From contig NZ_CP029462.1 of assembly GCF_003367905.1 (NCBI RefSeq), positions 1,798,001-1,862,000 on the forward strand: a stretch of 64,000 nt of DNA. The letters run 5' to 3'. The notes beneath the pieces are model-generated. The model ran no database searches, was not told the origin of the DNA, and saw only the letters and a program-made list of their open reading frames with translations. Positions 1 to 64,000 of this stretch are shown one piece after another. Every line of letters starts with the position of its first letter. The first letter of the stretch is position 1. The DNA is from Megasphaera stantonii (GTDB taxonomy: Bacteria; Bacillota; Negativicutes; Veillonellales; Megasphaeraceae). The translations under genes and the position numbers were made by a program.

Positions 1-8
1 ATCCGCAG

Positions 9-557
9 ATGACCAGCCGCATTGAAAAGCTGGCTTTCCGCATGAGCCAGTGGTCGGGCAACCACGTCCAGGTCGGCGGCGACGTCGTGTACGTCAACGC
101 CCAGCCGGTCATCCATCCCGTCCCGTCGGGCGACTACTCGCCGCGGCGTAGGGCCTTTCTGGCGGCGGGCAATCTGGCCCGCGTGACCCACAACGAGTAC
201 GGCGAGGCCATCGATGAAGACGAAGTCCAGGCCGTGCCGCTGAACCAGCAGGATAAAAAGGGCAAGAAAGCCCATAAGGACGCCCCCATCTATCCGCCGG
301 CATGGAACGTAGCCCAGCATGGTTCCGACATTTACGTCAACGGCCTGCGCATCATGACCTGCGCGCCCGGCGACGACGGAGGGGCCATTACCCAATCCCT
401 GGAAAAGGCCTTGAAGGCCGAGCCGGCCATGTTGTCGGAAAAGGAAATCAAGAAGCTCAACAAAGAGTGGAAAAAACAATACGAAGCAGATAAGAAAGCC
501 AAAGAAGAGGCCGAACAGGCCACGGCGGAAGCCCAGCAGCCTGCCGAAGCTTCGTAG
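9..557 (+). CDS. hypothetical protein, Lys/Glu-rich C-terminus
   Basis: This is a 182-residue reading frame that I do not recognise. It starts at the first ATG, eight bases into the window, so the true start could lie upstream. The first 125 residues are mixed and include a repeated phrase around DVVYVNAQPV (about residues 25-34) and SDIYVNGLRI (about 106-115), which suggests two related small beta modules. The last 55 residues are a charged Lys/Glu/Ala stretch, probably helical or coiled. There is no signal peptide or membrane segment, so it is probably cytoplasmic. A GC-rich hairpin follows at 567-614 and separates it from the next gene. No function can be proposed from the sequence. Confidence 0.6.
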   Translation: MTSRIEKLAFRMSQWSGNHVQVGGDVVYVNAQPVIHPVPSGDYSPRRRAFLAAGNLARVTHNEYGEAIDEDEVQAVPLNQQDKKGKKAHKDAPIYPPAWNVAQHGSDIYVNGLRIMTCAPGDDGGAITQSLEKALKAEPAMLSEKEIKKLNKEWKKQYEADKKAKEEAEQATAEAQQPAEAS

Positions 558-566
558 GCTCAATAC

Positions 567-614
567 GTACGCGCCGCCGACGGGACAGACTTCCTGCCCG
601 ACGGCGGCGCGTCG
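567..614 (+). terminator. GC-rich hairpin, possible terminator
   Basis: An 11-bp perfect stem (ACGCGCCGCCG with its complement) closes a loop of about 25 nt between the first two genes. The U-tract that follows is weak, so it may be a poor terminator or an RNA-stabilising hairpin. Confidence 0.45.
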
Positions 615-652
615 TTATGCTGTCTTGGATTTTGAGAAAGGAGGAGAAGGCC

Positions 653-2059
653 ATGCGTTACAGCGCTTTCTGCTGCGCCGTCCTGACAGCCCTTACCCTG
701 GGCGCGGGCCTCGTCGCCGTGGCCTATCAGACGGCAGAGCCCCAGGAGCTCGTCGACCCGCCGATGGAACAAGCCCGCCATCTGTTGATCGACCACGCGG
801 AGACAGACTGCCGGCATCAGCCCCTTGTCATAGCACATTATACGGCGGACGATCCGGCGTCATCCCGGCCGGTCCTGCGCTGGAGCCGTATCGACGGCGC
901 CGTCATGTACGACGTGCAGGTTGTAAAGCGCCATGGCGGCGGCCCGTCTCCGTGCTACGAGCCGGTCATGGCGGTGCAGCGCGTCTACAGTACGGCCTGC
1001 GAGCTCCTGCTTCCCGCCGGCTGCCGCGAACCCGTCCTGTACTGGCGCGTCAAGCCCCTGAACCTGCGCGGCCAAGCCATCGGCCCCTTTTCCGAGCTGG
1101 AGCCCCTGCCCGTAGACTGGCAGAAACAGGACGTAGTCAAGCCCGTTCCCCTGTCGACGTACAATCAGGGCCAGGGGCAGACCTTGCTCTATCCCGTGTA
1201 CGACTGGATTGCCATGCCCGATGCCGACCATTACGAAGTAGAAATCCTCGACGCGCCGCCGGAAAATCCCAACGGCACAGCGCCCTCGACGCACCGCATC
1301 GCCGTCTATACGACGTCAATCGCCCATCAGTACGACAGCCAGGCGCGCATGTCGGCGCAGCCCTTCTATTGGCGCGTCCGGGCCGTCCGCAGCGACGGCA
1401 GTCCTTTGGGCGTGTACTCCGACGCCTCGTCGTATACGACCGACCCGGGCCGGCCCTGCGCGGCCGCTATCTACGGGGACAGCATCAGCCACGGCGGCGG
1501 CAGCGTGTCCTATTCGCCGGCGGACTGGGAATTCAGCTACGGCCATTACCTCGCGTTCCCTACGGTCAACCTGTCCTTCAGCGGCGACACGAGCCGCACG
1601 GCCGTCGAGCGGTTTGACAAGGACGTCGCGCCCTTTCGGCCGCCGTACTTGCTCATCCTCATGGGGACGAACAGCCTCCGCGCCGGCGTCGAGCCGGCCG
1701 ACGTCATCGCCGACATGGAACAGGTCAAAGCGAAATGCCTGGCATACGGCATCCGCCCCGTCTTTCTAACCTTGCCGCCCCTCAACCCGGACAACATCCG
1801 CGCGGCCTTTGGGCAGGACACGGTACGGAGCTGGCGCGAAGCCATTGCGGCGGTCAATTCCTATGTGAAGACCCAGGTTCACGTAGACATTACGCCGGGC
1901 ATGGCCGACGAACGAGGCGAGCTGCGGGAAGACCTGGCCGTCGACGGGCTCCACCTCGACCCGCCGGGCAAGCGCCTCATGGCCGAGGCCATCAACGCTG
2001 CCTGGCCGGATATTACGGCTCTTCCCGACGAAGCGTGGAATTCTGATGATGAATTATAA
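653..2059 (+). CDS. exported SGNH/GDSL-family esterase with beta-sandwich N-terminal half
   Basis: This is a 468-residue secreted hydrolase. The start at 653 is chosen because AAAGGAGGAG lies just upstream; the longer in-frame start at 617 would place the RBS inside the gene. Residues 1-24 form a signal peptide. Residues 60-270 look like two fibronectin-III-like modules, each with an YWRVKP/YWRVRA strand. The C-terminal domain carries the SGNH signature: GDS with Ser277, GTN with Asn340, and DxxH with Asp431 and His434. The family removes acyl groups from polysaccharides, lipids or peptidoglycan; which substrate applies here is unknown. The gene stands alone and is followed by a terminator at 2062-2108. 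Confidence 0.85.
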   Translation: MRYSAFCCAVLTALTLGAGLVAVAYQTAEPQELVDPPMEQARHLLIDHAETDCRHQPLVIAHYTADDPASSRPVLRWSRIDGAVMYDVQVVKRHGGGPSPCYEPVMAVQRVYSTACELLLPAGCREPVLYWRVKPLNLRGQAIGPFSELEPLPVDWQKQDVVKPVPLSTYNQGQGQTLLYPVYDWIAMPDADHYEVEILDAPPENPNGTAPSTHRIAVYTTSIAHQYDSQARMSAQPFYWRVRAVRSDGSPLGVYSDASSYTTDPGRPCAAAIYGDSISHGGGSVSYSPADWEFSYGHYLAFPTVNLSFSGDTSRTAVERFDKDVAPFRPPYLLILMGTNSLRAGVEPADVIADMEQVKAKCLAYGIRPVFLTLPPLNPDNIRAAFGQDTVRSWREAIAAVNSYVKTQVHVDITPGMADERGELREDLAVDGLHLDPPGKRLMAEAINAAWPDITALPDEAWNSDDEL

Positions 2060-2061
2060 TG

Positions 2062-2108
2062 AAAAATACCCGTCTCGGCGACGATCAGCCGGACGGGTAT
2101 TTGCGTAT
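2062..2108 (+). terminator. Rho-independent terminator after the SGNH esterase
   Basis: The arms AAATACCCGTC and GACGGGTATTT pair perfectly around a loop of about 20 nt, just after the esterase stop. A related sequence recurs near 2426-2448, as part of the tandem duplication of the following toxin locus. Confidence 0.6.
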
Positions 2109-2175
2109 TTTGAAATCCTGCTGCCATCACGGCAGGCGGTGAACAAAGCCCCCGAATCTACACGAAACGGGGGTG

Positions 2176-2256
2176 ATGCCCATGAACGACACCAATGTAA
2201 CCTTGTTACGGTGTATCGTTTTGGTTATGTTGTTGAAAGATACGACAAAAAAGTAA
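2176..2256 (+). CDS. locus A: small hydrophobic peptide, decayed type I toxin candidate
   Basis: This 26-residue peptide begins MPMNDTNVTLLRCIVLVMLL and ends in TTKK. It belongs to the small peptide family found nine times in this window. Its leader keeps the family hairpin CCCCCG...CGGGGG, which overlaps the Shine-Dalgarno GGGGGTG right before ATG. Two signs point to decay. The hydrophobic core is broken by Arg-Cys and Lys-Asp where intact members have leucines and uncharged residues. The promoter block present in locus B (2475-2510) is missing: the sequence jumps from TTTGAAAT straight to the CTGC...GCAG leader hairpin. Its convergent antisense RNA (2246-2353) still has an excellent promoter. 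Probably a silent relic of a membrane-active peptide. Confidence 0.6.
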   Translation: MPMNDTNVTLLRCIVLVMLLKDTTKK

Positions 2257-2353
2257 CCGCCACCTTAGTTTTCCCAGACTAGAAACGGTTGTTTATTTGT
2301 ACGTAATCTATCCGGGGGCTATACCGTTTGCTGGCACAGCGCCTCGCTTTTTT
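2246..2353 (-). ncRNA. locus A antisense RNA (antitoxin candidate)
   Basis: The promoter on the minus strand is TTGACG (2388-2383), a 17-bp spacer and a perfect TATAAT (2365-2360). The predicted RNA begins near 2353 with the family motif GCGAGGCGCTGTGCC, forms a hairpin closed by GCTGTGCC/GGTATAGC, and ends at a partly decayed stem (AACCG/CGGTT) followed by six U at 2252-2247. It overlaps the 3' end of the toxin message, as in type I antitoxins with convergent layout. Boundaries are predictions. Confidence 0.6.
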
Positions 2354-2474
2354 ACCTGTATTATAATGGCTGAGTCCGCTGCCGTCAAGGCGCGCCCTAT
2401 ACCACCTCGGCAGACAGCTGCTGAGATGGGTATTTGCGTATTTTGAAATTATAATACGAACATATGAACTGAAT

Positions 2475-2510
2475 TGCGTTGACAATGTATGCGGTCATCT
2501 TGTATACTAT
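2475..2510 (+). promoter_or_regulatory. locus B toxin promoter
   Basis: TTGACA, an 18-bp spacer and TATACT lie about 75 bp upstream of the locus B peptide. The transcript would begin with the family leader GAGGCGCTGC and continue to an SD-containing hairpin at 2553-2578. Locus A, 340 bp upstream, has lost this segment. Confidence 0.6.
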
Positions 2511-2580
2511 TGCCTAAGAGGCGCTGCGCCATCACGGCAGGCGGTGAAAAAAGCCCCCGAATCTGTATGAAACGGGGGTG

Positions 2581-2769
2581 ATGCCCATGAGCGATACAAA
2601 CATAACGTTGTTATTACTCATCGTTCTTGTGGTTTTGTTGCAAAATGTAACAAAAAAGTATAGCCGTCACCTTAGTTTTCGCGAGCTAAGACGGCTACAA
2701 TTTTGTAACCATTGCGGGGGCTATACCGTGTGTTGGCACAGGGCCTCGCTTTTTTCACCTTTATTATAA
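2581..2769 (+). CDS. locus B: small hydrophobic peptide with lost stop codon
   Basis: The N-terminal 26 residues (starting MPMSDTNITLLLLIVLVVLL) are a good member of the small toxin-like family: a polar head, about 12 aliphatic residues and a Lys-Lys tail. In locus A the frame stops with AAG TAA; here the codon is TAT, so the frame runs another 36 codons through the terminator hairpin and the antisense gene, to a TAA at 2767-2769 inside the antisense -10 region. If transcription ends at the hairpin (2661-2698), the message would have no stop codon. The promoter (2475-2510) and SD are intact. Either this copy is inactivated, or the peptide is made from a non-stop mRNA. Confidence 0.55.
   Translation: MPMSDTNITLLLLIVLVVLLQNVTKKYSRHLSFRELRRLQFCNHCGGYTVCWHRASLFSPLL
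2651..2756 (-). ncRNA. locus B antisense RNA (antitoxin candidate)
   Basis: The minus-strand promoter is TTGACG (2791-2786), a 17-bp spacer and TATAAT (2768-2763). The RNA keeps the family hairpin CTGTGCC/GGTATAG, then ends in a strong stem, TAGCCGTC/GACGGCTA with inner CTTAG/CTAAG, followed by six U (2657-2652). It overlaps the 3' half of the locus B peptide gene. Confidence 0.62.
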
Positions 2770-2813
2770 CGGCTGAGCCCGCTGCCGTCAAGGCGCGCGT
2801 CATGGCGCCAGGG

Positions 2814-3191
2814 CTATTCGCCTGGCTTTTCCGTGGGTTCAGGTGTGGTGTCGTCGGGCCGATGGGCCTCGCCCCAGCGGCACATGGCTTCCATGATCGG
2901 GTAGAGGGAGCGCCCTTTGTCTGACAGGCTGTATTCGACCTTCGGCGGGATTTGGGGATATTCACGGCGGACGATCAGGCCGTCGCGCTCCATGCCTTTC
3001 AGCTGCTCGCTCAGCGTCTTGTAGGTAATGGCCCCGATTTTTCGCTTCAGCTCGTTGAAGCGGATGGTCTCGTATTCGACGAGAAAATACAAGATGATTA
3101 GCCGCCATTTGCCGCCGATCAGGGACAGGGTGTAGCCGAAGGGGACGTCGGACAAGGCCTGCAGGGCTCCTTCGTAGGGCTTCATGCTCAT
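2814..3191 (-). CDS. HxlR-family winged-helix transcriptional regulator
   Basis: This 125-residue protein has the typical HxlR/DUF24 pattern: IGGKWRLIILYFL (about 24-36), RFNELKRKIGAITYKTLSEQ (recognition helix, about 44-63), and the wing GLIVRREYPQIPPKVEYSLS followed by GRSLYPIMEAMCRWGE. Many family members respond to oxidants, aldehydes or electrophiles through an N-terminal cysteine, but here the only cysteine is late (Cys104), so a different signal is likely. It is divergent from a TIGR04076 gene across a 130-bp gap that contains ATAGTA and TACTAT half-sites (3212-3240), a plausible operator. Regulation of that neighbour is inferred. Confidence 0.85.
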   Translation of the reverse strand: MSMKPYEGALQALSDVPFGYTLSLIGGKWRLIILYFLVEYETIRFNELKRKIGAITYKTLSEQLKGMERDGLIVRREYPQIPPKVEYSLSDKGRSLYPIMEAMCRWGEAHRPDDTTPEPTEKPGE

Positions 3192-3321
3192 GAGGGGTAC
3201 TTCCTTTCTCCATAGTATGTGTCAAAAAAGTGCGTACTATACAATCTGTCTTTTCTTTTTTATCATAAGAGAAGAAGGATATACAAGTCAACCCGGCCCG
3301 GCCGGAGAAGGGAGCTCTGCC

Positions 3322-3666
3322 ATGAAAAACGTAAAAATCACCATACTCAAGACGACACTGGATGCGGAACTGGCCGCCCAGTACGGCGTGCCGGGACTCA
3401 CGGCTTGTCCCATGATGCGGGAAGGCCAGGTCTTTTACGCCGACTACGCCAAGCCCGAGGGCTTCTGCGACGAAGCGTGGAAGGCGATCTATCAGTACGT
3501 CTTCGCCCTGGCTCACGGCGACGGCAAGACCTTGTTTTATCACGGCGACTGGATCGCTAAGCCCAACGTCGCCATTTGCAGCTGCAACGACGGCCTGCGC
3601 CCGGTCATCATGAAGCTCGAAGGAACGGATGAAGAGGCGGAACGCAGCTACGTTCCCGTCCGCTGA
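3322..3666 (+). CDS. TIGR04076 family protein
   Basis: This 114-residue protein matches the TIGR04076 family in length and pattern: a start with KVKITILKTTLD, a CPMMREGQVFYAD block, the aromatic PEGFCDEAWKAIYQYVFALAHG segment and a closing CSCNDGLRPVIMKLE. The function of the family is not established; conserved cysteines suggest metal or redox roles. The start at 3322 follows GGAGAAGGGAG; an upstream in-frame ATG at 3184 has no supporting RBS and would cross the promoter. It lies divergent to the HxlR regulator and is probably controlled by it. Confidence 0.75.
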   Translation: MKNVKITILKTTLDAELAAQYGVPGLTACPMMREGQVFYADYAKPEGFCDEAWKAIYQYVFALAHGDGKTLFYHGDWIAKPNVAICSCNDGLRPVIMKLEGTDEEAERSYVPVR

Positions 3667-4189
3667 CGGCTTTGCATGAATCTATTCTTCATATGCATGT
3701 ATAAGACTTTGTTATATTATATTGATATACTGCAGCTCCGTCGACGCATTCCTGTCAGCCTGTCATTCGGCAGGAATGCGGGCCGAAAGCCTTCGGTTTG
3801 TCCTCATTTTTGTCCGCTGAGATAAGACGAACGATACGACATAGCCGCTCGAATCCGGCCCCTTTGGCCCAGGATCGGGCGGCTTTTGTCATGCCTTTTT
3901 CTCTATTTCTGACGGCAGCGCAGATGTGAGAATCCGTATGAATACGCCATTTTTTGCTGTTGGCATCAAGGGATGTAACGCGTACGTAACGCCCTAGACT
4001 AGAAGAGACAAGACCAGAGGAGACAAGAGGGAGATAAGAGAAGAGACGCGCAGCGTTACGGGCGTCGCCCCGGAACGGACGGAATAGACGGAGAGAAATT
4101 TTTCCATGAGGAGACATAAAACGACGGGGCCTTTTCCCTTACTATTATAGAACGCAGCCCCCAGGAGCTGACGAACGGGAGGACCGAAA
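3667..4189. other. 523-bp gap without a convincing gene
   Basis: The gap holds a hairpin CATTCCTG...CAGGAATG at 3748-3779 that could end transcription, and a purine-rich tract at about 3998-4050 made of repeated AGAGGAGACAAGA-like units. Minus-strand frames here (to 4117 and 4326) have low-complexity composition and no family resemblance. The purine tract sits just upstream of a phage-type replication gene, so it could be a regulatory or origin-like element, but nothing in the sequence proves this. Confidence 0.4.
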
Positions 4190-5011
4190 ATGAAACAACT
4201 TCGTTGGATGAAAACAAAAATTGGATTGTTTGGCGACCCGAAGGTCATGGCTATGCTCAGCCAGCGCCACGGCGAGACGTACTTCGTCGTCTGGTTTTTG
4301 CTCAAGGACATTGCCGGGACGGTCAACTGCGACGGCTATGCCTGCCTGTCGGAGCAGGTACCCTTGACGGGCGAATACATCGCCCGCGTCCTTCGCCGCC
4401 GCCGCGACGTCGTCGAAAAAGCCCTTGATTTCTTAGAGCAGATAGACCTCATCCGCCGCGATGAAGAAGGTCGTATTCGCCTCGTCGACTGGGAAGAATT
4501 GCAGGATTTCGACAAGGACGAACGCCGCCGCCAGCAGACGCGCAGCCGCGTGGCCCGCTTCCGTCAGAAGCAGGGCGAAGGGGGCTGCCGAGATGACGGC
4601 GGTACTGCCGAAGCTCCTGAGAAGACGGCAGGAGGCGAAGCCGCGGCATATTACGCCCAGGTCTTTGGCGGTATCCAGCGGGCGGCGCAGCTTGCCTTAG
4701 ACGAGATGGAATGCCGGTGGGGCGTCGACGCCGTCTGCCGTGCTGTAACCATTGCCAAGGAGCGGGGAGCTGAGGGAAATAACCTCAACTATATCCGCTC
4801 GATTCTCGCCAACAGCGGCGGACAGCCGCGGCGAAGGGGAAAGGATGATTGCCATGGGTATGCAAGTATTGATGAATACGTTAGTGTCATGCTTCGGCAA
4901 GCGGATGAATATGAATCCGCAGTTCATACACGTGCTGAAGGCCAGCCTGCCCGCCGGGCTGACGGAGGAACAAGGCGCGGAACTGGGCGCCCGCCTGGCC
5001 CAGACCTGTAA
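4190..5011 (+). CDS. phage replisome organiser / DnaD-like protein
   Basis: This 273-residue protein begins MKQLRWMKTKIGLFGDPKV, typical of phage replisome-organiser N-terminal winged-helix domains (about 1-115, with GEYIARVLRRRRDVVEKALDF as a helix-turn-helix region). Residues 115-150 form a charged linker. Residues 150-205 (AAYYAQVFGG... ending NNLNYIRSILAN) look like a DnaD/DnaB_2 domain, which remodels origin DNA and helps load helicase. The last 60 residues overlap the next frame by 167 bp and may not be conserved. It suggests a prophage remnant or a domesticated phage module together with the following gene and the amidase. Confidence 0.7.
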   Translation: MKQLRWMKTKIGLFGDPKVMAMLSQRHGETYFVVWFLLKDIAGTVNCDGYACLSEQVPLTGEYIARVLRRRRDVVEKALDFLEQIDLIRRDEEGRIRLVDWEELQDFDKDERRRQQTRSRVARFRQKQGEGGCRDDGGTAEAPEKTAGGEAAAYYAQVFGGIQRAAQLALDEMECRWGVDAVCRAVTIAKERGAEGNNLNYIRSILANSGGQPRRRGKDDCHGYASIDEYVSVMLRQADEYESAVHTRAEGQPARRADGGTRRGTGRPPGPDL

Positions 5012-5393
5012 GTTTGCGCCGACTATAGCGGAAATCCTGGCCGAGTGGCGGACTATGCGCCGCGATATGCAGCGGCGCGAGAGTGTGCCGCCGCCGGTGC
5101 CGGTACGCAGAAACCCCGCCGTCGTCCGCCGGCTGCGCTCTGTCCGCGACTTGCTGAGGCAGGGCAGCCCCTTGCCGAAACAGGACATCGGGCCGGAGCT
5201 GCGCGAGTTTGCCCGGCAGCGGTTTCCCGACATCAGCGACGACGTCATCCGGAGAAACTGGCTGGAAATTATGAATTGCATGGACTATGCGGCAGAACAA
5301 CAACGGACGGCTTCGCCCTACCAGATGGTCATGGAGCTGGAGCCCGACGGGACAATCAGCCTGAGCATGAAGACCCTGGAGTGCGCTGGCTGA
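4845..5393 (+). CDS. possible helicase-loader-like phage replication protein
   Basis: This 182-residue frame overlaps the DnaD-like gene. ATG 4845 is preceded by GGGGAAAGG; later in-frame ATGs at 4854, 4872 and 4905 are possible. Residues 20-70 (PQFIHVLKASLPAGLTEEQG and the KFAPTIAEILAEW that follows) resemble the helical N-terminal part of phage helicase loader/inhibitor proteins such as G39P, which fits the position after a DnaD-like gene. The rest is Arg-rich and unassigned. The role is inferred mainly from position and weak pattern. The large overlap is odd and might reflect an old frameshift. Confidence 0.45.
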   Translation: MIAMGMQVLMNTLVSCFGKRMNMNPQFIHVLKASLPAGLTEEQGAELGARLAQTCKFAPTIAEILAEWRTMRRDMQRRESVPPPVPVRRNPAVVRRLRSVRDLLRQGSPLPKQDIGPELREFARQRFPDISDDVIRRNWLEIMNCMDYAAEQQRTASPYQMVMELEPDGTISLSMKTLECAG

Positions 5394-5593
5394 CGGCTTG
5401 AGTTTCGCCGCCAGATCCATGGTATATATAATACATATTTATATAGAGCGCAGCAGTTCATTTCCCCAGGGGCGCAAGGCTCGCAGGGGCAGCAACGACA
5501 GTGTTTCCTGCCGTCCCATGCAGGAGACGCCGACGCGACAGATTCAGAAAGCCATGGCGGCCGACATGGCAGTTCTACGAAGGAGGCGTTCCT

Positions 5594-5731
5594 ATGCATC
5601 GGATTATGCAGTGTTTGAGAAACCTCGACAAACAGACTATTGTATTTGTGATTCGTTTGATTCAATATTTCGTTAGGAGGAAATACAACGATGAAAATCT
5701 ACCTCAACGCCGGCCACGACCGGCTCCTTGA
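5594..5731 (+). CDS. small cationic hydrophobic protein before the amidase
   Basis: A 45-residue frame has a near-perfect RBS (GAAGGAGGCGTTCCT) before ATG 5594. Its middle (TIVFVIRLIQYFV) is a short hydrophobic stretch flanked by basic residues, and it overlaps the amidase start by 41 bp. A small membrane protein placed just before a cell-wall amidase recalls holin/endolysin pairs, but the hydrophobic segment is short and contains Arg, so this is only a possibility. Confidence 0.3.
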   Translation: MHRIMQCLRNLDKQTIVFVIRLIQYFVRRKYNDENLPQRRPRPAP

Positions 5732-6224
5732 TTCCGGCGCAGTCAACGAAGCCATGGGATTGCGCGAGTGCGACCTGGCCTATGAGCTGGCCCAGAACGT
5801 GAAAGGGTATTTGGAACGAAACGGCGTCGCCGTCCTGTTTGGACAGCAGGACAACCTGTACGCCGTCTGCGGCGAAGCCAATGACGCCGAGGCCGACGCC
5901 TTCGTGTCCCTGCACTTCAACGCTTTCAACAAGCGCGCCGCCGGCACGGAAACGCTCATCTCTCACACGGCGGAGAGCCTGCTCCTGGGCCATGCCATTC
6001 AGTCCAACATCAAAGCCGTCCTCAACCTGCCCGACCGCGGGCTGAAGGAACGGCCGGGCCTCTTCGTCCTGCGCAATACGGTGATGCCTGCCGTCGTCGT
6101 CGAAGTGTGCTTTATCGACAACGACTACGACATCCGCCAGTACCAGAGCCGCGCCGACGCCGTAGCGCGGGCCATCGCCACAGGGATCATGCAGTGGCCG
6201 GGGATGGCGAGGAAGGCAGCATAA
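5691..6224 (+). CDS. N-acetylmuramoyl-L-alanine amidase (Amidase_3)
   Basis: This 177-residue enzyme is a single Amidase_3 domain, which cuts the bond between N-acetylmuramic acid and L-alanine in peptidoglycan using zinc. Visible metal and catalytic positions are LNAGHD with His9, the Glu in NEAMG (about residue 20), SLHFNA with His71 and the late VVVEVCFIDN with the catalytic Glu at about 131. There is no signal peptide, so it resembles a phage endolysin or a lysis-released enzyme rather than a secreted autolysin. AGGAGG lies just upstream. It follows two phage-like replication genes. A later DUF1659/DUF2922/sigma cluster may belong to the same module. Confidence 0.85.
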   Translation: MKIYLNAGHDRLLDSGAVNEAMGLRECDLAYELAQNVKGYLERNGVAVLFGQQDNLYAVCGEANDAEADAFVSLHFNAFNKRAAGTETLISHTAESLLLGHAIQSNIKAVLNLPDRGLKERPGLFVLRNTVMPAVVVEVCFIDNDYDIRQYQSRADAVARAIATGIMQWPGMARKAA

Positions 6225-6254
6225 AACATATGCTGAAAGGGGAGCGTCCCCTTT

Positions 6255-6495
6255 AGGCCGGGATGTCACTTTTTTCTTTCTGCGTGGCCAGAAAGTGCCC
6301 ATACTTTCTTTCTGAGCGGTCAGAAAGAAAGTATGCAAAGAAAGAACCGCCGCCCAGGTACTACCGAGTCTTGCCGTACATGGCGCAGGCGGCACGGCAA
6401 AATCGCTTCGCTCGGATGCCGTTTCTTCCGCCTGCGCCATGTACAGCAGCCGACTGACGTCGGCACGACTCGTCCGTAATGGGCGGGACAATCAG
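6255..6495 (+). repeat. intergenic hairpin repeat, copy R1
   Basis: This copy contains a TTTCTTTCTG...CAGAAAGAAAG hairpin and then a long palindrome with perfect 17-bp arms (6376-6392 and 6428-6444) around the constant core AAAATCGCTTCGCTCGGAT. It ends with a CGTCCGTAA-GGGC block. Copies R2 and R3 share the core and blocks but have different arms. Short frames across this region are products of the repeat, not genes. Confidence 0.75.
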
Positions 6496-6689
6496 CTGCA
6501 AGACAACACGTATCTTTTATGACGATTTCATGGGCTTTCAACATAGGGCCATGAGCTCTTTTGGATAGCGCATAGCATAGGAACTTTGCACTTGATAAAA
6601 CTAAATGTGTTATTCAGCGATGCGTTGATGTATTTTATCATGAGAAAGCGGCCCATCTAATAAGTAAGACTTACTGTACGGAAATATAT

Positions 6690-6915
6690 GAGAACAGTGC
6701 GCGGTGTTTTTTCGCCCGTTACGGACGCGCCGTGCCGCCGCAGGCGGATGCGAAGAGCCTTACAGGCGGAGTAAGCAGTATCCGAGCGAAGCGATTTTAC
6801 TGCGCCGCCTGTAAGGCTCGCAGCAAGGCGCGGGAGTTCCGGGCCGGCCTCTTTCTTTTTTTGATTACTTTTTTCTTTCTGGCCGCGCAGAAAGAAAAAA
6901 AGTAATAACATTCCC
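6690..6915 (-). repeat. intergenic hairpin repeat, copy R2 (inverted)
   Basis: On the minus strand this copy reads in the same order as R1: a TTTCTTTCTG hairpin, AAAGAAAGAGGCCGGCCCGG, a palindrome with perfect 15-bp arms (6755-6769 and 6805-6819) around the same constant core, then CGTCCGTAACGGGC. It lies 300 bp from R1 in opposite orientation, upstream of the DUF1659 gene. Confidence 0.75.
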
Positions 6916-7008
6916 TTTGCGTTGGGACATAACGCAATCCTAGCTTTCTCCTGTCTTTGCGCTGACAAAGACAGAAAATATATTCACATTCCAAAGGAGG
7001 AATTTATT

Positions 7009-7224
7009 ATGGCAGAACGTACTGCAATTTCCAGCAAGTTGAAACTCACCGTTTCCTATCAGGATCACGAAGGGGCGCAGAAAAAGCGGCAGATGACCTT
7101 TGCCCACCTCAAGCCGTCGGCCGAGCCCGAAAGCATCACAGCTGTGGCGACGGCTATCGGCACCCTGCAGGACGATCCGATTACGTCGATTCGCGAAGTC
7201 ATTGAAAATGAAATTACGGCCTAA
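7009..7224 (+). CDS. DUF1659 family protein
   Basis: This 71-residue protein matches the short DUF1659 family: a start near MAERTAISSKLKLTVSY, a basic KKRQMTF strand and a helix DDPITSIREVIENEI at the end. ATG 7009 follows AAAGGAGG at 8 nt. The family's function is unknown; its genes commonly sit beside a DUF2922 gene in Firmicutes, as here (36 bp downstream). Probably co-transcribed with the DUF2922 gene and perhaps the sigma-like gene. Confidence 0.8.
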   Translation: MAERTAISSKLKLTVSYQDHEGAQKKRQMTFAHLKPSAEPESITAVATAIGTLQDDPITSIREVIENEITA

Positions 7225-7259
7225 GCCAGTATTTTCCATTTCGAAAGGAGAAATATACC

Positions 7260-7487
7260 ATGATTCAGACTAAAACCAGAACCTTACAGCTCGAATTTAC
7301 CGACACCACCGGAAACAGCGTCGTCTATTCCCTCAAAAATCCCAAAGAGGGCCTCGACAAGGGCACCATCGACGCCGCCGTCAGCACGCTGCTGGAAAAG
7401 AAGATTTTCGCGACGGCCGAGGGCGAGCTGACGGCCTTGAAGGACAGCCGCATCATTACCCGTCAGGTCGAGACTCTTGACGAATAA
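7260..7487 (+). CDS. DUF2922 family protein
   Basis: This 75-residue protein fits DUF2922: LQLEFTDTTGNSVVYSLKNP, the helix GLDKGTIDAAVSTLLEKKIF, and a closing ALKDSRIITRQVETLDE. It has a good RBS (GAAAGGAG). Its paired DUF1659 gene is immediately upstream and a sigma-like factor follows 77 bp downstream. No activity is known for the family. Confidence 0.82.
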   Translation: MIQTKTRTLQLEFTDTTGNSVVYSLKNPKEGLDKGTIDAAVSTLLEKKIFATAEGELTALKDSRIITRQVETLDE

Positions 7488-7564
7488 GGTATAATGATAA
7501 GTAAAACGCAAAATGCCTTGGGCGTATGCTCAAGGTGTTTTGCCCTATAAGGAGGCAACATTGT

Positions 7565-8191
7565 ATGACCATTCCTGTACGGCAATGCATCCGTCAAGTC
7601 CAGATGGGCGACGTCGATGCCATTGCAGATATTTGTCAGCTGTACAACCCCTTTATCCAATCCATGGCCCGTAAATACAGCTACGTGTACGGCAGCATTC
7701 ATGACGCCCGCTCGGTCGCGACTACCGCTTTGATCGAATGCATTTATTCCTACGACCTGGCGGACAACGTGGACGTCCCCCTGGCCATCGTCCGGCGCGT
7801 CAGAAAGCAGTTCGGCGACGACGCTTACCGCTACAAGCAGGAACAATCCCTGCTTGAAAAGAACGTTTACTGTCCCGAAGGCGGCACGACCGATCTGCCC
7901 GACTATCTGGAAGACCAGAACGCCGTCTGTCCCATGGGCCGGGTCATCGAGCTGGAAGAAAAAGAAGAGCTCCAGCGGGCCTTGGATACCCTCGACGAGA
8001 AGGAACGCCGCCTCGTCTGCCTGCGCCACAAGGAAGCATGGACCTTCCGCTCCATCAGCGAGGAACACGGCATCCCCATCCCTTCGATTCAGACCGTCAT
8101 CAACCGCGGCGTGCGCAAGCTCCGCAGCCATTACGGCCTCGACGGCGACGCGCCGAAGAAAATTCCGAAAAAGCAAAGGGGAAAGAAATAG
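7565..8191 (+). CDS. sigma-70-like RNA polymerase factor
   Basis: This 208-residue protein has the shape of a short alternative sigma factor. Residues 8-75 resemble region 2 (ADICQLYNPFIQSMARKY and TTALIECIYSYDL). Residues 130-195 resemble region 4, with ALDTLDEKERRLVCLRHKEA and a helix-turn-helix in TFRSISEEHGIPIPSIQTVI. AAGGAGG precedes ATG 7565; the longer frame from 7526 lacks a site. UviA/BotR-type factors and phage late-gene activators share this architecture. It may drive the DUF1659/DUF2922 genes or the amidase, which is inferred from proximity. The basic C-terminal tail KKIPKKQRGKK abuts repeat R3. Confidence 0.75.
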   Translation: MTIPVRQCIRQVQMGDVDAIADICQLYNPFIQSMARKYSYVYGSIHDARSVATTALIECIYSYDLADNVDVPLAIVRRVRKQFGDDAYRYKQEQSLLEKNVYCPEGGTTDLPDYLEDQNAVCPMGRVIELEEKEELQRALDTLDEKERRLVCLRHKEAWTFRSISEEHGIPIPSIQTVINRGVRKLRSHYGLDGDAPKKIPKKQRGKK

Positions 8192-8194
8192 GAG

Positions 8195-8395
8195 GATGGC
8201 TGTTGCTTTTTCTTTCGGCTCGGCCAGAAAGAAAAAGCAGCCAAAAAGAAAGAGGCCGGCCCGGAAATCCCCCGTCTTACGACATCGGCTGAGGCCGTGC
8301 GGTAAAATCGCTGCGTTCGGATACGGCTGTACTATCCTCAACCGATGTCGTATCCGGTGAAGCCGGAACCGCCGCGTCCGTAACGGGCTGTGCTT
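8195..8395 (+). repeat. intergenic hairpin repeat, copy R3
   Basis: The order is the same as in R1 and R2: a CTTTC...GAAAG hairpin, AAAGAAAGAGGCCGGCCCGG, and a palindrome with 17-nt arms (8278-8294 and 8336-8352, one mismatch) around AAAATCGCTGCGTTCGGAT, then GCGTCCGTAACGGGC. It begins four bases after the sigma-like gene stop and may act as its transcript end. Confidence 0.72.
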
Positions 8396-8700
8396 GCAAA
8401 GGTAGTGAGCGACTACGCTTGCCATGACAGACATGATGATAAAGCGTTCATGCGATTCCCTCCCTTCCGTTGCCAGGAATGGAGTAGAGCAACGCGTTCA
8501 GTATATTATGCCATGATTAAAGATTTTTTAACCTGGCATGAGAGAACTATGAGAAAAAGGGAGAATGACTGTGCAGTCGGTGACTATATGAGCACTACAT
8601 GAAACCTTGAATCCATACGACAGACCGAATCCAGTGCGGATTCGGTCTTTTTTTGCGCGAAAAAAATAGCTGAAAAATCGCATAAAATGGCCGTTTCCTC
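8396..8700. other. gap without a convincing gene
   Basis: A 70-codon frame at 8390-8602 has no family resemblance and begins in repeat R3, so I do not call it. A clear terminator lies at 8623-8654. Otherwise I see nothing definable here. Confidence 0.4.
8623..8654 (+). terminator. Rho-independent terminator
   Basis: A perfect stem GACCGAATCC/GGATTCGGTC with a 5-nt loop, followed by a run of T. It insulates the autotransporter promoter from upstream transcription. Confidence 0.8.
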
Positions 8701-8730
8701 TTGACAGGGGGGGGGGGTATGAAGTATATT
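8701..8730 (+). promoter_or_regulatory. promoter with poly-G spacer, probable phase-variable switch
   Basis: A consensus TTGACA (8701-8706) is followed directly by 11 G (8707-8717), then TATGAAG and TATATT (8725-8730). The spacer is 18 bp; loss of one G would give the optimal 17. Slippage at such tracts changes promoter strength in phase-variable surface genes of other bacteria. It lies 190 bp upstream of the autotransporter start. Confidence 0.65.
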
Positions 8731-8907
8731 AATAAAGGGGATATGTATAAAGCGAAGTAGGACTAGCGCGCATACATATGTATTTTGGTTATAACAAAAT
8801 GTGTTTATAAATTATACATGGTTGTATAGGATGGCATCCGATAAAAGATATTCCACTGTTTGACTGGGAGGATGAGGTCGTACAGCCATGGACGAGGAGG
8901 AAATCAT

Positions 8908-11900
8908 ATGATAGGCAAACGAAACTTAGGAAAAGCCGTCGTACTGGGCTTACTGTTAAGCACTGGCATGTATGGCGCGGTATGGGCGGCGGAAGTAACG
9001 ACAAGTGAATTTTTGTCAGGTAAATATGCGAATGGAAATGCCATTGAAGGCGTTATAATTGACACTGACAAAATTAGTGTAAATCAATCGATTACTGTAA
9101 ATGGCGTAACTACGTCGGCAGATCAAAATCAAAATTTTATTGCCAACAAAGAAATTAGCGTAGATAAAAATGTAGATTTGACATTTAATAATTTGTTTTT
9201 AAATGGGCCGAAGATTACTGGGCAGGGTAATATCGTTGTTAATACAACAGCGGCTAGCGGAGGTAACCCAATATTTGTAGGAGGCAATATTCAAGCCAAC
9301 AGCTTGACATTAAATACAAGCAAGGGGGACGGTATTTATCTTTATGAACATGATTTAACGTTAGATGTGGAACATTTAACCATTAATGCAACAGCAAATG
9401 GTTTTATACAGGAAACTAGTGAACCTCCTGCGATTTTAACTACTCCCACAACTACAACAATTGATGATACACAATCCATCAATGTAAATTCCAGTGGTTC
9501 ATGGGCATTTCATAATAATTCGCAAGCTGGCGTTTTAAACAATGTTTATATGCGCAGTGATAAAGAAAATAGCGTCATTAATTTAATGGGGGCCAATGGG
9601 TATAGCCATACTTCTGCCGGTGAAAGTATTTTAAAAGCAGATAATATTAATATTGGCGCATGGAGCTATTATGGGGTGTATGCTGGCAGTGGCGGCTTGT
9701 TAGAAATAGAAGCAAAAAATGATGTAAATATAAAAGATAAAGTCAATGAAGAAGAAAAAATTGGTTCTTATGCACAGCGTGCAGCGAAAGCGGAAAATGG
9801 TACGTTGAAAGTAATTGCTAAAAATGGTTCGACAACTATGATTGGTCGTGAAGAAGGTGTATGGACTGCAGGTACTGGTAATGCGACTATAACATCAGCA
9901 TTAAACAACAAGATATTAGCTGGTAAATATGGCTTGCATGCGACGGGGAAAGATATTACTGTTACTGGGCAAAATAATATAATTGGCGCAGATAACGATG
10001 TTGCAAATAATATTTTAGATTTTAATTACGGTGATGGTTTAGCTATTTCATCAACAAATTCAACTGTAACAACTGTAAGTGCAACCGGAGAGAATGGCTA
10101 TAATGCGATTTATGGTGCTGTATCTGCGACTGGAAAAGATACTACTGTTGGTATTGGTAAACTAGACGTAGAAGGCAATACCTTTAGCAGAATTTCTAAT
10201 GGTGAAGTTGCAAACAGCATTTATTCTGCAGCTGTCATTGATAAAGCTGGCGGATTAACTGGCAAAGAAACAACGACAGATAGCGAAACCGGCGAAACGA
10301 CAACTACCGGCATGGACGTTGTTTCTGCGTTATATGCGGAAAAAGGCGGGCAGATTCAGCTTTCTGGTATCAATACGATTCAAACCTATTATGCCGATAC
10401 GACAGACGAACACACCTCTGAAAGAGCCGTATGGGCTTACGATGGCGCGAATATTGATATTGACGGCGTAACTAACATCAGCACGTACAGCTACGATCAG
10501 TCCCCGAACAGCGGCGATATTGCCATTGCCGCAGGCACGGCGACGGAATTGAAGGCTGAAGATTTTACAGAAGATAAGCTCAATAGCTTGGAAAAAGCGA
10601 CGGTTCATTTGAATTACAAGGCTGGCAGCTCCATTGAAGGCGATATTCTGGCGGCGTATGGCGGCGAAGTTCATATCAGCAACGCGACTCTTAAAACCCG
10701 GGCTGCTGGCGAAGACGCTTCGTTTGACGGTATCAACATTCACGGCAACTTGCTTGCCGGTAATACAGGCGTGTTAAACGTCAACCTTGGCAACGGCGGC
10801 CGTCTGGAAGGCCGTGCTGACGACTACGGTGACGCCGGCACGGTTAAAAACAACGATCACGGTACGACGTTCTTTAACCCGGCCTTCAGCAGCGAAATCC
10901 TTACGGGCGGCGAAGTAAACCTTACCATGGGCGAAGGCTCGAAATGGACGGTTACGGGCCAGAGCTGGATTACGAAAGTGGATACGGGAAATAGTGAGCA
11001 TGTCGAAATCGACCTCAGTGCGACGGATTCGGAATTGAATAAAACGGTACAGGCTTTGACGATCGGCGAAATGAAGGGCAACGCCATGTTTACGATGCAG
11101 CTCGACGGAGAACGAAACGTCAGCGATATGCTGTACATGAAAAAAGCGAACGGCGAGTATTTCATCAATTTGAAAAACGCCGTGACTGTAGAAGACATGT
11201 ATCAGGATGGGTTTGACGGCTTGCGCTTTGCGACGGTCGGCAAAGGGTCGAACGCCACGTTCAGCGCCGGTACGTATGGCAACGGCGTGTATAACGTCGA
11301 ATACGAAGTCGGCACGGACAACTACAATGGGAACTCGGAAAACGATGCGTATAACAGCACGAATGCCGACGGCGAAATGGACGCGGCGAAACCGGGGAAT
11401 GATTTGGTAGATAACCTTTTTAAGGACGAACCGCAGGAAGCTGCTGCAAACGGCGTCATGACCTTAGCGGCTGTTGCTTCGCCCGATTCGGCAGATGCGA
11501 CGGAAGACATGGGCACGAATACGGGCATGAACGGGGCGGACTTAGACGATACGACGAACTTCAAGCTCATCGGCGTCAAATCGACGGAACTATCCAATGC
11601 CGGTAAAACCATTATCGACATGTCCAAGGTCAACTACTCCAACGCTATCTACATGGATAGATTGAACAAGCGCATGGGCGAAGCACGGTACATTGACGGC
11701 GACGAAGGCTTGTGGGTGCGCATCCGCCACGACCGCATCGGCAAGTCTGACGCCTTCCGCAGCAAGAATACCATGATGGAACTGGGCTATGACAAACGCG
11801 TCGACGACCGGGAAGACGGCGAACACCGCCGCGGCTTTGCTATCGACTACATGCGCGGCACGACGGACTACCATAACGTAGCCGGTGACGGCGACGTACG

Positions 11901-12492
11901 GCGCGGCGGCGTATGGTTCTACGATACGTGGCTGGGCAATAAAGGCCATTATTCCGATTACGTCCTGAAATTCGGCAGATTGTCCAATGATTTCGACATC
12001 TACAGCGAATTGGGCGAAAAGATTACCGGCGATTACAGCAACTTTGTCTACTCGGCCAGCGCCGAATACGGCCGCAAGAAGGACATCGGCAAGGATTGGT
12101 ATTTCGAACCTCAGGTTCAGCTCCAGTATGCTCATGTCACCGACGCCGACTACACGACGAGCCAGGGCACGAGCGTGGAACTGGACGCTATCGACAGCCT
12201 CATCGGCCGCGTCGGCTTCCGCCTCGGCAAGGATATGGGCGAAAACAATACCTTCTATGTCAAGGCCGACGTGCTTCATGAATTCCTGGGCGATCAGGAT
12301 ATCAGCGCCTTCGACGATACGGGTCGCCTTGACACGACCTATGAAAACGAAGGTACCTGGTACGACGTAGGCCTCGGCTTCTCCCATCAGTTCAGCAAGG
12401 GGACGTACATGTTCCTCGACGTGGAAAAGACCTTTGGCAATGACAACGAAGATACGTACCAGTTCAACGTCGGCATGAACTGGAAAGTCTAA
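8908..12492 (+). CDS. large type V autotransporter
   Basis: This 1194-residue surface protein starts at ATG 8908, which has GAGGAGG upstream; a longer start at 8860 would hide the signal sequence. Residues 1-28 are a signal peptide (KAVVLGLLLSTGMYGAVWAA). Residues 30-900 form a repetitive, Asn/Thr/Gly-rich passenger with NATLxI-type strands, as in beta-helical adhesins. Residues about 920-1194 are the autotransporter beta-barrel (GLWVRIRHDRIGK, then strands to the final NVGMNWKV). The first 1.4 kb are much more AT-rich than the rest, so the passenger is probably mosaic. Expression is probably phase-variable through the poly-G promoter. Adhesion is likely; a target cannot be named. Confidence 0.9.
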   Translation: MIGKRNLGKAVVLGLLLSTGMYGAVWAAEVTTSEFLSGKYANGNAIEGVIIDTDKISVNQSITVNGVTTSADQNQNFIANKEISVDKNVDLTFNNLFLNGPKITGQGNIVVNTTAASGGNPIFVGGNIQANSLTLNTSKGDGIYLYEHDLTLDVEHLTINATANGFIQETSEPPAILTTPTTTTIDDTQSINVNSSGSWAFHNNSQAGVLNNVYMRSDKENSVINLMGANGYSHTSAGESILKADNINIGAWSYYGVYAGSGGLLEIEAKNDVNIKDKVNEEEKIGSYAQRAAKAENGTLKVIAKNGSTTMIGREEGVWTAGTGNATITSALNNKILAGKYGLHATGKDITVTGQNNIIGADNDVANNILDFNYGDGLAISSTNSTVTTVSATGENGYNAIYGAVSATGKDTTVGIGKLDVEGNTFSRISNGEVANSIYSAAVIDKAGGLTGKETTTDSETGETTTTGMDVVSALYAEKGGQIQLSGINTIQTYYADTTDEHTSERAVWAYDGANIDIDGVTNISTYSYDQSPNSGDIAIAAGTATELKAEDFTEDKLNSLEKATVHLNYKAGSSIEGDILAAYGGEVHISNATLKTRAAGEDASFDGINIHGNLLAGNTGVLNVNLGNGGRLEGRADDYGDAGTVKNNDHGTTFFNPAFSSEILTGGEVNLTMGEGSKWTVTGQSWITKVDTGNSEHVEIDLSATDSELNKTVQALTIGEMKGNAMFTMQLDGERNVSDMLYMKKANGEYFINLKNAVTVEDMYQDGFDGLRFATVGKGSNATFSAGTYGNGVYNVEYEVGTDNYNGNSENDAYNSTNADGEMDAAKPGNDLVDNLFKDEPQEAAANGVMTLAAVASPDSADATEDMGTNTGMNGADLDDTTNFKLIGVKSTELSNAGKTIIDMSKVNYSNAIYMDRLNKRMGEARYIDGDEGLWVRIRHDRIGKSDAFRSKNTMMELGYDKRVDDREDGEHRRGFAIDYMRGTTDYHNVAGDGDVRRGGVWFYDTWLGNKGHYSDYVLKFGRLSNDFDIYSELGEKITGDYSNFVYSASAEYGRKKDIGKDWYFEPQVQLQYAHVTDADYTTSQGTSVELDAIDSLIGRVGFRLGKDMGENNTFYVKADVLHEFLGDQDISAFDDTGRLDTTYENEGTWYDVGLGFSHQFSKGTYMFLDVEKTFGNDNEDTYQFNVGMNWKV

Positions 12493-12496
12493 GGGC

Positions 12497-12913
12497 ATGA
12501 ACCGACTGGCGAAATGTCCCGTCTGCGGCAAGGAGTTTACGGCGGACCGGTCGACGCAGACCTATTGCAGCGCCGTCTGCCGCCGCTACGCCTACCGCCA
12601 TCGGGACGAAGCCCCGCCGGCGCAGCGAGCCTGCGGAAAGACGGTGCGCTCCTTTCGCTGCCTGCGCTGCGGGACGATCGTCTCCGTGACGAACCGCGCC
12701 GACAAACGGGTAAAATTCTGCTCGCCCCGCTGCGAGCGGCTGTATTGGAAGCACTCGGAGCACGCCGCGTGCCAGGCCGTGGTGCGTACCTTTTCCTGCC
12801 GGCAGTGCGGCCGGACAGTGACCGTCACGGAAGCAAAGGACCGGCGAACCGCCTTCTGCAGCGCCGACTGCCGCATACAGTGGTTTTCCGCGCATCGGAA
12901 GCGGACACCGTAG
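12497..12913 (+). CDS. triple treble-clef zinc-finger protein
   Basis: This 138-residue protein consists of three similar modules of about 38 residues: CPVCGKEF with CSAVC, CLRCGTIV with CSPRC, and CRQCGRTV with CSADC. Each gives a four-cysteine zinc site followed by an aromatic/basic helix (RRYAYRHR, ERLYWKHS, RIQWFSAHR). It starts five bases after the autotransporter stop and is probably in the same transcript. Such fingers bind nucleic acid or protein. A cytoplasmic role is expected because there is no signal peptide. The function is unknown; co-regulation with a surface protein is the only clue. Confidence 0.65.
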   Translation: MNRLAKCPVCGKEFTADRSTQTYCSAVCRRYAYRHRDEAPPAQRACGKTVRSFRCLRCGTIVSVTNRADKRVKFCSPRCERLYWKHSEHAACQAVVRTFSCRQCGRTVTVTEAKDRRTAFCSADCRIQWFSAHRKRTP

Positions 12914-12928
12914 GTAGATATGATAAGA

Positions 12929-12967
12929 AAAGAGTCAGAACAGACGAACTGCGTTCTGACTCTTTTT
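12929..12967 (+). terminator. Rho-independent terminator after the zinc-finger gene
   Basis: Perfect arms AAGAGTCAGAAC/GTTCTGACTCTT with an 11-nt loop and a T run, with matching A residues upstream, so it may work in both directions. Confidence 0.82.
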
Positions 12968-13041
12968 GTATATATAATAATGTAATATATAGAAGCGATC
13001 GGCGCCTTGACGAGGCGGCGAGGGTATGCTAGGATAAACAT

Positions 13042-13136
13042 GAAAAAAGAGATGCTAGCCGACAAACGGTTAGCCCAATACTATATTGCAAAATAGCCGC
13101 AATCAGAATTGGAGCTCTGGGTGGCGGCTATTTTTG
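13042..13136 (+). ncRNA. locus C antisense RNA
   Basis: The promoter is TTGACG (13007-13012), 17 bp, TAGGAT (13030-13035). The RNA has a hairpin GCTAGCCG-ACAAA-CGGTTAGC, where one G-U pair and altered base pairs keep the fold seen in the other copies. It ends in a perfect 11-bp stem AAAATAGCCGC/GCGGCTATTTT with a T run, which also terminates the opposing toxin transcript. Confidence 0.65.
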
Positions 13137-13205
13137 CGTGTGCTGCAATACGATGATTAACACCATTAAAAGCAACAACGTTACGTTTACTTGGGCTATA
13201 TCCAT
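13128..13205 (-). CDS. locus C: small hydrophobic toxin-like peptide
   Basis: This 25-residue peptide begins MDIAQVNVTLLLLMVLIIVL and ends QHTQK. TTG at 13211 could add two residues and restore the M-x-M start of the family. The promoter on the minus strand is TTGACA (13308-13303), 18 bp, TACCAT (13284-13279), and the leader carries the CCCC...CGGGG hairpin that overlaps the SD. One aliphatic segment long enough to enter the membrane and a polar basic tail fit a type I toxin. The stop codon lies inside the shared terminator stem. Not assignable to a named family from sequence alone. Confidence 0.65.
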   Translation of the reverse strand: MDIAQVNVTLLLLMVLIIVLQHTQK

Positions 13206-13378
13206 ATGCAACACCCCGTTTCTAGGGGCATAATTTAACCGCGCTGCCGTTTGGAATGCATAGCATCTCTTGCCTTTTATGGTACAGGATAACAGGACGT
13301 GCTGTCAAGGGAAAATCGTCCGTATGTTCGATTGGTATACGCCTTGACGAGCCTGTAGGGCTATGCTAAGATAGAGGT

Positions 13379-13470
13379 GAAAAACGAGGCGCTGCACCGA
13401 CAAACGGTTCGCCCCAATTATATTACGCACAAAAATAGTCGCAACAATGGGGATTGGGCGGCTATTTTTG
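13379..13470 (+). ncRNA. locus D antisense RNA
   Basis: TTGACG (13344-13349), 17 bp, TAAGAT (13367-13372). The RNA contains the hairpin GGCG-CTGC-ACCG-ACAAA-CGGT-T-CGCC and ends at the stem AAAATAGTCGC/GGCGGCTATTTT with a T run. It overlaps the toxin D 3' end. Confidence 0.66.
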
Positions 13471-13545
13471 TTTATTCTGTGTCAGGATGGTCAACACGAT
13501 AAGGAGTAACAGCGTTACGTTTATCTGGTCAAATCCCATACACAT
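13462..13545 (-). CDS. locus D: small hydrophobic toxin-like peptide
   Basis: This 27-residue peptide begins MCMGFDQINVTLLLLIVLTI and ends TQNKQK; the identical peptide is encoded by locus G. The promoter is TTGACA (13638-13633), 18 bp, TACCAT (13614-13609). Between them is a leader of about 55 nt with the conserved CAAACGGCAGGCGGT block and a CCCCG-GAAT-CGGGG hairpin whose 3' arm is the SD (GGGGTG) directly before ATG. Masking of the SD would hold translation low, as in known type I toxin mRNAs. Probably membrane-active; the activity is inferred from architecture. Confidence 0.7.
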   Translation of the reverse strand: MCMGFDQINVTLLLLIVLTILTQNKQK

Positions 13546-13708
13546 CACCCCGATTCCGGGGCCCGATTACCGCCTGCCGTTTGGAGTATGCAGCGCCTCT
13601 TGTGTCATATGGTACAGGACAGGCAGGCGCTTTGTCAAGAGAAAACCGTCTGTATGTTCGATTGGTATACGCCTTGACGGGCTGATGGAGCTATGCTAAG
13701 ATAGAGAT

Positions 13709-13804
13709 GAAAAACGAGGCGTTGCACCGACAAACGGTTCGCCCCAATAGTGTTACTAACAAAAATAGTCGCAACCTCGGGGAAAAGGAAGGCGGCTATT
13801 TTTG
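13709..13804 (+). ncRNA. locus E antisense RNA
   Basis: TTGACG (13674-13679), 17 bp, TAAGAT (13697-13702). The RNA has the conserved ACCG-ACAAA-CGGT hairpin and ends at the stem AAAATAGTCGC/GGCGGCTATTTT. The loop of the terminator (CCTCGGGGAAAAGGAAG) is shared with locus F and nearly with locus G. Confidence 0.66.
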
Positions 13805-13879
13805 TTTGCTTTGTGTCAGGATGATCAATACGATAAGAAGTAACAAGGTTACGTTTATCTGGTCAAATCCCATACACAT
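13796..13879 (-). CDS. locus E: small hydrophobic toxin-like peptide
   Basis: This 27-residue peptide differs from D and G at two positions (Thr to Ile and Asn to Ser in the tail region ILTQSKQK). The promoter is TTGACA (13972-13967), 18 bp, TACCAT (13948-13943), and the leader and SD-masking hairpin match locus D. The codon changes relative to D are mostly silent, which suggests the peptide has been kept by selection. Confidence 0.7.
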   Translation of the reverse strand: MCMGFDQINVTLLLLIVLIILTQSKQK

Positions 13880-14042
13880 CACCCCGATTCCGGGGCCTGA
13901 TTACCGCCTGCCGTTTGGAGTATGCAGCGCCTCTTGTGTCATATGGTACAGGACTAACAGGTATTTTGTCAAGGGAAAATCGTCCGTATGTTCGTTTGGC
14001 ATACGCCTTGACGAGCCTGTAGGGCTATGCTAAGATAGAGAT

Positions 14043-14138
14043 GAAAAACGAGGCGCTGCACCGACAAACGGTTCGCCCCAATAGTGTTATTAACAAAAAT
14101 AGTCGCAACCTCGGGGAAAAGGAAGGCGGCTATTTTTG
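14043..14138 (+). ncRNA. locus F antisense RNA without an intact toxin
   Basis: TTGACG (14008-14013), 17 bp, TAAGAT (14031-14036). The RNA is nearly identical to that of locus E. The opposing toxin gene has lost its start, core and leader hairpin by deletion, so this RNA may be an orphan that could still act on messages from the other copies. Confidence 0.64.
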
Positions 14139-14240
14139 TTTGTTTTGTGTCAGGATGGATGGGCACGATTACCGTCTGCCGTTTGAAGTATGCAGTGCTT
14201 CTTGTGTCTTATGGTACAGGGCAAACGGGTTCTTTGGCAA
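14131..14240 (-). pseudogene. locus F: deleted toxin gene
   Basis: Only the last few codons of the toxin (near 14131-14158) remain. They are joined directly to the leader sequence GTCTGCCGTTTG, so the SD hairpin, start and hydrophobic core are missing. The -10 (TACCAT, 14216-14211) remains, but the -35 has become TTGCCA (14240-14235). This is a clean internal deletion that left the antisense side intact. Confidence 0.65.
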
Positions 14241-14301
14241 GAGAAAAGCGTTCGTATGTTTGTGTATGGGGTGCCTCTCTTGCAGAATGATTCTATCTTT
14301 A

Positions 14302-14318
14302 GTATAGTAATACTATAC
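14302..14318. promoter_or_regulatory. palindromic operator candidate upstream of the macrodomain gene
   Basis: GTATAGTAATACTATAC is a perfect 8-bp inverted repeat around a single central base, 24 bp before the macrodomain start and overlapping its likely -10 region. A regulator binding here would control the gene. Confidence 0.45.
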
Positions 14319-14342
14319 AATCTATGCAGGAGGTAACGGGCG

Positions 14343-14834
14343 ATGCCGTTTAAAATTATTTGCGGAGACATTACAAAGGTACAGGCCGATGCCATCGTAA
14401 ACGCGGCCAATGAGCGGCTGTTGATGGGCGGCGGCGTATGCGGCGCTATATTCCGGGCAGCCGGATATGACGAGCTGACCGAAGCTTGTCAGGATATCGG
14501 GCATTGCCCGACGGGCGACGCTGTCATCACGCCGGCCTTTCATCTGCCGGCGCAGTACGTCATTCATACCGTAGGGCCTGTGTGGGAAGGCGGCGACCAT
14601 GGTGAACGGGAATTGCTGTACCAATGTTATGCCAAATCGCTGGCCCTTGCCGAATCCTACGGCCTTCGGTCTATTGCCTTTCCGCTGATTTCATCGGGCA
14701 TCTTCGGCTATCCTCGGGAAGAGGCCCTTCAAGTCTGCGAGGAAGCCATCGAAGATTTTTTGGCCGTTCATGAGATGGACGTGTATTTAGTGTTGCTGTC
14801 GTGCGAGGGCGTCGGCGAATTAGAATACGTATAA
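14343..14834 (+). CDS. macrodomain protein (ADP-ribose hydrolase type)
   Basis: This 163-residue protein is a single macrodomain. It has the ADP-ribose-binding motifs [19 protein letters not shown], the glycine loop [13 protein letters not shown], and the distal loop [12 protein letters not shown]. Close relatives remove ADP-ribose from proteins or deacetylate O-acetyl-ADP-ribose, in the cytoplasm. It has a strong RBS (CAGGAGG) and a palindromic operator candidate. A terminator (14869-14902) follows. It lies inside the toxin-locus array between copies F and G; a functional link is not shown. MacroD-type enzymes can reverse DarT-like toxins, but no such partner is visible nearby. Confidence 0.88.
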
Positions 14835-14868
14835 TATACGGCGTACTGCGCGGCGGTGAAGGGAAAAG

Positions 14869-14902
14869 ACAATCTCAGCAAAGACTTTTTTGCTGAGATT
14901 GT
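14869..14902 (+). terminator. Rho-independent terminator after the macrodomain gene
   Basis: Perfect stem ACAATCTCAGCAAA/TTTGCTGAGATTGT with a short loop, just before the tRNA promoter. Confidence 0.8.
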
Positions 14903-14913
14903 AAAAAAAGTAC

Positions 14914-14941
14914 TTGACGGAAAGGATTTTTGTGATATAAT
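14914..14941 (+). promoter_or_regulatory. tRNA-Leu promoter
   Basis: TTGACG (14914-14919), a 16-bp spacer and TATAAT (14936-14941), about 30 bp upstream of the tRNA. Confidence 0.7.
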
Positions 14942-14972
14942 TACTCTTGTGCTAAGGAATCAAACACAGCTT

Positions 14973-15056
14973 GCCGGAGTGGCGGAATGGCAGACGCACC
15001 TGACTCAAAATCAGGCGGGTAACACCGTGGGGGTTCAAGTCCCTTCTCCGGCACCA
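14973..15056 (+). tRNA. tRNA-Leu (anticodon CAA)
   Basis: This is an 84-nt class II tRNA. The acceptor stem GCCGGAG pairs with CTCCGGC, followed by encoded ACCA. The anticodon stem CCTGA/TCAGG closes the loop CTCAAAA, giving CAA, which reads UUG. The long variable arm GCGGGTAACACCGTG and GGTTCAAGTCC T-arm are normal for leucine tRNA. A terminator hairpin AATCCGAACT/AGTTCGGATT lies at 15066-15105. It has its own promoter. Confidence 0.95.
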
Positions 15057-15065
15057 AACCGATAT

Positions 15066-15105
15066 AATCCGAACTTGTTTCCAGTAGGAGATGAGTTCGG
15101 ATTAT
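15066..15105 (+). terminator. terminator after tRNA-Leu
   Basis: Arms AATCCGAACT and AGTTCGGATT, followed by ATTTGTTTT. Confidence 0.7.
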
Positions 15106-15135
15106 TTGTTTTAACGGAAAAAGGAGAACGTTGCA

Positions 15136-15234
15136 AATGCAAATCAGCGGGGCGTCGCCCGCCATACAATTAAATAGTAAAGGCAGATTTACATGCCAAG
15201 ATGGTTCTGTCAAATACATACCTGCAACAACTTG
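15136..15234 (+). CDS. short orphan frame, possibly a truncated gene
   Basis: A 32-residue frame starts at ATG 15136 behind AAAAAGGAGA. Its sequence (MQISGASPAIQLNSKGRFTC...) looks protein-like but is unrecognised. It ends where the toxin-locus G sequence begins, so it may be the 5' fragment of a gene cut by the arrival of the repeat unit. Confidence 0.25.
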
Positions 15235-15294
15235 ATATTGTCTTCGTTTGGCGTATAGCTTGACGAGCCTGTAGAGCTATGCTAAGATAGAGAT

Positions 15295-15366
15295 GAAAAG
15301 CGAGGCGCTGCACCGACAAACGGTTCGCCTCAATAAGTATTTACGCACAAAAATAGTCGCGACCTA
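15295..15366 (+). ncRNA. locus G antisense RNA, 5' part, cut by an IS element
   Basis: The promoter TTGACG (15260-15265), 17 bp, TAAGAT (15283-15288) and the ACCG-ACAAA-CGGT hairpin are intact. The sequence stops at 15366 in the loop of the bidirectional terminator, where the IS3-family element begins; the remaining terminator half is at 16906-16934. The RNA can no longer cover the toxin G message. Confidence 0.65.
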
Positions 15367-15428
15367 TGATGTGACCCCAAAAAGTTAGACTTTAGTAACG
15401 AGGTAGTTTTTGCTATCTCGTTACTTTT

Positions 15429-16247
15429 TTATGCAGCGGACAGGGACAACCTGTATTGGACAGGACTCTTCCAGCCAAGTTTTTCTTTGATTCGTTGCTC
15501 GTTATAGTATTTGATATACTGTTCGATAGCTGATTTCAATTCTTCGTAGCTATAGTACACGACGCCATAGTACATTTCTTGTTTCAGTAGGCCGAAGAAG
15601 TTTTCCATCACCGCATTATCCAAACAATTCCCTTTTCGGGACATGCTTTGAAAAATCCGTTCTTGCTTGAGCTTGCGGACGTATGCCTTCATTTGGTACG
15701 CCCAACCCTGATCGGAATGGAAGGTTCTGCGATACGGGCAATCCGCGGTGATGTCGATGGCTTCTGCCTGTGCTGCTAATATATTTTCAGCAGAAGGACG
15801 GTTCCCTATTCTATAGCTGAGGATTTCTCCATTGAACAGATCCAGAAAGGGATCCAGATACAGCTTATGCTGCGTCAGATGCCCCTGGGCATCCAATTCA
15901 TAGTATTTAAATTCTGTCGTATCTGTTGTGATTTTCTGATGGGGAACCGTCGTGTGAAAGCGACGGCGTATTCTATTGGGAGCGATGGTTCCCACCTTCC
16001 CTTTGTAAGAGCTGTATCTGCGGCTCTTGCGCGTAAAACAAGTGACCTGAAGGCTCAGCTTTTGCATGATACGCTGTACTTTCTTCTTGTTCACGCGCCA
16101 TCCCTGATTGGTAAGCTCACCCGTGATTCGCCGATAGCCATAGGTGGTATGCTGTTTGCAGAGTTCCTGTATGGTATCTTCTATTTCTTTGTCCGGATGT
16201 TCGCGGCCCATGCGTTTCTGCCAGTACATGTAGGTGGCTTTCGGCAA
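15429..16247 (-). CDS. IS3-family transposase, OrfB (DDE integrase domain)
   Basis: This 272-residue frame has the HTH_21 region (YGYRRITGELTNQGWRVNKKK, about 37-57) and an rve/DDE domain with TTDTTEF (first Asp), FHSDQGWAY (second Asp) and NAVMENFFGLLKQE (Glu). The listed start is a TTG; the same frame continues upstream without a stop past the OrfA stop, so it is probably made as an OrfAB fusion by -1 frameshifting. It cuts and joins the element ends during transposition. Confidence 0.9.
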   Translation of the reverse strand: MPKATYMYWQKRMGREHPDKEIEDTIQELCKQHTTYGYRRITGELTNQGWRVNKKKVQRIMQKLSLQVTCFTRKSRRYSSYKGKVGTIAPNRIRRRFHTTVPHQKITTDTTEFKYYELDAQGHLTQHKLYLDPFLDLFNGEILSYRIGNRPSAENILAAQAEAIDITADCPYRRTFHSDQGWAYQMKAYVRKLKQERIFQSMSRKGNCLDNAVMENFFGLLKQEMYYGVVYYSYEELKSAIEQYIKYYNEQRIKEKLGWKSPVQYRLSLSAA

Positions 16248-16270
16248 ATGGGTGTAGGAGAGAAGATCTT

Positions 16271-16849
16271 TTAGTTTGAATTGTCCTCGGAGACTGAAGA
16301 TGACGTTCGCAATCCTCTCCGTTTTGCTTCGTCCTCTAACCGCAGTCTCCTCAGTTCTTTTAAAACTGCATTCTCTATACGGAGTTTGAGAAGTTCATCC
16401 TCTAATTCCTTGACGTGCTCTGCGCGGGTATCAACCTCCGTATGCTGAACTTGTGCTTCTGTTTTTCTTGATTGCGAGGTACTCAATGTCTTCTTCCTGC
16501 CTTTCCTATGCGGTCTTAACGCATCCGGCCCAGCTATTTTAAAGTCATTTACCCATCTGGTAAGCATCGACGGATTGTTGCTTCCCATTTGAAGAGCCAG
16601 TTCCTGATACGAGAGTTCGCTTGTTAAGTAAGACTCTACCACAGAAAGCTTTTCTTCGAAAGAGTATTCTTTCCGGGAGCGAGAGCGTTTTAACCCGGCA
16701 TCCCCCATTTTTTTGTAAGCAGCAACCCATTTTCTTAACTGGCAACTGTCCAACATGCCATGTTTTTGTGAAATGGAAGCGTAGCTTCCCTGATTGTCCA
16801 GGTATTCTAATACCAGTTGCTTCTTAAATTCGTAACTGTGTTTCGCCAT
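16271..16849 (-). CDS. IS3-family transposase, OrfA (helix-turn-helix subunit)
   Basis: This 192-residue frame starts MAKHSYEFKKQLVLEYL, typical of IS150-type OrfA. It holds two helix-turn-helix blocks (about 6-50 and 60-105) and a C-terminal leucine-zipper-like coiled coil (EHVKELEDELLKLRIENAVL). It binds the element ends and gives the N-terminal part of the OrfAB fusion. The start at 16849 is preferred over 16867 because the family begins with this methionine. Confidence 0.88.
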   Translation of the reverse strand: MAKHSYEFKKQLVLEYLDNQGSYASISQKHGMLDSCQLRKWVAAYKKMGDAGLKRSRSRKEYSFEEKLSVVESYLTSELSYQELALQMGSNNPSMLTRWVNDFKIAGPDALRPHRKGRKKTLSTSQSRKTEAQVQHTEVDTRAEHVKELEDELLKLRIENAVLKELRRLRLEDEAKRRGLRTSSSVSEDNSN

Positions 16850-16925
16850 AAAAAAACTGACCTCCAATCGTTAGATTTTTGGTCTAACATTTGGGGGTCA
16901 GTTCACTATGGGAAGAGGAAGGCGG

Positions 16926-17009
16926 CTATTTTTGTTTGTTCTGTGTCAGGATGGTCAACACGATAAGGAGTAACAGCGTTACGTTTATCTGGTCAAATCC
17001 CATACACAT
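16926..17009 (-). CDS. locus G: small hydrophobic toxin-like peptide next to the IS
   Basis: This 27-residue peptide is identical to locus D. The promoter is TTGACA (17079-17074), 18 bp, TACGAT (17055-17050). The leader is about 23 nt shorter than in D, apparently by recombination between two CGCCT repeats, which removes the CTGC...GCAG hairpin, but the SD-masking hairpin remains. Its terminator and antisense partner have been separated by the IS, so the message may read into the element and escape antisense control. If the toxin is active, this copy should be deregulated unless trans-acting RNAs from D to F or H control it. Confidence 0.68.
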   Translation of the reverse strand: MCMGFDQINVTLLLLIVLTILTQNKQK

Positions 17010-17149
17010 CACCCCGATTCCGGGGCCTGATTACCGCCTCTTGTGTCATATCGTACAGGACAAACGGCCGATTTGTCAAGAGGGAAACGATGGTATGTTC
17101 GATTGGCATACAGCTTGACGAGCCTGTGGAGCTATGCTAAGATGGAGAT

Positions 17150-17247
17150 GAAAAACGAGGCGCTGTGCCGACAAACGGTCAGCCCCCTTTATGTGTTAAC
17201 AGAAATAGTCGTCAACAGAATTGGTAGGCTGCAGACGGCTATTTTTG
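17150..17247 (+). ncRNA. locus H antisense RNA
   Basis: TTGACG (17115-17120), 17 bp, TAAGAT (17138-17143). The hairpin is GGCGCTGTGCCG-ACAAA-CGGTCAGCCCC, and the terminator stem is AAATAGTCGTC/GACGGCTATTT. The stem bases differ from loci D to F, but the fold is kept. Confidence 0.63.
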
Positions 17248-17316
17248 TTTGTGCGAAATGAGATAAAACAACACGATGAGTAATACTAAGGTCGCATTGA
17301 TAGAATCCATACGCAT
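17239..17316 (-). CDS. locus H: small hydrophobic toxin-like peptide
   Basis: This 25-residue peptide begins MRMDSINATLVLLIVLFYLI and ends SHKQK. It is the most diverged intact member of the array: it shares the M-x-M start, the central N-x-T-L-hydrophobic run and the KQK tail. The promoter is TTGACA (17411-17406), 17 bp, TACCAT (17388-17383); the leader keeps CAAACGGCAGGCGGT and the CCCCCG-AAA-CGGGG SD hairpin. Confidence 0.66.
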   Translation of the reverse strand: MRMDSINATLVLLIVLFYLISHKQK

Positions 17317-17609
17317 CACCCCGTTTCGGGGGCTGGATTTGACCGCCTGCCGTTTGATGTGCACAAACGCCTCTCGCGTCCTATGGTACAGGACGAAGGG
17401 GCGTATGTCAATAAGGAAAGCGATTGTATGTTCGATTGGCATAGCGCTTAGGGAAAGGCTGCGCTTCATGGAACCAGAGATAGGGGTTCGTGGAGCGCAG
17501 TTTTTTTGCTTTTGCAACCCTTAGCGTGCAAACTATGTTGAAAGAAGGCTGCGTCATTTGATATGATAAAATAAATTATTATATTCTATACATAAGGGAG
17601 AGGTAAATC

Positions 17610-18650
17610 GTGTACTCATGGAAACATATGCTGCGCAGCGCCGTCGTCTGCGCTGTGATTGCCGCGTCGTCTATGACGGCCTTTGCCGGGGAGTCGGCGT
17701 ATCTGGAACAGGTGGACCCGCAGCTGCGGCCGGCGCTGGAACAGAGCTCTTCTCTGGATTTCAATCAGCCCGGCGCGCTGGAGGATATTAACCGGCGGGC
17801 CGGAGCCTTAGTCGGTTCGCCGAATTTGCCGAAGGACGAGGCTGTACAGGTGTACGACGTGTATATTCCCAATGGCGACGGCTCGGACAAGCTGCGCCTG
17901 CGGGTGTACAAGCCCGTACAGGCCGAGGCGGAACTGCCGGGGATTTATTGGATTCACGGCGGCGGATTCTTGTTTGGCGTGCCCGAGCAGGACGAGGCCC
18001 AGAGCCTGCGGTTTGCCAAGGAGGTAGGGGCCGTCGTCGTATCTGTCGATTATCGGCTGGCCCCGAAATACCCCTATCCGGCGGCCATCGACGATACCTA
18101 TGGGGGGCTGAAATGGTTTTTTGACAATGCCGCGTCCTTAGGCGTCGACGATACGCGCATCGCCGTTGCCGGTGCCAGCGCCGGCGGGAATCTCTGCGCC
18201 GCCGTGGTCTTGATGGCTCGTGACAAAGGCGAAATACGGCCGGCTTTTCAAATGCCCCTGTACCCCATGCTGGACGACCGCATGGCCTCGCCGGCCAGCC
18301 GTGAAGTCATGGACATGAGGGTGTGGAACAACGTGTCTAATGTCTTTGCATGGAAGGCCTATATCGGCGATGCCGTCGGGACGGATCGGGCGACGGCCTA
18401 TATGGCTCCGGCGAGGGCCGACGATTTGTCAGGACTGCCGCCGACGTATACCTGCGTCAGCACGCTGGATCCCTTCCGGGACGATACGATACGCTACGCC
18501 CAGCGCCTGGCCCAGGCCGGCGTGCCGGTGGAATTTCACCTCTATCCCCGGGCCTATCACGCCTTCGAGGCCATCGCCAAGGGAACGGACTATTCAAAGC
18601 GGGCTATCGACGAATACGTCCGCGTACTGGACGAAGCGCTGAACCCATAA
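17610..18650 (+). CDS. exported alpha/beta-hydrolase, HSL/carboxylesterase type
   Basis: This 346-residue enzyme starts with GTG at 17610 behind AAGGGAGAGG at 7 nt. Residues 1-27 are a signal peptide ending AFAGE. The hydrolase core has the oxyanion motif HGGGF (about 122-126), the nucleophile elbow GASAGG (Ser at about 195), the acid in STLDPFRDD (about 290) and the histidine in AYHAFE (about 320). The HGGG plus GxSxGG pattern marks the hormone-sensitive-lipase family, which acts on short-chain esters. Export suggests action in the periplasm. A terminator at 18668-18698 follows. Confidence 0.88.
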   Translation: MYSWKHMLRSAVVCAVIAASSMTAFAGESAYLEQVDPQLRPALEQSSSLDFNQPGALEDINRRAGALVGSPNLPKDEAVQVYDVYIPNGDGSDKLRLRVYKPVQAEAELPGIYWIHGGGFLFGVPEQDEAQSLRFAKEVGAVVVSVDYRLAPKYPYPAAIDDTYGGLKWFFDNAASLGVDDTRIAVAGASAGGNLCAAVVLMARDKGEIRPAFQMPLYPMLDDRMASPASREVMDMRVWNNVSNVFAWKAYIGDAVGTDRATAYMAPARADDLSGLPPTYTCVSTLDPFRDDTIRYAQRLAQAGVPVEFHLYPRAYHAFEAIAKGTDYSKRAIDEYVRVLDEALNP

Positions 18651-18667
18651 ATCGCATATCTGACAGG

Positions 18668-18698
18668 AAAAGGCTGCCTGAGGGGCAGCCTTTTTTGT
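18668..18698 (+). terminator. Rho-independent terminator after the esterase
   Basis: Stem AAGGCTGCC/GGCAGCCTT with a 4-nt loop and six T. Confidence 0.85.
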
Positions 18699-18779
18699 CT
18701 ATACGGATATCCTGTCTGTTGCAGCGCGTAAAAATCATATATAATATATACAGAAAGCCATGCGAAGGGAGGAACCTAT

Positions 18780-19121
18780 ATGTGCTCTGATGCTGTTTTA
18801 CATGCCATTATTGCGGAAATTGCCCGGGCCTATCGCACTGCATACGGAACGGCGCTGCGCCATATATATTTATATGGTTCGTACGCCCGCGGCGATTTTG
18901 AAACGGATTCGGATATAGATTTAGTTGCCATCGTTGAGGGGGAACGCGGCGAATTGCAGCGGAAATTAAAAGATATATGGAATATTTCGGCAGAGCTGGA
19001 GTTAGAATATGACGTTATTATTTCGCCTACGGTGATTCCGGCGGCAGAGTTTGCCGCATATGATGGTGCGCTGCCGTATTATGCCAACATTGCTAAGGAA
19101 GGGGTCGAAATCAGTGCCTGA
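18780..19121 (+). CDS. MNT-domain nucleotidyltransferase (antitoxin of an MNT/HEPN pair)
   Basis: This 113-residue protein is a minimal nucleotidyltransferase. The signature LYGSYARGDFETDSDIDLV (about 29-47) gives the GSxxxGxxxxxSDxD motif with the two metal-binding aspartates, and a third acid lies in LEYDVIIS. In MNT/HEPN systems this enzyme adds nucleotides to the HEPN RNase and so disarms it. The HEPN gene overlaps its end by 8 bp. RBS GGGAGGAAC is upstream. Because the HEPN partner is interrupted by an amber codon here, the antitoxin may have no active target. Confidence 0.85.
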   Translation: MCSDAVLHAIIAEIARAYRTAYGTALRHIYLYGSYARGDFETDSDIDLVAIVEGERGELQRKLKDIWNISAELELEYDVIISPTVIPAAEFAAYDGALPYYANIAKEGVEISA

Positions 19122-19515
19122 CGCGAAAACCGCCCTTATGGCATATCGCTTGGAGAATGCTTCGGAAAAACTTAAAGCTGCCGACATGTTGTATCGCATC
19201 GGGTGTTATAAAGATGCGATACATCGCTCGTATTACGCCATTTTTTCAGCTATGCGGGCAGTGCTGGCCTTGGATGGAATAGATTATGCAAAGCATGCCG
19301 GTGTTATTTCGTATTTTTAGAAAACATATATTAAAACGGGTATATTTGAAAAAAAGTATTCAAAGTATATTAGTATTGCCTTCCAAATTCGAAACAACTG
19401 CGATTATGCCGATTTCTTTTTAGTCAGCGAAGACGATGCGCATGAGCAGTTAACCCATGCCAGGGAATTTATAGAGGCCGTTCGGCGATATCTGGAAGAC
19501 ATCGGTCGTGCATAA
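19114..19515 (+). pseudogene. HEPN-domain toxin interrupted by an in-frame TAG
   Basis: The frame starts with GTG 19114 (GGAAGGGG upstream) and reads PDAKTALMAYRLENASEKLK with SYYAIFSAMRAVLAL, typical of the HEPN fold. It stops at TAG 19318-19320 after ...GVISYF. The same frame continues without another stop to TAA 19513-19515, including IAFQIRNNCDYADFFL, which matches the R-x-x-x-DY region of this HEPN family. One base change therefore cuts a protein of about 133 residues to 68. It is either inactivated or needs amber read-through. No other damage is visible, which suggests the change is recent. Confidence 0.8.
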
Positions 19516-19524
19516 ACAGACGCA

Positions 19525-19574
19525 GCCCCGGCGGAAGAATGCGAGTCGTTCTTTCGCCGGGGCTGCAATTTTTT
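19525..19574. terminator. bidirectional terminator between the HEPN and SorC genes
   Basis: Strong arms GCAGCCCCGGCG and CGCCGGGGCTGC around a loop of about 21 nt, followed by T on the plus strand; it serves the two convergent genes. Confidence 0.8.
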
Positions 19575-19585
19575 GCATATAGAGA

Positions 19586-20530
19586 TTAAGTTTCCTCCTG
19601 AAGGAGGCGCTTGGCCGTGAACTGGTCCGTAATGAGGACGTTGGCGTAGCCGCCTTTTAAGGCCGCGCGGATGCTGGCGATTTTGGCTGCGCCGCCCGAC
19701 AGGAGGATGCTGTATTCTTTGGTCCGCAGGCAGTCGAGGTCGATGCCGACGGTGCGGTTGTTCAGGTCGGGACTGGAAATATTGCCGTCCTTGTCGAAGA
19801 AGCGGGAGCAGATATCGCCGACGGCATGGGTCTTGAGAAATTCCTTTTCTTCTTCGTCGGCGTAGCCCAGACGGAAAAAGAGGGCGTTGTCGCGGACCGT
19901 GCCGACGCTGAACAAGGCGATGTTGGCGTTGCGGCCCAGTTCCAGGACGCGCTTGATGTGGCGGTCCTTGTAGACCATATCCTTTACGGTCTTCGAGTCG
20001 AACAGTACGGGCAGGGGCAGGTACTGGGCGATGGTTTCGTAGTTTTTGGCGAAGCGCTCGAGGATTTCGTTGGCGTAGGTTTCGCCGGCGGCCAGGGTAA
20101 TGCCCCCTTCGAGCTGGACGATCTGCGCGCCCCGCAGGGGGTGGGGCAGTAGGGCGTGGGACAGGCAGTGCATGGTCGTGCCCCAGCCGACGCCGATGAT
20201 GTCGCCGTCCTGGACGATTTTGCTGAGGTATTCGGCGCCTACCTGGCCGATATATTTTTTGATGTCTTCTTCGTCTTCAATGGGCGCGTTGGCGATGCAG
20301 GCGTCCTTGAGGCCGAAGGCGGAAATGATTTTTTTGGCCAGGAGGCTCTGGTCTTCGATGGGGTCGAAGATTTCGATGCGGACGAAGCCCATGTCCTTTG
20401 CGTACTGGAGGATGCGCGACACGGACGGGCGGGACAGGCTGAGCTCTTTGGCGATTTCTGTCTGGCTGTATCCCGATTGGTAGTATAGTTTGGCAGCGCT
20501 GATGGCTATTTTATTTTTATTGTTTTGCAT
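19586..20530 (-). CDS. SorC/DeoR-type transcriptional regulator, probable glp regulator
   Basis: This 314-residue protein has an N-terminal helix-turn-helix (YYQSGYSQTEIAKELSLSRPSVSRILQYA, about 16-44) and a SorC sugar-binding domain with GDIIGVGWGTTMHCLSHAL and the closing VGIDLDCLRTKEYSILLSGG. Family members bind a phosphorylated sugar or polyol and leave DNA. The start at 20530 follows AAGGCGGATC; the longer 20560 start is less likely. It is divergent from glpK. A 30-bp near-identical element lies before glpK (20761-20790) and before the glpA-like gene (23266-23295), and is the best operator candidate. The ligand is probably glycerol 3-phosphate or a related triose, by inference. Confidence 0.82.
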   Translation of the reverse strand: MQNNKNKIAISAAKLYYQSGYSQTEIAKELSLSRPSVSRILQYAKDMGFVRIEIFDPIEDQSLLAKKIISAFGLKDACIANAPIEDEEDIKKYIGQVGAEYLSKIVQDGDIIGVGWGTTMHCLSHALLPHPLRGAQIVQLEGGITLAAGETYANEILERFAKNYETIAQYLPLPVLFDSKTVKDMVYKDRHIKRVLELGRNANIALFSVGTVRDNALFFRLGYADEEEKEFLKTHAVGDICSRFFDKDGNISSPDLNNRTVGIDLDCLRTKEYSILLSGGAAKIASIRAALKGGYANVLITDQFTAKRLLQEET

Positions 20531-20760
20531 GGTGATCCGCCTTATCTGAGAAAATGGCAATGTAGTTCATATAGCTGTCTGTATTACTTTAATTATAGCA
20601 CAGGATGAGGCAACAAGGATATGTATTGTCAAAAATAAACCTAAAATAGAGGCTATCTTTTGATGACAAATATTCCATAAGTAGTATACTCTATTTATAA
20701 ATTGCGAAAAAGACATAGCCCGTTGACAGGTTATATGTGATATGCAATACAAGGAAAAAA

Positions 20761-20790
20761 TGTAAAATAGATATTGCAATTATTTTCACA
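20761..20790. promoter_or_regulatory. glp operator candidate, copy 1
   Basis: This 30-bp element runs from TGTAAAAT to ATTTTCACA. It is 28/30 identical to the element at 23266-23295 and has inverted TGT-AAAAT / ATTTT-ACA outer halves. It lies 90 bp upstream of the glpK start, next to the divergent SorC gene. Confidence 0.6.
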
Positions 20791-20864
20791 TGCTAATATA
20801 ATTAAGATAACGCATAACCCATATGCTAAACCTGAAAGAAGAGAAGAGAAAAGAGATGTGTTGA

Positions 20865-22382
<1,518 letters not shown>

Positions 22383-22414
22383 TGGCGTAGCGTTCAGAAA
22401 GCGGGTGTCTGTAT

Positions 22415-23140
22415 ATGGATAACTTAATCGGTGAATTTTTTGGTACCATGGTGCTTATCGTGTTCGGGGCCGGCGTCTGCGCCTGCAACACGCTGACCAA
22501 ATCGAAAGGCCAGAACGGCGGCTGGATCTGCATTACCGTCGGATGGGGCTTTGCCGTAACCCTCGGCGTATTTACGGCGACGACTCTCGGCGCGCCCCAG
22601 GGTGACTTGAACCCTGCCGTCACGCTGGCGAAGACGATGATCGGCATTTACACCTTTGAACAGTTCCTGGCGACGTCGGTCGTCCAGATTCTCGGCGCCA
22701 TGGCCGGCGCGGCCATCGTCTGGCTGGCATACCTGCCCCACTGGGCGGAAACGGAAGACAAGGCGGCTAAATTGGGTATTTTCTGCACGGCTCCGGCCAT
22801 CCGCAACTACCCGGCCAACATCCTGTGCGAAATCATCGGCACGTTCTTCCTGGTATTTGTCATCTGGATGATTTTCTCCAAGCAGGTCGGCGCGATTCCT
22901 CCCGGCGTAGGCCCGTACATCGTCGGCGTTCTGATCTGGGCTATCGGCCTCAGCCTCGGCGGTCCGACGGGGTATGCCATCAATCCGGCCCGAGACCTCG
23001 GTCCTCGTCTGGCTCACGCCATTTTGCCCATTGCCGGCAAAGGCGGCTCCGACTGGGGATATGCCTGGGTTCCCGTCGTCGCTCCGATCATCGGCGCGTT
23101 GGTAGCCTACGGCGTAGCTTCGGCTCTCAGCATTTTCTAA
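22415..23140 (+). CDS. glpF: glycerol uptake facilitator (aquaglyceroporin)
   Basis: This 241-residue membrane protein is of the MIP family, with six hydrophobic helices. The two half-helix pore motifs are NPAVTLA (about 67-73) and NPARDLGPR (about 190-198). The glycine/aspartate surroundings (GDLNPAV, NPARD) favour glycerol over water. It lets glycerol cross the inner membrane for GlpK, encoded just upstream. A terminator at 23161-23196 ends this two-gene unit. Confidence 0.95.
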   Translation: MDNLIGEFFGTMVLIVFGAGVCACNTLTKSKGQNGGWICITVGWGFAVTLGVFTATTLGAPQGDLNPAVTLAKTMIGIYTFEQFLATSVVQILGAMAGAAIVWLAYLPHWAETEDKAAKLGIFCTAPAIRNYPANILCEIIGTFFLVFVIWMIFSKQVGAIPPGVGPYIVGVLIWAIGLSLGGPTGYAINPARDLGPRLAHAILPIAGKGGSDWGYAWVPVVAPIIGALVAYGVASALSIF

Positions 23141-23160
23141 TAATTCTATAAGCGGTTACG

Positions 23161-23196
23161 CGCAGGGACTTCTGACGATGACAGGAGTCCCTGTTT
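23161..23196 (+). terminator. terminator after glpF
   Basis: Arms CAGGGACT and AGTCCCTG, with a 15-nt loop and TTTTA. Confidence 0.75.
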
Positions 23197-23265
23197 TATA
23201 GGAAGGGCTTGCCCATGCGGCGATTTTCTCATAGCTCAATTCCGCACAATGCAAAAATGGAATTT

Positions 23266-23295
23266 TGTAAAATTGCTATTGCAATTATTTTCACA
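23266..23295. promoter_or_regulatory. glp operator candidate, copy 2
   Basis: A 30-bp element 28/30 identical to 20761-20790, here placed about 70 bp before the GlpA-like start. Its repetition before two glycerol transcripts supports a shared regulator. Confidence 0.6.
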
Positions 23296-23363
23296 AACAG
23301 ATATAATGAAACCATCAGGTAAACACTATTGTATTGGATTCCGCAAAGAAAGAGGTTGTGAAC

Positions 23364-24830
23364 ATGACAAAACAAGCAGATGTCGTCGTCATCGGCGGCG
23401 GTATTACCGGCGCTGCCATACTGTATGAATTGGCAAAATATAACCTTCGTGCAGTCTTGGTAGAACAGGAACCGGAACTGGCTGCTGGCACGACAAAGGC
23501 CAACAGCGCGATTCTCCACGCCGGCTTCGATGCTCCCACTGGCAGCATGAAGGCCCGCATGAACGTAGAAGGCAACGCCATGTACCATGAGCTGAAGGAC
23601 GAACTGGATTTGGAAATCGAATGGACAGGCTCCTTCGTCGCCGCCGTAGACGACGAAGAAATGAGCGTCCTGCAGGAACTCCTCGAACGGGGCCAGGCCA
23701 ACGGCGTTCCCGGCCTTGAAATCTGGGACGGCGACAAGGTCCGCGAAAAGGAACCGAACCTCAGCAAGGATATCAAAGGTGCTCTTTGGGCTCCGACTGC
23801 CGGCATCTGCTGGCCCTTCGGCATGGCCTTGGCCTTTGCTGAAAACGCCGTCATCAACGGTGCCGAAGTGCTTCGCGAATGCCAGGTAACGGGCATTACC
23901 GTAGAAAACGGCGCAGTGAAAGCCGTCGAAACGGACCAGGGCACGATTGAAACGAAATATGTCATCAATGCCGCCGGCGTCCATGCCGACGACGTAAGCC
24001 GTATGGCCGGCGACGATTCCTTTACCATCACGCCGCGCCGTGGCGAATACATCCTCTTTGACAAGACGGCGCAGAAAGACCTCGTATACTCGCCGATTTT
24101 CCCGACGCCGACGAAAATGGGCAAGGGCATCCTCGTCTGCGCGACGACTCACGGCAACGTATTCGTAGGCCCGAACGCCCACGACCTGGACGGCAGTGAA
24201 AAAGACGACACGGCCGTCACGATTCCGGGCATGAACGAAATCCTCGAAAAAGCCCGCAAACTCGTGCCGAACATTCCGGCCGGCGCAGCGATTACGGAAT
24301 TTGCCGGCGTCCGCGCCGTATCCAGCACGGGCGATTTCATCATCGGCCACTCTGAAAAGACCAAGGGCCTCTTCCAGGCAGCCGGCATCCAGTCTCCGGG
24401 CCTGACGTCGGCCCCGGCTATCGCCAAGGCTATCGTAGGCGAAATCGTCGCCGAAACGGGCGCGGCGCAGAAGGAAGACTACAAGAAAGGCCGTCCGGCC
24501 CAGCCCTGCTTCCGCACCCTCAGCGATGACGACAAGAAAGCCCTCATCGCGAAGGACGCTGCATACGGCCGCGTCATCTGCCGCTGCGAAACGATTACGG
24601 AAGGCGAAATCATCGACGCCATCCGCCGCCCTGTAGGCGCGCGCACCGTCGACGGCGTAAAACGCCGCACCCGCGCCGGCATGGGCCGCTGCCAAGGCGG
24701 CTTCTGCGGTCCCCGCGTCACGCAGATTTTGGCTCGCGAACTGAACATCCCCGTAACGGAAGTTCGCAAGGAAATGAGAAAATCCTATATGTTCTACGAT
24801 AAAGAAACTCAGAGCGGAGGTAAGGCATAA
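23364..24830 (+). CDS. glycerol-3-phosphate dehydrogenase, GlpA-like with [2Fe-2S] domain
   Basis: This 488-residue flavoprotein oxidises glycerol 3-phosphate to dihydroxyacetone phosphate. Residues 5-30 bind FAD (VVVIGGGITGAAILYEL). The middle is a DAO-type oxidoreductase domain. Residues 405-460 form a BFD-like [2Fe-2S] domain with CRCETITEGEI and GRCQGGFCGPR. The start at 23364 follows AAAGAGGTTGTG. Its stop overlaps the next gene by one base, and with the following two genes it forms a three-gene unit common in Firmicutes, replacing the GlpABC complex. It has a full-length product and no signal peptide. Confidence 0.9.
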   Translation: MTKQADVVVIGGGITGAAILYELAKYNLRAVLVEQEPELAAGTTKANSAILHAGFDAPTGSMKARMNVEGNAMYHELKDELDLEIEWTGSFVAAVDDEEMSVLQELLERGQANGVPGLEIWDGDKVREKEPNLSKDIKGALWAPTAGICWPFGMALAFAENAVINGAEVLRECQVTGITVENGAVKAVETDQGTIETKYVINAAGVHADDVSRMAGDDSFTITPRRGEYILFDKTAQKDLVYSPIFPTPTKMGKGILVCATTHGNVFVGPNAHDLDGSEKDDTAVTIPGMNEILEKARKLVPNIPAGAAITEFAGVRAVSSTGDFIIGHSEKTKGLFQAAGIQSPGLTSAPAIAKAIVGEIVAETGAAQKEDYKKGRPAQPCFRTLSDDDKKALIAKDAAYGRVICRCETITEGEIIDAIRRPVGARTVDGVKRRTRAGMGRCQGGFCGPRVTQILARELNIPVTEVRKEMRKSYMFYDKETQSGGKA

Positions 24831-26098
24831 TGGCTGAACAACTGTATGATATTATCATCGTCGGCGGCGGCCCGGCAGGTCTTTCGGCCGCATACAGCGC
24901 TTGGGAAAACGGCGCGAAGAAAATCCTCGTCCTCGAACGCGACCGCGAAGCGGGCGGCATTCTCCAGCAGTGCATCCACAACGGCTTCGGCCTGCATCAC
25001 TTCAAGGAAGAGCTGACCGGCCCGGGCTACGCGCAGCGATGCTACGACCTGGTAAAGGATAAACCGGAAATCGAAATCCTCGTCGATACGATGGTTCTCG
25101 ACGTCCATGAAGATAAAACCGTCACGGCTGTCAGCCCGAAACACGGCCTCATCACCGTACAGGGCAAGACGATCATCCTCACCATGGGCTGCCGCGAACG
25201 TACCCGCGGCGCCATCCGCACGCCGGGCTACCGTCCGGCCGGCGTATTCACTGCCGGCGCAGCGCAGCGCATGGTTAACATGGAAGGCTACCTGCCGGGC
25301 AAGAAGATCGTCATCCTCGGCAGCGGCGACATCGGCCTCATCATGGCCCGCCGCATGTCCCTCGAAGGCTGCAAGGTGCAGGCTGTTCTCGAAATCTGCC
25401 CCTTCTCCAACGGCCTGACCCGCAACATGGTACAGTGCCTGTACGACTACGACATTCCCTTGTACCTGTCCCATACGATTACGGCCATTCACGGCAAAGA
25501 CCGCGTGACGGGCATTACGGCTGCTAAAGTCGACGACCATATGCAGCCCATTCCGGGTACGGAATTTGACATTGACTGCGACACGCTGCTCCTGTCTGTC
25601 GGCCTCATTCCGGAAAACGAATTGTCCCGCGGCTTAGGTCTCGCCATGCATCCGCTGACGAGCGGCCCCATCGTCGACCAGCACCGTGAAACGAGCATGC
25701 CCGGCATCTTCGCCGCCGGCAACGTCGTTCACGTTCACGACCTCGTCGACTTCGTATCGGAAGAAGCAGAAATCGCCGGCAAGTTCGCTGCCCTGAAGGC
25801 TCTGGGCCAAATGGAAGGCGAAGTCGCCGACGTCAAGGTCGAACCGGCCGACGAAGTACGCACCTGCGTGCCCCAGCACATCCGCGCCGCAGCCGAAGGC
25901 GAAACGGTCCGCTTGTTCATGCGCGTCCGCCGTCCTCTCAAGAAATGCCGCCTGACGGTTACGAGCGGCGACGACGTCTTAGTGAGCAGAGTCCTCCCTG
26001 TCGCTAAACCGAGCGAAATGATTGCCGTCAACGTGCCGGCTGACAAAGCGAAAGGCCATCATGCCGACTGGACTGTTTCCGTAAAGGAGGAAGCGTAA
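24830..26098 (+). CDS. NAD(P)/FAD-dependent oxidoreductase of the glp unit
   Basis: This 422-residue protein has an N-terminal FAD-binding motif (IIIVGGGPAGLSAAYSAWEN), a second dinucleotide motif (KIVILGSGDIGLIMARRM, about 160-177) and the ILQQCIHNGFG cysteine segment. It resembles the pyridine-nucleotide-disulfide reductase group and takes the place of GlpB next to the GlpA-like dehydrogenase. It probably passes electrons from the dehydrogenase to a carrier. Translation is coupled to the upstream gene (ATG overlaps TAA). Confidence 0.85.
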   Translation: MAEQLYDIIIVGGGPAGLSAAYSAWENGAKKILVLERDREAGGILQQCIHNGFGLHHFKEELTGPGYAQRCYDLVKDKPEIEILVDTMVLDVHEDKTVTAVSPKHGLITVQGKTIILTMGCRERTRGAIRTPGYRPAGVFTAGAAQRMVNMEGYLPGKKIVILGSGDIGLIMARRMSLEGCKVQAVLEICPFSNGLTRNMVQCLYDYDIPLYLSHTITAIHGKDRVTGITAAKVDDHMQPIPGTEFDIDCDTLLLSVGLIPENELSRGLGLAMHPLTSGPIVDQHRETSMPGIFAAGNVVHVHDLVDFVSEEAEIAGKFAALKALGQMEGEVADVKVEPADEVRTCVPQHIRAAAEGETVRLFMRVRRPLKKCRLTVTSGDDVLVSRVLPVAKPSEMIAVNVPADKAKGHHADWTVSVKEEA

Positions 26099-26099
26099 C

Positions 26100-26471
26100 A
26101 TGAGTGTAGAAACGAAACAACTGAACTGCATCAACTGCCCCATGGGCTGCCTGCTGACCGTTACCTTGACGGACGGCGCGATTACGGACGTAACGGGCAA
26201 TACCTGCCCCCGCGGCGAAACATACGCCCATCAGGAATTGACCAATCCCCAGCGCATGCTGACCTCGACGGTACGCATTTCCGGCGGCGAGCTGCCTCTC
26301 CTGCCGGTCGTATCGAAATCGACCCTGCCGAAGGGCAAAATCCTCGAATGCGCCCAGGCGCTGCGGGCTGTTTCCATCGAAGCCCCCGTTAAGACCGGCG
26401 ACGTCATCGTAGCCGATATCCTAGGCCTCGGCGTGGACATCGTAGCCAGCCGCGATATGGATAAGATTTAA
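26100..26471 (+). CDS. DUF1667 cysteine-rich subunit of the glp unit
   Basis: This 123-residue protein belongs to DUF1667. It has four conserved cysteines, CINCPMGC and a later CPRG, which could hold an iron-sulfur or zinc site. It begins one base after the preceding stop and so is co-translated. DUF1667 genes regularly accompany this pair of flavoproteins, and the protein is probably a small subunit of the same complex. A strong terminator at 26518-26560 follows. Confidence 0.85.
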   Translation: MSVETKQLNCINCPMGCLLTVTLTDGAITDVTGNTCPRGETYAHQELTNPQRMLTSTVRISGGELPLLPVVSKSTLPKGKILECAQALRAVSIEAPVKTGDVIVADILGLGVDIVASRDMDKI

Positions 26472-26517
26472 GGAAGACGTAAGGAAGACGCAGTATATGC
26501 CAATATAATGCAACCTT

Positions 26518-26560
26518 CATCAAAGGACTGTCATGATAAGATCATGGCGGTCCTTTTCTT
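26518..26560 (+). terminator. terminator after the glp unit
   Basis: Long stem AAGGACTGTCATGAT paired with ATCATGGCGGTCCTT, loop AAG, then TTTCTTTT. Confidence 0.85.
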
Positions 26561-26626
26561 TTGCCCTGTTTGCAGGCGAAATGAAGGGCCTGCTTGTGAT
26601 ATAATATAGGAAAGGAAGACAGCCGA

Positions 26627-27480
26627 ATGCCTACGACGATTAACCGGCTCAACGATTTTTATGTCAAGTATTTATTGGGAAGCGAGAAGCGCAAGCATTT
26701 GAGATCCACTTTTTGAACGCCGTCCTGTACGGCGACGATGCGCCGCAGATTGCCGACGTGTTCTTTCTCGACAAGGATTTGGACCCGGAGCGGGCGGACG
26801 GAAAGCCGGCCAAGCTCGATATACTGGCGAAAACCGATCAGGGGATGCTGATCAACGTCGAGGTGCAGGTGCGGCGGCAGGCTCATTTGGCCGAGCGGTT
26901 TTTATTCTATTGGGCGGAAATGTACGGCAGCCAGATGAAGCGGGGCGACGGCTACTACGCGCTGAAGCCGTCGGTGTCCATCATTCTGACGGAGTTTGAC
27001 CATCTGCCGGAAGCAAGCTGGCACAATGCGTACTCTATCTGCAACGACGTATCCCGCAGGCGGCTGACCGATCATTTTGCCATGCACTTTATTGAATTGA
27101 AGAAGTTTACGTACAGCGACGTAAAGGCCCTCCATCGGCTGGGGCGCTGGACGGCGTACTTTTCCAACTGCGGAGACAGGGAAACGGAGGAATTAGCCAT
27201 GAGCGATCCGGTAATGAAAGAAGTCGTACAGGCTGAAACGGCCTTTACAGAAGACGAAATCATGCGGAGAAAATATTCGCAGCGCGAAAAAGCCGTGAGA
27301 GACTATATTTCTGCTATGGATGAGGCGAGAAATGAAGGACTGCAAGAGGGAATCGTGCAGATGGCGGTAAAGATGTTGGAAAACGGAATCGACCGGCATA
27401 CCGTAGCTGCCATCACTGGGGTGAGCGAACAGGAACTCGCAGCTTTGAAAACGGCTGCGGCAGGAGGCTGTGATGCATAA
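26627..27480 (+). pseudogene. Rpn-family PD-(D/E)XK nuclease/transposase with a frameshift
   Basis: The family start is visible from ATG 26627 (MPTTINRLNDFYVKYLLGSE), but the frame ends at TGA 26714. The rest (EIHFLNAVLYGDD..., LDILAKTDQGMLINVEVQV with the PD-(D/E)XK acids) continues in another frame to 27480. Loss of one G near 26700 explains it. The last 90 residues form the helical tail seen in all members (EGLQEGIVQMAVKML, then a helix-turn-helix-like GVSEQELAALK). Rpn proteins are DNA endonucleases linked to recombination and phage defence. As read, the full-length protein cannot be made without frameshifting. Confidence 0.75.
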
Positions 27481-27775
27481 GGATACGACGATACCGGCGG
27501 CAGAGCCTTTTACGGAAGAGCAGATACAGCGGTGGCGCCGCTTGCAGCGCGAAAAGGCCGAGAGAGAGTATATTTCCGATATGGAGGAAGCAAGACGTGA
27601 AGGGCTGCGAGAAGGTTTTGAAAAAGGTATAAATGAAGCGATTAAGAAAGGTATAAAATTGGGGATTATGCAGGTGGCAGCCAACATGCTGGCTGTCGGC
27701 ATGGATATCCGTCAAGTCGCCAGTATTACGGAGCTGAGCGAAGCGGAACTGGATGCCTTGAAACGCGGCGTATAA
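27473..27775 (+). CDS. stand-alone C-terminal domain of an Rpn-family protein
   Basis: This 100-residue frame begins inside the end of the preceding gene (ATGCATAA overlap) with a strong SD, GCAGGAGG, five bases upstream. Its sequence parallels the tail of the preceding protein: FTEEQIQRWRRLQREKAEREYI against FTEDEIMRRKYSQREKAVRDYI, and the closing ITELSEAELDALK against ITGVSEQELAALK. It is therefore a tandem copy of the C-terminal half. In E. coli, separately translated Rpn C-terminal fragments can inhibit the full-length nuclease; a similar role is possible here but unproven. A bidirectional terminator follows (27797-27849). Confidence 0.55.
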   Translation: MHKDTTIPAAEPFTEEQIQRWRRLQREKAEREYISDMEEARREGLREGFEKGINEAIKKGIKLGIMQVAANMLAVGMDIRQVASITELSEAELDALKRGV

Positions 27776-27796
27776 TAAATCTATAATATAAAACAA

Positions 27797-27849
27797 GACG
27801 TTCCCATGACGGCTGCCGCAATGCGGCCTGTTAGGGAACGTCTTGTTTT
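27797..27849. terminator. bidirectional terminator between the Rpn copy and cysK
   Basis: Arms AAGACGTTCCC and GGGAACGTCTT with T on the plus side and A on the other, between convergent genes. Confidence 0.75.
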
Positions 27850-27910
27850 TGTATGGTTCGCAGGATATATGATACTGCCTATCCTTGCGTTATTATATTA
27901 TATATGTATA

Positions 27911-28843
27911 TTACAGCTTGATGAATCCCGGCGTCGAGAGATAGCGGTCGCCGTTGTCCGGCAGGACGGCTACGATGGTCTTGCCGGCGTTTTCCGGCCG
28001 CTTGGCGATTTCTGCCGCGGCATGGAGGGCTGCGCCGCCGGAAATGCCGATGAGGAGGCCTTCGGCTTTTGTAAAGGCCTGGGCTGCCGTATAGGCTTCG
28101 TCTGTCGTGACGGCAGCTACTTCGTCGTAAATGGTCTTGTCGAGGGTTTCGGGGACGAAATTCGCGCCGATGCCCTGCAGCTTATGGGGGCCGGCGTGGC
28201 CTTCGGACAGGAGCGGCGAATCGGCTGGTTCGACGGCTACGACCTGAACGGACGGCTTTTGTCCCTTCAGATATTGTCCCGTGCCGCTCAGGGTACCGCC
28301 CGTGCCGACGCCGGCGACGAGGATATCGACGGCTCCGTCCGTATCGTCGTAGATTTCCGGGCCTGTCGTGGCCTTGTGGATGGCCGGGTTGGCCGGATTG
28401 ATAAACTGGCCGGGAATAAAGCCGTGCAGCTCTTTGGCTAATTCTTCAGCCTTGTCGACGGCTCCCTGCATGCCCTTGGCCCCTTCCGTCAGGACGATGT
28501 CTGCGCCGTAGGCTGCGATGAGCTTGCGCCGTTCGACCGACATGGTTTCCGGCATGGTGAAGATGGCCTTATAGCCTTTGGCGGCGGCGACGGCAGCCAG
28601 GCCGATGCCCGTATTGCCGCTCGTCGGCTCGATGATGACCGTTCCCGGCTTGAGGAGGCCCTTCGCTTCGGCGTCTTCAATCATGGCCTTGGCGATGCGG
28701 TCCTTAGCCGAGCCGCCGGGATTAAAGGCTTCCAATTTGACGAGCAGGCGGGCGCCGACGCTTTGGGCGGCGTTGAAACGGGCCGGTTCCAGCAGCGGCG
28801 TGCGGCCGATCAAATCGAGGATGGACGTATATATCTTTTTCAT
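27911..28843 (-). CDS. cysK: cysteine synthase (O-acetylserine sulfhydrylase)
   Basis: This 310-residue PLP enzyme makes cysteine from O-acetylserine and sulfide. Visible motifs are the PLP lysine in NPGGSAKDR (about residue 41), the substrate loop EPTSGNTGIGLA (about 68-79), the phosphate-binding GVGTGGTLSGTG (about 174-185) and GISGGAA. The start at 28843 follows AAAGGAGTG; the frame from 28852 lacks this spacing. It is downstream of cysE in the same direction, 140 bp apart, but has its own leader with a perfect palindrome (28907-28931). Confidence 0.95.
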   Translation of the reverse strand: MKKIYTSILDLIGRTPLLEPARFNAAQSVGARLLVKLEAFNPGGSAKDRIAKAMIEDAEAKGLLKPGTVIIEPTSGNTGIGLAAVAAAKGYKAIFTMPETMSVERRKLIAAYGADIVLTEGAKGMQGAVDKAEELAKELHGFIPGQFINPANPAIHKATTGPEIYDDTDGAVDILVAGVGTGGTLSGTGQYLKGQKPSVQVVAVEPADSPLLSEGHAGPHKLQGIGANFVPETLDKTIYDEVAAVTTDEAYTAAQAFTKAEGLLIGISGGAALHAAAEIAKRPENAGKTIVAVLPDNGDRYLSTPGFIKL

Positions 28844-28906
28844 GAAAATCACTCCTTTATACTGTATGTAGTATGATTTGAAAATAAAATAGTAAAACTA
28901 TACCAT

Positions 28907-28931
28907 AAAATATACTAGATAAGTATATTTT
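28907..28931. promoter_or_regulatory. palindromic operator candidate upstream of cysK
   Basis: AAAATATACT, a 5-bp spacer and AGTATATTTT form a perfect 10-bp inverted repeat between cysE and cysK. It could bind a cysteine-metabolism repressor; the regulator is not encoded nearby. Confidence 0.45.
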
Positions 28932-28982
28932 AGCTATACAAAGGCAACGGGCTCCGCGCTGTTTACGGGGGAGGAGAGGTTC

Positions 28983-29663
28983 TTAGCGGCTGAGGCTGCG
29001 CAGATGCGGCTCGGCGTTGTCCATGGCGTTTACGCGCGACTGGAGGATGGCGACTTGCTGCTGCAAGGCGGCAATCTGGTCTTCGATGGGGTCGGGCAGG
29101 CGGTTGTGATCCAAATCGACGTCCTGCTCCGAATGGCTAATCTTTTTGCCCTGCTGGAGGACGACGCGGCCGGGAATGCCGACGACTGTCGAATAGGGCG
29201 GCACTTCTTTTAAGACGACGGAGCCGGCGCCGATTTTCGAGCCTTCGCCGACCGTAAAGGAGCCGAGTACCTTTGCTCCGCAGGCGACGACGACGTAATC
29301 TCCGATAGTCGGATGGCGCTTGCCCTTTTCCTTGCCCGTGCCGCCGAGGGTCACGCCCTGATAGAGGGATACGTTGTTGCCGATAATGGTCGTCTCGCCG
29401 ATGACGATGCCCATGCCGTGATCGATGAACAGCCCTTCGCCGATCTGCGCGCCCGGGTGGATTTCAATTCCCGTGAAGAAGCGGGCAATAGTCGAGATGA
29501 TGCGGGCCGTGACAAACCATTTGTGCAGGTAGAAGAAATGAGCCAGGCGGTATGCCCAGATAGCGTGCAGTCCCGAGTAGCACAGCAGGACTTCCAGGGT
29601 ATTTTTTACGGCCGGGTCTCGTTCCTTAATGACGTGAATGTCCTTTCTCAGGGTGTTAAACAT
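28983..29663 (-). CDS. cysE: serine O-acetyltransferase
   Basis: This 226-residue enzyme makes O-acetylserine from serine and acetyl-CoA. The N-terminal helical part ([23 protein letters not shown]) is followed by the left-handed beta-helix of hexapeptide repeats ([22 protein letters not shown] to [21 protein letters not shown]). His in IDHGMG is catalytic. It is the first step of cysteine synthesis, with cysK downstream. A T-box leader at 29705-29970 precedes it, so expression should rise when charged tRNA-Cys is scarce. Confidence 0.95.
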
Positions 29664-29704
29664 GAATGGTGCCTCCTTGTGTCGTACGAATAAATGCTGA
29701 AATA

Positions 29705-29970
29705 CAAAAAAGCCGCAGTCCCTAAACAGAGACGGCGGCCCGCGGTTCCACTCTGATTTGCAGGCATCTCAGCGATGCGCTGCACCTCAAGGCCCATAAC
29801 GGCGGCAAACCGTGACAACCTACTATATGTTCAGCTGCCCTGCTCCCAAAGGCATTCCATCGTACTAGGCGGCGGCAGGAGCTCTCAGCCGGTGACTCCC
29901 GTTCTCTGTATAGCTTTCGTACGTGTACTTGTTTTGGTCATTGCATTTTTCGTTGGGAACATAATACCGT
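29705..29970 (-). promoter_or_regulatory. T-box leader (cysteine-type) of cysE
   Basis: On the minus strand the leader shows the T-box sequence AGAGTGGAACCGCGGG (29754-29739), which pairs with the tRNA acceptor end. A terminator stem GCCGCCGTCTC/GGGACTGCGGC with six T follows (29740-29706). Upstream lies a stem I region with GGAATGCC, in which TGC is a suitable cysteine specifier. Uncharged tRNA-Cys would stabilise the antiterminator. The specifier is inferred from position and the downstream gene. Confidence 0.85.
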
Positions 29971-30635
29971 TTGTTTGAACGTTTGTCAAGGTATTTTTTG
30001 CAAGGTTATAAAAAATTTACATTTTTCCGTATTCTAAAACGGGCTATTTGGAATGCGATGCGCGTCAAGTTGAAATGAATTATTGTAATGTTCAGATGCA
30101 CATTGCAGGACAGGTGATGCAGTGGAAATAGAACATAACATTGCGTCATAAAATAACGGATAATGTATACAAAATAGAATTATAATGTAAAATAAATGAA
30201 TTTTAAAACAAATAAAAATGAAAATTAATACTATAAATACGAATAGTCAAAGTGGAACATGGAAGGAGCTTTGTTGGAAAAACGTGCGGGATTAACCTTA
30301 TAAATAATAATTTTTAATCATAGTAAAATGCTGAAAAAGTCATGATAAAAAGACATAGCGGCATGCAAAATACCTGATAAAACCTAGTGAAATAGCGAAT
30401 ATTATACTACAGAGGTATTAATTTAAGTAATATAAACTTGTCAAGTGTATTGCTATGTCATATATGCAAATATGACTATAAAGCATGGATTTGTGAGTAT
30501 CGTTTCACAAAATATATTGCGACTTTGCGTCAGACTCGTTGCATAAATTGTATAAAATGCTATACTTATATTAATACTTTAATAGTATGCCATGCATTCA
30601 TTTAAATTTTATATTTGACGTAAAGAGGTGTGAAC
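29971..30635. other. AT-rich gap upstream of lutC
   Basis: About 600 bp are very AT-rich and contain no convincing reading frame or RNA gene. The lutC promoter probably lies near 30538-30568 (TTGCAT, 16 bp, TATACT). Several T/A-rich inverted sequences are present but none is strong enough to name. Such a long leader may hold regulator sites for lactate control. Confidence 0.4.
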
Positions 30636-31181
30636 ATGGAAAAAGCAGAATTGTACGAAACGTTCCAAAAAGGATTAACCAGCGTCGCTGGGGAATGCTA
30701 TTTGGCTAAAAAAGCCGACGTAGCAGCAACTCTTGTCAAGATTTTCCAGGAAAAGGATGTAAAGGATGTCGCTCTGGTCGAAACGCCGCTCCTGAAAGAA
30801 GCCGGCGCAGCCGACGCCTTGAAGGCGGCAGGCATTAAGACCGACACGGATCACTTCCGCAAAAACGCTCCCTATGACAAAGGCGGCGTAACGGAAGCCG
30901 ATTACGGCGTCGCCAACCTGGGCTCCCTCGTCCAAATGAAGGATGATATTGACGACCGTATCGTAGAAATCGTAGCGGACGTATATGTCGGCATTATCAA
31001 GTTGTCGAAGATCGTCGACGATTTCGATTCCATGATCGACATTATGGCCGAAACGAAGCCATTCCCGAAATTTGCCGGCATCATTACGGGCCCGAGCCGT
31101 ACGGCCGACATCGAATGCGTCAGCACGGTCGGCGTCCACGGACCGCGCCAGTATGCCGTCATTGTTGTGGAAGATGAGTAA
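30636..31181 (+). CDS. lutC: LutC-type lactate utilisation protein (LUD domain)
   Basis: This 181-residue LUD-domain protein is the smallest part of the Lut lactate oxidation system. It shows the pattern TPLLKEAGAADALKAAGI, VTEADYGVANLGSLVQ and the closing GPSRTADIECVSTVGVHGPRQYAVIVV. ATG 30636 follows AGAGGTGTGA. The next gene, 15 bp downstream, encodes the LutB-like iron-sulfur protein. Lut proteins oxidise lactate to pyruvate and feed electrons to quinone, near the membrane. The order C-B is common in Negativicutes. Confidence 0.88.
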   Translation: MEKAELYETFQKGLTSVAGECYLAKKADVAATLVKIFQEKDVKDVALVETPLLKEAGAADALKAAGIKTDTDHFRKNAPYDKGGVTEADYGVANLGSLVQMKDDIDDRIVEIVADVYVGIIKLSKIVDDFDSMIDIMAETKPFPKFAGIITGPSRTADIECVSTVGVHGPRQYAVIVVEDE

Positions 31182-31196
31182 AGGAGGGAATGACAC

Positions 31197-33365
31197 ATGT
31201 CAACTGAAATGGATTTGTTGAAACAAGAAATCGAGCGCGCAATGGACAACGCGCCTTTGCAGAAAGCGCTGAAAAACTTTACGACTGCGTATCCCGGCAA
31301 CCGCGAACGCGTTTACAAAGGATACGACTTTGAAGCCCTGCGGGAAAAGGTGCACGAAGTAAAATCCTACGCCCGCGACCACATCGACGAACTGCTCGAC
31401 GAATTCGAAAAGAACGCTACGGCCAACGGCGCCGTCGTATTCCGCGCCCATTCGCCGCAGGAAGCCTTCGACTACGCGTTGAAGGTAGCAAAAGAACAGA
31501 ACGTCAAACTCGTCGTCAAATCGAAATCCATGGCATCGGAAGAAATCCACTTCAACCCGGGCTTTGAAGCCGCAGGCATTCACGCGCAGGAAACGGACTT
31601 GGGCGAATTCATCAACGCCATCGCCGGCGACACGCCGTCCCACATGGTAATGCCCGCCATTCACTACTCCAAGGAAGACGTAGCCGACCTGTTTACGTCC
31701 TATACGAAAGAAAAAGAAGTTCCCGATATTTCCAAGGAAGTTAAAACGGCCCGCCGCGTCATGCGTGAAAAATTCCTGACCGCTGAAATGGGCGTATCCG
31801 GCGCCAACGCCGCCGTCGCTGAAACGGGCACGGTCATCACTATGAGCAACGAAGGCAACGGCCGTATGGTAGGTACTTTGCCGGCCAGCCACATGTACAT
31901 CTTCGGCATTGAAAAATTCGTCGCCAAGATGAGTGATATCCGCTATATCTTCAAGGTCCTGCCCCGCAACGGCACGGCTCAGAACCTGACGACGTACCTG
32001 TCCTTCTACACGGGCGCGACGGATGTCGTAACGGATCCGGAAAACGATACGAAGCAGAAGAAGAGCTTCCATATCATCATCCTCGATACGCCGGAACGCC
32101 GCAAGATCATGAACGATCCCGATTACAAGGACATTTTCTGCTGCATCCGCTGCGCAGCCTGCCTCAACGTATGTCCGGCCTTCCGCCTCGTCGGCGGCCA
32201 CGTATACGGCGGCAGCATCTACACCGGCGGTATCGGCACGCTGCTCACGGCCTTCCTCAACAGCCGCGAACGCGGTAAAGAAATTCAGAATATCTGTCTC
32301 CAGTGCGGCACGTGCAACACCGTCTGCGGCGGCAAGCTCGACATCGCCGGCATGATCCTGAAGCTGCGCACGAAGTACGCTCAGGAAGACGGCCTCAACC
32401 CGATTCATAAGTTCTGCCTCGACACGGTCGCCGACCGCCATCTGTTCCATTCCATGCTGCGCATCGCATCGGTCGCCCAGGGCGCGATTACCAAAGGCCA
32501 GCCGATGATTCGCCATATGCCGATGTTCCTGTCCGGCCTGACGTCGGGCCGCAGCCTGCCGAGCATCGCTCCGCAGCCGTTCCGCGACGTACTGCCGACG
32601 ATCAAACAGGACGTTCCCAATCCGAAGGGCAAGATTGCCATCTTCACGGGCTGCCTCCTCGATTTCGTATACGTAGACATCGCGACGGCCGTCGTCAAAG
32701 CCCTCAACATGGCCGGCTACGTCGTAGAAATGCCTCTCGGCCAGTCCTGCTGCGGCGCTCCGGCGACGTACATGGGCGACGCTGAAAACGCTAAGAAAGA
32801 AGCGGCGCTCAACATCGAAGCTATGGAAGCGGAAAAATACGACTACATCGTATCGGCCTGCCCGACCTGCACGCACGCTCTGCGCGATTACAAGGAAATG
32901 TTCAAGGACGATCCGGAAATGTACAAGAAGGCTTCCGAACTGAGCGACAAGTCTTACGACTTCTCCAAGCTGCTCCACATGCTCGGCGGTCTCCCGGACA
33001 ACGGCGATGGCGTTCCCATGAAGGTTACGTATCACGATTCGTGCCATATGAAACGCTACATGGGCGTATATAAAGAACAGCGCGAACTCCTGGAAGGCAC
33101 GAAGGGCGTAGAAATCGTAGAAATGAACAACTGCGATAAATGCTGCGGCTTCGGCGGCTCCTACTCGATTAAATTCCCCGAAATGTCCGCTCCGATGCTC
33201 GAAGAAAAGATCGACAACATCGTGGCTACCGGCGCCGACACCGTGGCTGTCGACTGCCCGGGCTGCCTGCTCCAGATCAAAGGCGGTCTCGACGCGCGCG
33301 GCCTGAACAACATCCAGGTAAAACATACGGCCCAGATTCTCGTAGAAAAGAGAGAAAAACAGTAA
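31197..33365 (+). CDS. LutB-LutA fusion iron-sulfur lactate oxidation protein
   Basis: This 722-residue protein combines two Lut subunits. Residues 1-300 are a LUD domain (AETGTVITMSNEGNGRMVGTL). Residues 310-400 hold two [4Fe-4S] motifs, CIRCAACLNVCPAF and CLQCGTCNTVCGG. Residues 480-722 are a LutA/HdrD-like part with two CCG domains (QSCCGAPATYMGD, SACPTCTHAL, then DSCHMKRYMG, CDKCCGFGGSYS, DCPGCLLQIKGG). In Bacillus these are separate LutB and LutA proteins. Together with LutC it should oxidise lactate to pyruvate. RBS AAGGAGGG is upstream. Confidence 0.88.
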   Translation: MSTEMDLLKQEIERAMDNAPLQKALKNFTTAYPGNRERVYKGYDFEALREKVHEVKSYARDHIDELLDEFEKNATANGAVVFRAHSPQEAFDYALKVAKEQNVKLVVKSKSMASEEIHFNPGFEAAGIHAQETDLGEFINAIAGDTPSHMVMPAIHYSKEDVADLFTSYTKEKEVPDISKEVKTARRVMREKFLTAEMGVSGANAAVAETGTVITMSNEGNGRMVGTLPASHMYIFGIEKFVAKMSDIRYIFKVLPRNGTAQNLTTYLSFYTGATDVVTDPENDTKQKKSFHIIILDTPERRKIMNDPDYKDIFCCIRCAACLNVCPAFRLVGGHVYGGSIYTGGIGTLLTAFLNSRERGKEIQNICLQCGTCNTVCGGKLDIAGMILKLRTKYAQEDGLNPIHKFCLDTVADRHLFHSMLRIASVAQGAITKGQPMIRHMPMFLSGLTSGRSLPSIAPQPFRDVLPTIKQDVPNPKGKIAIFTGCLLDFVYVDIATAVVKALNMAGYVVEMPLGQSCCGAPATYMGDAENAKKEAALNIEAMEAEKYDYIVSACPTCTHALRDYKEMFKDDPEMYKKASELSDKSYDFSKLLHMLGGLPDNGDGVPMKVTYHDSCHMKRYMGVYKEQRELLEGTKGVEIVEMNNCDKCCGFGGSYSIKFPEMSAPMLEEKIDNIVATGADTVAVDCPGCLLQIKGGLDARGLNNIQVKHTAQILVEKREKQ

Positions 33366-33401
33366 CTCCTAACACGGCCGGAAAGGTGTATTGGAACGGC
33401 G

Positions 33402-34427
33402 ATGATAAAACAGACATTATTAGAAAACAGCGTTCGGAAATTTATGCCGAAGTATTTTGCCAACGTCAGTGATGAGCAAATAGAGAAGATAAAGAACTAT
33501 ATACAGGCCTTTACGGCCCATACCTTTGCCGGAACGCCGACCGGCGCGGTACTTACCGACGCGACGGCGTCAGAAGGAAAGATGATACGGCCCCGCCTGT
33601 TGATGATGGCCTCGGAGTACGGCCCCAAACGCGGCGACGCGCAGGAAACGCTGTATAAGCTGGCGGCTATCGTCGAAATGACGCATTTGGCTTCGCTGAT
33701 TCACGATGATGTCGTCGACGACGCTCCTTTCCGACGGGGCAAGCCGTCCATCCAGAGCCGGTACGGAAAAAACGCCGCCGTCTACGCTGGAGATTTCCTC
33801 ATGAGCCGCATCAGCTATCACCTCATGAAGGAGGGCTTGAACCGGGCCGGCATGGTCCTGTCGAAGACGGTAGAGGAAATGTGCAGCGGCGAAATCGGCC
33901 AGGCTATGTGCCGGTACAAGGATACGGTGACGATTGACGAGTACCTGCGCAACATCCACGGCAAGACCGTGGCCCTGTTCATGGCCTGCTGCCGCATCGG
34001 CGCAATGGAAAGCGGCTGCAGCGAACAGCACGCCGGCATACTGGAATCCTTCGGCGAATGCCTGGGATACATGTTCCAGCTGCGGGACGACCTCCTGGAC
34101 TTTACGGACGACAAGGCGCTGAACGGCAAGACCGTTCATCAGGATTTCCGCGAAGGCATCTACACGCTGCCCGTCCTCATCGCCTTGGAACGGCCCGGCG
34201 GCCGGGCTGCATTGACGCCCTACATGGAGCGCAGCGCAGCCGGCACGCTGACGGCCGCAGATATTCGGACGATGGAACGCATTGTAGCGGAATTCGGCGG
34301 CATGGAGGAAGCGTGGAAGTATATCCGCCGCTACCAGCGCCGGGCAGAAGAACTGCTGGCGTTCCTGCCGCCGTGTGACGCGGCGCCTCTCCTGCGCAAG
34401 CTCGTCAGCAAGCTGGGGGCGGTGTAA
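33402..34427 (+). CDS. polyprenyl diphosphate synthase (menaquinone side chain)
   Basis: This 341-residue trans-prenyltransferase has the first aspartate motif in LIHDDVVDDAPFRRGKPS (about 106-123), the second in QLRDDLLDFTDD (about 227-238) and GKMIRPRLLM near the substrate site. It lengthens isoprenoid chains for quinone side chains. It is the first gene of a translationally coupled trio with a UbiA/MenA prenyltransferase and a UbiE/MenG methyltransferase, so its product is probably the menaquinone tail. Chain length cannot be read from the sequence. It follows the lactate genes by 36 bp. Confidence 0.9.
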   Translation: MIKQTLLENSVRKFMPKYFANVSDEQIEKIKNYIQAFTAHTFAGTPTGAVLTDATASEGKMIRPRLLMMASEYGPKRGDAQETLYKLAAIVEMTHLASLIHDDVVDDAPFRRGKPSIQSRYGKNAAVYAGDFLMSRISYHLMKEGLNRAGMVLSKTVEEMCSGEIGQAMCRYKDTVTIDEYLRNIHGKTVALFMACCRIGAMESGCSEQHAGILESFGECLGYMFQLRDDLLDFTDDKALNGKTVHQDFREGIYTLPVLIALERPGGRAALTPYMERSAAGTLTAADIRTMERIVAEFGGMEEAWKYIRRYQRRAEELLAFLPPCDAAPLLRKLVSKLGAV

Positions 34428-35356
34428 TGGCGGGACGACAGGCCATGTCCGTGACGGCTGCCGTCCGGCTGGCCAATCCCCATTCGTGGGTAGCGGCAGT
34501 CTATCCGGCTGTCTTCGGCGAGCTGTACTGCCTGCTGGTCGGCTACGACCTATCGTGGCTCCAGGCCGTTCTCCTGCTGGGGGCGTGCATCCTCATGCAG
34601 TCGTCGGTCAATACGCTGAACGATTATTTCGATTTCGTAAAGGGAACGGACACGACGGACGACTTCGTCGAAGTCCACGACGCCGTGCTGGTATACGAAG
34701 ACATTGCGCCGAAGCAGGCACTGTATTTAGGCCTCGCCTATCTGGCGGCGGCGGCCCTGCTGGTACTGCCGGTCATCATCGGCGCAGGCCCTGCGCCTTG
34801 GTGCATCGGCCTTGTCGGCGGCCTCGTCGTCCTGGCCTATTCAGGCGGCAAGACGCCCTTGTCCTACCTGCCCGTAGGCGAGCTCGTCTCCGGCGGCGTC
34901 ATGGGCGGCCTCATTCCGCTAGGAGTAGCGGCAGCCGTACACGGCATCGTCGATGGCTTGGCTCTGATACTAGCCATTCCCTTCATCATCGGAATCGGCC
35001 TGGTCATGATGACCAATAATATCAGCGATATCGAAAAGGACCGGCAGGCCCGGCGCAAGACCCTTCCCGTCGTAGTGGGAAGGCCGAAGGCCGTAAGGCT
35101 GTACCGGGCGGCCGTCGTCTGCTGGATCGTGAGCCTCCTCGTCATCCCTGTCTGGTACGGCGGCCTCTCAGGCCTCGTCGTGCCGGCTCTCGCGGCCTTG
35201 ACGGGCCGGAAGGTCTTTGCCTTCTTGCTGACATCGCCGTTGATTCCGCAGGAGCGGGTGCGGCAGATGAAATGCATCGCCATGGCCAACGTGCTGGGAA
35301 ACGGCGCGTATTTGATCGGCGCGGCCCTGGCCGTGCTGGCAGGGAGGGCGGTCTGA
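34427..35356 (+). CDS. menA: UbiA-family prenyltransferase, MenA-like
   Basis: This 309-residue membrane enzyme has about eight hydrophobic helices. The two aspartate motifs are NTLNDYFDFVKGTDT (about 64-78) and NNISDIEKDRQARRKT (about 195-210). MenA joins the polyprenyl chain to 1,4-dihydroxy-2-naphthoate, giving demethylmenaquinone. Its ATG overlaps the stop of the prenyl synthase and its TGA overlaps the methyltransferase start, so the three steps are tightly co-expressed. Confidence 0.88.
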   Translation: MAGRQAMSVTAAVRLANPHSWVAAVYPAVFGELYCLLVGYDLSWLQAVLLLGACILMQSSVNTLNDYFDFVKGTDTTDDFVEVHDAVLVYEDIAPKQALYLGLAYLAAAALLVLPVIIGAGPAPWCIGLVGGLVVLAYSGGKTPLSYLPVGELVSGGVMGGLIPLGVAAAVHGIVDGLALILAIPFIIGIGLVMMTNNISDIEKDRQARRKTLPVVVGRPKAVRLYRAAVVCWIVSLLVIPVWYGGLSGLVVPALAALTGRKVFAFLLTSPLIPQERVRQMKCIAMANVLGNGAYLIGAALAVLAGRAV

Positions 35357-36066
35357 TGGATTCGATGGAAAAACGCAGGCGCGTGTACCGTATCTTCCAG
35401 GGCATTTCCCAGACCTACGACGGCGCGAACCGCCGCATCAGCCTGGGGCTGGAGCAATCGTGGAAGCGGGGCCTCGTCGAGGCTGTAGCCTTGCAGGTAC
35501 CGGGCGGCGGCGCCGTGCTGGACGTCTGCTGCGGCACGGGCGATATTGCCGTAGCCGTAGCAAGGAGGCGGCCTGACGCAGCCGTTACGGGTCTTGATTT
35601 CTCGCCAGCCATGCTGGACGTGGCCCGCCGCAAGGGCGCGGCCCTGGAAAACCTGACCTGGCGGGAAGGCGACGCCATGGCCCTTCCCTTTGGAGACGAT
35701 ACGTTTTCGGCGGCGGCCATATCCTTCGGCCTTCGCAACACGCCTGATTACGGCGCGGTCCTGACGGAAATGACCCGCGTCGTTCGCCCCGGCGGCTGGG
35801 TATACTGTCTCGATTCCTTTGTACCTGACTCGCCGTTGATTCGACCCTTTTACGACCTGTATTTCCGCGGCGTCATGCCTCTATTGGGCGGTGGCTTCCG
35901 CCATCGCAGGGAATACCGGTGGTTGTGGCAGTCTACGCGGGACTTTCTCCGCAAGCGTGAGCTGACGGCCCTCTTTGCCGCCGTCGGCCTGGAGAAGGTC
36001 CGCGCTGACAGCCATCTCTTTGGAACCTGCGCGCTGCACAGCGGGCAGAAACCCCGATACATCTGA
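35356..36066 (+). CDS. menG: demethylmenaquinone methyltransferase (UbiE/MenG type)
   Basis: This 236-residue SAM-dependent methyltransferase has the UbiE signature: YDGANRRISLGLEQSWKR at the start, the SAM loop LDVCCGTGDIAVAVA (about 54-68), MALPFGDDTFSAAAISFGLRN and MTRVVRPGGW. It adds the final methyl group of menaquinone. The start at 35356 overlaps the MenA stop. No earlier menaquinone genes (menFDHCEB) are seen in this window, so the naphthoate precursor is either made elsewhere in the genome or scavenged. Confidence 0.9.
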   Translation: MDSMEKRRRVYRIFQGISQTYDGANRRISLGLEQSWKRGLVEAVALQVPGGGAVLDVCCGTGDIAVAVARRRPDAAVTGLDFSPAMLDVARRKGAALENLTWREGDAMALPFGDDTFSAAAISFGLRNTPDYGAVLTEMTRVVRPGGWVYCLDSFVPDSPLIRPFYDLYFRGVMPLLGGGFRHRREYRWLWQSTRDFLRKRELTALFAAVGLEKVRADSHLFGTCALHSGQKPRYI

Positions 36067-36149
36067 ACGAACAGGAAATACTATACGTTTACATACATAA
36101 ACCGGCGGAGCCGACGCACCGGAGCCGCACGGTTAAGGAGGGTAAGAAC

Positions 36150-37448
36150 ATGAGTAGTGAAGAAAAATTTGATGCTATCGTTGTTGGCGGTGGCTTGGCC
36201 GGTTCGGCGGCAGCCCTGACTATGGCAAAAGCCGGACTCGACGTTATGTTGATTGAACGCGGCAAATTCTGCGGCTCTAAGAACTCCAGCGGCGGCCGTA
36301 TTTACGGTCACAGCCTGGAACGCCTGATTCCGAACTTTGCCGAAGAAGCTCCCATCGAACGCAAGATTACCCAGGAACGCCTGTCCCTCATGACGGAAGG
36401 CGGTGCCTTGAGCTTCCAGTACAATTCCGATAAGCTGCAGAACCTGAAATATCCGTCCTATTCCGTACTCCGCTCCAAATTCGACAAATGGATGGCTGAA
36501 AAAGCGGAAGAAGCCGGTGTCATGCTTCTCGAAGGCTTCCGCGTAGACAAGGTCCTCGTCGATGAAAACGGCAAGGCGACGGGCGTCGTCTGCGGCGACG
36601 AAGAATTCGACGCCGACGTCATCGTATTGGCCGACGGCGTAAACTCCCTGCTGGCACAGCAGCTGGGCATGAAACAGGAACTGGACCCGAAGGACGTAGC
36701 CGTAGGAGTAAAAGAAGTCATTTATCTCGGCGAAGACGTCATTAACGAACGCTTCGGCCTCCAGGGCGACGAAGGCGCGGCCTGGATGATCGCCGGCGAC
36801 CCGACAGGCGGCAACCTCGGCGGCGGCTTCATCTACACCAATAAAGACAGCTTGTCCCTGGGCATCGTTACGACGATCAGCGACATCGGCCGCGTAGACG
36901 TCAGCGTCCCCGACATGGTAGAACGCATGAAGAATCATCCGTCCATCGCTCCCTTTATCAAAGGCGGCAAGCTGACGGAATATTCGGCTCACCTCGTTAC
37001 GGAAGGCGGCCTCAAGATGATGCCCGAACTCGTACGGGACGGCGTAATCGTAGCCGGCGACGCAGCCGCTATGGTCGTCAACCTGGGCTACACGGTCCGC
37101 GGCATGGACCTGGCTATCGAATCGGGCCGTCTGGCCGGCGAAGCCGTCGTCCGGGCTAAGGCAAGAGAAGACTTCTCGGCGACAAGCTTGTCGTACTACA
37201 AACAGCTTCTCGACGAAAGCTTCATCATGAAGCTCATGAAACAATATCAGAACCTGCCGGGCCTCTTGGAAGACCACATCATCTTCAACGACGTTCCGAA
37301 GATGGCCGACGAATTTGCCGGCATGGTCTACAAAGTAGACGGCGGCTCGCCTGTTGCCCTGCCGATGATCGCCTTGACTGTCTTGGCTAACAACGGCGGC
37401 TTGAACGGACTCTTTGATCTTGGCAAAAAAGCTTGGGAGGCGATGTAA
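36150..37448 (+). CDS. fixC: FixC-like FAD dehydrogenase (electron-transfer flavoprotein:quinone oxidoreductase)
   Basis: This 432-residue flavoprotein belongs to the FixC/ETF-QO group. It has an N-terminal FAD motif (AIVVGGGLAGSAAALTMAKAG), CGSKNSSGGRIYG, and the second FAD-binding GVIVAGDAAAMVVNLGYTVR (about 297-316). It accepts electrons from an electron-transfer flavoprotein and passes them, with FixX, to a quinone. fixX starts one base after its stop. FixAB (EtfAB) are not in this window. The menaquinone genes directly upstream make a functional link likely. Confidence 0.9.
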   Translation: MSSEEKFDAIVVGGGLAGSAAALTMAKAGLDVMLIERGKFCGSKNSSGGRIYGHSLERLIPNFAEEAPIERKITQERLSLMTEGGALSFQYNSDKLQNLKYPSYSVLRSKFDKWMAEKAEEAGVMLLEGFRVDKVLVDENGKATGVVCGDEEFDADVIVLADGVNSLLAQQLGMKQELDPKDVAVGVKEVIYLGEDVINERFGLQGDEGAAWMIAGDPTGGNLGGGFIYTNKDSLSLGIVTTISDIGRVDVSVPDMVERMKNHPSIAPFIKGGKLTEYSAHLVTEGGLKMMPELVRDGVIVAGDAAAMVVNLGYTVRGMDLAIESGRLAGEAVVRAKAREDFSATSLSYYKQLLDESFIMKLMKQYQNLPGLLEDHIIFNDVPKMADEFAGMVYKVDGGSPVALPMIALTVLANNGGLNGLFDLGKKAWEAM

Positions 37449-37449
37449 G

Positions 37450-37734
37450 ATGGCAAAAATGAGCGTAGACGATAAACTCGGCGTAGTTAAATTCGTGACG
37501 GACGAACACGAATCCCATATTGAAATCAACGAAGATTATCAGGATGAAGCGGAAATCAAACGCTTGGTCATGGCTTGTCCGGCTGAATTGTACAAATACA
37601 CAGACGGCAAATTGGTCTTCAACCATGAAGGCTGCCTGGAATGCGGCACGTGCCGCGTCATTTCCGGCGGCAAGGGCGTCAAGAGCTGGAATCATCCGAA
37701 AGGCGCTATGGGCGTAGAATATCATCACGGTTAA
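37450..37734 (+). CDS. fixX: FixX-like ferredoxin partner of FixC
   Basis: This 94-residue protein is a FixX-type ferredoxin-like protein. The visible iron-sulfur cysteines are MACPAELY (one Cys) and CLECGTCRV (three), consistent with a single [4Fe-4S] cluster. The start at 37450 lies two bases after the FixC stop and has GGAGG inside the end of fixC. It should relay electrons from FixC to menaquinone. A terminator follows at 37752-37788. Confidence 0.9.
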   Translation: MAKMSVDDKLGVVKFVTDEHESHIEINEDYQDEAEIKRLVMACPAELYKYTDGKLVFNHEGCLECGTCRVISGGKGVKSWNHPKGAMGVEYHHG

Positions 37735-37751
37735 TAGATAGCCTGCAGGAA

Positions 37752-37788
37752 GGCGGAAGGGCGGCGTACGCGCTGCCTTTCCGCTTTT
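37752..37788 (+). terminator. terminator after fixX
   Basis: Stem GCGGAAGGGCGGC paired with GCTGCCTTTCCGC (one weak pair), then TTTTTC. Confidence 0.8.
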
Positions 37789-37917
37789 TCTATGTATGAG
37801 CCTATGTTGCAGCCCCATAAAAAGCGATGCTGTATGAGCATATATGGTAAAAATTTAATCAAATTTTAATCTGAATCTAATTTACTTTTGCCCATAACCT
37901 GCTATTATAATAAGTGT

Positions 37918-38068
37918 AGAACAGATCATCTACGACGAGTTGAAGATATAAGTTGTTCATATACCCCTCGAACACCCCTATCTTATGTCTTCAGCAAAGC
38001 TAAGATATTATCTTCCCCCGATAGTATCTTACACTTAGAAAGAGCCGGCCCCCCTCGCCGGCTCTTTT
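37918..38068 (+). ncRNA. candidate small RNA with C-rich loops
   Basis: A stand-alone promoter (TTTACT-like -35, perfect TATAAT at 37906-37911) precedes about 150 nt without a reading frame, ending in a strong terminator. Three hairpins are visible: TGTTC/GAACA (37954-37974) with loop ATATACCCCTC; AAGATATTATC/GATAGTATCTT (38002-38030) with loop TTCCCCC; and the terminator AAGAGCCGGC/GCCGGCTCTT (38040-38066) with loop CCCCCTC. A further ACACCCCTA lies unpaired between them. C-rich loops complementary to Shine-Dalgarno sequences are the mark of Firmicute regulators such as RsaE/RoxS, which tune central metabolism. Function is inferred; sequence homology is not claimed. Confidence 0.6.
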
Positions 38069-38345
38069 GCTGTATATGGCAGCAGAAACGTAAAACGTTT
38101 ATCTTTCATGCTGATAATGAACGATATTCATTCTGAGCTGCTGCGGGCGGTTTGGAGCATTTAGGGCAGCCCGGGAGAGAGAAGGCAGACTGTGCCTGTA
38201 TATCTGAGGGAGAATGGTTTGGGACATGGCTGAAAATACTTTTTTTGCCCGATGCGGGGTCATTGACATTTTCAACTATTCGTGCAATAATGAGAAAGAA
38301 CAAGGGACTAGTTCCCCGAACGACATGAGTCTGGAGGTGAAAAAC
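38069..38345. other. gap upstream of ferredoxin with its promoter
   Basis: No gene is seen. A strong promoter lies at 38263-38291 (TTGACA, 17 bp, AATAAT), about 55 bp before the ferredoxin start. Confidence 0.55.
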
Positions 38346-38510
38346 ATGCATGTAATTTCTGACGAATGCGTAAAATGCGGTTCCTGCGCAGGCGCTTGCC
38401 CGACTGGTGCTATCGAAGAAGGCGAAACGAAGTACGTTATCACTGACGCTTGCATCGATTGCGGTTCTTGCGAATCCGTATGTCCGACTGGTGCTATCTC
38501 TGCTGAATAA
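38346..38510 (+). CDS. 2[4Fe-4S] ferredoxin
   Basis: This 54-residue clostridial-type ferredoxin has two near-identical cluster motifs, CVKCGSCAGACPTGAI and CIDCGSCESVCPTGAI. It is the main low-potential electron carrier in anaerobes, used with pyruvate:ferredoxin oxidoreductase, hydrogenase and electron-bifurcating flavoproteins. The start at 38346 follows GGAGGTG. It has its own strong promoter (38263-38291) and terminator (38534-38564), as expected for an abundant protein. Confidence 0.97.
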   Translation: MHVISDECVKCGSCAGACPTGAIEEGETKYVITDACIDCGSCESVCPTGAISAE

Positions 38511-38533
38511 TAGCACCCCCGACTATAAGATAA

Positions 38534-38564
38534 AAAAGGAGACATGTATATGTCTCCTTTTTTA
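38534..38564 (+). terminator. terminator after ferredoxin
   Basis: Stem AAAAAGGAGACA/TGTCTCCTTTTT with a 6-nt loop and T run. Confidence 0.88.
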
Positions 38565-38645
38565 TTTGAATTTTGCCGGTCAATATGATAGGATAGAATC
38601 ACTGTACGATATCGTACGGAAAGATGTGCACATAGGAGGTTTTGG

Positions 38646-39080
38646 GTGCAGGTATGGTATATCGCCCTGGTAATCATCGCGTTGGACCAGGGAAGCAAAT
38701 GGCTGATTCAGCAAGGAATGACGCTTCATGAATCGATTCCGGTCATTCCGGGATTTTTTCATATTACATATATTTTAAACAGAGGCGCGGCGTTTGGTAT
38801 TTTAGAAAATCAACGCTGGCTTTTTCTGATTATGGCAATACTATTGTTTGTATTGTACGCTGTATTTCGCAAGAAGCTGCCGGAGCATCGGGCGGTGCAG
38901 GCCGGCGCGGGCATGCTCCTGGGAGGCGCCTTCGGCAACGCCTTGGACCGCTTTCTGCACGGAGCTGTCGTCGACTTTTTCGATTTCCGCATCTGGCCAG
39001 TGTTCAACATCGCCGATATCGGCATCGTCGTCGGCGTATGCCTGCTGCTGTGGTACAGCTGGACACATATTTCTGAGTAA
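38646..39080 (+). CDS. lspA: lipoprotein signal peptidase (signal peptidase II)
   Basis: This 144-residue inner-membrane aspartic protease removes signal peptides from lipoproteins. It has four hydrophobic helices, the catalytic aspartates in GNALDRFLHG (about 97-106) and FNIADIGI (about 119-126), and VVDFFDF. It starts with GTG 38646 behind AGGAGGTT. It heads a conserved lspA-rluD-pyrR group with 14-bp gaps. Confidence 0.95.
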   Translation: MQVWYIALVIIALDQGSKWLIQQGMTLHESIPVIPGFFHITYILNRGAAFGILENQRWLFLIMAILLFVLYAVFRKKLPEHRAVQAGAGMLLGGAFGNALDRFLHGAVVDFFDFRIWPVFNIADIGIVVGVCLLLWYSWTHISE

Positions 39081-39094
39081 GCGAGGATACCAAT

Positions 39095-40566
<1,472 letters not shown>

Positions 40567-40639
40567 TATACTATATATAACAAGAGATATAGGACGCTTC
40601 GCAGCCTCCTTACCGTGTACGTTCTAAGGAAGTGATACT

Positions 40640-40723
40640 ATGGTAGGTCAATTAGTAGGAATCGTCGTCGTCCCTCTCGTCGCCTTTATCGTGTATATGC
40701 TGTACGCAAAATACCTGCGGTAA
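40640..40723 (+). CDS. 27-residue single-span membrane peptide
   Basis: A small frame has a good RBS (AAGGAAGTG), ATG 40640 and TAA 40721. Its sequence (MVGQLVGIVVVPLVAFIVYM followed by LYAKYLR) is one clean transmembrane helix with a basic end. A terminator (40730-40770) follows closely. It differs from the toxin family in this window: no convergent antisense RNA and no M-x-M/N-x-T motif. It is probably a real small membrane protein; the role is unknown. Confidence 0.5.
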   Translation: MVGQLVGIVVVPLVAFIVYMLYAKYLR

Positions 40724-40729
40724 TGGCGC

Positions 40730-40770
40730 GGCGGCAGCTGCTCTATAGGGGAGCTGCCGTTTTTTTTATA
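40730..40770 (+). terminator. terminator after the small membrane peptide
   Basis: Stem GGCAGCT/AGCTGCC with loop, then TTTTTTT. A second hairpin, GCCAATCCATG/CATGGATTGGC with T run, follows at 40771-40810. Confidence 0.75.
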
Positions 40771-40898
40771 TGCCAATCCATGCTTTTAAAACATGGATTG
40801 GCATTTTTTCTAAGTATTTGTTATTGCTCATCCTGTAGTATATACTTGAGCTATCAAGAGAAGGACTTTTGAAGCAGAACATCGGAGGAGGTATTCCT

Positions 40899-42008
40899 AT
40901 GAAAGGACGAAGCAGAAACTATATTATCATGGCCTTGTTAGGCCTATCCGTTTTAGGATTCGGCGGGCTGGCCGCCGCGGCCGATATAGCGGAACACGCG
41001 CCGCATTTGATAGCCGATGCGACCCTGCCGCCCGGCGATATGTCCCGCGGAGCCGATAATTTCTACGTCAGCGACAAGGTGGACGGCAAAACCGTGACGT
41101 TTACCGATATATACGATATGAAGGTCGCCGGAAATCTCTTCGTTCCTAAGACGCTGAAAGCCGGACAGAAGCTGCCGGCCATTATCGTCGGCCATCCTAT
41201 GGGAGCCGTGAAGGAGCAGAGCGCCAGCCTGTACGCCCAGAAAATGGCTGAACAGGGCTATGTGACATTGGCTATCGACCTGCCCTACTGGGGTGAAAGC
41301 GAAGGGATGCCGCGCAACAGCGTCAATCCCGATACCTATGCCGAAGCCTTCAGCGCCGCCGCCGACTACCTCGGCACCCGCGATTTCGTAGACCGGGACA
41401 ACATGGGTGTCATCGGCATCTGCGGCAGTGGCAGCTTCGCCATCAGCGCGGCGAAAATCGACCCGCGCCTCAAGGCTATCGCAACGGTCAGCATGTATAA
41501 TATGGGCGATGCCAACCGCCACGGCCTCCATCATTCCGTGTCGCTGGAGCAGCGTAAGGCGATCATCGCCCAGGCGGCCCAGCAGCGCTATGTCGAATTT
41601 GAAGGCGGCGAACGACAATATACGAGCGGCACGACCCACGAGCTGACGGAGGATACGGACCCGATTCAGCGCGAATTCTACGATTACTACCGCACGTCCC
41701 GCGGCTCGTATACGACGCCCGGCGAAGACCCGGCTCACACGACCCACCCGACGCTGACGACAAACGTGAAGTTCATGAATTTCTATCCCTTCAACGACTT
41801 GGATTTGATTTCGCCGCGGCCCATGCTGTTCATCGCCGGAGCCAACGCCCATTCCCGTGAATTCAGCGAAGACGCGTATCGTTTGGCGAGCGAACCGAAG
41901 GAGCTGTACATCGTCCCCAATGCAGGCCATGTCGATTTGTATGACAGGACCGACGTCATCCCCTTCGGCAAGCTGACCCAGTTTTTCAATCACTATTTAA
42001 AGAACTAA
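40899..42008 (+). CDS. exported alpha/beta-hydrolase, dienelactone-hydrolase-like
   Basis: This 369-residue protein starts at ATG 40899 behind GGAGGAGG. Residues 1-29 are a signal peptide (LLGLSVLGFGGLAAAA). The hydrolase fold shows VGHPMGAVKE, IDLPYWGESEG and the nucleophile elbow GICGSGSFAIS, where the nucleophile position is cysteine, as in dienelactone-hydrolase-like (YcjY-type) enzymes rather than serine esterases. The histidine is in NAGHVDLY near the end. It is followed by an MFS transporter and an exported metallo-beta-lactamase-fold protein, perhaps one catabolic or detoxification set. Substrate unknown. Confidence 0.85.
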   Translation: MKGRSRNYIIMALLGLSVLGFGGLAAAADIAEHAPHLIADATLPPGDMSRGADNFYVSDKVDGKTVTFTDIYDMKVAGNLFVPKTLKAGQKLPAIIVGHPMGAVKEQSASLYAQKMAEQGYVTLAIDLPYWGESEGMPRNSVNPDTYAEAFSAAADYLGTRDFVDRDNMGVIGICGSGSFAISAAKIDPRLKAIATVSMYNMGDANRHGLHHSVSLEQRKAIIAQAAQQRYVEFEGGERQYTSGTTHELTEDTDPIQREFYDYYRTSRGSYTTPGEDPAHTTHPTLTTNVKFMNFYPFNDLDLISPRPMLFIAGANAHSREFSEDAYRLASEPKELYIVPNAGHVDLYDRTDVIPFGKLTQFFNHYLKN

Positions 42009-42081
42009 GGAAAACGGCAGGCGCTGCGGCAGCCCATAGCGGATGCGGCAGCGCCGCCGTCTGTTCCGCCCATAGGAGGCC

Positions 42082-43266
42082 ATGATGAAAGGACATCGGT
42101 TGTTTATCTTTATTTTAGCCGTCGGCGTGTTCGGCATTTTAAATACGGAAATGGGGGTTATCGGCCTTCTGCCGTACGTATCAGCGTATTTCGGCGTATC
42201 TATTTCCGAAGCGGGGGCGTTGGTCAGCTTGTTTGCCCTCATCGTCGCCGTGTCGGGGCCGGTCATGCCCCTGCTCATGTCGCGGTTTGAGCGGAAAAAG
42301 GCGATGCTCTTCGTGCTGGCCGTCTTTATCGCCGGCAACGTCATATCGGCCGTGACGGACAGCTTTGCCATCCTCTTGGCGGCCCGGGTCATTCCGGCCT
42401 TTTTCCATCCCGTGTACTGCGCCCTGGCCTTTTCGGCGGCGGCAGAAGCAGTGCCGCAGGAGTACGCCCCCGATGCCGTCGGCAAGGTCATGGTCGGCGT
42501 AGCTGCCGGCATGGTCCTCGGCGTACCCGTCAGCAACTTCCTGGCCGACGCCGTATCGCTGCAGGCGGCCTTCGCCTTCTTCACGGCTGTCACAGCGGCG
42601 GCTTTTTTTGCGACGCTGTTTTGTATTCCGTCCATGCCGGCCGGCCCGAAACGGACTTACGGCGAGCAAATCGGCATCCTGCGCCGTCCTGCCGTGTGGA
42701 TGTCGATTTTTGCCATCGTCTTCATGAACGGCGCCTTATTCGGCGTGTTTACCTATTTGGCCGAATACTTGGGAGTCGTGACGGCCTTGTCCGGCGGTGC
42801 TGTGAGCCTGTTTTTATTCGTTTACGGCCTATCCAACAGCGCAGGAAGCTTTCTGTCGGGGCGGCTCATCCGCTGGAACGAGGGGTTGACTGTGCAGGCC
42901 TTTCCCTGGGTTCTGCTGGCGCTGTACGCCTTGGTATGGCTGGGCGGCGCGATGGCGGCTGTCATGGCCGTCCTCGTCGTGGCCTGGGGCTTCATCGGCG
43001 GTGTCAACGCCAGCACGCAGCAGTATATCCTCACCCAGGCTGCGCCGGAAGCAAAGGAATTTGCCAGCGGCATCTTCCTCACGTCGGCCAACGCCGGTAC
43101 CATGGCCGCGTCGGCCCTCTGCGGCTGGTGCATTGCCCAGTGGGGGACGGCGGCGGTTCTCTTAGGCGGCGCGGCCTTTGCCGCCGTCAGCGTCGTGTTC
43201 CTGCGGCTGCGGTCGCTTGCTTTTCACCGCTCTGGCAAAGAAGAAACGATAGCTCAGGTTTCATGA
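42082..43266 (+). CDS. MFS transporter (drug/sugar efflux type)
   Basis: This 394-residue protein has twelve hydrophobic segments and an MFS signature near SRFERKKAMLFVLAVF (about 73-88), and the start FGILNTEMGVIGLLPYVSAY typical of the DHA1/arabinose-efflux group. It exports small molecules using the proton gradient. RBS TAGGAGG is upstream; the exported metallo-beta-lactamase-fold gene follows 22 bp later. Substrate unknown. Confidence 0.88.
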   Translation: MMKGHRLFIFILAVGVFGILNTEMGVIGLLPYVSAYFGVSISEAGALVSLFALIVAVSGPVMPLLMSRFERKKAMLFVLAVFIAGNVISAVTDSFAILLAARVIPAFFHPVYCALAFSAAAEAVPQEYAPDAVGKVMVGVAAGMVLGVPVSNFLADAVSLQAAFAFFTAVTAAAFFATLFCIPSMPAGPKRTYGEQIGILRRPAVWMSIFAIVFMNGALFGVFTYLAEYLGVVTALSGGAVSLFLFVYGLSNSAGSFLSGRLIRWNEGLTVQAFPWVLLALYALVWLGGAMAAVMAVLVVAWGFIGGVNASTQQYILTQAAPEAKEFASGIFLTSANAGTMAASALCGWCIAQWGTAAVLLGGAAFAAVSVVFLRLRSLAFHRSGKEETIAQVS

Positions 43267-43288
43267 TATTTTATAAGGAGGAATAGAT

Positions 43289-44245
43289 ATGAATTTGCAT
43301 TTTATTACGCGGCGTACTCTGTCGAAAGCCGTGTTCGCTGCGGCCATAGCCGCGATGATGATGCCGTCCGTGCTGGCGGCTCCACAGACGGTTCCGGTAA
43401 AGCCGGCGGCCGTCGTACAGCAGTATGCCGACCTTGCGCCGGCCCAGGAAGTCGTCTTAAATGATATTACTGTCTATGCCTTTGATGAAAGCCCATTGAC
43501 TTTAGAAAGCAGCATTTTTCCCGACCTATCTCAGTATCCGGACCGCATGGCCCTCATGCCGAAGGGGCAGTTCCATACGATTACCCGTACCTATTTGATT
43601 CAAACGGGAGATAGACGGGTCCTTGTCGACGGCGGCTGGGGCACGGAAAGCGGCGTAGACGGCAGGACAGTGGACTACTTGGCGAAATACGGCGTATCTG
43701 CGGACGACGTAACAGATATTTTGCTCACCCATATGGACGTAGACCATATTTCCGGCCTGCTTCACGGCGGTAAGGCCGTTTATCCCAACGCTGTGCTCCA
43801 TATTGCCGCGAAGGAATATAACCGCTGGATTGTCCAAGGCGCCGACAGGGAAGCGGAATACATTGTTCTGGCACGAAAGGTGGCAAAGGCTTATGAAGGC
43901 CGTATTGCCTTATTTGACTATGACGAAGAAATCCTGCCGGGGATTACGGCCCGCAACGCCAACGGCCACACTATGGGCCATACGTGCTATGACGTTACGT
44001 CCGGCAATAAGGGGCTGACCATCGTCGGCGATATGATTCACGTTGCGCCCATTCAGATGCGCCATACCGAGTATTGCAGCGTTTACGACGTTGATCCCGC
44101 ATTGGCTGCGCAGACGCGGGAACGCGTTTTGTCAGAACTGAGCCGGACAGATCGCCTGATTGCAGGCATGCATTTCCCGCAAATCGGCAAAGTCCGCAAG
44201 GATAAGGACGGCGGCTACGTCGTCGTCTCAGACACAAAGCCATAA
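43289..44245 (+). CDS. exported metallo-beta-lactamase-fold hydrolase
   Basis: This 318-residue protein has a signal peptide (1-31, ending SVLAA). The MBL zinc motif is LLTHMDVDHISG (about 149-160), with further ligands in GHTMGHT (about 230-236), IVGDMIH (about 249-255) and AGMHFP near the end. This pattern fits lactonase or glyoxalase-II-like enzymes. It shares a probable transcript with the MFS gene. A terminator at 44263-44310 separates it from the convergent LysR gene. Confidence 0.87.
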   Translation: MNLHFITRRTLSKAVFAAAIAAMMMPSVLAAPQTVPVKPAAVVQQYADLAPAQEVVLNDITVYAFDESPLTLESSIFPDLSQYPDRMALMPKGQFHTITRTYLIQTGDRRVLVDGGWGTESGVDGRTVDYLAKYGVSADDVTDILLTHMDVDHISGLLHGGKAVYPNAVLHIAAKEYNRWIVQGADREAEYIVLARKVAKAYEGRIALFDYDEEILPGITARNANGHTMGHTCYDVTSGNKGLTIVGDMIHVAPIQMRHTEYCSVYDVDPALAAQTRERVLSELSRTDRLIAGMHFPQIGKVRKDKDGGYVVVSDTKP

Positions 44246-44262
44246 TTTTTCTGATAATATAA

Positions 44263-44310
44263 AGAATCCTCCCTGTGTCCTGATGATAGGACATAGGGAG
44301 GATTTGCTGC
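44263..44310. terminator. bidirectional terminator
   Basis: Arms AATCCTCCCTGTGTCCT and AGGACATAGGGAGGATT between the MBL gene and the convergent LysR gene. Confidence 0.8.
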
Positions 44311-44319
44311 TGTTTGATA

Positions 44320-45219
44320 TTACGTGTCTAATGAGATGGCTGTTAAATCTTTGCGGATATGCTCCAGAAAGATGCGGCTGGCTTTGGAAAAGCGGTGCGA
44401 TTTTTTCCAAAGCAAGTACGGGATTGCCTGGAGGGGCGGATGGAAGGGGCGATGGCACAGCGGGCTGGCCGGCCCGGTTGGGGCGAGATTGTCGAAGGAG
44501 GTGGCATAGCCCAGCCCTTCCTGAACCAGCAGGGATGCGTTATAAAAGAGGTTGTATATGGCGACGATATGAAGCTGCTCGACGGGCACGCCGAGCCAGC
44601 CGGAAAATTCGTTGTGCTCCCAAGCCTGGGCCGAGTAAATCAAGGGGATGGAAAGGAGATCCTGCGGCTCTATGACAGCCTTTTGGCTGAGGGGACTGTC
44701 CTTACGCATGAGCAGACCCCAGCGGTGTATTCCAGGCAGGCGCAGGTAATGATATTGCGTCAGATCGAGGGGGCCGAAGACGACGGCGAAATCCGTCAGA
44801 CCCTTATCCAGCTTGTCCAGCACGTCGGGTGCGTTGCCGCTATAGAAATGGGGTTGGATAAAAGGATAGGAACGCTGCATCGCCGTCAGTGTGCGGGCGA
44901 TAAAGCGAATGGGCTCGCCTTCGCCGCAGCCGATGCGCACTTCGCCGCGGATTGAGGCGTCGTCCATAGCGGAAAACTCCGTCGTCGTCTTGTCGATGAG
45001 GCTGAGGATTTCTTCGGCCCGCTGGCGCAGGAGAAGTCCTTCTTCGGTCAGGCTGATGCGGCGGCTGCCGCGGATAAACAGCTGCTGCCCCAATTCCCCT
45101 TCCAGCTCCATGAGCTGCCGCGACAAGGTCGGCTGCGTGACGTGCAGGGCCTTTGCCGCCTGGGTGATGCTGCCTTCCTGCACTACTGTAAGAAAATATC
45201 GAAGTACGCGGATTTCCAT
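44320..45219 (-). CDS. LysR-family transcriptional regulator
   Basis: This 299-residue protein has the LysR helix-turn-helix (FLTVVQEGSITQAAKALHVTQPTLSRQL, about 9-36) and a periplasmic-binding-like effector domain (GEVRIGCGEGEPIRFIARTL onward). It converges on the hydrolase-MFS-MBL genes, so it could control them or a gene upstream of 45219. No inducer can be named. Confidence 0.9.
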   Translation of the reverse strand: MEIRVLRYFLTVVQEGSITQAAKALHVTQPTLSRQLMELEGELGQQLFIRGSRRISLTEEGLLLRQRAEEILSLIDKTTTEFSAMDDASIRGEVRIGCGEGEPIRFIARTLTAMQRSYPFIQPHFYSGNAPDVLDKLDKGLTDFAVVFGPLDLTQYHYLRLPGIHRWGLLMRKDSPLSQKAVIEPQDLLSIPLIYSAQAWEHNEFSGWLGVPVEQLHIVAIYNLFYNASLLVQEGLGYATSFDNLAPTGPASPLCHRPFHPPLQAIPYLLWKKSHRFSKASRIFLEHIRKDLTAISLDT

Positions 45220-45323
45220 GACCTCAGCTCCTTTATAATATCTATCTGTATTATATCATACGAGATGCAGCGGAGCCTTCATTTCCGTTTTGTTATAGCC
45301 CGGTATATTGTCGAAACGTACGG

Positions 45324-45902
45324 ATGTTTGATATACTACAAGTAAGAAAAGTAATGAGAAATAAACGATTGTGTCAATATTTAATCGAAAAAATTTTAAA
45401 CATCAAAATCGCCGACATTACCTATCCAGATGTGGAAAAAACGATAGATATCCGATTGGACAGCAAGAGCGTCCGTCTTGACGTATATGTTAAAGATGAT
45501 ACGGGACGAGTATTCGATATTGAAATGCAGTGCGAAAACGAACCGAACGGTGGCCTGACCAAGCGGACGCGATATTATCAGGCCATGATTGATATGGAAA
45601 TATTAGAGACAGGCGAAGATTACGACTGCTTAAATCCATCGTACATTATCTTCATTTGCACCTTCGACGCTTTTGGCGACGGCCTGCCCGTCTATACCTT
45701 TCGGAATCACTGCATCGAAAAGGAAGCTATAGAACTGGGAGACGAAGGAACAAAACTATTTTTAAACTGTAAAGGCGACGACAAAGCTCTGGACCCGGAT
45801 ATACGAGCGTTCTTGCGTTACGTCGACGGTAAGGTTGCTGAGTGCGCGCGTGTATCGGCAGACTATGTTACGGAATTAGGGAAAAAGAATTGTTTATTGT
45901 AG
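45324..45902 (+). CDS. Rpn-family PD-(D/E)XK nuclease, internally deleted
   Basis: This 192-residue protein belongs to the PD-(D/E)XK transposase/nuclease family: KVMRNKRLCQYLIEKILNIKI, DIRLDSKSVRLDVYVKDDTG with RVFDIEMQC (nuclease acids D-ExQ), and TRYYQAMIDMEIL. Compared with the C-terminal copy downstream, its tail has lost about 60 residues: DGKVAEC runs directly into ARVSADYVTELGKKN. The join has the similar sequences GCTGAGTGCGC and GCAGAGTGTGC, which suggests recombination. The N-terminus also seems about 15 residues short. Activity is doubtful. Confidence 0.7.
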   Translation: MFDILQVRKVMRNKRLCQYLIEKILNIKIADITYPDVEKTIDIRLDSKSVRLDVYVKDDTGRVFDIEMQCENEPNGGLTKRTRYYQAMIDMEILETGEDYDCLNPSYIIFICTFDAFGDGLPVYTFRNHCIEKEAIELGDEGTKLFLNCKGDDKALDPDIRAFLRYVDGKVAECARVSADYVTELGKKNCLL

Positions 45903-45978
45903 TCTGACTAAGGCATCTGCGGGAGCAGGTGTCTTATTTCGCAAGATAGGCTCTCGATTTTGCGAAGACGACAGTGAG

Positions 45979-46302
45979 ATGCTGGCGGACATACGGGCGT
46001 TTTTGAGATACGTAGACGGAAAGGCGGCGGAGGGGAGATTTATGAAAGCCGTAGAAGATGAAGTCATGAGGGTGAAGGAACATAAGGAAACGAGGCGAGA
46101 ATATATGACGTACGCAATGGAAACCAAACGGCGCGAGCTGGCGAGCTTTGCCGAAGGTGAAAAAACGGGCGAGAAAAAGAAAGAAACCATGATGATATTG
46201 GCTATGCTGCGGAAGGGATTTTCCGTAGAAAGTATTGCAGAGTGTGCGCAAACCTCGGTAGAATATATCATGGAATTAGGGAAAAAGAATCATTTGTTAT
46301 AA
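45979..46302 (+). CDS. Rpn-family C-terminal fragment (second copy)
   Basis: This 107-residue frame begins MLADIRAFLRYVDGKAAEGR and has the full helical tail, with GEKKKETMMILAMLRKGFSV and ...TSVEYIMELGKKNHLL. It lacks the nuclease domain. Upstream SD is weak. It is the tail of a duplicated copy, and the linker plus terminator after it (AAGGCGTCT...GACGCCTT) also match the linker after the first copy. Confidence 0.5.
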   Translation: MLADIRAFLRYVDGKAAEGRFMKAVEDEVMRVKEHKETRREYMTYAMETKRRELASFAEGEKTGEKKKETMMILAMLRKGFSVESIAECAQTSVEYIMELGKKNHLL

Positions 46303-46361
46303 TCTGTATAAGGCGTCTGTGAGAGTGGACGCCTTATGTCGTAAGATAGGAGTCGTTTTTT

Positions 46362-46437
46362 GAGAAACCAATGGCAAACCGCTGGGCCCGGATATGCAGG
46401 CGTTTTTGAGATACGCAGACGGAAAGGCGGCAGTACG
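46362..46437 (+). pseudogene. Rpn-family fragment (third copy)
   Basis: A short stretch reads NGKPLGPDMQAFLRYADGKAA, matching the start of the C-terminal region in the two previous copies, and then loses homology. It is the remnant of a third tandem copy. Confidence 0.5.
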
Positions 46438-46462
46438 ACATCCTATTCGTTACTATGTAAAA

Positions 46463-46517
46463 ACACACGAGTCCGATGGCACCTTTAGGACAGGGCCATC
46501 GGACTCGTGTGTTTTAT
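46463..46517. terminator. strong hairpin terminator
   Basis: Arms ACACGAGTCCGATGGC and GCCATCGGACTCGTGT, long and nearly perfect, between the Rpn relics and the convergent flavodoxin gene. Confidence 0.75.
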
Positions 46518-46533
46518 ATGTAGGGATATTCTA

Positions 46534-47010
46534 TTATTTAAAGCTGTTCAGCCATTTCGTCGCGCTTTCGACGGTTTGGCGGCCGTTGAGGAGCTTGCCC
46601 GATTTAATCGTCGCACCGGGACAGGACGGCTGCAGGTCTTTGGCTGTGCTGCCGAGGCCGCTGCCGCCGGACGTAGCGAAGAGTACGATCGTCTTGCCGG
46701 AAAAATCGTGGCTTTCCAAAAAGGTCTTGATGATTGACGGGGCCGTGTACCACCAGATAGGGAAGCCGAGATAAATGGTGTCGTAAGGGCTGACGTCGAG
46801 GGATTTGCTGCCTATGGCCGGGCGGAAGGAGGGATCGTTCTTTTCTTTTGTCGTGCGGCTGCTGCGGTCGGTCCAGTCTAAGTCGGCCGGGGTGTACGGC
46901 GTTTCCGGCACGATTTCATAGATATCGGCTTTGGTTGCCTGGGCTAATACGGCCGCTGCTTTGGCCGTCGTGCCGCTGGCGGAAAAATACGCTACTAAGG
47001 GTTTGTTCAT
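46534..47010 (-). CDS. flavodoxin-family protein
   Basis: This 158-residue protein has the FMN phosphate loop AYFSASGTTAKAA (about 7-19), LGFPIWWYTAPSII (about 80-93) and ATSGGSGLGSTAKDL (about 112-126), the pattern of flavodoxin_4/NAD(P)H-flavodoxin-like proteins. SD AAGGAGG fits ATG 47010 or 47013. It lies 35 bp after a flavin-reductase-like gene on the same strand and the two are probably co-expressed as a small redox unit. Confidence 0.88.
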   Translation of the reverse strand: MNKPLVAYFSASGTTAKAAAVLAQATKADIYEIVPETPYTPADLDWTDRSSRTTKEKNDPSFRPAIGSKSLDVSPYDTIYLGFPIWWYTAPSIIKTFLESHDFSGKTIVLFATSGGSGLGSTAKDLQPSCPGATIKSGKLLNGRQTVESATKWLNSFK

Positions 47011-47045
47011 CATAAAATCCTCCTTGTCATGAAATATATAGAATC

Positions 47046-47597
47046 TTATCTTTTCGTTCCGGCGAAGGAAAGGCATTTTCCGAGGCGCTTGCCCGTGCGG
47101 AGATAGGTGTACGTCGGAAATTCAAACAGGACCGGCGCGATTTTTTCGTAGTCCGGCTTGCCGTCGGCTGTCAGGACGCCTTCTTCGGCCCATACGGCCT
47201 TGATTTCCAAAATGAAATTATCAAACGTTTCCGTTTCGTAATTGTCAACGACGCGGCATTCCATGACCAGCGGCGATTCCGTCGGTATCGGCGCGCCCGT
47301 TTCGCCGGCCGTCCACTCGAACAGCCTCGATTTGTCGTCCCGGTGGCCGCTGACGCTGCCGGCGCAGTCAGCTTTAGGCAGCATGGCTTCGTCGACGAGG
47401 CTGACCGAGACGACGCCGTGCCGGCGGATACCTTTGTTGGTATAGTGAATCTTCGCGCAGCTGATGAGGATGCGGTCGTGGCCGATAACGCCGACGTGGG
47501 AGACGGTCATCCAGCTCGGCTTGCCATCGACCATCGCGCCGACCAGGGTGAGGGGCGTCGGGTACAAAGCGGGAAAGGCGCCGATATTCTTTTTCAT
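47046..47597 (-). CDS. flavin reductase-family FMN-binding protein
   Basis: This 183-residue protein shows the flavin reductase (split-barrel) pattern: ALYPTPLTLVGAMVDGKPSWM, HVGVIGHDRILISC and FDNFILEIKAVWAEEGVL. It probably binds FMN and transfers electrons to flavin or a partner. Start at 47597 follows AGGAGG; the frame from 47621 would begin upstream of this site. It lies upstream of the flavodoxin gene on the same strand and divergent from a TetR regulator, which is the best candidate to control both. Confidence 0.87.
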   Translation of the reverse strand: MKKNIGAFPALYPTPLTLVGAMVDGKPSWMTVSHVGVIGHDRILISCAKIHYTNKGIRRHGVVSVSLVDEAMLPKADCAGSVSGHRDDKSRLFEWTAGETGAPIPTESPLVMECRVVDNYETETFDNFILEIKAVWAEEGVLTADGKPDYEKIAPVLFEFPTYTYLRTGKRLGKCLSFAGTKR

Positions 47598-47756
47598 ATG
47601 ATTCCTCCTGTAAAAACGCACTGTATAGTAATTAGAAAATAAATAACAAAGTGCAACCTAATAAAATAATAGCATACGCGATGATTCTTGTCAATGTGCG
47701 GCCTCATGGGCTATAATGGAGGTATGTTACAAAGGATTGCATACGAGGAGGGCTAT

Positions 47757-48419
47757 ATGTCGGAATTTGTCAGGGCGCGGAGCGCCGAACAGAAAGAAGC
47801 GCGCATGGAAGAAGTGAAACGGGCGGCAGACAGGCTGTTTTCCGCCAAGCCCTATCACGACATCACGCTGACGACCATCGCCGCCGAGCTGTCGTGGACC
47901 CGGGCTAATTTATATAAATACGTAACCAGCAAGGAAGATATTTTTTTGGCCTTGTGCGGCGAAAAGATGAGCGCCTACATGGACGCCCTGCTGGCGGCCT
48001 TTCCGCGGGGATGCGGCTACGCCGTCGGGGTATACGCCGAGGTGTGGGCCGGTATCCTGTCGGCTCATCGGGACTACCTGCGCTACGGCGATATTTTATC
48101 GTCTATCATCGAGACGAACGTATCCGTCGACAGGCTGGCAGAGTTCAAAGCCTTGTATTTTGACAAGGCAGGACAGCTGGCCGACGTACTGTCGCAAAAT
48201 TTGGGAATCGAAACGAAAGACGCCTGCGAATGCATCCTGGCCGTGTATTTCCACGCCGTCGGTATATGCAGCATGTGCCGCGACAACCCCCTGCTGCAGC
48301 AGGCCTTGGAACGGGCCGGCATCGCCGTCGAGCCCGTCGACTTTCAGGACAATATGAAGCGGTTTATCGCCATGAACTTGGACTATTACGGCGCAGGGCG
48401 GAAGCAACCGCAGGGATGA
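47757..48419 (+). CDS. TetR-family transcriptional regulator
   Basis: This 220-residue protein has an N-terminal TetR helix-turn-helix (ITLTTIAAELSWTRANLYKYVTSKEDIFLAL, about 36-66) and a helical ligand domain. ATG 47757 follows GAGGAGGG. It lies between the divergent flavin reductase pair and dhaK (92 bp downstream). TetR-type DhaS proteins activate dha operons in some Firmicutes, so it could regulate dhaKLM; control of the divergent flavin genes is equally possible. Confidence 0.85.
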   Translation: MSEFVRARSAEQKEARMEEVKRAADRLFSAKPYHDITLTTIAAELSWTRANLYKYVTSKEDIFLALCGEKMSAYMDALLAAFPRGCGYAVGVYAEVWAGILSAHRDYLRYGDILSSIIETNVSVDRLAEFKALYFDKAGQLADVLSQNLGIETKDACECILAVYFHAVGICSMCRDNPLLQQALERAGIAVEPVDFQDNMKRFIAMNLDYYGAGRKQPQG

Positions 48420-48511
48420 AGGCATATATTGTGATTTCTCTGAAATGTTGCTATACTAAAGTCAAATGACAGGCATCATTTATTTTTTATGGAAAAGGGG
48501 AGGAAGACGCG

Positions 48512-49501
48512 ATGAAAAAAATCATAAACGACGTGGCAAACGTAGAAGAGGAAATGATCCTGGGATTGGTCAAGGCGGCGCCGCAGAAGCTGCGCAAGCT
48601 CGACTACGGGACGATTGTCGTGCGGGAGCCGAAGCAAGAAGACAAGGTCGCCCTGGTCAGCGGCGGCGGCAGCGGCCACGAACCGGCCCACGGCGGCTAC
48701 GTCGGCGAAGGCATGCTGGACTGCGCCGTAGCCGGCACGGTCTTTACGTCGCCAACGCCGGATCAGGTGCTGGAAGGCATCAAGGCCGTCGCGACGGATA
48801 AAGGCGTACTGTGCATCGTCAAAAACTATACCGGCGACGTCATGAATTTTGAAATGGCTATTGAAATGGCTGCCGACGAAGGAATCAAGGCCGATTATGT
48901 CGTCGTCAACGACGACGTAGCCGTCAAGGACAGCCTATACACGACGGGACGGCGCGGCGTAGCCGGCACGATTTTCGTGCACAAAATCGCCGGGGCTAAG
49001 GCCGCCGAAGGCGCGAGCCTGGAAGAAGTCAAGGCCGCGGCGGAAAAGGTCATCGCCAACGTCCGCTCCATGGGCATGGCTATCGAGCCCTGCACGGTGC
49101 CGGCAGCGGGCAAGCCGGGCTTTGAGCTGTCCGATACGGAAATGGAAATCGGCATCGGCATCCACGGCGAACCGGGCACGCACCGCGAAGCCCTGGGCAC
49201 GGCTGATTCCATCGCCAAGATGCTTCTCGACAGCATCCTCGCTGATTTGGATTATACAGGCAGCGACGTCGTCGTCCTGGTCAACGGCATGGGCGGCACG
49301 CCTCTCATGGAGCTGTACATCGTCAACAACTTCGTGCAGGACTACCTGAAGGAAAAAGGCATCCGCGTCTACGATACGATGGTCGGCAACTACATGACGT
49401 CCATCGAAATGGCCGGCTTCTCCCTGACGCTGCTGCGGCTGGATGATGAAATGAAGAAGCTCTACGACGCCAAAGCCGATACGCTGGCTTGGAAGAAATA
49501 A
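48512..49501 (+). CDS. dhaK: dihydroxyacetone kinase subunit K
   Basis: This 329-residue subunit binds dihydroxyacetone covalently on a histidine, seen in GIGIHGEPG (about 212-220). The N-terminal part shows VSGGGSGHEPAHGGYVGEGMLD. With DhaL and DhaM it phosphorylates dihydroxyacetone using phosphoenolpyruvate through the PTS. dhaL follows after 14 bp. Together with the glp genes at 20-26 kb it gives two routes for glycerol use. Confidence 0.96.
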   Translation: MKKIINDVANVEEEMILGLVKAAPQKLRKLDYGTIVVREPKQEDKVALVSGGGSGHEPAHGGYVGEGMLDCAVAGTVFTSPTPDQVLEGIKAVATDKGVLCIVKNYTGDVMNFEMAIEMAADEGIKADYVVVNDDVAVKDSLYTTGRRGVAGTIFVHKIAGAKAAEGASLEEVKAAAEKVIANVRSMGMAIEPCTVPAAGKPGFELSDTEMEIGIGIHGEPGTHREALGTADSIAKMLLDSILADLDYTGSDVVVLVNGMGGTPLMELYIVNNFVQDYLKEKGIRVYDTMVGNYMTSIEMAGFSLTLLRLDDEMKKLYDAKADTLAWKK

Positions 49502-49515
49502 GGAGGGACAGGCGA

Positions 49516-50142
49516 TTGAATACGCAGAAATTAGCCGAAGTCATAGCGGCCATTGCAAAAACCATAGAAGAAAATAAAGAATTCCTGACGCAGCTCGATA
49601 ATGAAATCGGCGACGGCGACCACGGCATCAACCTGGCCCGCGGCTTTGCCGCCGTAGAACAAAAGCTGCCGACTTGGGCCAATACGGACATCGGCACCCT
49701 TCTTAAAGGCGTGGGCATGCAGCTCGTATCGACGGTCGGCGGCGCGTCGGGCCCCCTGTACGGCACGGCGTTCATGAAGGCCGGCATGGCCTGCAAGGGG
49801 ATGACCGAGCTGGACGGGCCGGCCTTCGCCGCGGCCATGGAAGCGGCCGTCGAAGGCATCAAGATGCGCGGCAAGGCGACGGAAGGCGAAAAGACCATGC
49901 TCGACGCCTTATGCCCGGCCCTGCGGGCGGTCAAGGCAGCCGTAGAAAGCGGCAAATCGCTGAAAGAAGCCCTGCAGGACGGCGCGGCGGCCGCCGAACA
50001 GGGCGTAGCCTATACGAAGACGATCATCGCCACCAAAGGCCGGGCCAGCTACCTCGGCGAGCGCAGCCTGGGCTATCAGGACCCGGGAGCGACGTCGTCG
50101 TGGTACATGCTGCGGACCATGGCCGAGCACATAGACGAATAA
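49516..50142 (+). CDS. dhaL: dihydroxyacetone kinase subunit L
   Basis: This 208-residue ADP-binding subunit shows the metal-binding NEIGDGDHGINLARGF (about 29-44) and GGASGPLYGT. It starts with TTG 49516, nine bases after AGGAGG; the frame from 49489 lies inside dhaK and is less likely. DhaL carries a tightly bound ADP that is recharged to ATP by DhaM. Confidence 0.94.
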   Translation: MNTQKLAEVIAAIAKTIEENKEFLTQLDNEIGDGDHGINLARGFAAVEQKLPTWANTDIGTLLKGVGMQLVSTVGGASGPLYGTAFMKAGMACKGMTELDGPAFAAAMEAAVEGIKMRGKATEGEKTMLDALCPALRAVKAAVESGKSLKEALQDGAAAAEQGVAYTKTIIATKGRASYLGERSLGYQDPGATSSWYMLRTMAEHIDE

Positions 50143-50199
50143 GGATAGAGAAACGGGCCGGCTGTATTGCCGGCCTTACCTGTGAAGGAGGAAAAAAAC

Positions 50200-50577
50200 A
50201 TGGTAGGCATCGTATTGGTATCGCACAGCCAAAAGGCGGCGGAAGGCGCAGCTGAGCTGGCGAAGATGATGGCTCCGGCGGCTCCTGTCGCCGCGGCCGG
50301 CGGCATGGAAGACGGGAGCCTCGGCACGAGCTTTGAAAAAATCTGCGCCGCCGTCGAGTCGGTGTATTCGGAAGACGGCGTCGTCGTCATCATGGACATG
50401 GGTAGCGCCGTCATGACGGCCGAGATGGTCGTCGAAGCCCTGGACGACAAGCGCGTCGTCCTTCTCGACTGCCCCTTTGTCGAAGGCGCAGTCATCGCTG
50501 CCGTCGAAGCAGAAGGCGGCACGGCCATAGACGAGATGCAGGAAAAGGTCGAAGGCGGACGGGACCGCAAGCTGTAA
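50200..50577 (+). CDS. dhaM: PTS-dependent dihydroxyacetone kinase phosphotransferase subunit
   Basis: This 125-residue protein is a single EIIA-mannose-like domain with the phosphorylated histidine in VSHSQKAAEG (His9) and the closing MDMGSAVMTAEM. Long DhaM proteins also carry HPr- and EI-like domains; this short form must receive phosphate from the general PTS protein HPr. RBS AAGGAGG is upstream. It ends the dhaKLM group; a membrane-anchored hydrolase starts 12 bp later. Confidence 0.93.
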   Translation: MVGIVLVSHSQKAAEGAAELAKMMAPAAPVAAAGGMEDGSLGTSFEKICAAVESVYSEDGVVVIMDMGSAVMTAEMVVEALDDKRVVLLDCPFVEGAVIAAVEAEGGTAIDEMQEKVEGGRDRKL

Positions 50578-50589
50578 GGACGGGAGACT

Positions 50590-51534
50590 ATGATAAGGCG
50601 TTTACTTAAATTCCTCTGCACGCTGGTCTGTTTTGCCGCCGTGCTGGCCTTCGGCGCGGGACTGTATATCGGCAATCTGGCCTTCGAGCGCTTTGCTTCT
50701 GCGCCGTGGGACGTCATATTCGGTATTGAAAACATGTCCTGCGACGTAGAGCGAATCGCCGCCGGCGAGGAACGGTTCGACTGGCAGGAAGCGGAGACGA
50801 CGGGCCGTGACGGCGTTCCCTTGCGGGGGACATATATTGAAGACCAGGGCGGCTCCCATCATACGGTAATCCTGCTGCACGGCCTGTATCACAATCGGGC
50901 TATGTGCCTGCCTTACGTCGGCATGTACCGCAATCTGGGCTACAACGTCCTCCTCGTAGACCAGCGCGGCCACGGCGAAAGCGGCGGCCAGACCAAATGG
51001 GGCGTCCAGGAAGCCGACGACATTGGCCGATGGGTACAGTGGCTGAAGGAAAAAGATGCATCGATGACCGTTGGCCTCCACGGCGTATCCCTGGGCGCGG
51101 CTATGGCGCTCTTGTACGCCGGCAGCGACGCCGGACGGGACGCGGCCTTCGTCGTCGCCGACAGCTCCTACGGCAACATCGTGTCCCTGGGACGGGAAAA
51201 GCTCATGGCGGCGGCGAAAGACGACCGCCTCGTCTGGGAATACGATATCCTCATGCCTTTTTTCCAGGGCGCTATGTGGTATCACACGGGCAAGTTTTTA
51301 TCAGACATCGAGCCGGCCCACGCCGTACGGTCGATACGCTGTCCCGTCTTGTTCCTCCACGGGCAGGAGGACCGCCTCGTGCCGGTAAAGACGGTCTGGA
51401 GCCTCTATGAAAACTGTGCCAGTGCAGAGAAATACGTCCATGTCTTCGAAGGCTCACCCCACGCCGTCGGCATTTCTACAAACCGAAGGGAATACCGGCA
51501 GCTCGTCACGGAATTTCTCTTGGACACGCAGTAA
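50590..51534 (+). CDS. membrane-anchored alpha/beta-hydrolase
   Basis: This 314-residue protein has an N-terminal membrane anchor (about 7-28) and an alpha/beta-hydrolase fold: the VILLHGLYHNR oxyanion region, VDQRGHGESGG, nucleophile elbow GVSLGAA (Ser at about 166), acid in HGQEDRLVPVKT (about 260) and histidine in GSPHAVG (about 292). This pattern fits serine aminopeptidase/monoglyceride-lipase-like enzymes facing the periplasm. It begins 12 bp after dhaM and may be co-transcribed. Confidence 0.85.
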   Translation: MIRRLLKFLCTLVCFAAVLAFGAGLYIGNLAFERFASAPWDVIFGIENMSCDVERIAAGEERFDWQEAETTGRDGVPLRGTYIEDQGGSHHTVILLHGLYHNRAMCLPYVGMYRNLGYNVLLVDQRGHGESGGQTKWGVQEADDIGRWVQWLKEKDASMTVGLHGVSLGAAMALLYAGSDAGRDAAFVVADSSYGNIVSLGREKLMAAAKDDRLVWEYDILMPFFQGAMWYHTGKFLSDIEPAHAVRSIRCPVLFLHGQEDRLVPVKTVWSLYENCASAEKYVHVFEGSPHAVGISTNRREYRQLVTEFLLDTQ

Positions 51535-51557
51535 CGAAAGGTCGCGGAAACCACAGC

Positions 51558-52004
51558 ATGATAGAATACAAAGAAATAATGGATAACAAAAAGAAATACC
51601 TGCCCCTGCTGCTGATAGCAGACGAGCAGGAGTCGGCTATCGACGCCTATTTGGAGCGCGGACGCCTGTACGTCATGGAAGACGGCGGCGTCCGCGCCGT
51701 CTGCGTCGTGACCGACGAGGGAGAGGGCGTGCTGGAGATTAAAAATCTGGCCGTCGCCCCGCCGTGGCAGCGCTGCGGATACGGGCGAGCCTTCGTCGAA
51801 TATATCCGGCGGCGCTATCGGGGCGCCTTTCATACGCTGCAGGTCGGCACCGGCGACAGCCCCTTGACGATACCCTTTTATGAGGCCTGCGGATTTGTAA
51901 AATCACACCGGGTCAGAAATTTTTTCATAGACCACTACGACCATCCTATCTATGAAGGCGGCGTGCGCCTCGTCGACATGATATACCTCCGCCGGGACCT
52001 ATGA
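51558..52004 (+). CDS. GNAT-family N-acetyltransferase
   Basis: This 148-residue protein has the GNAT acetyl-CoA core: VLEIKNLAVAPPWQRCGYGRAFVEYI (about 59-84, with the RxCGYG loop) and the late IPFYEACGFVKSHR. It acetylates a small molecule or protein N-terminus that cannot be named. It follows the hydrolase by 23 bp. Confidence 0.85.
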   Translation: MIEYKEIMDNKKKYLPLLLIADEQESAIDAYLERGRLYVMEDGGVRAVCVVTDEGEGVLEIKNLAVAPPWQRCGYGRAFVEYIRRRYRGAFHTLQVGTGDSPLTIPFYEACGFVKSHRVRNFFIDHYDHPIYEGGVRLVDMIYLRRDL

Positions 52005-52153
52005 ACGGCCTCTGGGCAAGTAAGAATCTCCTTGCGAAGACCGTACAAGACTGCTATAATAGGAAACGGAATCATTGCAAATACTATATACAGTATAAGT
52101 AATAATAATACAATACCATATATAATATATGAGAATGCATAGGAGGGTGTTTC

Positions 52154-54436
52154 ATGAACGAGCAGGAATGGCTGGGCGAACAGAATCAGCTGGGCATGGA
52201 TATTTGGAAAAACAAGTACTGCAACAACGGCGAAACCTTTGAGCAGTGGATTGACCGCGTCAGCGGCCATGACGAAGACGTGGCGCAGCTGCTGAAGGAG
52301 CAGAAATTCCTCTTCGGCGGCCGCATTTTGGCCAACCGCGGATTGGAATACGAAGGCAAGAAAATCACCTTGTCGAACTGCTACGTCATGACGCCGCCGG
52401 AAGACAATATCGAAAGCATCTTCGACCGCGCCGGAAAGCTGGCCCGCACGTACAGCTACGGCGGCGGCTGCGGCATCGACATTTCCGGCCTCAGCCCCAA
52501 AGGCGCGCGCATCAACAACGCGGCGAAGGAGACGAGCGGCTCCATATCCTTTATGACCCTCTATTCCCTCGTGACGGAGCTCATCGGCCAGAATGGCCGC
52601 CGCGGCGCCCTCATGATTTCCATCGACTGCGCCCATCCCGACGTCCTGGAATTCATCAAGCTGAAAACCGATTTGAATAAGGTGACGAAGGCCAATATTT
52701 CCATCCGCCTGAGCGACGAATTCATGGAAGCCGTCAAGGCGCGGCAGCAGTTCCGCCTGCACTACACGCGGAAGGAAACGGGCCAGGTCATCGAAAGCAT
52801 GGTCAACGCCGCCGACATCTTCCGACTCGTTGCCGAAACGAACTGGGACTACGCCGAGCCGGGCGCCCTGTTTTGGGACCGCATCTGCCAGTGGAATCTC
52901 TTGGCCAATACGAAGGAATTTAAATTTGCCGGCGTCAATCCCTGCGCCGAAGAACCCTTGCCGGCCGGCGGCTCGTGCCTCTTGGGCAGCCTGAACCTGG
53001 CGAACTTCGTCCGCGATCCCTTTTCGGACAAGTCCCTCTTTGATTTCAACGAATTCCGACGCTGCGTGACCATCGCCGTGCGGGCTCTGAACGACGTCCT
53101 CGACGAAGGCCTGCCCCTCCATCCGCTGCAGGAACAGCAGGACAGCGTGCGCCAGTGGCGGCAGATCGGCCTGGGCATCATGGGCCTCGGCGACATGCTC
53201 ATCAAGCTGGGCATCACCTATGGCAGCGACGAAGCTGTCGCCCTGTGCGATGAAATCGGCTTCGCCATGACCGATACGGCCATCGCCGCCTCGGCGAACC
53301 TGGCCGGCGAACGAGGGGCCTTCGACATGTGCCACATTGACGAAATCATGGAAACGCCCTTCTTTAAGGCCAACACGACGAAAAAGACGGCGGCCCTGGT
53401 CAAGGAAAAGGGCCTGCGCAATTCCCAGCTCCTGACCATCGCCCCGACGGGCACCCTGTCGACTATGCTGGGCATTTCCGGCGGCATCGAGCCCATTTAC
53501 GCCAACTTCTACGAACGGAAAACCGAGTCCCTCCACGGCACGGACGTATACTATAAGGTCTATACGCCTATTGTCGAACGATACATGAAGGCACACAACA
53601 TTAAAGACGATTCGCAGCTGCCGGAATACTTCGTTACGGCCCTGACCCTCGACTATCATCAGCGCGTCGCCATGCAGGCCGTTTGGCAGCAGCACATCGA
53701 CGCCTCCATCAGCTCGACGGTCAACGTGCCCAACAGCTTTACCGTCGAAGATACGGAAAACCTTTACCTCCTGGCCTATGAAAAGGGCTGCAAGGGCTTG
53801 ACCTTGTTCCGCGACGGCTGCAAGCGGGCCGGCATCCTGACGACCCACGTCGACAAGAAATCTGTGCCCATCGCCGGCGCCGGCCTTGACCGCGGCGAAA
53901 TCGTCAGCATCGACGACAACGTCATCGGCAAAAAACGCAAGCTCGTCACGGGCTGCGGCAGCCTCCACTGTCTGGCTTTCTTCGATCCCGAGACGGGAGC
54001 TCTCTTGGAAACGTACCTGAGCAAGGGCTCCACAGGCGGCTGCAACAACTTTATGATCGGCCTGTCCCGCATGATTTCCATCAGCGCCCGCGCCGGCATC
54101 GACATTTACACCATCATCGACCAGCTCAACTCGACGGGAAACTGCCCGTCCTACTCGGTCCGCCGGGCGACACGGGGCGACACGAGCAAGGGTTCGTGCT
54201 GCCCCATGGCCGTGGGCAATGCACTCCTCGATATGTACAATGAAGTGCAGGAGGACCTGCGCCAGTCGGCGGCTGTTACGAAAGGCGACGTACCGGTGAA
54301 AAAGGCGCCGGCTAAGCCCAAGGCCGACAAAAAAGTCACGGCTGAAAGCATTTTCTGCCCCCAGTGCGGCGAACCCTTAGTTTTTGAAGGGGGCTGCAAT
54401 ACCTGCAAAAACTGCGGCTGGAGTAAGTGCAATTAA
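52154..54436 (+). CDS. nrdJ: adenosylcobalamin-dependent ribonucleotide reductase (class II)
   Basis: This 760-residue enzyme reduces ribonucleotides using vitamin B12 and needs no second subunit. It has the catalytic core with NPCAEEPLPAGGSCLLGSLN, cysteine and glutamate at the active site, TIAPTGTLSTMLGISGG, and a C-terminal zinc-ribbon (CPQCGEP and CNTCKNCGW). Oxygen-independent B12 reductases are typical of Negativicutes. AGGAGG is upstream. No cobalamin riboswitch is visible in the 150-bp leader. A terminator follows at 54457-54490. Confidence 0.95.
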   Translation: MNEQEWLGEQNQLGMDIWKNKYCNNGETFEQWIDRVSGHDEDVAQLLKEQKFLFGGRILANRGLEYEGKKITLSNCYVMTPPEDNIESIFDRAGKLARTYSYGGGCGIDISGLSPKGARINNAAKETSGSISFMTLYSLVTELIGQNGRRGALMISIDCAHPDVLEFIKLKTDLNKVTKANISIRLSDEFMEAVKARQQFRLHYTRKETGQVIESMVNAADIFRLVAETNWDYAEPGALFWDRICQWNLLANTKEFKFAGVNPCAEEPLPAGGSCLLGSLNLANFVRDPFSDKSLFDFNEFRRCVTIAVRALNDVLDEGLPLHPLQEQQDSVRQWRQIGLGIMGLGDMLIKLGITYGSDEAVALCDEIGFAMTDTAIAASANLAGERGAFDMCHIDEIMETPFFKANTTKKTAALVKEKGLRNSQLLTIAPTGTLSTMLGISGGIEPIYANFYERKTESLHGTDVYYKVYTPIVERYMKAHNIKDDSQLPEYFVTALTLDYHQRVAMQAVWQQHIDASISSTVNVPNSFTVEDTENLYLLAYEKGCKGLTLFRDGCKRAGILTTHVDKKSVPIAGAGLDRGEIVSIDDNVIGKKRKLVTGCGSLHCLAFFDPETGALLETYLSKGSTGGCNNFMIGLSRMISISARAGIDIYTIIDQLNSTGNCPSYSVRRATRGDTSKGSCCPMAVGNALLDMYNEVQEDLRQSAAVTKGDVPVKKAPAKPKADKKVTAESIFCPQCGEPLVFEGGCNTCKNCGWSKCN

Positions 54437-54456
54437 TAGGATAACGACAATACTGC

Positions 54457-54490
54457 AAGCAGGCTGTCTGTCGGAGACGGCCTGCTTTTT
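54457..54490 (+). terminator. terminator after nrdJ
   Basis: Arms GCAGGCTGTC and GACGGCCTGC (one weak pair), then TTTTTC. Confidence 0.75.
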
Positions 54491-54494
54491 CTAT

Positions 54495-54935
54495 GGGAAC
54501 AGGCGGAACGATGCGGCTCTTGGGCTGTACTGTGACTTTGTCGGCATAGATTACGCCCATTACAAGCAGGACAGCTTCAGAGAAGACGGGAGCGTCTATT
54601 CCCTTGGCAGCGACGGGTTCAGCGACGACTATCTGGCCGGCGAAATCGGCGTCGATATGAAACGGGAGCGAAAGGACAAGACCTACGGCTTAACCGTAGC
54701 CTATCGGCGCGTCTTCGACGGCGACGTCCAGCATACGGGATATTCCTATGTCAGAGGAACGGGCTTGGGATTCGGCGTACAGTCTATGAACCGCAGCAAG
54801 GATCACATCGCAGCGTCGGCCTATGCGTCGGCTAAGCTGTCTGACCGTTGGGAAATCGGCGGAGCTGTAGAACAGGATTGGTCCCATACGAGCCGAGATA
54901 TGGGGGCTTCCGTACAGTTTATGTACTCTTTCTAG
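54495..54935 (+). pseudogene. autotransporter beta-barrel fragment
   Basis: About 146 codons read as the last strands of an autotransporter barrel: LYCDFVGIDYAHYKQD, YLAGEIGVDMKRERKDKTYG, YGLTVAYRRVFDGD and the final SVQFMYSF ending in Phe. There is no signal peptide, passenger or full barrel, and no good start. It is the 3' relic of a third autotransporter gene, left between nrdJ and an unrelated region. Confidence 0.75.
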
Positions 54936-55519
54936 CCGCAGAAGCTAGGAAGATGATGCGTAAACTATCTGGTGCGTAATGGGGTGAATTGTTGTGGGAC
55001 ATACGTCCTTTGACTCGAAGGCCGTTTAGTGCTTGAGAGTTACATGCTGCCGATGCAGAATGGCTGGTTTGGGCTGCAATGAGCCTGCATAGGCCGATGA
55101 AGCCCATTTTCATCTGCTGAGGCATCCAGCAAAGCTGCCGGAAAAAATAGAGAATGCCTGGAAGGCAAAACAGGATAAAGAGCTGTAATGTAATGATAGA
55201 GGATATTACATTGCAGCTCTTTTGTATTTGTTTGGAGACGATGGAAAACGGTACTTTTTTCGTATATAAATTCTTTAATTTATACCTGTTCTTTCATGGG
55301 TAAAAATTGTGCTAATCATAGTCGATTGACTGACTTTTAAGAAATACGATATTTGTATAACCGCCAATTAAAGATAAGCATTAGACATACCTGCGATATG
55401 AGCTATACTTAAGTTGTTCTTCATGAAGAAATTAAAAATTTTTAAAATATATTAAATATGCAAAAATATAATTATTTCCTGCATAGTAAAAGAAAAGACA
55501 TGCAGAGAGGAATACATGT
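54936..55519. other. gap with a gene-end relic and terminator
   Basis: A short frame ending ...NAWKAKQDKEL-stop at about 55187 looks like the C-terminal end of a lost gene, followed by a good terminator (stem AAGAGCTGTAATGTAAT with ATTACATTGCAGCTCTT, 55179-55222). The next 300 bp are AT-rich and hold no gene. Confidence 0.45.
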
Positions 55520-56113
55520 ATGAAAAAAGCATTTTGGATTGCTGCAGCGGCAATAGCAGCCTGTATCGGATTTGCCTTTTGGCAGTACCCAAAGGCAGAT
55601 ACCTATGTAGGTCCGGTGCCGTCTGACCGCATTTTAATTGCCTATTACTCACAGAGCGGACATACTGAGGCTGTGGCGAAATCTGTACAAGAAAAAACGG
55701 GGGGCCGCTTGTACCGCATTCGAACGAATATACAATATCCCCGCAGCGCACCGGCTATGCAGTCTCAGGTTAAGGCGGAGTACAATGAACGGCTGCGGCC
55801 GCTTTTATCCGAGGCTATGCCTGACATGGGCCAGTACGACGTCGTTTTTCTAGGATTCCCCAATTGGTACAACGCACCCCCTGCTGCAGTGCTTACCTTT
55901 TTAGAGCAGGCGTCGTGGCAAGGAAAGGTCATCGTGCCGTTTGTGACCTACGGGCTGAGCGGCTGGGGCAGCAGTTTGGAAGATATCCGCGCCGCCGCTC
56001 CGGACGCTTCTTTAGCCGAAGGGCTGGCTGTCCACGCGTCGCAGGCTCATGCGTCCCGGCAGCGCGTCGATACGTGGCTGACGCAGCTCGGTTTACGCAA
56101 TGGAAAGGGGTAA
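55520..56113 (+). CDS. membrane-anchored or exported flavodoxin
   Basis: This 197-residue protein has an N-terminal signal or anchor (KAFWIAAAAIAACIGFAF, residues 3-20) before a complete flavodoxin domain: ILIAYYSQSGHTEAVAK (about 38-54, FMN phosphate loop), VVFLGFPNWYNAPPAAV and FVTYGLSGWGSSLEDI. Flavodoxins are usually cytoplasmic, so export is unusual. The next gene (a NapH-like ferredoxin) starts 7 bp later. A third gene encodes a Tat-exported DUF362 protein. I infer an electron-transfer chain on the outer side of the inner membrane. Confidence 0.85.
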   Translation: MKKAFWIAAAAIAACIGFAFWQYPKADTYVGPVPSDRILIAYYSQSGHTEAVAKSVQEKTGGRLYRIRTNIQYPRSAPAMQSQVKAEYNERLRPLLSEAMPDMGQYDVVFLGFPNWYNAPPAAVLTFLEQASWQGKVIVPFVTYGLSGWGSSLEDIRAAAPDASLAEGLAVHASQAHASRQRVDTWLTQLGLRNGKG

Positions 56114-56120
56114 TGTTTCT

Positions 56121-56948
56121 ATGACGCTGCATATTCGACGTCACCTGATACAGACCTGTGCCGCTATATTATACAATGCCAATGCCTTTACGCCGCTGAC
56201 AGAGAAGGCTGTTGATTTTCCCTATACTCATGCCTGCGTGCCGGGACTTAACTGCCAGTATTGCCGCTATACCATTGCAGGCTGTCCTTTGGGAGTGACC
56301 CAGCAAGCTTTGAGCGGTACGTTTTCTGCTGTAGCCTGGCAATTTTGGGGGTTATTGGTACTGTTTGGACTGTTGTTTGGTCGGATGATCTGTGGCTGGG
56401 CTTGTCCTATGGGCTGGCTGCAGGAGCTGCTTGCCAAAGCCCCCTTCCCTAAGCTGAAAAAGAGCAGGATAACCCGCGCCCTGTCCTATGTGAAATATAT
56501 CATTACTGCACTGTTTGTCCTGGCAATTCCCCTATATACGGGACTCGTCACTGGCCGGGGCATTACGGCATTCTGCGCCTGGATTTGTCCGGGAAATTTT
56601 CTGGAGGCTCTTTTTATTCCGACGCTGCTGCAGGGAAATGGGGATAACCTGAGCATTGCCGTACAGAACTCCAAATTTTTCTGGGTCGTCGGGCTGCTTG
56701 CCGCTATGATGTGGATATATCGCCCTTTTTGTCGGTTCTTATGTCTTCTCGGCGCGCTTTATGGTCTGTTTAACCGCTTTTCCGTTTTTGGCATTACTGT
56801 AGATAAAGAAACATGCGTAAGTTGTTCGGCCTGCGTTCGTTCCTGCAAAATGGATGTCTGCGCCGCAGGCGATAAAGAATGCATCAGCTGCGGCGAATGC
56901 ATATCACAGTGCGCGGTCAAGGCTATTCACTTTAAGCGTTTCCGGTGA
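56121..56948 (+). CDS. NapH-like membrane iron-sulfur protein
   Basis: This 275-residue membrane protein has about four hydrophobic helices, CxxxCP-type motifs in GWACPMGWLQE and CAWICPGNFLE, and two C-terminal [4Fe-4S] motifs CVSCSACVRSC and CISCGECISQC. NapH/CcoG-like proteins pass electrons from quinol or a cytoplasmic donor across the membrane. ATG 56121 follows AAAGGGG; the frame from 56100 would overlap the flavodoxin gene by 14 bp. It sits between an exported flavodoxin and a Tat-exported DUF362 protein. Confidence 0.87.
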   Translation: MTLHIRRHLIQTCAAILYNANAFTPLTEKAVDFPYTHACVPGLNCQYCRYTIAGCPLGVTQQALSGTFSAVAWQFWGLLVLFGLLFGRMICGWACPMGWLQELLAKAPFPKLKKSRITRALSYVKYIITALFVLAIPLYTGLVTGRGITAFCAWICPGNFLEALFIPTLLQGNGDNLSIAVQNSKFFWVVGLLAAMMWIYRPFCRFLCLLGALYGLFNRFSVFGITVDKETCVSCSACVRSCKMDVCAAGDKECISCGECISQCAVKAIHFKRFR

Positions 56949-56994
56949 TGTTTGCAGACGCAGTATCTTTACTTGGAAAGTGAGGAAAGATGAA

Positions 56995-58020
56995 ATGAAA
57001 GACATATCGAGAAGATCCTTTATTAAATGGGGCGTCGCCGCGGCGGCAGGCGCCGTCTTATCTCACGGCGGCTTTTCCGGCGTATGGGCGCAGGCTCCGG
57101 TCGTCGGGTCGCGGGACGTAACCGACAGGACAGGCAGCGGTTCTCGGGCCAAGGTATATTTTTCTAAACATATTGACGCAGACCATCTTATCCGGCTGTA
57201 CGATAAAATTAACGACGGCATTTACGGCAAGACGGCAATAAAGCTCCACACCGGGGAACGGCACGGCCCGAATATTTTGCCGCGCCATATGGTACGGGAA
57301 TTTCAGCGCCATGTTCCGGACAGCACGATAGTAGAAACGAATACGCTGTATGTCGGAGATAGGGACACGACAGAAAAGCATCGGGAAACGCTGAAAATCA
57401 ACGGCTGGGATTTTTGCCCTGTCGATATTATGGATGAAGACGGAGCAGTCATGATTCCAGTTCGCGGAGGAAAGCACTTTACAGAGATGTCTGTAGGAAA
57501 GCATATGCTCAATTACGATTCGATGATTGTTCTGACTCATTTTAAGGGACACCCTCGCGGCGGTTTCGGCGGTTCCATGAAAAATCTGGCTATTGGCTGC
57601 GCTGACGGGCAAATCGGCAAGCGCATGGTTCATGGCGTAGGACAAGTATTGCCGAAAACGTCGGCACAATGGCCCGGCGAAGAACCGTTTATGGAAAACA
57701 TGGCTGAATCGGCAAAGGCGACGATAGATTTTTTCGGCAAGCACATCGTATACCTCAACGTCATGCGCCGCATGTCCGTAGACTGCGACTGCACGGGAAC
57801 GGCTGCTGCGGAACCGAGGATTCCCGACATCGGTATTTTGGCATCAACCGATTTGCTGGCTGTCGATCAGGCATCTGTAGACTTGGTTTATGCGCAGCCT
57901 GAAGTATATCGGCATGATTTGGTAGAGCGAATGGAATCGCGAAAGGGACTTCACCAGCTGCAGGCCATGAGAGATTTAAAAATGGGAAATTCGTCGTACG
58001 AATTGATTTCTATAGATTGA
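56995..58020 (+). CDS. Tat-exported DUF362 protein
   Basis: This 341-residue protein starts MKDISRRSFIKWGVAAAAGA, a twin-arginine signal (SRRSFIK) with a hydrophobic stretch, so it is folded before export, often with a cofactor. The rest is DUF362: KVYFSKHID, DSMIVLTHFKGHPRGGFGGS (about 170-190), NLAIGCADGQIGK and DLLAVDQASVDLVY. ATG 56995 follows TGAGGAAAG. Members of DUF362 are often linked to iron-sulfur redox proteins; their substrate is unknown. It completes a three-gene group of an exported flavodoxin, NapH-like protein and this one. Confidence 0.87.
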   Translation: MKDISRRSFIKWGVAAAAGAVLSHGGFSGVWAQAPVVGSRDVTDRTGSGSRAKVYFSKHIDADHLIRLYDKINDGIYGKTAIKLHTGERHGPNILPRHMVREFQRHVPDSTIVETNTLYVGDRDTTEKHRETLKINGWDFCPVDIMDEDGAVMIPVRGGKHFTEMSVGKHMLNYDSMIVLTHFKGHPRGGFGGSMKNLAIGCADGQIGKRMVHGVGQVLPKTSAQWPGEEPFMENMAESAKATIDFFGKHIVYLNVMRRMSVDCDCTGTAAAEPRIPDIGILASTDLLAVDQASVDLVYAQPEVYRHDLVERMESRKGLHQLQAMRDLKMGNSSYELISID

Positions 58021-58144
58021 CGGAAGGCGGCTGCACGCTTCTCGTATTTGCTCAGCAAATGCAGGGGGCACTCGGCAATACAGGCAGCCGTTTTCCGTGG
58101 AATCGGCTGGAAATAGCCATACATAAATTTTACTGGCCCTTGTC

Positions 58145-58173
58145 TTGACAGATAATACATTTGTGTTTATAAT
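58145..58173 (+). promoter_or_regulatory. promoter of the serine operon
   Basis: Consensus TTGACA (58145-58150), 17 bp and TATAAT (58168-58173), the strongest-looking promoter in the window, just before the T-box leader. Confidence 0.85.
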
Positions 58174-58179
58174 AAAACT

Positions 58180-58404
58180 AATTTTATGAAGCAAAGCGAT
58201 GAAGGAGAAAAAAACTGAACGCGTCTTTTCAGAGAGCTGCCGGAACGGTGCGAGGCAGCAGGGCAGCAAAGCATTCCGCTCCGGAGCATCAAATGACGAA
58301 TTTGACGGGTACGCCCGATACAGCGCAACGAGATGGCCGAAAGGCAAGCTGGGTGGCAACGCGGGAGTATACTCTCGTCCCTTTTTAGGGACGGGAGTTT
58401 TTTT
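58180..58404 (+). promoter_or_regulatory. T-box leader (serine-type) of serC-serA-phosphatase-serS
   Basis: The leader contains AGAGAGCTGCCGG...GGTGCGAGGCAGC (stem I), a specifier region GCATTCCGCTCCGGAGC in which TCC would read serine, and the T-box GGGTGGCAACGCGGG (58351-58365). The terminator is CTCTCGTCCCT/AGGGACGGGAG with seven T (58372-58404). The serine specificity is inferred from the gene content. The operon includes seryl-tRNA synthetase, which fits. Confidence 0.85.
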
Positions 58405-58458
58405 ATTACAAGCGAGAGAGTTTCCCTGCGGCTCTCCGCACGAGGGGACATGAGAGGT

Positions 58459-59532
58459 ATGAAACGAGTGTATAATTTTAACGCCGGACCGTCGGCGATG
58501 CCGCTGGACGTATTGAAAGCGGTACAGGCTGAATTTCTCGATTTTAATCATACGGGGATGAGCATCGTAGAAATCAGCCACCGCAGCGCGGCCTATCAGG
58601 ACATGCAGGATGAAACGGTAGGGCTCATGCGCCGGCTGCTTCAGGTTCCGGATGACTATCATATCGTCTTTATGCAAGGCGGCGGCAGCCTGCAGTTCGC
58701 CATGCATGCCATGAATTTTCTCAAGCGCCGCGGCGGCTATCTGAATACGGGCGTATGGTCCGACAAGGCCATGAAGGCGGCGTCCTTCTTCGGCGACGTC
58801 TACGAAGTGGCGTCCAGCAAGGCTGATGGGTTTTCCTATATTCCCAAGGCCGATACCTTTGTCGTCCAGCCTGATACGGACTACGTGTACATGACATCGA
58901 ACAACACGATTCACGGCACGGAATGGCACGGCTATCCGTCCTTCGACGTGCCCTTGTTCTGCGACATGTCCAGCGACTTCATGAGCCAGCCTGTAGACGT
59001 GTCGAAGTTTGACTTCATCTATGCCGGCGCCCAGAAAAACATCGGCCCGGCCGGCGTTGTCGTAGCCATCATCAAGGACTCGCTCCTGGCGCAGACGAAG
59101 GAAGACGTGCCGGTCGTGCTCCAGTACAAGACCTATGTGGAACACGACTCGACGTATAATACGCCGCCGGTTTTCGGCATTTATTTTATCAACAAGGTCA
59201 TGCACTGGCTGGAGGATAACGGCGGCCTGGAAGGGGCGTACCGGCGCAACGTGCAGAAGGCCGGCATCGTATACGCGGCCATCGACGGCAGCGACGGATT
59301 TTACCGGGGCCATGCGGCTGCCGATTCGCGCAGCCTCATGAACGTGACGTTCAACCTGCCGACGGCGGAGCTGGAAGCGGCATTCGTCGCCCAGGCGGCG
59401 GAACGGGGCCTCATAGGCCTCAAGGGCCATCGGTCCCTCGGCGGTTGCCGGGCGTCTATTTACAACGCCGTGACGGAGGAAGGCTGCCGGGCCCTGGCCG
59501 AATTTATGGAAGAATTCAGAAAGAACCATTAA
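58459..59532 (+). CDS. serC: phosphoserine aminotransferase
   Basis: This 357-residue PLP enzyme converts 3-phosphohydroxypyruvate to phosphoserine. It starts KRVYNFNAGPSAMP like other SerC proteins. The PLP lysine is in FIYAGAQKNIGPAG (about 190-203), and SHRSAAYQDM with GHRSLGGCRASIYNAV is typical. ATG 58459 is chosen for homology to the family start; 58450 is possible. It heads the serine operon behind a T-box. Confidence 0.95.
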   Translation: MKRVYNFNAGPSAMPLDVLKAVQAEFLDFNHTGMSIVEISHRSAAYQDMQDETVGLMRRLLQVPDDYHIVFMQGGGSLQFAMHAMNFLKRRGGYLNTGVWSDKAMKAASFFGDVYEVASSKADGFSYIPKADTFVVQPDTDYVYMTSNNTIHGTEWHGYPSFDVPLFCDMSSDFMSQPVDVSKFDFIYAGAQKNIGPAGVVVAIIKDSLLAQTKEDVPVVLQYKTYVEHDSTYNTPPVFGIYFINKVMHWLEDNGGLEGAYRRNVQKAGIVYAAIDGSDGFYRGHAAADSRSLMNVTFNLPTAELEAAFVAQAAERGLIGLKGHRSLGGCRASIYNAVTEEGCRALAEFMEEFRKNH

Positions 59533-59587
59533 CCTACGGCGGGCGCGAAGCCCGCACGATACAGTAGATGATCAGGAGGATACGAAC

Positions 59588-61183
59588 ATGAAAATATTAG
59601 TCAGCGACGACGTTTCCATCAAAGGGGTAGAGCTGCTGCGGGAGCACGGCTATGAGGTAGACGTCAAAACGAATTTAGACGAAGAAGGCCTTATCGAGTG
59701 CATCGGCGAGTACGACGGCCTGATTACCCGCTCTATGACTCACGTGACGGAGAAGGTCATCGATGCGGCCACGAAATTGAAGGTCATCGGCCGGGCCGGC
59801 GTCGGCGTCGACAGCATCGACATCAAGACGGCGACGGAACGGGGGATTATCGTCGTCAATGCGCCGACGTCCAATACGGTAGCTGCGACGGAACACACCT
59901 GCGCCATGATCATGGCTATGACCCGCCACATCCCCCAGGCTCACGATTCCCTGATGGCCGGCGAATGGGACCGGGAACGGTTTACAGGCATCCAGCTCAA
60001 AGACAAGGTCATCGGCATCATCGGCCTCGGCCGCATTGGCTCGGGCATCGCCAAGCGCATGCAGGCCATGGAAATGAAGACCATCGGCTACGACCCGTAC
60101 ATTCCCGAAGACCGCTTTAAGCAGCTCGGCGTCGAATCGGTTGACTTGGATACGCTCCTGCGCACATCCGACTACATTACGATGCACACGCCTCTGACGA
60201 AGGAGACGACGGGCATGATCGGCGCGGAAGAAATCGCCAAGATGAAAGATGGCGTGCGGGTGATCAACGTATCGCGCGGCGCTGTGCTGGATATCAACGC
60301 CCTGGCTGACGCCCTGCGGAGCGGCCACGTAGCCGGCGCGGCCGTCGACGTCTTTCCGGAAGAACCGCTGGGACAGGACATCAATCCCTTTGAAGGCTTG
60401 GACAACGTCGTCATTACGCCCCATCTGGGCGCATCGACTGTGGAAGCGCAGATCGGCGTGTCCGTCGACGTCGCCGAAGGCGTCATGGCTGCTCTCAACG
60501 GCGAGCCCGTGCCGACGGCGGTCAACATGGCTCCCGTACCGATGAACGTGTACAACGTCATTCACCCCTATTTCGATCTCATGGAACGGATGGGCGTTAT
60601 CGGCGTATACCTCACGGAAGGGCCGATGAAGGAAATCCAGGTCGAATACACGGGCGAACTGGCCGACACGGAAACGCGGCTCCTCACGACGGCCGTCCTC
60701 AAGGGAGCCCTGAACCCCATATTGCAGGATTCGGTCAATTTCGTCAACGCGCCGGAAGTGGCCAAGATGCGCCACATCGCCGTCAAGGAAATCAAGTCCC
60801 ACGACAACGGCTATTTCCTCGACGCTGTGACGGTGCGCATCAAGACGGCCAAGGGCGAACACTCCGTCGTCGGCATGCTGTTCAATAAAAACGAAGCGAA
60901 AATCGTCCAGATCGACGAATACCGCGTCGACTTTACGCCCGAAGGTTACCTGCTCCTGGCGCCGCACGTCGACCAGCCGAACATGATCGGCCAGATTTCG
61001 ACTATCCTCGGCCAGGCCCGCATCAACATCACGGGCATGCAGGTCGGCCGCATGACCCAGGCCGGCAACAACATCATGGCCATCGCCGTGCAGGACGACA
61101 TTCCCAACGATATCATGCTCAAGCTCCGCTCCATCGACGGCATTCTTGATATGAAGCTCATTCACTGCGACGTGCAGCACTAG
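59588..61183 (+). CDS. serA: D-3-phosphoglycerate dehydrogenase (long form)
   Basis: This 531-residue enzyme makes 3-phosphohydroxypyruvate. It has the NAD motif GLGRIGSGIAKRM (about 145-157), INVSRGAVLD with catalytic Arg, TPHLGAST with catalytic His, an intervening ASB domain (about 320-450) and a C-terminal ACT domain (PNMIGQISTILGQARINITG), which binds serine in related enzymes. RBS AGGAGG is upstream. It is the first and feedback-regulated step of serine synthesis. Confidence 0.96.
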   Translation: MKILVSDDVSIKGVELLREHGYEVDVKTNLDEEGLIECIGEYDGLITRSMTHVTEKVIDAATKLKVIGRAGVGVDSIDIKTATERGIIVVNAPTSNTVAATEHTCAMIMAMTRHIPQAHDSLMAGEWDRERFTGIQLKDKVIGIIGLGRIGSGIAKRMQAMEMKTIGYDPYIPEDRFKQLGVESVDLDTLLRTSDYITMHTPLTKETTGMIGAEEIAKMKDGVRVINVSRGAVLDINALADALRSGHVAGAAVDVFPEEPLGQDINPFEGLDNVVITPHLGASTVEAQIGVSVDVAEGVMAALNGEPVPTAVNMAPVPMNVYNVIHPYFDLMERMGVIGVYLTEGPMKEIQVEYTGELADTETRLLTTAVLKGALNPILQDSVNFVNAPEVAKMRHIAVKEIKSHDNGYFLDAVTVRIKTAKGEHSVVGMLFNKNEAKIVQIDEYRVDFTPEGYLLLAPHVDQPNMIGQISTILGQARINITGMQVGRMTQAGNNIMAIAVQDDIPNDIMLKLRSIDGILDMKLIHCDVQH

Positions 61184-61192
61184 GAGGACACT

Positions 61193-61837
61193 ATGGTACG
61201 CATCATACTGATTCGCCACGGCGAAACGCAATGGAATATAGAAGGCCGCTATCAGGGCCAGGAAGACACGCACCTGAGCGAACGGGGCCTCAGGCAGGGC
61301 CATATGGTCGCCCAGGGCCTGAAGGATACGCCTATCGACGCAGCCATTTCCAGTCCCTTGGAACGGTCGTACATGACCTGCGCCTTCTGTGCCGAGCTCC
61401 ACGGCCTCGACGTGCTGAAGGACGACCGGCTCCTGGAAATCAACCACGGCGACTGGGAAGGCCGCCTGGCTGACGACATCGAAGCCCAGTACCCGACGGA
61501 ATTTCACCAGTGGCACACGGAGCCCCATCTGGTCACCATGCCCGGCCCGGGCGGCGAGTCCCTGGAAGATGTGCGCCGCCGCGTCCGCGCCGCCTTCGAC
61601 GAATACGCTGCGGCCTACGACGGCAAGACGGTTCTCGTCGCCGCCCACGACGCCGTAAACAAGGCGATTATCTGCGACGTCCTCGGCCTCGACATGAGCC
61701 ATTTCTGGCAGATCAAGCAGGACAACACCTGCATCAACGTCCTCGAATGCCAGGATGGCCGCTGGCGTCTCGTCCTGCTGAATTCAACAAATCACATGGG
61801 GTATTTGTTCAGCGGTATTGAACAAAAAGGGCTGTAA
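61193..61837 (+). CDS. histidine-phosphatase-superfamily enzyme, candidate phosphoserine phosphatase
   Basis: This 214-residue protein has the RHG motif LIRHGETQWN (His9) and the second catalytic histidine in VAAHDAVNKA (about 150). It resembles phosphoglycerate-mutase-like phosphatases. It begins 9 bp after serA and precedes serS. Because the operon has SerA and SerC but no SerB-type phosphatase, the simplest reading is that this enzyme completes serine synthesis, as metal-independent phosphoserine phosphatases do in some bacteria. Activity on phosphoserine is inferred from context. Confidence 0.8.
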   Translation: MVRIILIRHGETQWNIEGRYQGQEDTHLSERGLRQGHMVAQGLKDTPIDAAISSPLERSYMTCAFCAELHGLDVLKDDRLLEINHGDWEGRLADDIEAQYPTEFHQWHTEPHLVTMPGPGGESLEDVRRRVRAAFDEYAAAYDGKTVLVAAHDAVNKAIICDVLGLDMSHFWQIKQDNTCINVLECQDGRWRLVLLNSTNHMGYLFSGIEQKGL

Positions 61838-61851
61838 CGAGTATAATATAA

Positions 61852-63180
<1,329 letters not shown>

Positions 63181-63211
63181 GACTGAACATATAATAATAG
63201 AAATATAAAAA

Positions 63212-63255
63212 GAACGGGACGTTCCTATGGTATCATAGAAATGTCCCGTTCTTTT
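63212..63255 (+). terminator. terminator after serS
   Basis: Stem AACGGGAC(GTT)/GTCCCGTT with a long inner loop and TTTTT. It lies directly upstream of the decayed toxin locus I and has replaced its leader. Confidence 0.8.
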
Positions 63256-63258
63256 TCG

Positions 63259-63330
63259 ATGCCCATGAACGATAGGAACATCTTTAGACTGCTTCGTATC
63301 GTATGGGTACTTTTGTTACAAAAGAGATAA
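63259..63330 (+). pseudogene. locus I: decayed small toxin-like peptide
   Basis: A 23-residue frame begins MPMNDRNIFRLLRIVWVLLL and ends QKR. It keeps the MPMND start and aliphatic core pattern of loci A and B, but three arginines interrupt it. The SD hairpin and promoter are absent: the serS terminator abuts the start. The antisense promoter survives on the other strand (63438-63410). It is the ninth copy of the family in the window. Confidence 0.55.
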
Positions 63331-63403
63331 CCACCAGTAGCTCCCAACTATTGGCGACTACATCTAGCTGGCTGCAACCGTTTGTCGGTGCTATGCCTTT
63401 TTC
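63318..63403 (-). ncRNA. locus I antisense RNA
   Basis: The minus-strand promoter is TTGTCC (63438-63433), 17 bp, TATGAT (63415-63410). The RNA has GCACCGACAAACGGTTGC, the conserved CCG-ACAAA-CGG hairpin, then decayed terminator sequence. Weaker evidence than the other copies. Confidence 0.5.
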
Positions 63404-63439
63404 AATTTTATCATATCGAGTTATCATAGAGCGGACAAG

Positions 63440-63818
63440 TACATTCTCACATCTTGCGTACACCCCGTAAATATAGTATAGTAAAACCATACTTAATTGC
63501 AACAGAATGGGGGTGAACGAATATGAGATCTGTCCGGTTCCGTAGGCAGGAATGCCAAACAGCTGCACATCATACCAATCGGTATAATTATGTGAAATCA
63601 TATACGGGGGGGGGGTGCGGTTCATATTATAGATATAGCCTGAAAACGCAGGGAGTTTCTGCCCTGCTGCATATAGCATACCCATACAGGCAGAGCGCAA
63701 GTTCTGCCCTTTTGTCGTGCCATTTTCCCGAAGCATACCCCTTGTCATACGGAGGACAGCTGCGTATGTAAGTAGTTTTTTAGGTATGCAATAGCATGTA
63801 ACTAAGGAGGAAAATAGC
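63440..63818. other. upstream region of the second autotransporter with a poly-G tract
   Basis: A run of 10 G lies at 63606-63615, 204 bp before the autotransporter start, followed by TATTAT at 63625-63630. The upstream hexamer is poor (no TTGACA), so a promoter is less clear than at 8701. An 82-codon frame at 63523-63771 crosses the tract and has no family resemblance. Confidence 0.45.
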
Positions 63819-64000
63819 ATGAAAGGCAAACAATTACGAAAAGCCGTGCTGCTCGGCATGGCAATGAGCATGGCCATCTGGACGACGGGCATGGCGGAAG
63901 AAATTAGGATAGAAAATCCTATTGAAGTTAATCAAGATTATGGAGAAACATATAATAAGCCTACTGATAATTTTGTTATTGAAACATCTACAACAGCCAT
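63819..64000 (+). CDS. autotransporter, 5' end (runs off the window)
   Basis: The visible 60 residues start MKGKQLRKAVLLGMAMSMAI with a signal peptide ending near MAEE, very like the first autotransporter (KAVVLGLLLSTGM). The next residues (IENPIEVNQDYGETYNKPTD) are AT-rich in codon use, like the first passenger. A strong RBS AGGAGG lies upstream. The type V barrel should lie beyond the window end. A poly-G tract is 204 bp upstream. Confidence 0.7.
   Translation, partial: MKGKQLRKAVLLGMAMSMAIWTTGMAEEIRIENPIEVNQDYGETYNKPTDNFVIETSTTA

Follow-up and report, generated by a model that had tools for sequence, protein, structure and literature searches.

In Neisseria, the promoters of porA, fetA and opc carry a homopolymeric run between the -10 and -35 elements (PMC2791445). 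Papers on these genes further report that fetA expression tracks the length of a poly-C tract and that the porA and fetA repeats vary among gonococcal strains (PMC5320596), that one-base changes alter the transcription of PorA (PMC3899988), and name a poly-C tract of opc (PMC3960869). A different kind of switch is the leader-peptide attenuation of the pil1 and pil3 loci of Streptococcus gallolyticus, which operates with GCAGA repeats and for which experimental support is reported (PMC3894217). A search for phase variation in the bacterial group considered here, or for attenuation by repeats in a leader, gave PMC3894217 alone among the matches listed (titles and abstract openings, with few subscription journals).

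We analysed a window of 64,000 nucleotides (G000:C1:1798001-1862000) from a genome that is a single contig of 2,652,760 bases. The proteins encoded in it may point to a Negativicutes anaerobe close to Megasphaera; of five of its nine acyl-CoA dehydrogenases that were compared with solved structures, two had 1buc as their best relative (about 500 bits), two gave no match at a strict cut-off and one was closer to other entries. On the plus strand of the window, a -35 hexamer TTGACA (8701-8706, 6/6) abuts a tract of 11 G (8707-8717), the putative slippage site, which is followed by TATGAAG (8718-8724) and by a -10 hexamer TATATT (8725-8730, 5/6). The promoter scan scores this site 11/12, and the first-pass annotation, which had described exactly 11 G at the head of an 18-bp spacer, was correct to the base. 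The -35 and -10 elements of a single promoter flank the homopolymer, and the spacer at G11 is close to the 17 bp of promoter-spacer switches. The count of 11 was taken from one assembly, in which homopolymer counts may be off by one. Upstream, an intrinsic-terminator-like site found by the scan (8622-8648, plus strand, 11-pair stem and T run) closes the preceding unit. Downstream, an untranslated leader of 177 bp (8731-8907) separates the -10 from the start codon at 8908, and 190 nt lie between the end of the tract and this ATG. The gene (8908-12492, plus strand) encodes a protein of 1194 aa with a passenger, a C-terminal beta-barrel and a signal peptide judged by eye. That the target is an autotransporter, as proposed from the letters of the sequence, was borne out by matches to PF03797 (135.8 bits) and TIGR01414 (169.9 bits). 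The scan of 8400-9000 gave no second plus-strand promoter match and no further terminator beyond the one ending at 8648, with none between the tract and the start codon. Upstream of the tract, no ORF preceded by an SD reads into it. Rfam, at its gathering thresholds, gave no match in 6000-14000, and viral contigs contained no exact match to the sequence that flanks the promoter downstream.

Two neighbouring genes recur at other adhesin loci. A sigma-70-like gene with region 4 and HTH_16 (7526-8191) lies immediately upstream of the autotransporter, and distant relatives of it (24-31% identical) are found downstream of three trimeric-adhesin loci. Directly after the autotransporter comes a small zinc-ribbon ORF of 138 aa with CxxC motifs (12497-12913), which has relatives (54-92% pairwise identity) either before or after the adhesin gene at seven further loci of the genome.

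The best reading of the tract is a phase-variable promoter, in which G11 is the slippage-prone part of the autotransporter's own -35/-10 spacer, and we consider it likely. Replication slippage would add or remove single Gs, and the spacer would shift among about 16 bp (G9), 17 bp (G10), 18 bp (G11, this assembly) and 19 bp (G12). A spacing of 17 bp is optimal for a promoter and one of 19 bp is weak. The contacts of RNA polymerase to both hexamers would change accordingly, autotransporter mRNA would go up or down, and the outcome would be a mixed population with graded surface display of the autotransporter. A change between 18 and 17 bp would more probably act in a graded way than as a strict on/off switch. 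In this reading we infer slippage, promoter use and the transcriptional effect: the promoter at 8701-8730 presumably drives the autotransporter, and a one-base change would be expected to alter its strength.

The tract and its promoter were compared with shuffled sequence. In a post hoc control, when 8649-8907 was dinucleotide-shuffled 5000 times, a plus-strand match of at least 11/12 arose in a fraction 0.0078. With the G11 fixed and its flanks shuffled 20000 times, also post hoc, a promoter of at least 11/12 with a spacing of 16-19 framed the tract in a fraction 0.00135. Promoter-like sites are not enriched in 8400-9000, where 2 were observed (one on the minus strand) against 1.7 expected in shuffles, and the whole window holds 11 matches of at least 11/12 on both strands, about one per 6 kb. 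The run lengths of G in the window are 28 G5, 2 G6, none from G7 to G9, one G10 and one G11, and G11 far exceeds the trend. Dinucleotide shuffling of the window, which retains GG steps, reached its 7 G8 words in 5 of 100 rounds. Across the genome, extrapolation predicts about 3 runs of G or C of at least 9, against 11 present.

The genomic position of the long G runs is a stronger argument than run-length statistics or the other controls. The genome holds 11 G runs of at least 9 (G9-G11), and 9 of them lie at autotransporter or trimeric-adhesin genes. G runs were found at 5 of the 6 large PF03797 genes and at 4 of 9 YadA-anchor matches. The sixth large autotransporter, a paralogue at 1770807, has no G run of at least 7 upstream, and the two shorter PF03797 matches (frames of 411 and 184 aa) are without a G run. 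A rough binomial estimate for the placement of 9 out of 11 is about 2e-22, assuming 15 adhesin genes x 900 nt, and since the adhesin loci are partly paralogous this figure overstates the case. The tracts at the nine adhesin loci occupy three positions, namely a promoter spacer (8707), a coding frame (1720687) and leader ORFs (seven loci). Only the run at 8707 abuts TTGACA among the 11, so the genome offers no internal replicate of the promoter layout. The run at 1720687 (L045:3188-3197) is a G10 that falls where an autotransporter of about 1400 aa encodes its signal peptide, and both alternative frames end within 36 nt. This tract and the one inside a long gene at 2083281 are both in frame in the assembly. 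One non-adhesin run is a G11 in a sigma-54 activator (PF00158, PF02954), just before the Fis-type HTH (L047:5282-5292), and slippage there would be predicted to delete the DNA-binding domain. The other is at the C-terminal end of a frame that is read from the opposite strand and matches MalT weakly (47.4 bits against a cut-off of 537 bits). As a separate observation, the trimeric autotransporters at L042 and L049 carry an SLH domain after the YadA anchor.

The seven remaining adhesin-locus tracts lie inside short leader ORFs, which start 65-83 nt before the run behind a ribosome site GGGGGTGA or GGAGGTGA. At all seven, the frame that corresponds to n = 1 mod 3 stays open for 117-228 nt beyond the run. 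It traverses a hairpin that carries a T-rich tail, and its end falls between 58 nt upstream and 1 nt downstream of the following start codon. The remaining two frames stop 2-46 nt beyond the run, ahead of the hairpin. By shuffling, so long a frame has a probability of 0.015-0.054 per locus; the loci are not independent, as two of them are almost identical and four are related. In the assembly, two loci are in the long frame (996492 and 63606) and five in a short frame; the two in the long state carry the weaker tail CTTTTG. The best-scoring promoters found upstream of the seven leaders reach no more than 8-9 of 12. Because these sister tracts sit in leader ORFs, the reading as a promoter switch does not cover them.

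One of these loci lies at the other end of the window, on the plus strand. A possible promoter, TTGCGT-17-TATAGT (63454-63482, 8 of 12), precedes a leader ORF (63523-63771) that begins with an ATG behind the ribosome site GGGGGTGA and runs through a G10 tract (63606-63615) in the long frame, to the stop TAA at 63769-63771. Within it lies a terminator-like hairpin, GGCAGAGC-GCAA-GTTCTGCC (63689-63708; folding energy -14.1 kcal/mol, z -4.35), followed by CTTTTG, a T run weaker than in its sisters. A second autotransporter starts at 63819 and continues beyond the window end at 64000; residues 102-1194 of the autotransporter at 8908 align to it with 59% identity. Viral contigs contain no exact match to the leader terminator.

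Five further leader-type loci were found in three other genomes (one in G011, two in G030 and two in G036), which brings the set to 12 loci in four genomes and two families of the order. The locus in G011 (L217) has a G13 in the long frame, and its contig ends before a gene. Those in G030 and G036 belong to another family of the order and have runs of G7-G9; the leader starts of the two G030 loci are almost identical, and the run is G9 in one (short state) and G7 in the other (long state). The type accounts for 1 of 41 G runs of at least 9 in 11 congeneric genomes and for 2 of 13 AC-G9 sites in the order outside G000, one of which (L217) is the congeneric site. An SD-led leader ORF passes through the repeat in 12 of 12 loci, which were selected for that feature. 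The hairpin with a T-rich tail was recognised by rule in 11 and by folding in L217. Exactly one frame passes the hairpin in 11 of 12 loci; L274 has two, contrary to the simple rule. The long frame is reached at n = 1 mod 3 in 11 loci and at n = 0 mod 3 in L269, and five of the 12 are in the long state. In 8 of 12 the long frame overlaps the start of a small zinc-ribbon ORF. Matches to this ORF occur in 16 of 300 genomes of the class, this genome included; of 42 matches, 30 loci were fetched and the motif was recognised in 15. A leader ORF crosses a G run at 7 of these 15, 3 of which are in G000, and no such ORF is present at the remaining 8.

In one possible reading of these arrangements, a ribosome let through when n = 1 mod 3, as in 11 of the 12, would prevent the terminator from forming, and at eight loci it may also pass to the small zinc-ribbon ORF via the overlap of start and stop. 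A length of G10 would then be both a read-through length at the seven leader loci of this genome and the 17-bp length at the promoter locus. Other arrangements of poly-G were observed beside these. At L206 (minus strand, around 1503) and L216:1503, a hairpin that follows the poly-G seems, by eye, to pair with the following gene's ribosome site, which may amount to a leader switch that acts on translation. In G011, the 5' coding ends of eight loci (L072, L073, L076, L079, L080, L081, L084 and L085) are similar and contain runs of G10-G13. Pfam identifies L072 as a TonB-dependent receptor, and the other seven resemble it by eye; this is possibly a coding-frame phasome of receptors.

The promoter layout of 8707 was sought in one genome per species from 84,980 species, as TTGACA-G8+ with TATAWT 11-24 bp away. 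The scan gave 90 stretches, of which 80 loci were fetched, and after repeated flanks had been dropped there were 85 distinct sites, 84 with a -10 in range and 1 without. When the spacer was scored to the first -10 encountered, it measured 16-19 bp in 60 of 84 sites, against about 24 if positions were even, so TTGACA-polyG is a real promoter class. Many of the downstream frames start, by eye, like secreted or surface proteins. Gut Clostridia, Bacilli and Phascolarctobacterium are among the hosts of these promoters (L111-L190). On a metagenome contig of gut Bacilli (L178), four TTGACA-polyG promoters lie within 3 kb, each before an ORF that by eye resembles one with a signal peptide.

Within the order, TTGACN-G6+ followed by TATANT was found in 7 of 61 genomes, this one and G038 included; the match in G038 was set aside because its G run is just 6. 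At L203, TTGACA-G7 with a 17-bp spacer stands ahead of a YadA-type adhesin, and at L229, TTGAC-G9 lies 415 nt before an ESPR adhesin. L228 and L230 are 78% alike over 1.5 kb and have in common TTGAC-Gn-ACATTTTG-TATAAT, with n = 9 and 8, respectively. This is a between-species length difference in the same layout, at a locus other than 8707. L225-L231 and L203 share a recurrent TGTTGAC-Gn (n 7-9), mostly then ACA and a TATAAT-like hexamer, an element that is found upstream of unrelated genes in one family of the order. Like 8707, the promoters of L203, L225-L231 and L111-L190 have a TTGACN -35 abutting the G run and a -10 at near-normal distance. They differ from it in that most of their downstream genes are not autotransporters, and L225-L231 begin with TTGACG or TTGACT, with spacers of 14-16 bp by that reading. 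For the gene itself, no match among 14 other genomes of the genus covers residues before 791, so no ortholog is available for comparison with 8707; among 27 pattern-matched stretches, none in named genomes was confirmed as an autotransporter ortholog.

These data bear on several other readings of the tract. The promoter may be real and the run effectively fixed, or spacers of 16-19 bp may all be adequate, so that length matters little. Spacers of 16, 17, 18 and 19 bp are indeed all present in the genome scan (20, 18, 9 and 13 of 84), but a G11 so far outside the run-length trend, the span of G9-G11 at adhesin loci of the same genome and the homologous promoter pair in another genus that is one G apart (L228/L230) make this rather unlikely. 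Transcription of the autotransporter might instead begin at a different promoter, either farther upstream or within the AT-rich sequence around 8790-8820, with TTGACA-G11-TATATT incidental. Matches of 11/12 are not rare in the window and the 8400-9000 scan is at its expected count; nevertheless, the lack of a second plus-strand match in that interval, the terminator that isolates the upstream unit and the probability of about 0.001 (post hoc) that a tract is framed so by chance leave this reading very unlikely. That the count of 11 is an assembly artefact, with a true majority of 10 or 12, would be compatible with the other readings; the homopolymer is indeed known from a single assembly, but the in-frame state of the tracts at 1720687 and 2083281 speaks for the counts, and we regard such an error as decidedly unlikely.

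Seven sister tracts occupy leader ORFs, and the TATGAA that follows the tract at 8707 is identical at the 1075437 locus, so one might see in 8707 a degenerate leader ORF that acts on translation or attenuation and not on promoter spacing. The frames into the tract are open for just 21, 2 and 37 nt, however, the sole start is a TTG 6 nt upstream that lacks a ribosome site, and the scan found no terminator between tract and start codon; this makes the degenerate leader extremely improbable. Leader-ORF attenuation as such was rejected at 8707, where no SD-led ORF crosses the repeat and no terminator precedes the surface gene. Coding-frame phase variation was likewise rejected, the tract being outside the gene and all three post-tract frames stopping within 40 nt.

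The observation at 8701-8730 is thus confirmed, and its interpretation as a switch is probable from the sequence. Of the first-pass claim of a phase-variable promoter, the part that concerns 8707 is supported by the geometry, the target, the placement of G runs and the promoters in related genomes, whereas the promoter switch could not be extended to the seven sister tracts. The poly-G leader-attenuator set, with one member at the other end of the window, is the more interesting result. Together, the loci may form a poly-G phasome, with one-base slippage switching related adhesins through promoter spacing (8707), leader attenuation and coding frame (1720687), a view towards which we lean slightly. 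Were the switch real, the trick of Neisseria would also make adhesin display heterogeneous in a bacterium that does not belong to the classical phase-variable pathogens. Both the promoter and the leader readings can be checked with ordinary sequencing data.

In comparison with known systems, the promoter at 8707 fits the class of porA, fetA and opc, as the first-pass annotation had recognised, and it adds a case to a type of switch that is already known. It shares with these promoters a homopolymer in the -35/-10 spacer of a surface-protein promoter, where single bases alter the spacing. It differs in belonging, as far as can be judged, to another bacterial group, in serving a classical autotransporter and in having a G11 that abuts a consensus TTGACA, and the switch at 8707 is a predicted one. 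The attenuation of pil1 and pil3 is no description of the 8707 tract. It is the seven sister tracts that resemble it: their repeat sits in a leader ORF with an SD, a terminator precedes the surface gene, and the reading frame decides whether translation clears the terminator (PMC3894217). The sister tracts are unlike the pil1/pil3 case in that the repeat is poly-G and not GCAGA, that seven loci occur in one genome and that the bacterium has outer-membrane autotransporters; among the leader loci as a whole, the overlap of 8 of 12 long frames with the zinc-ribbon start is a further difference. Judged by its sequence features, the leader-type set looks like a poly-G variant of the known attenuation mechanism. 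If this is true, the leader loci would make phase-variable attenuation, as in the pili of S. gallolyticus, a recurring design with several uses within one genome.
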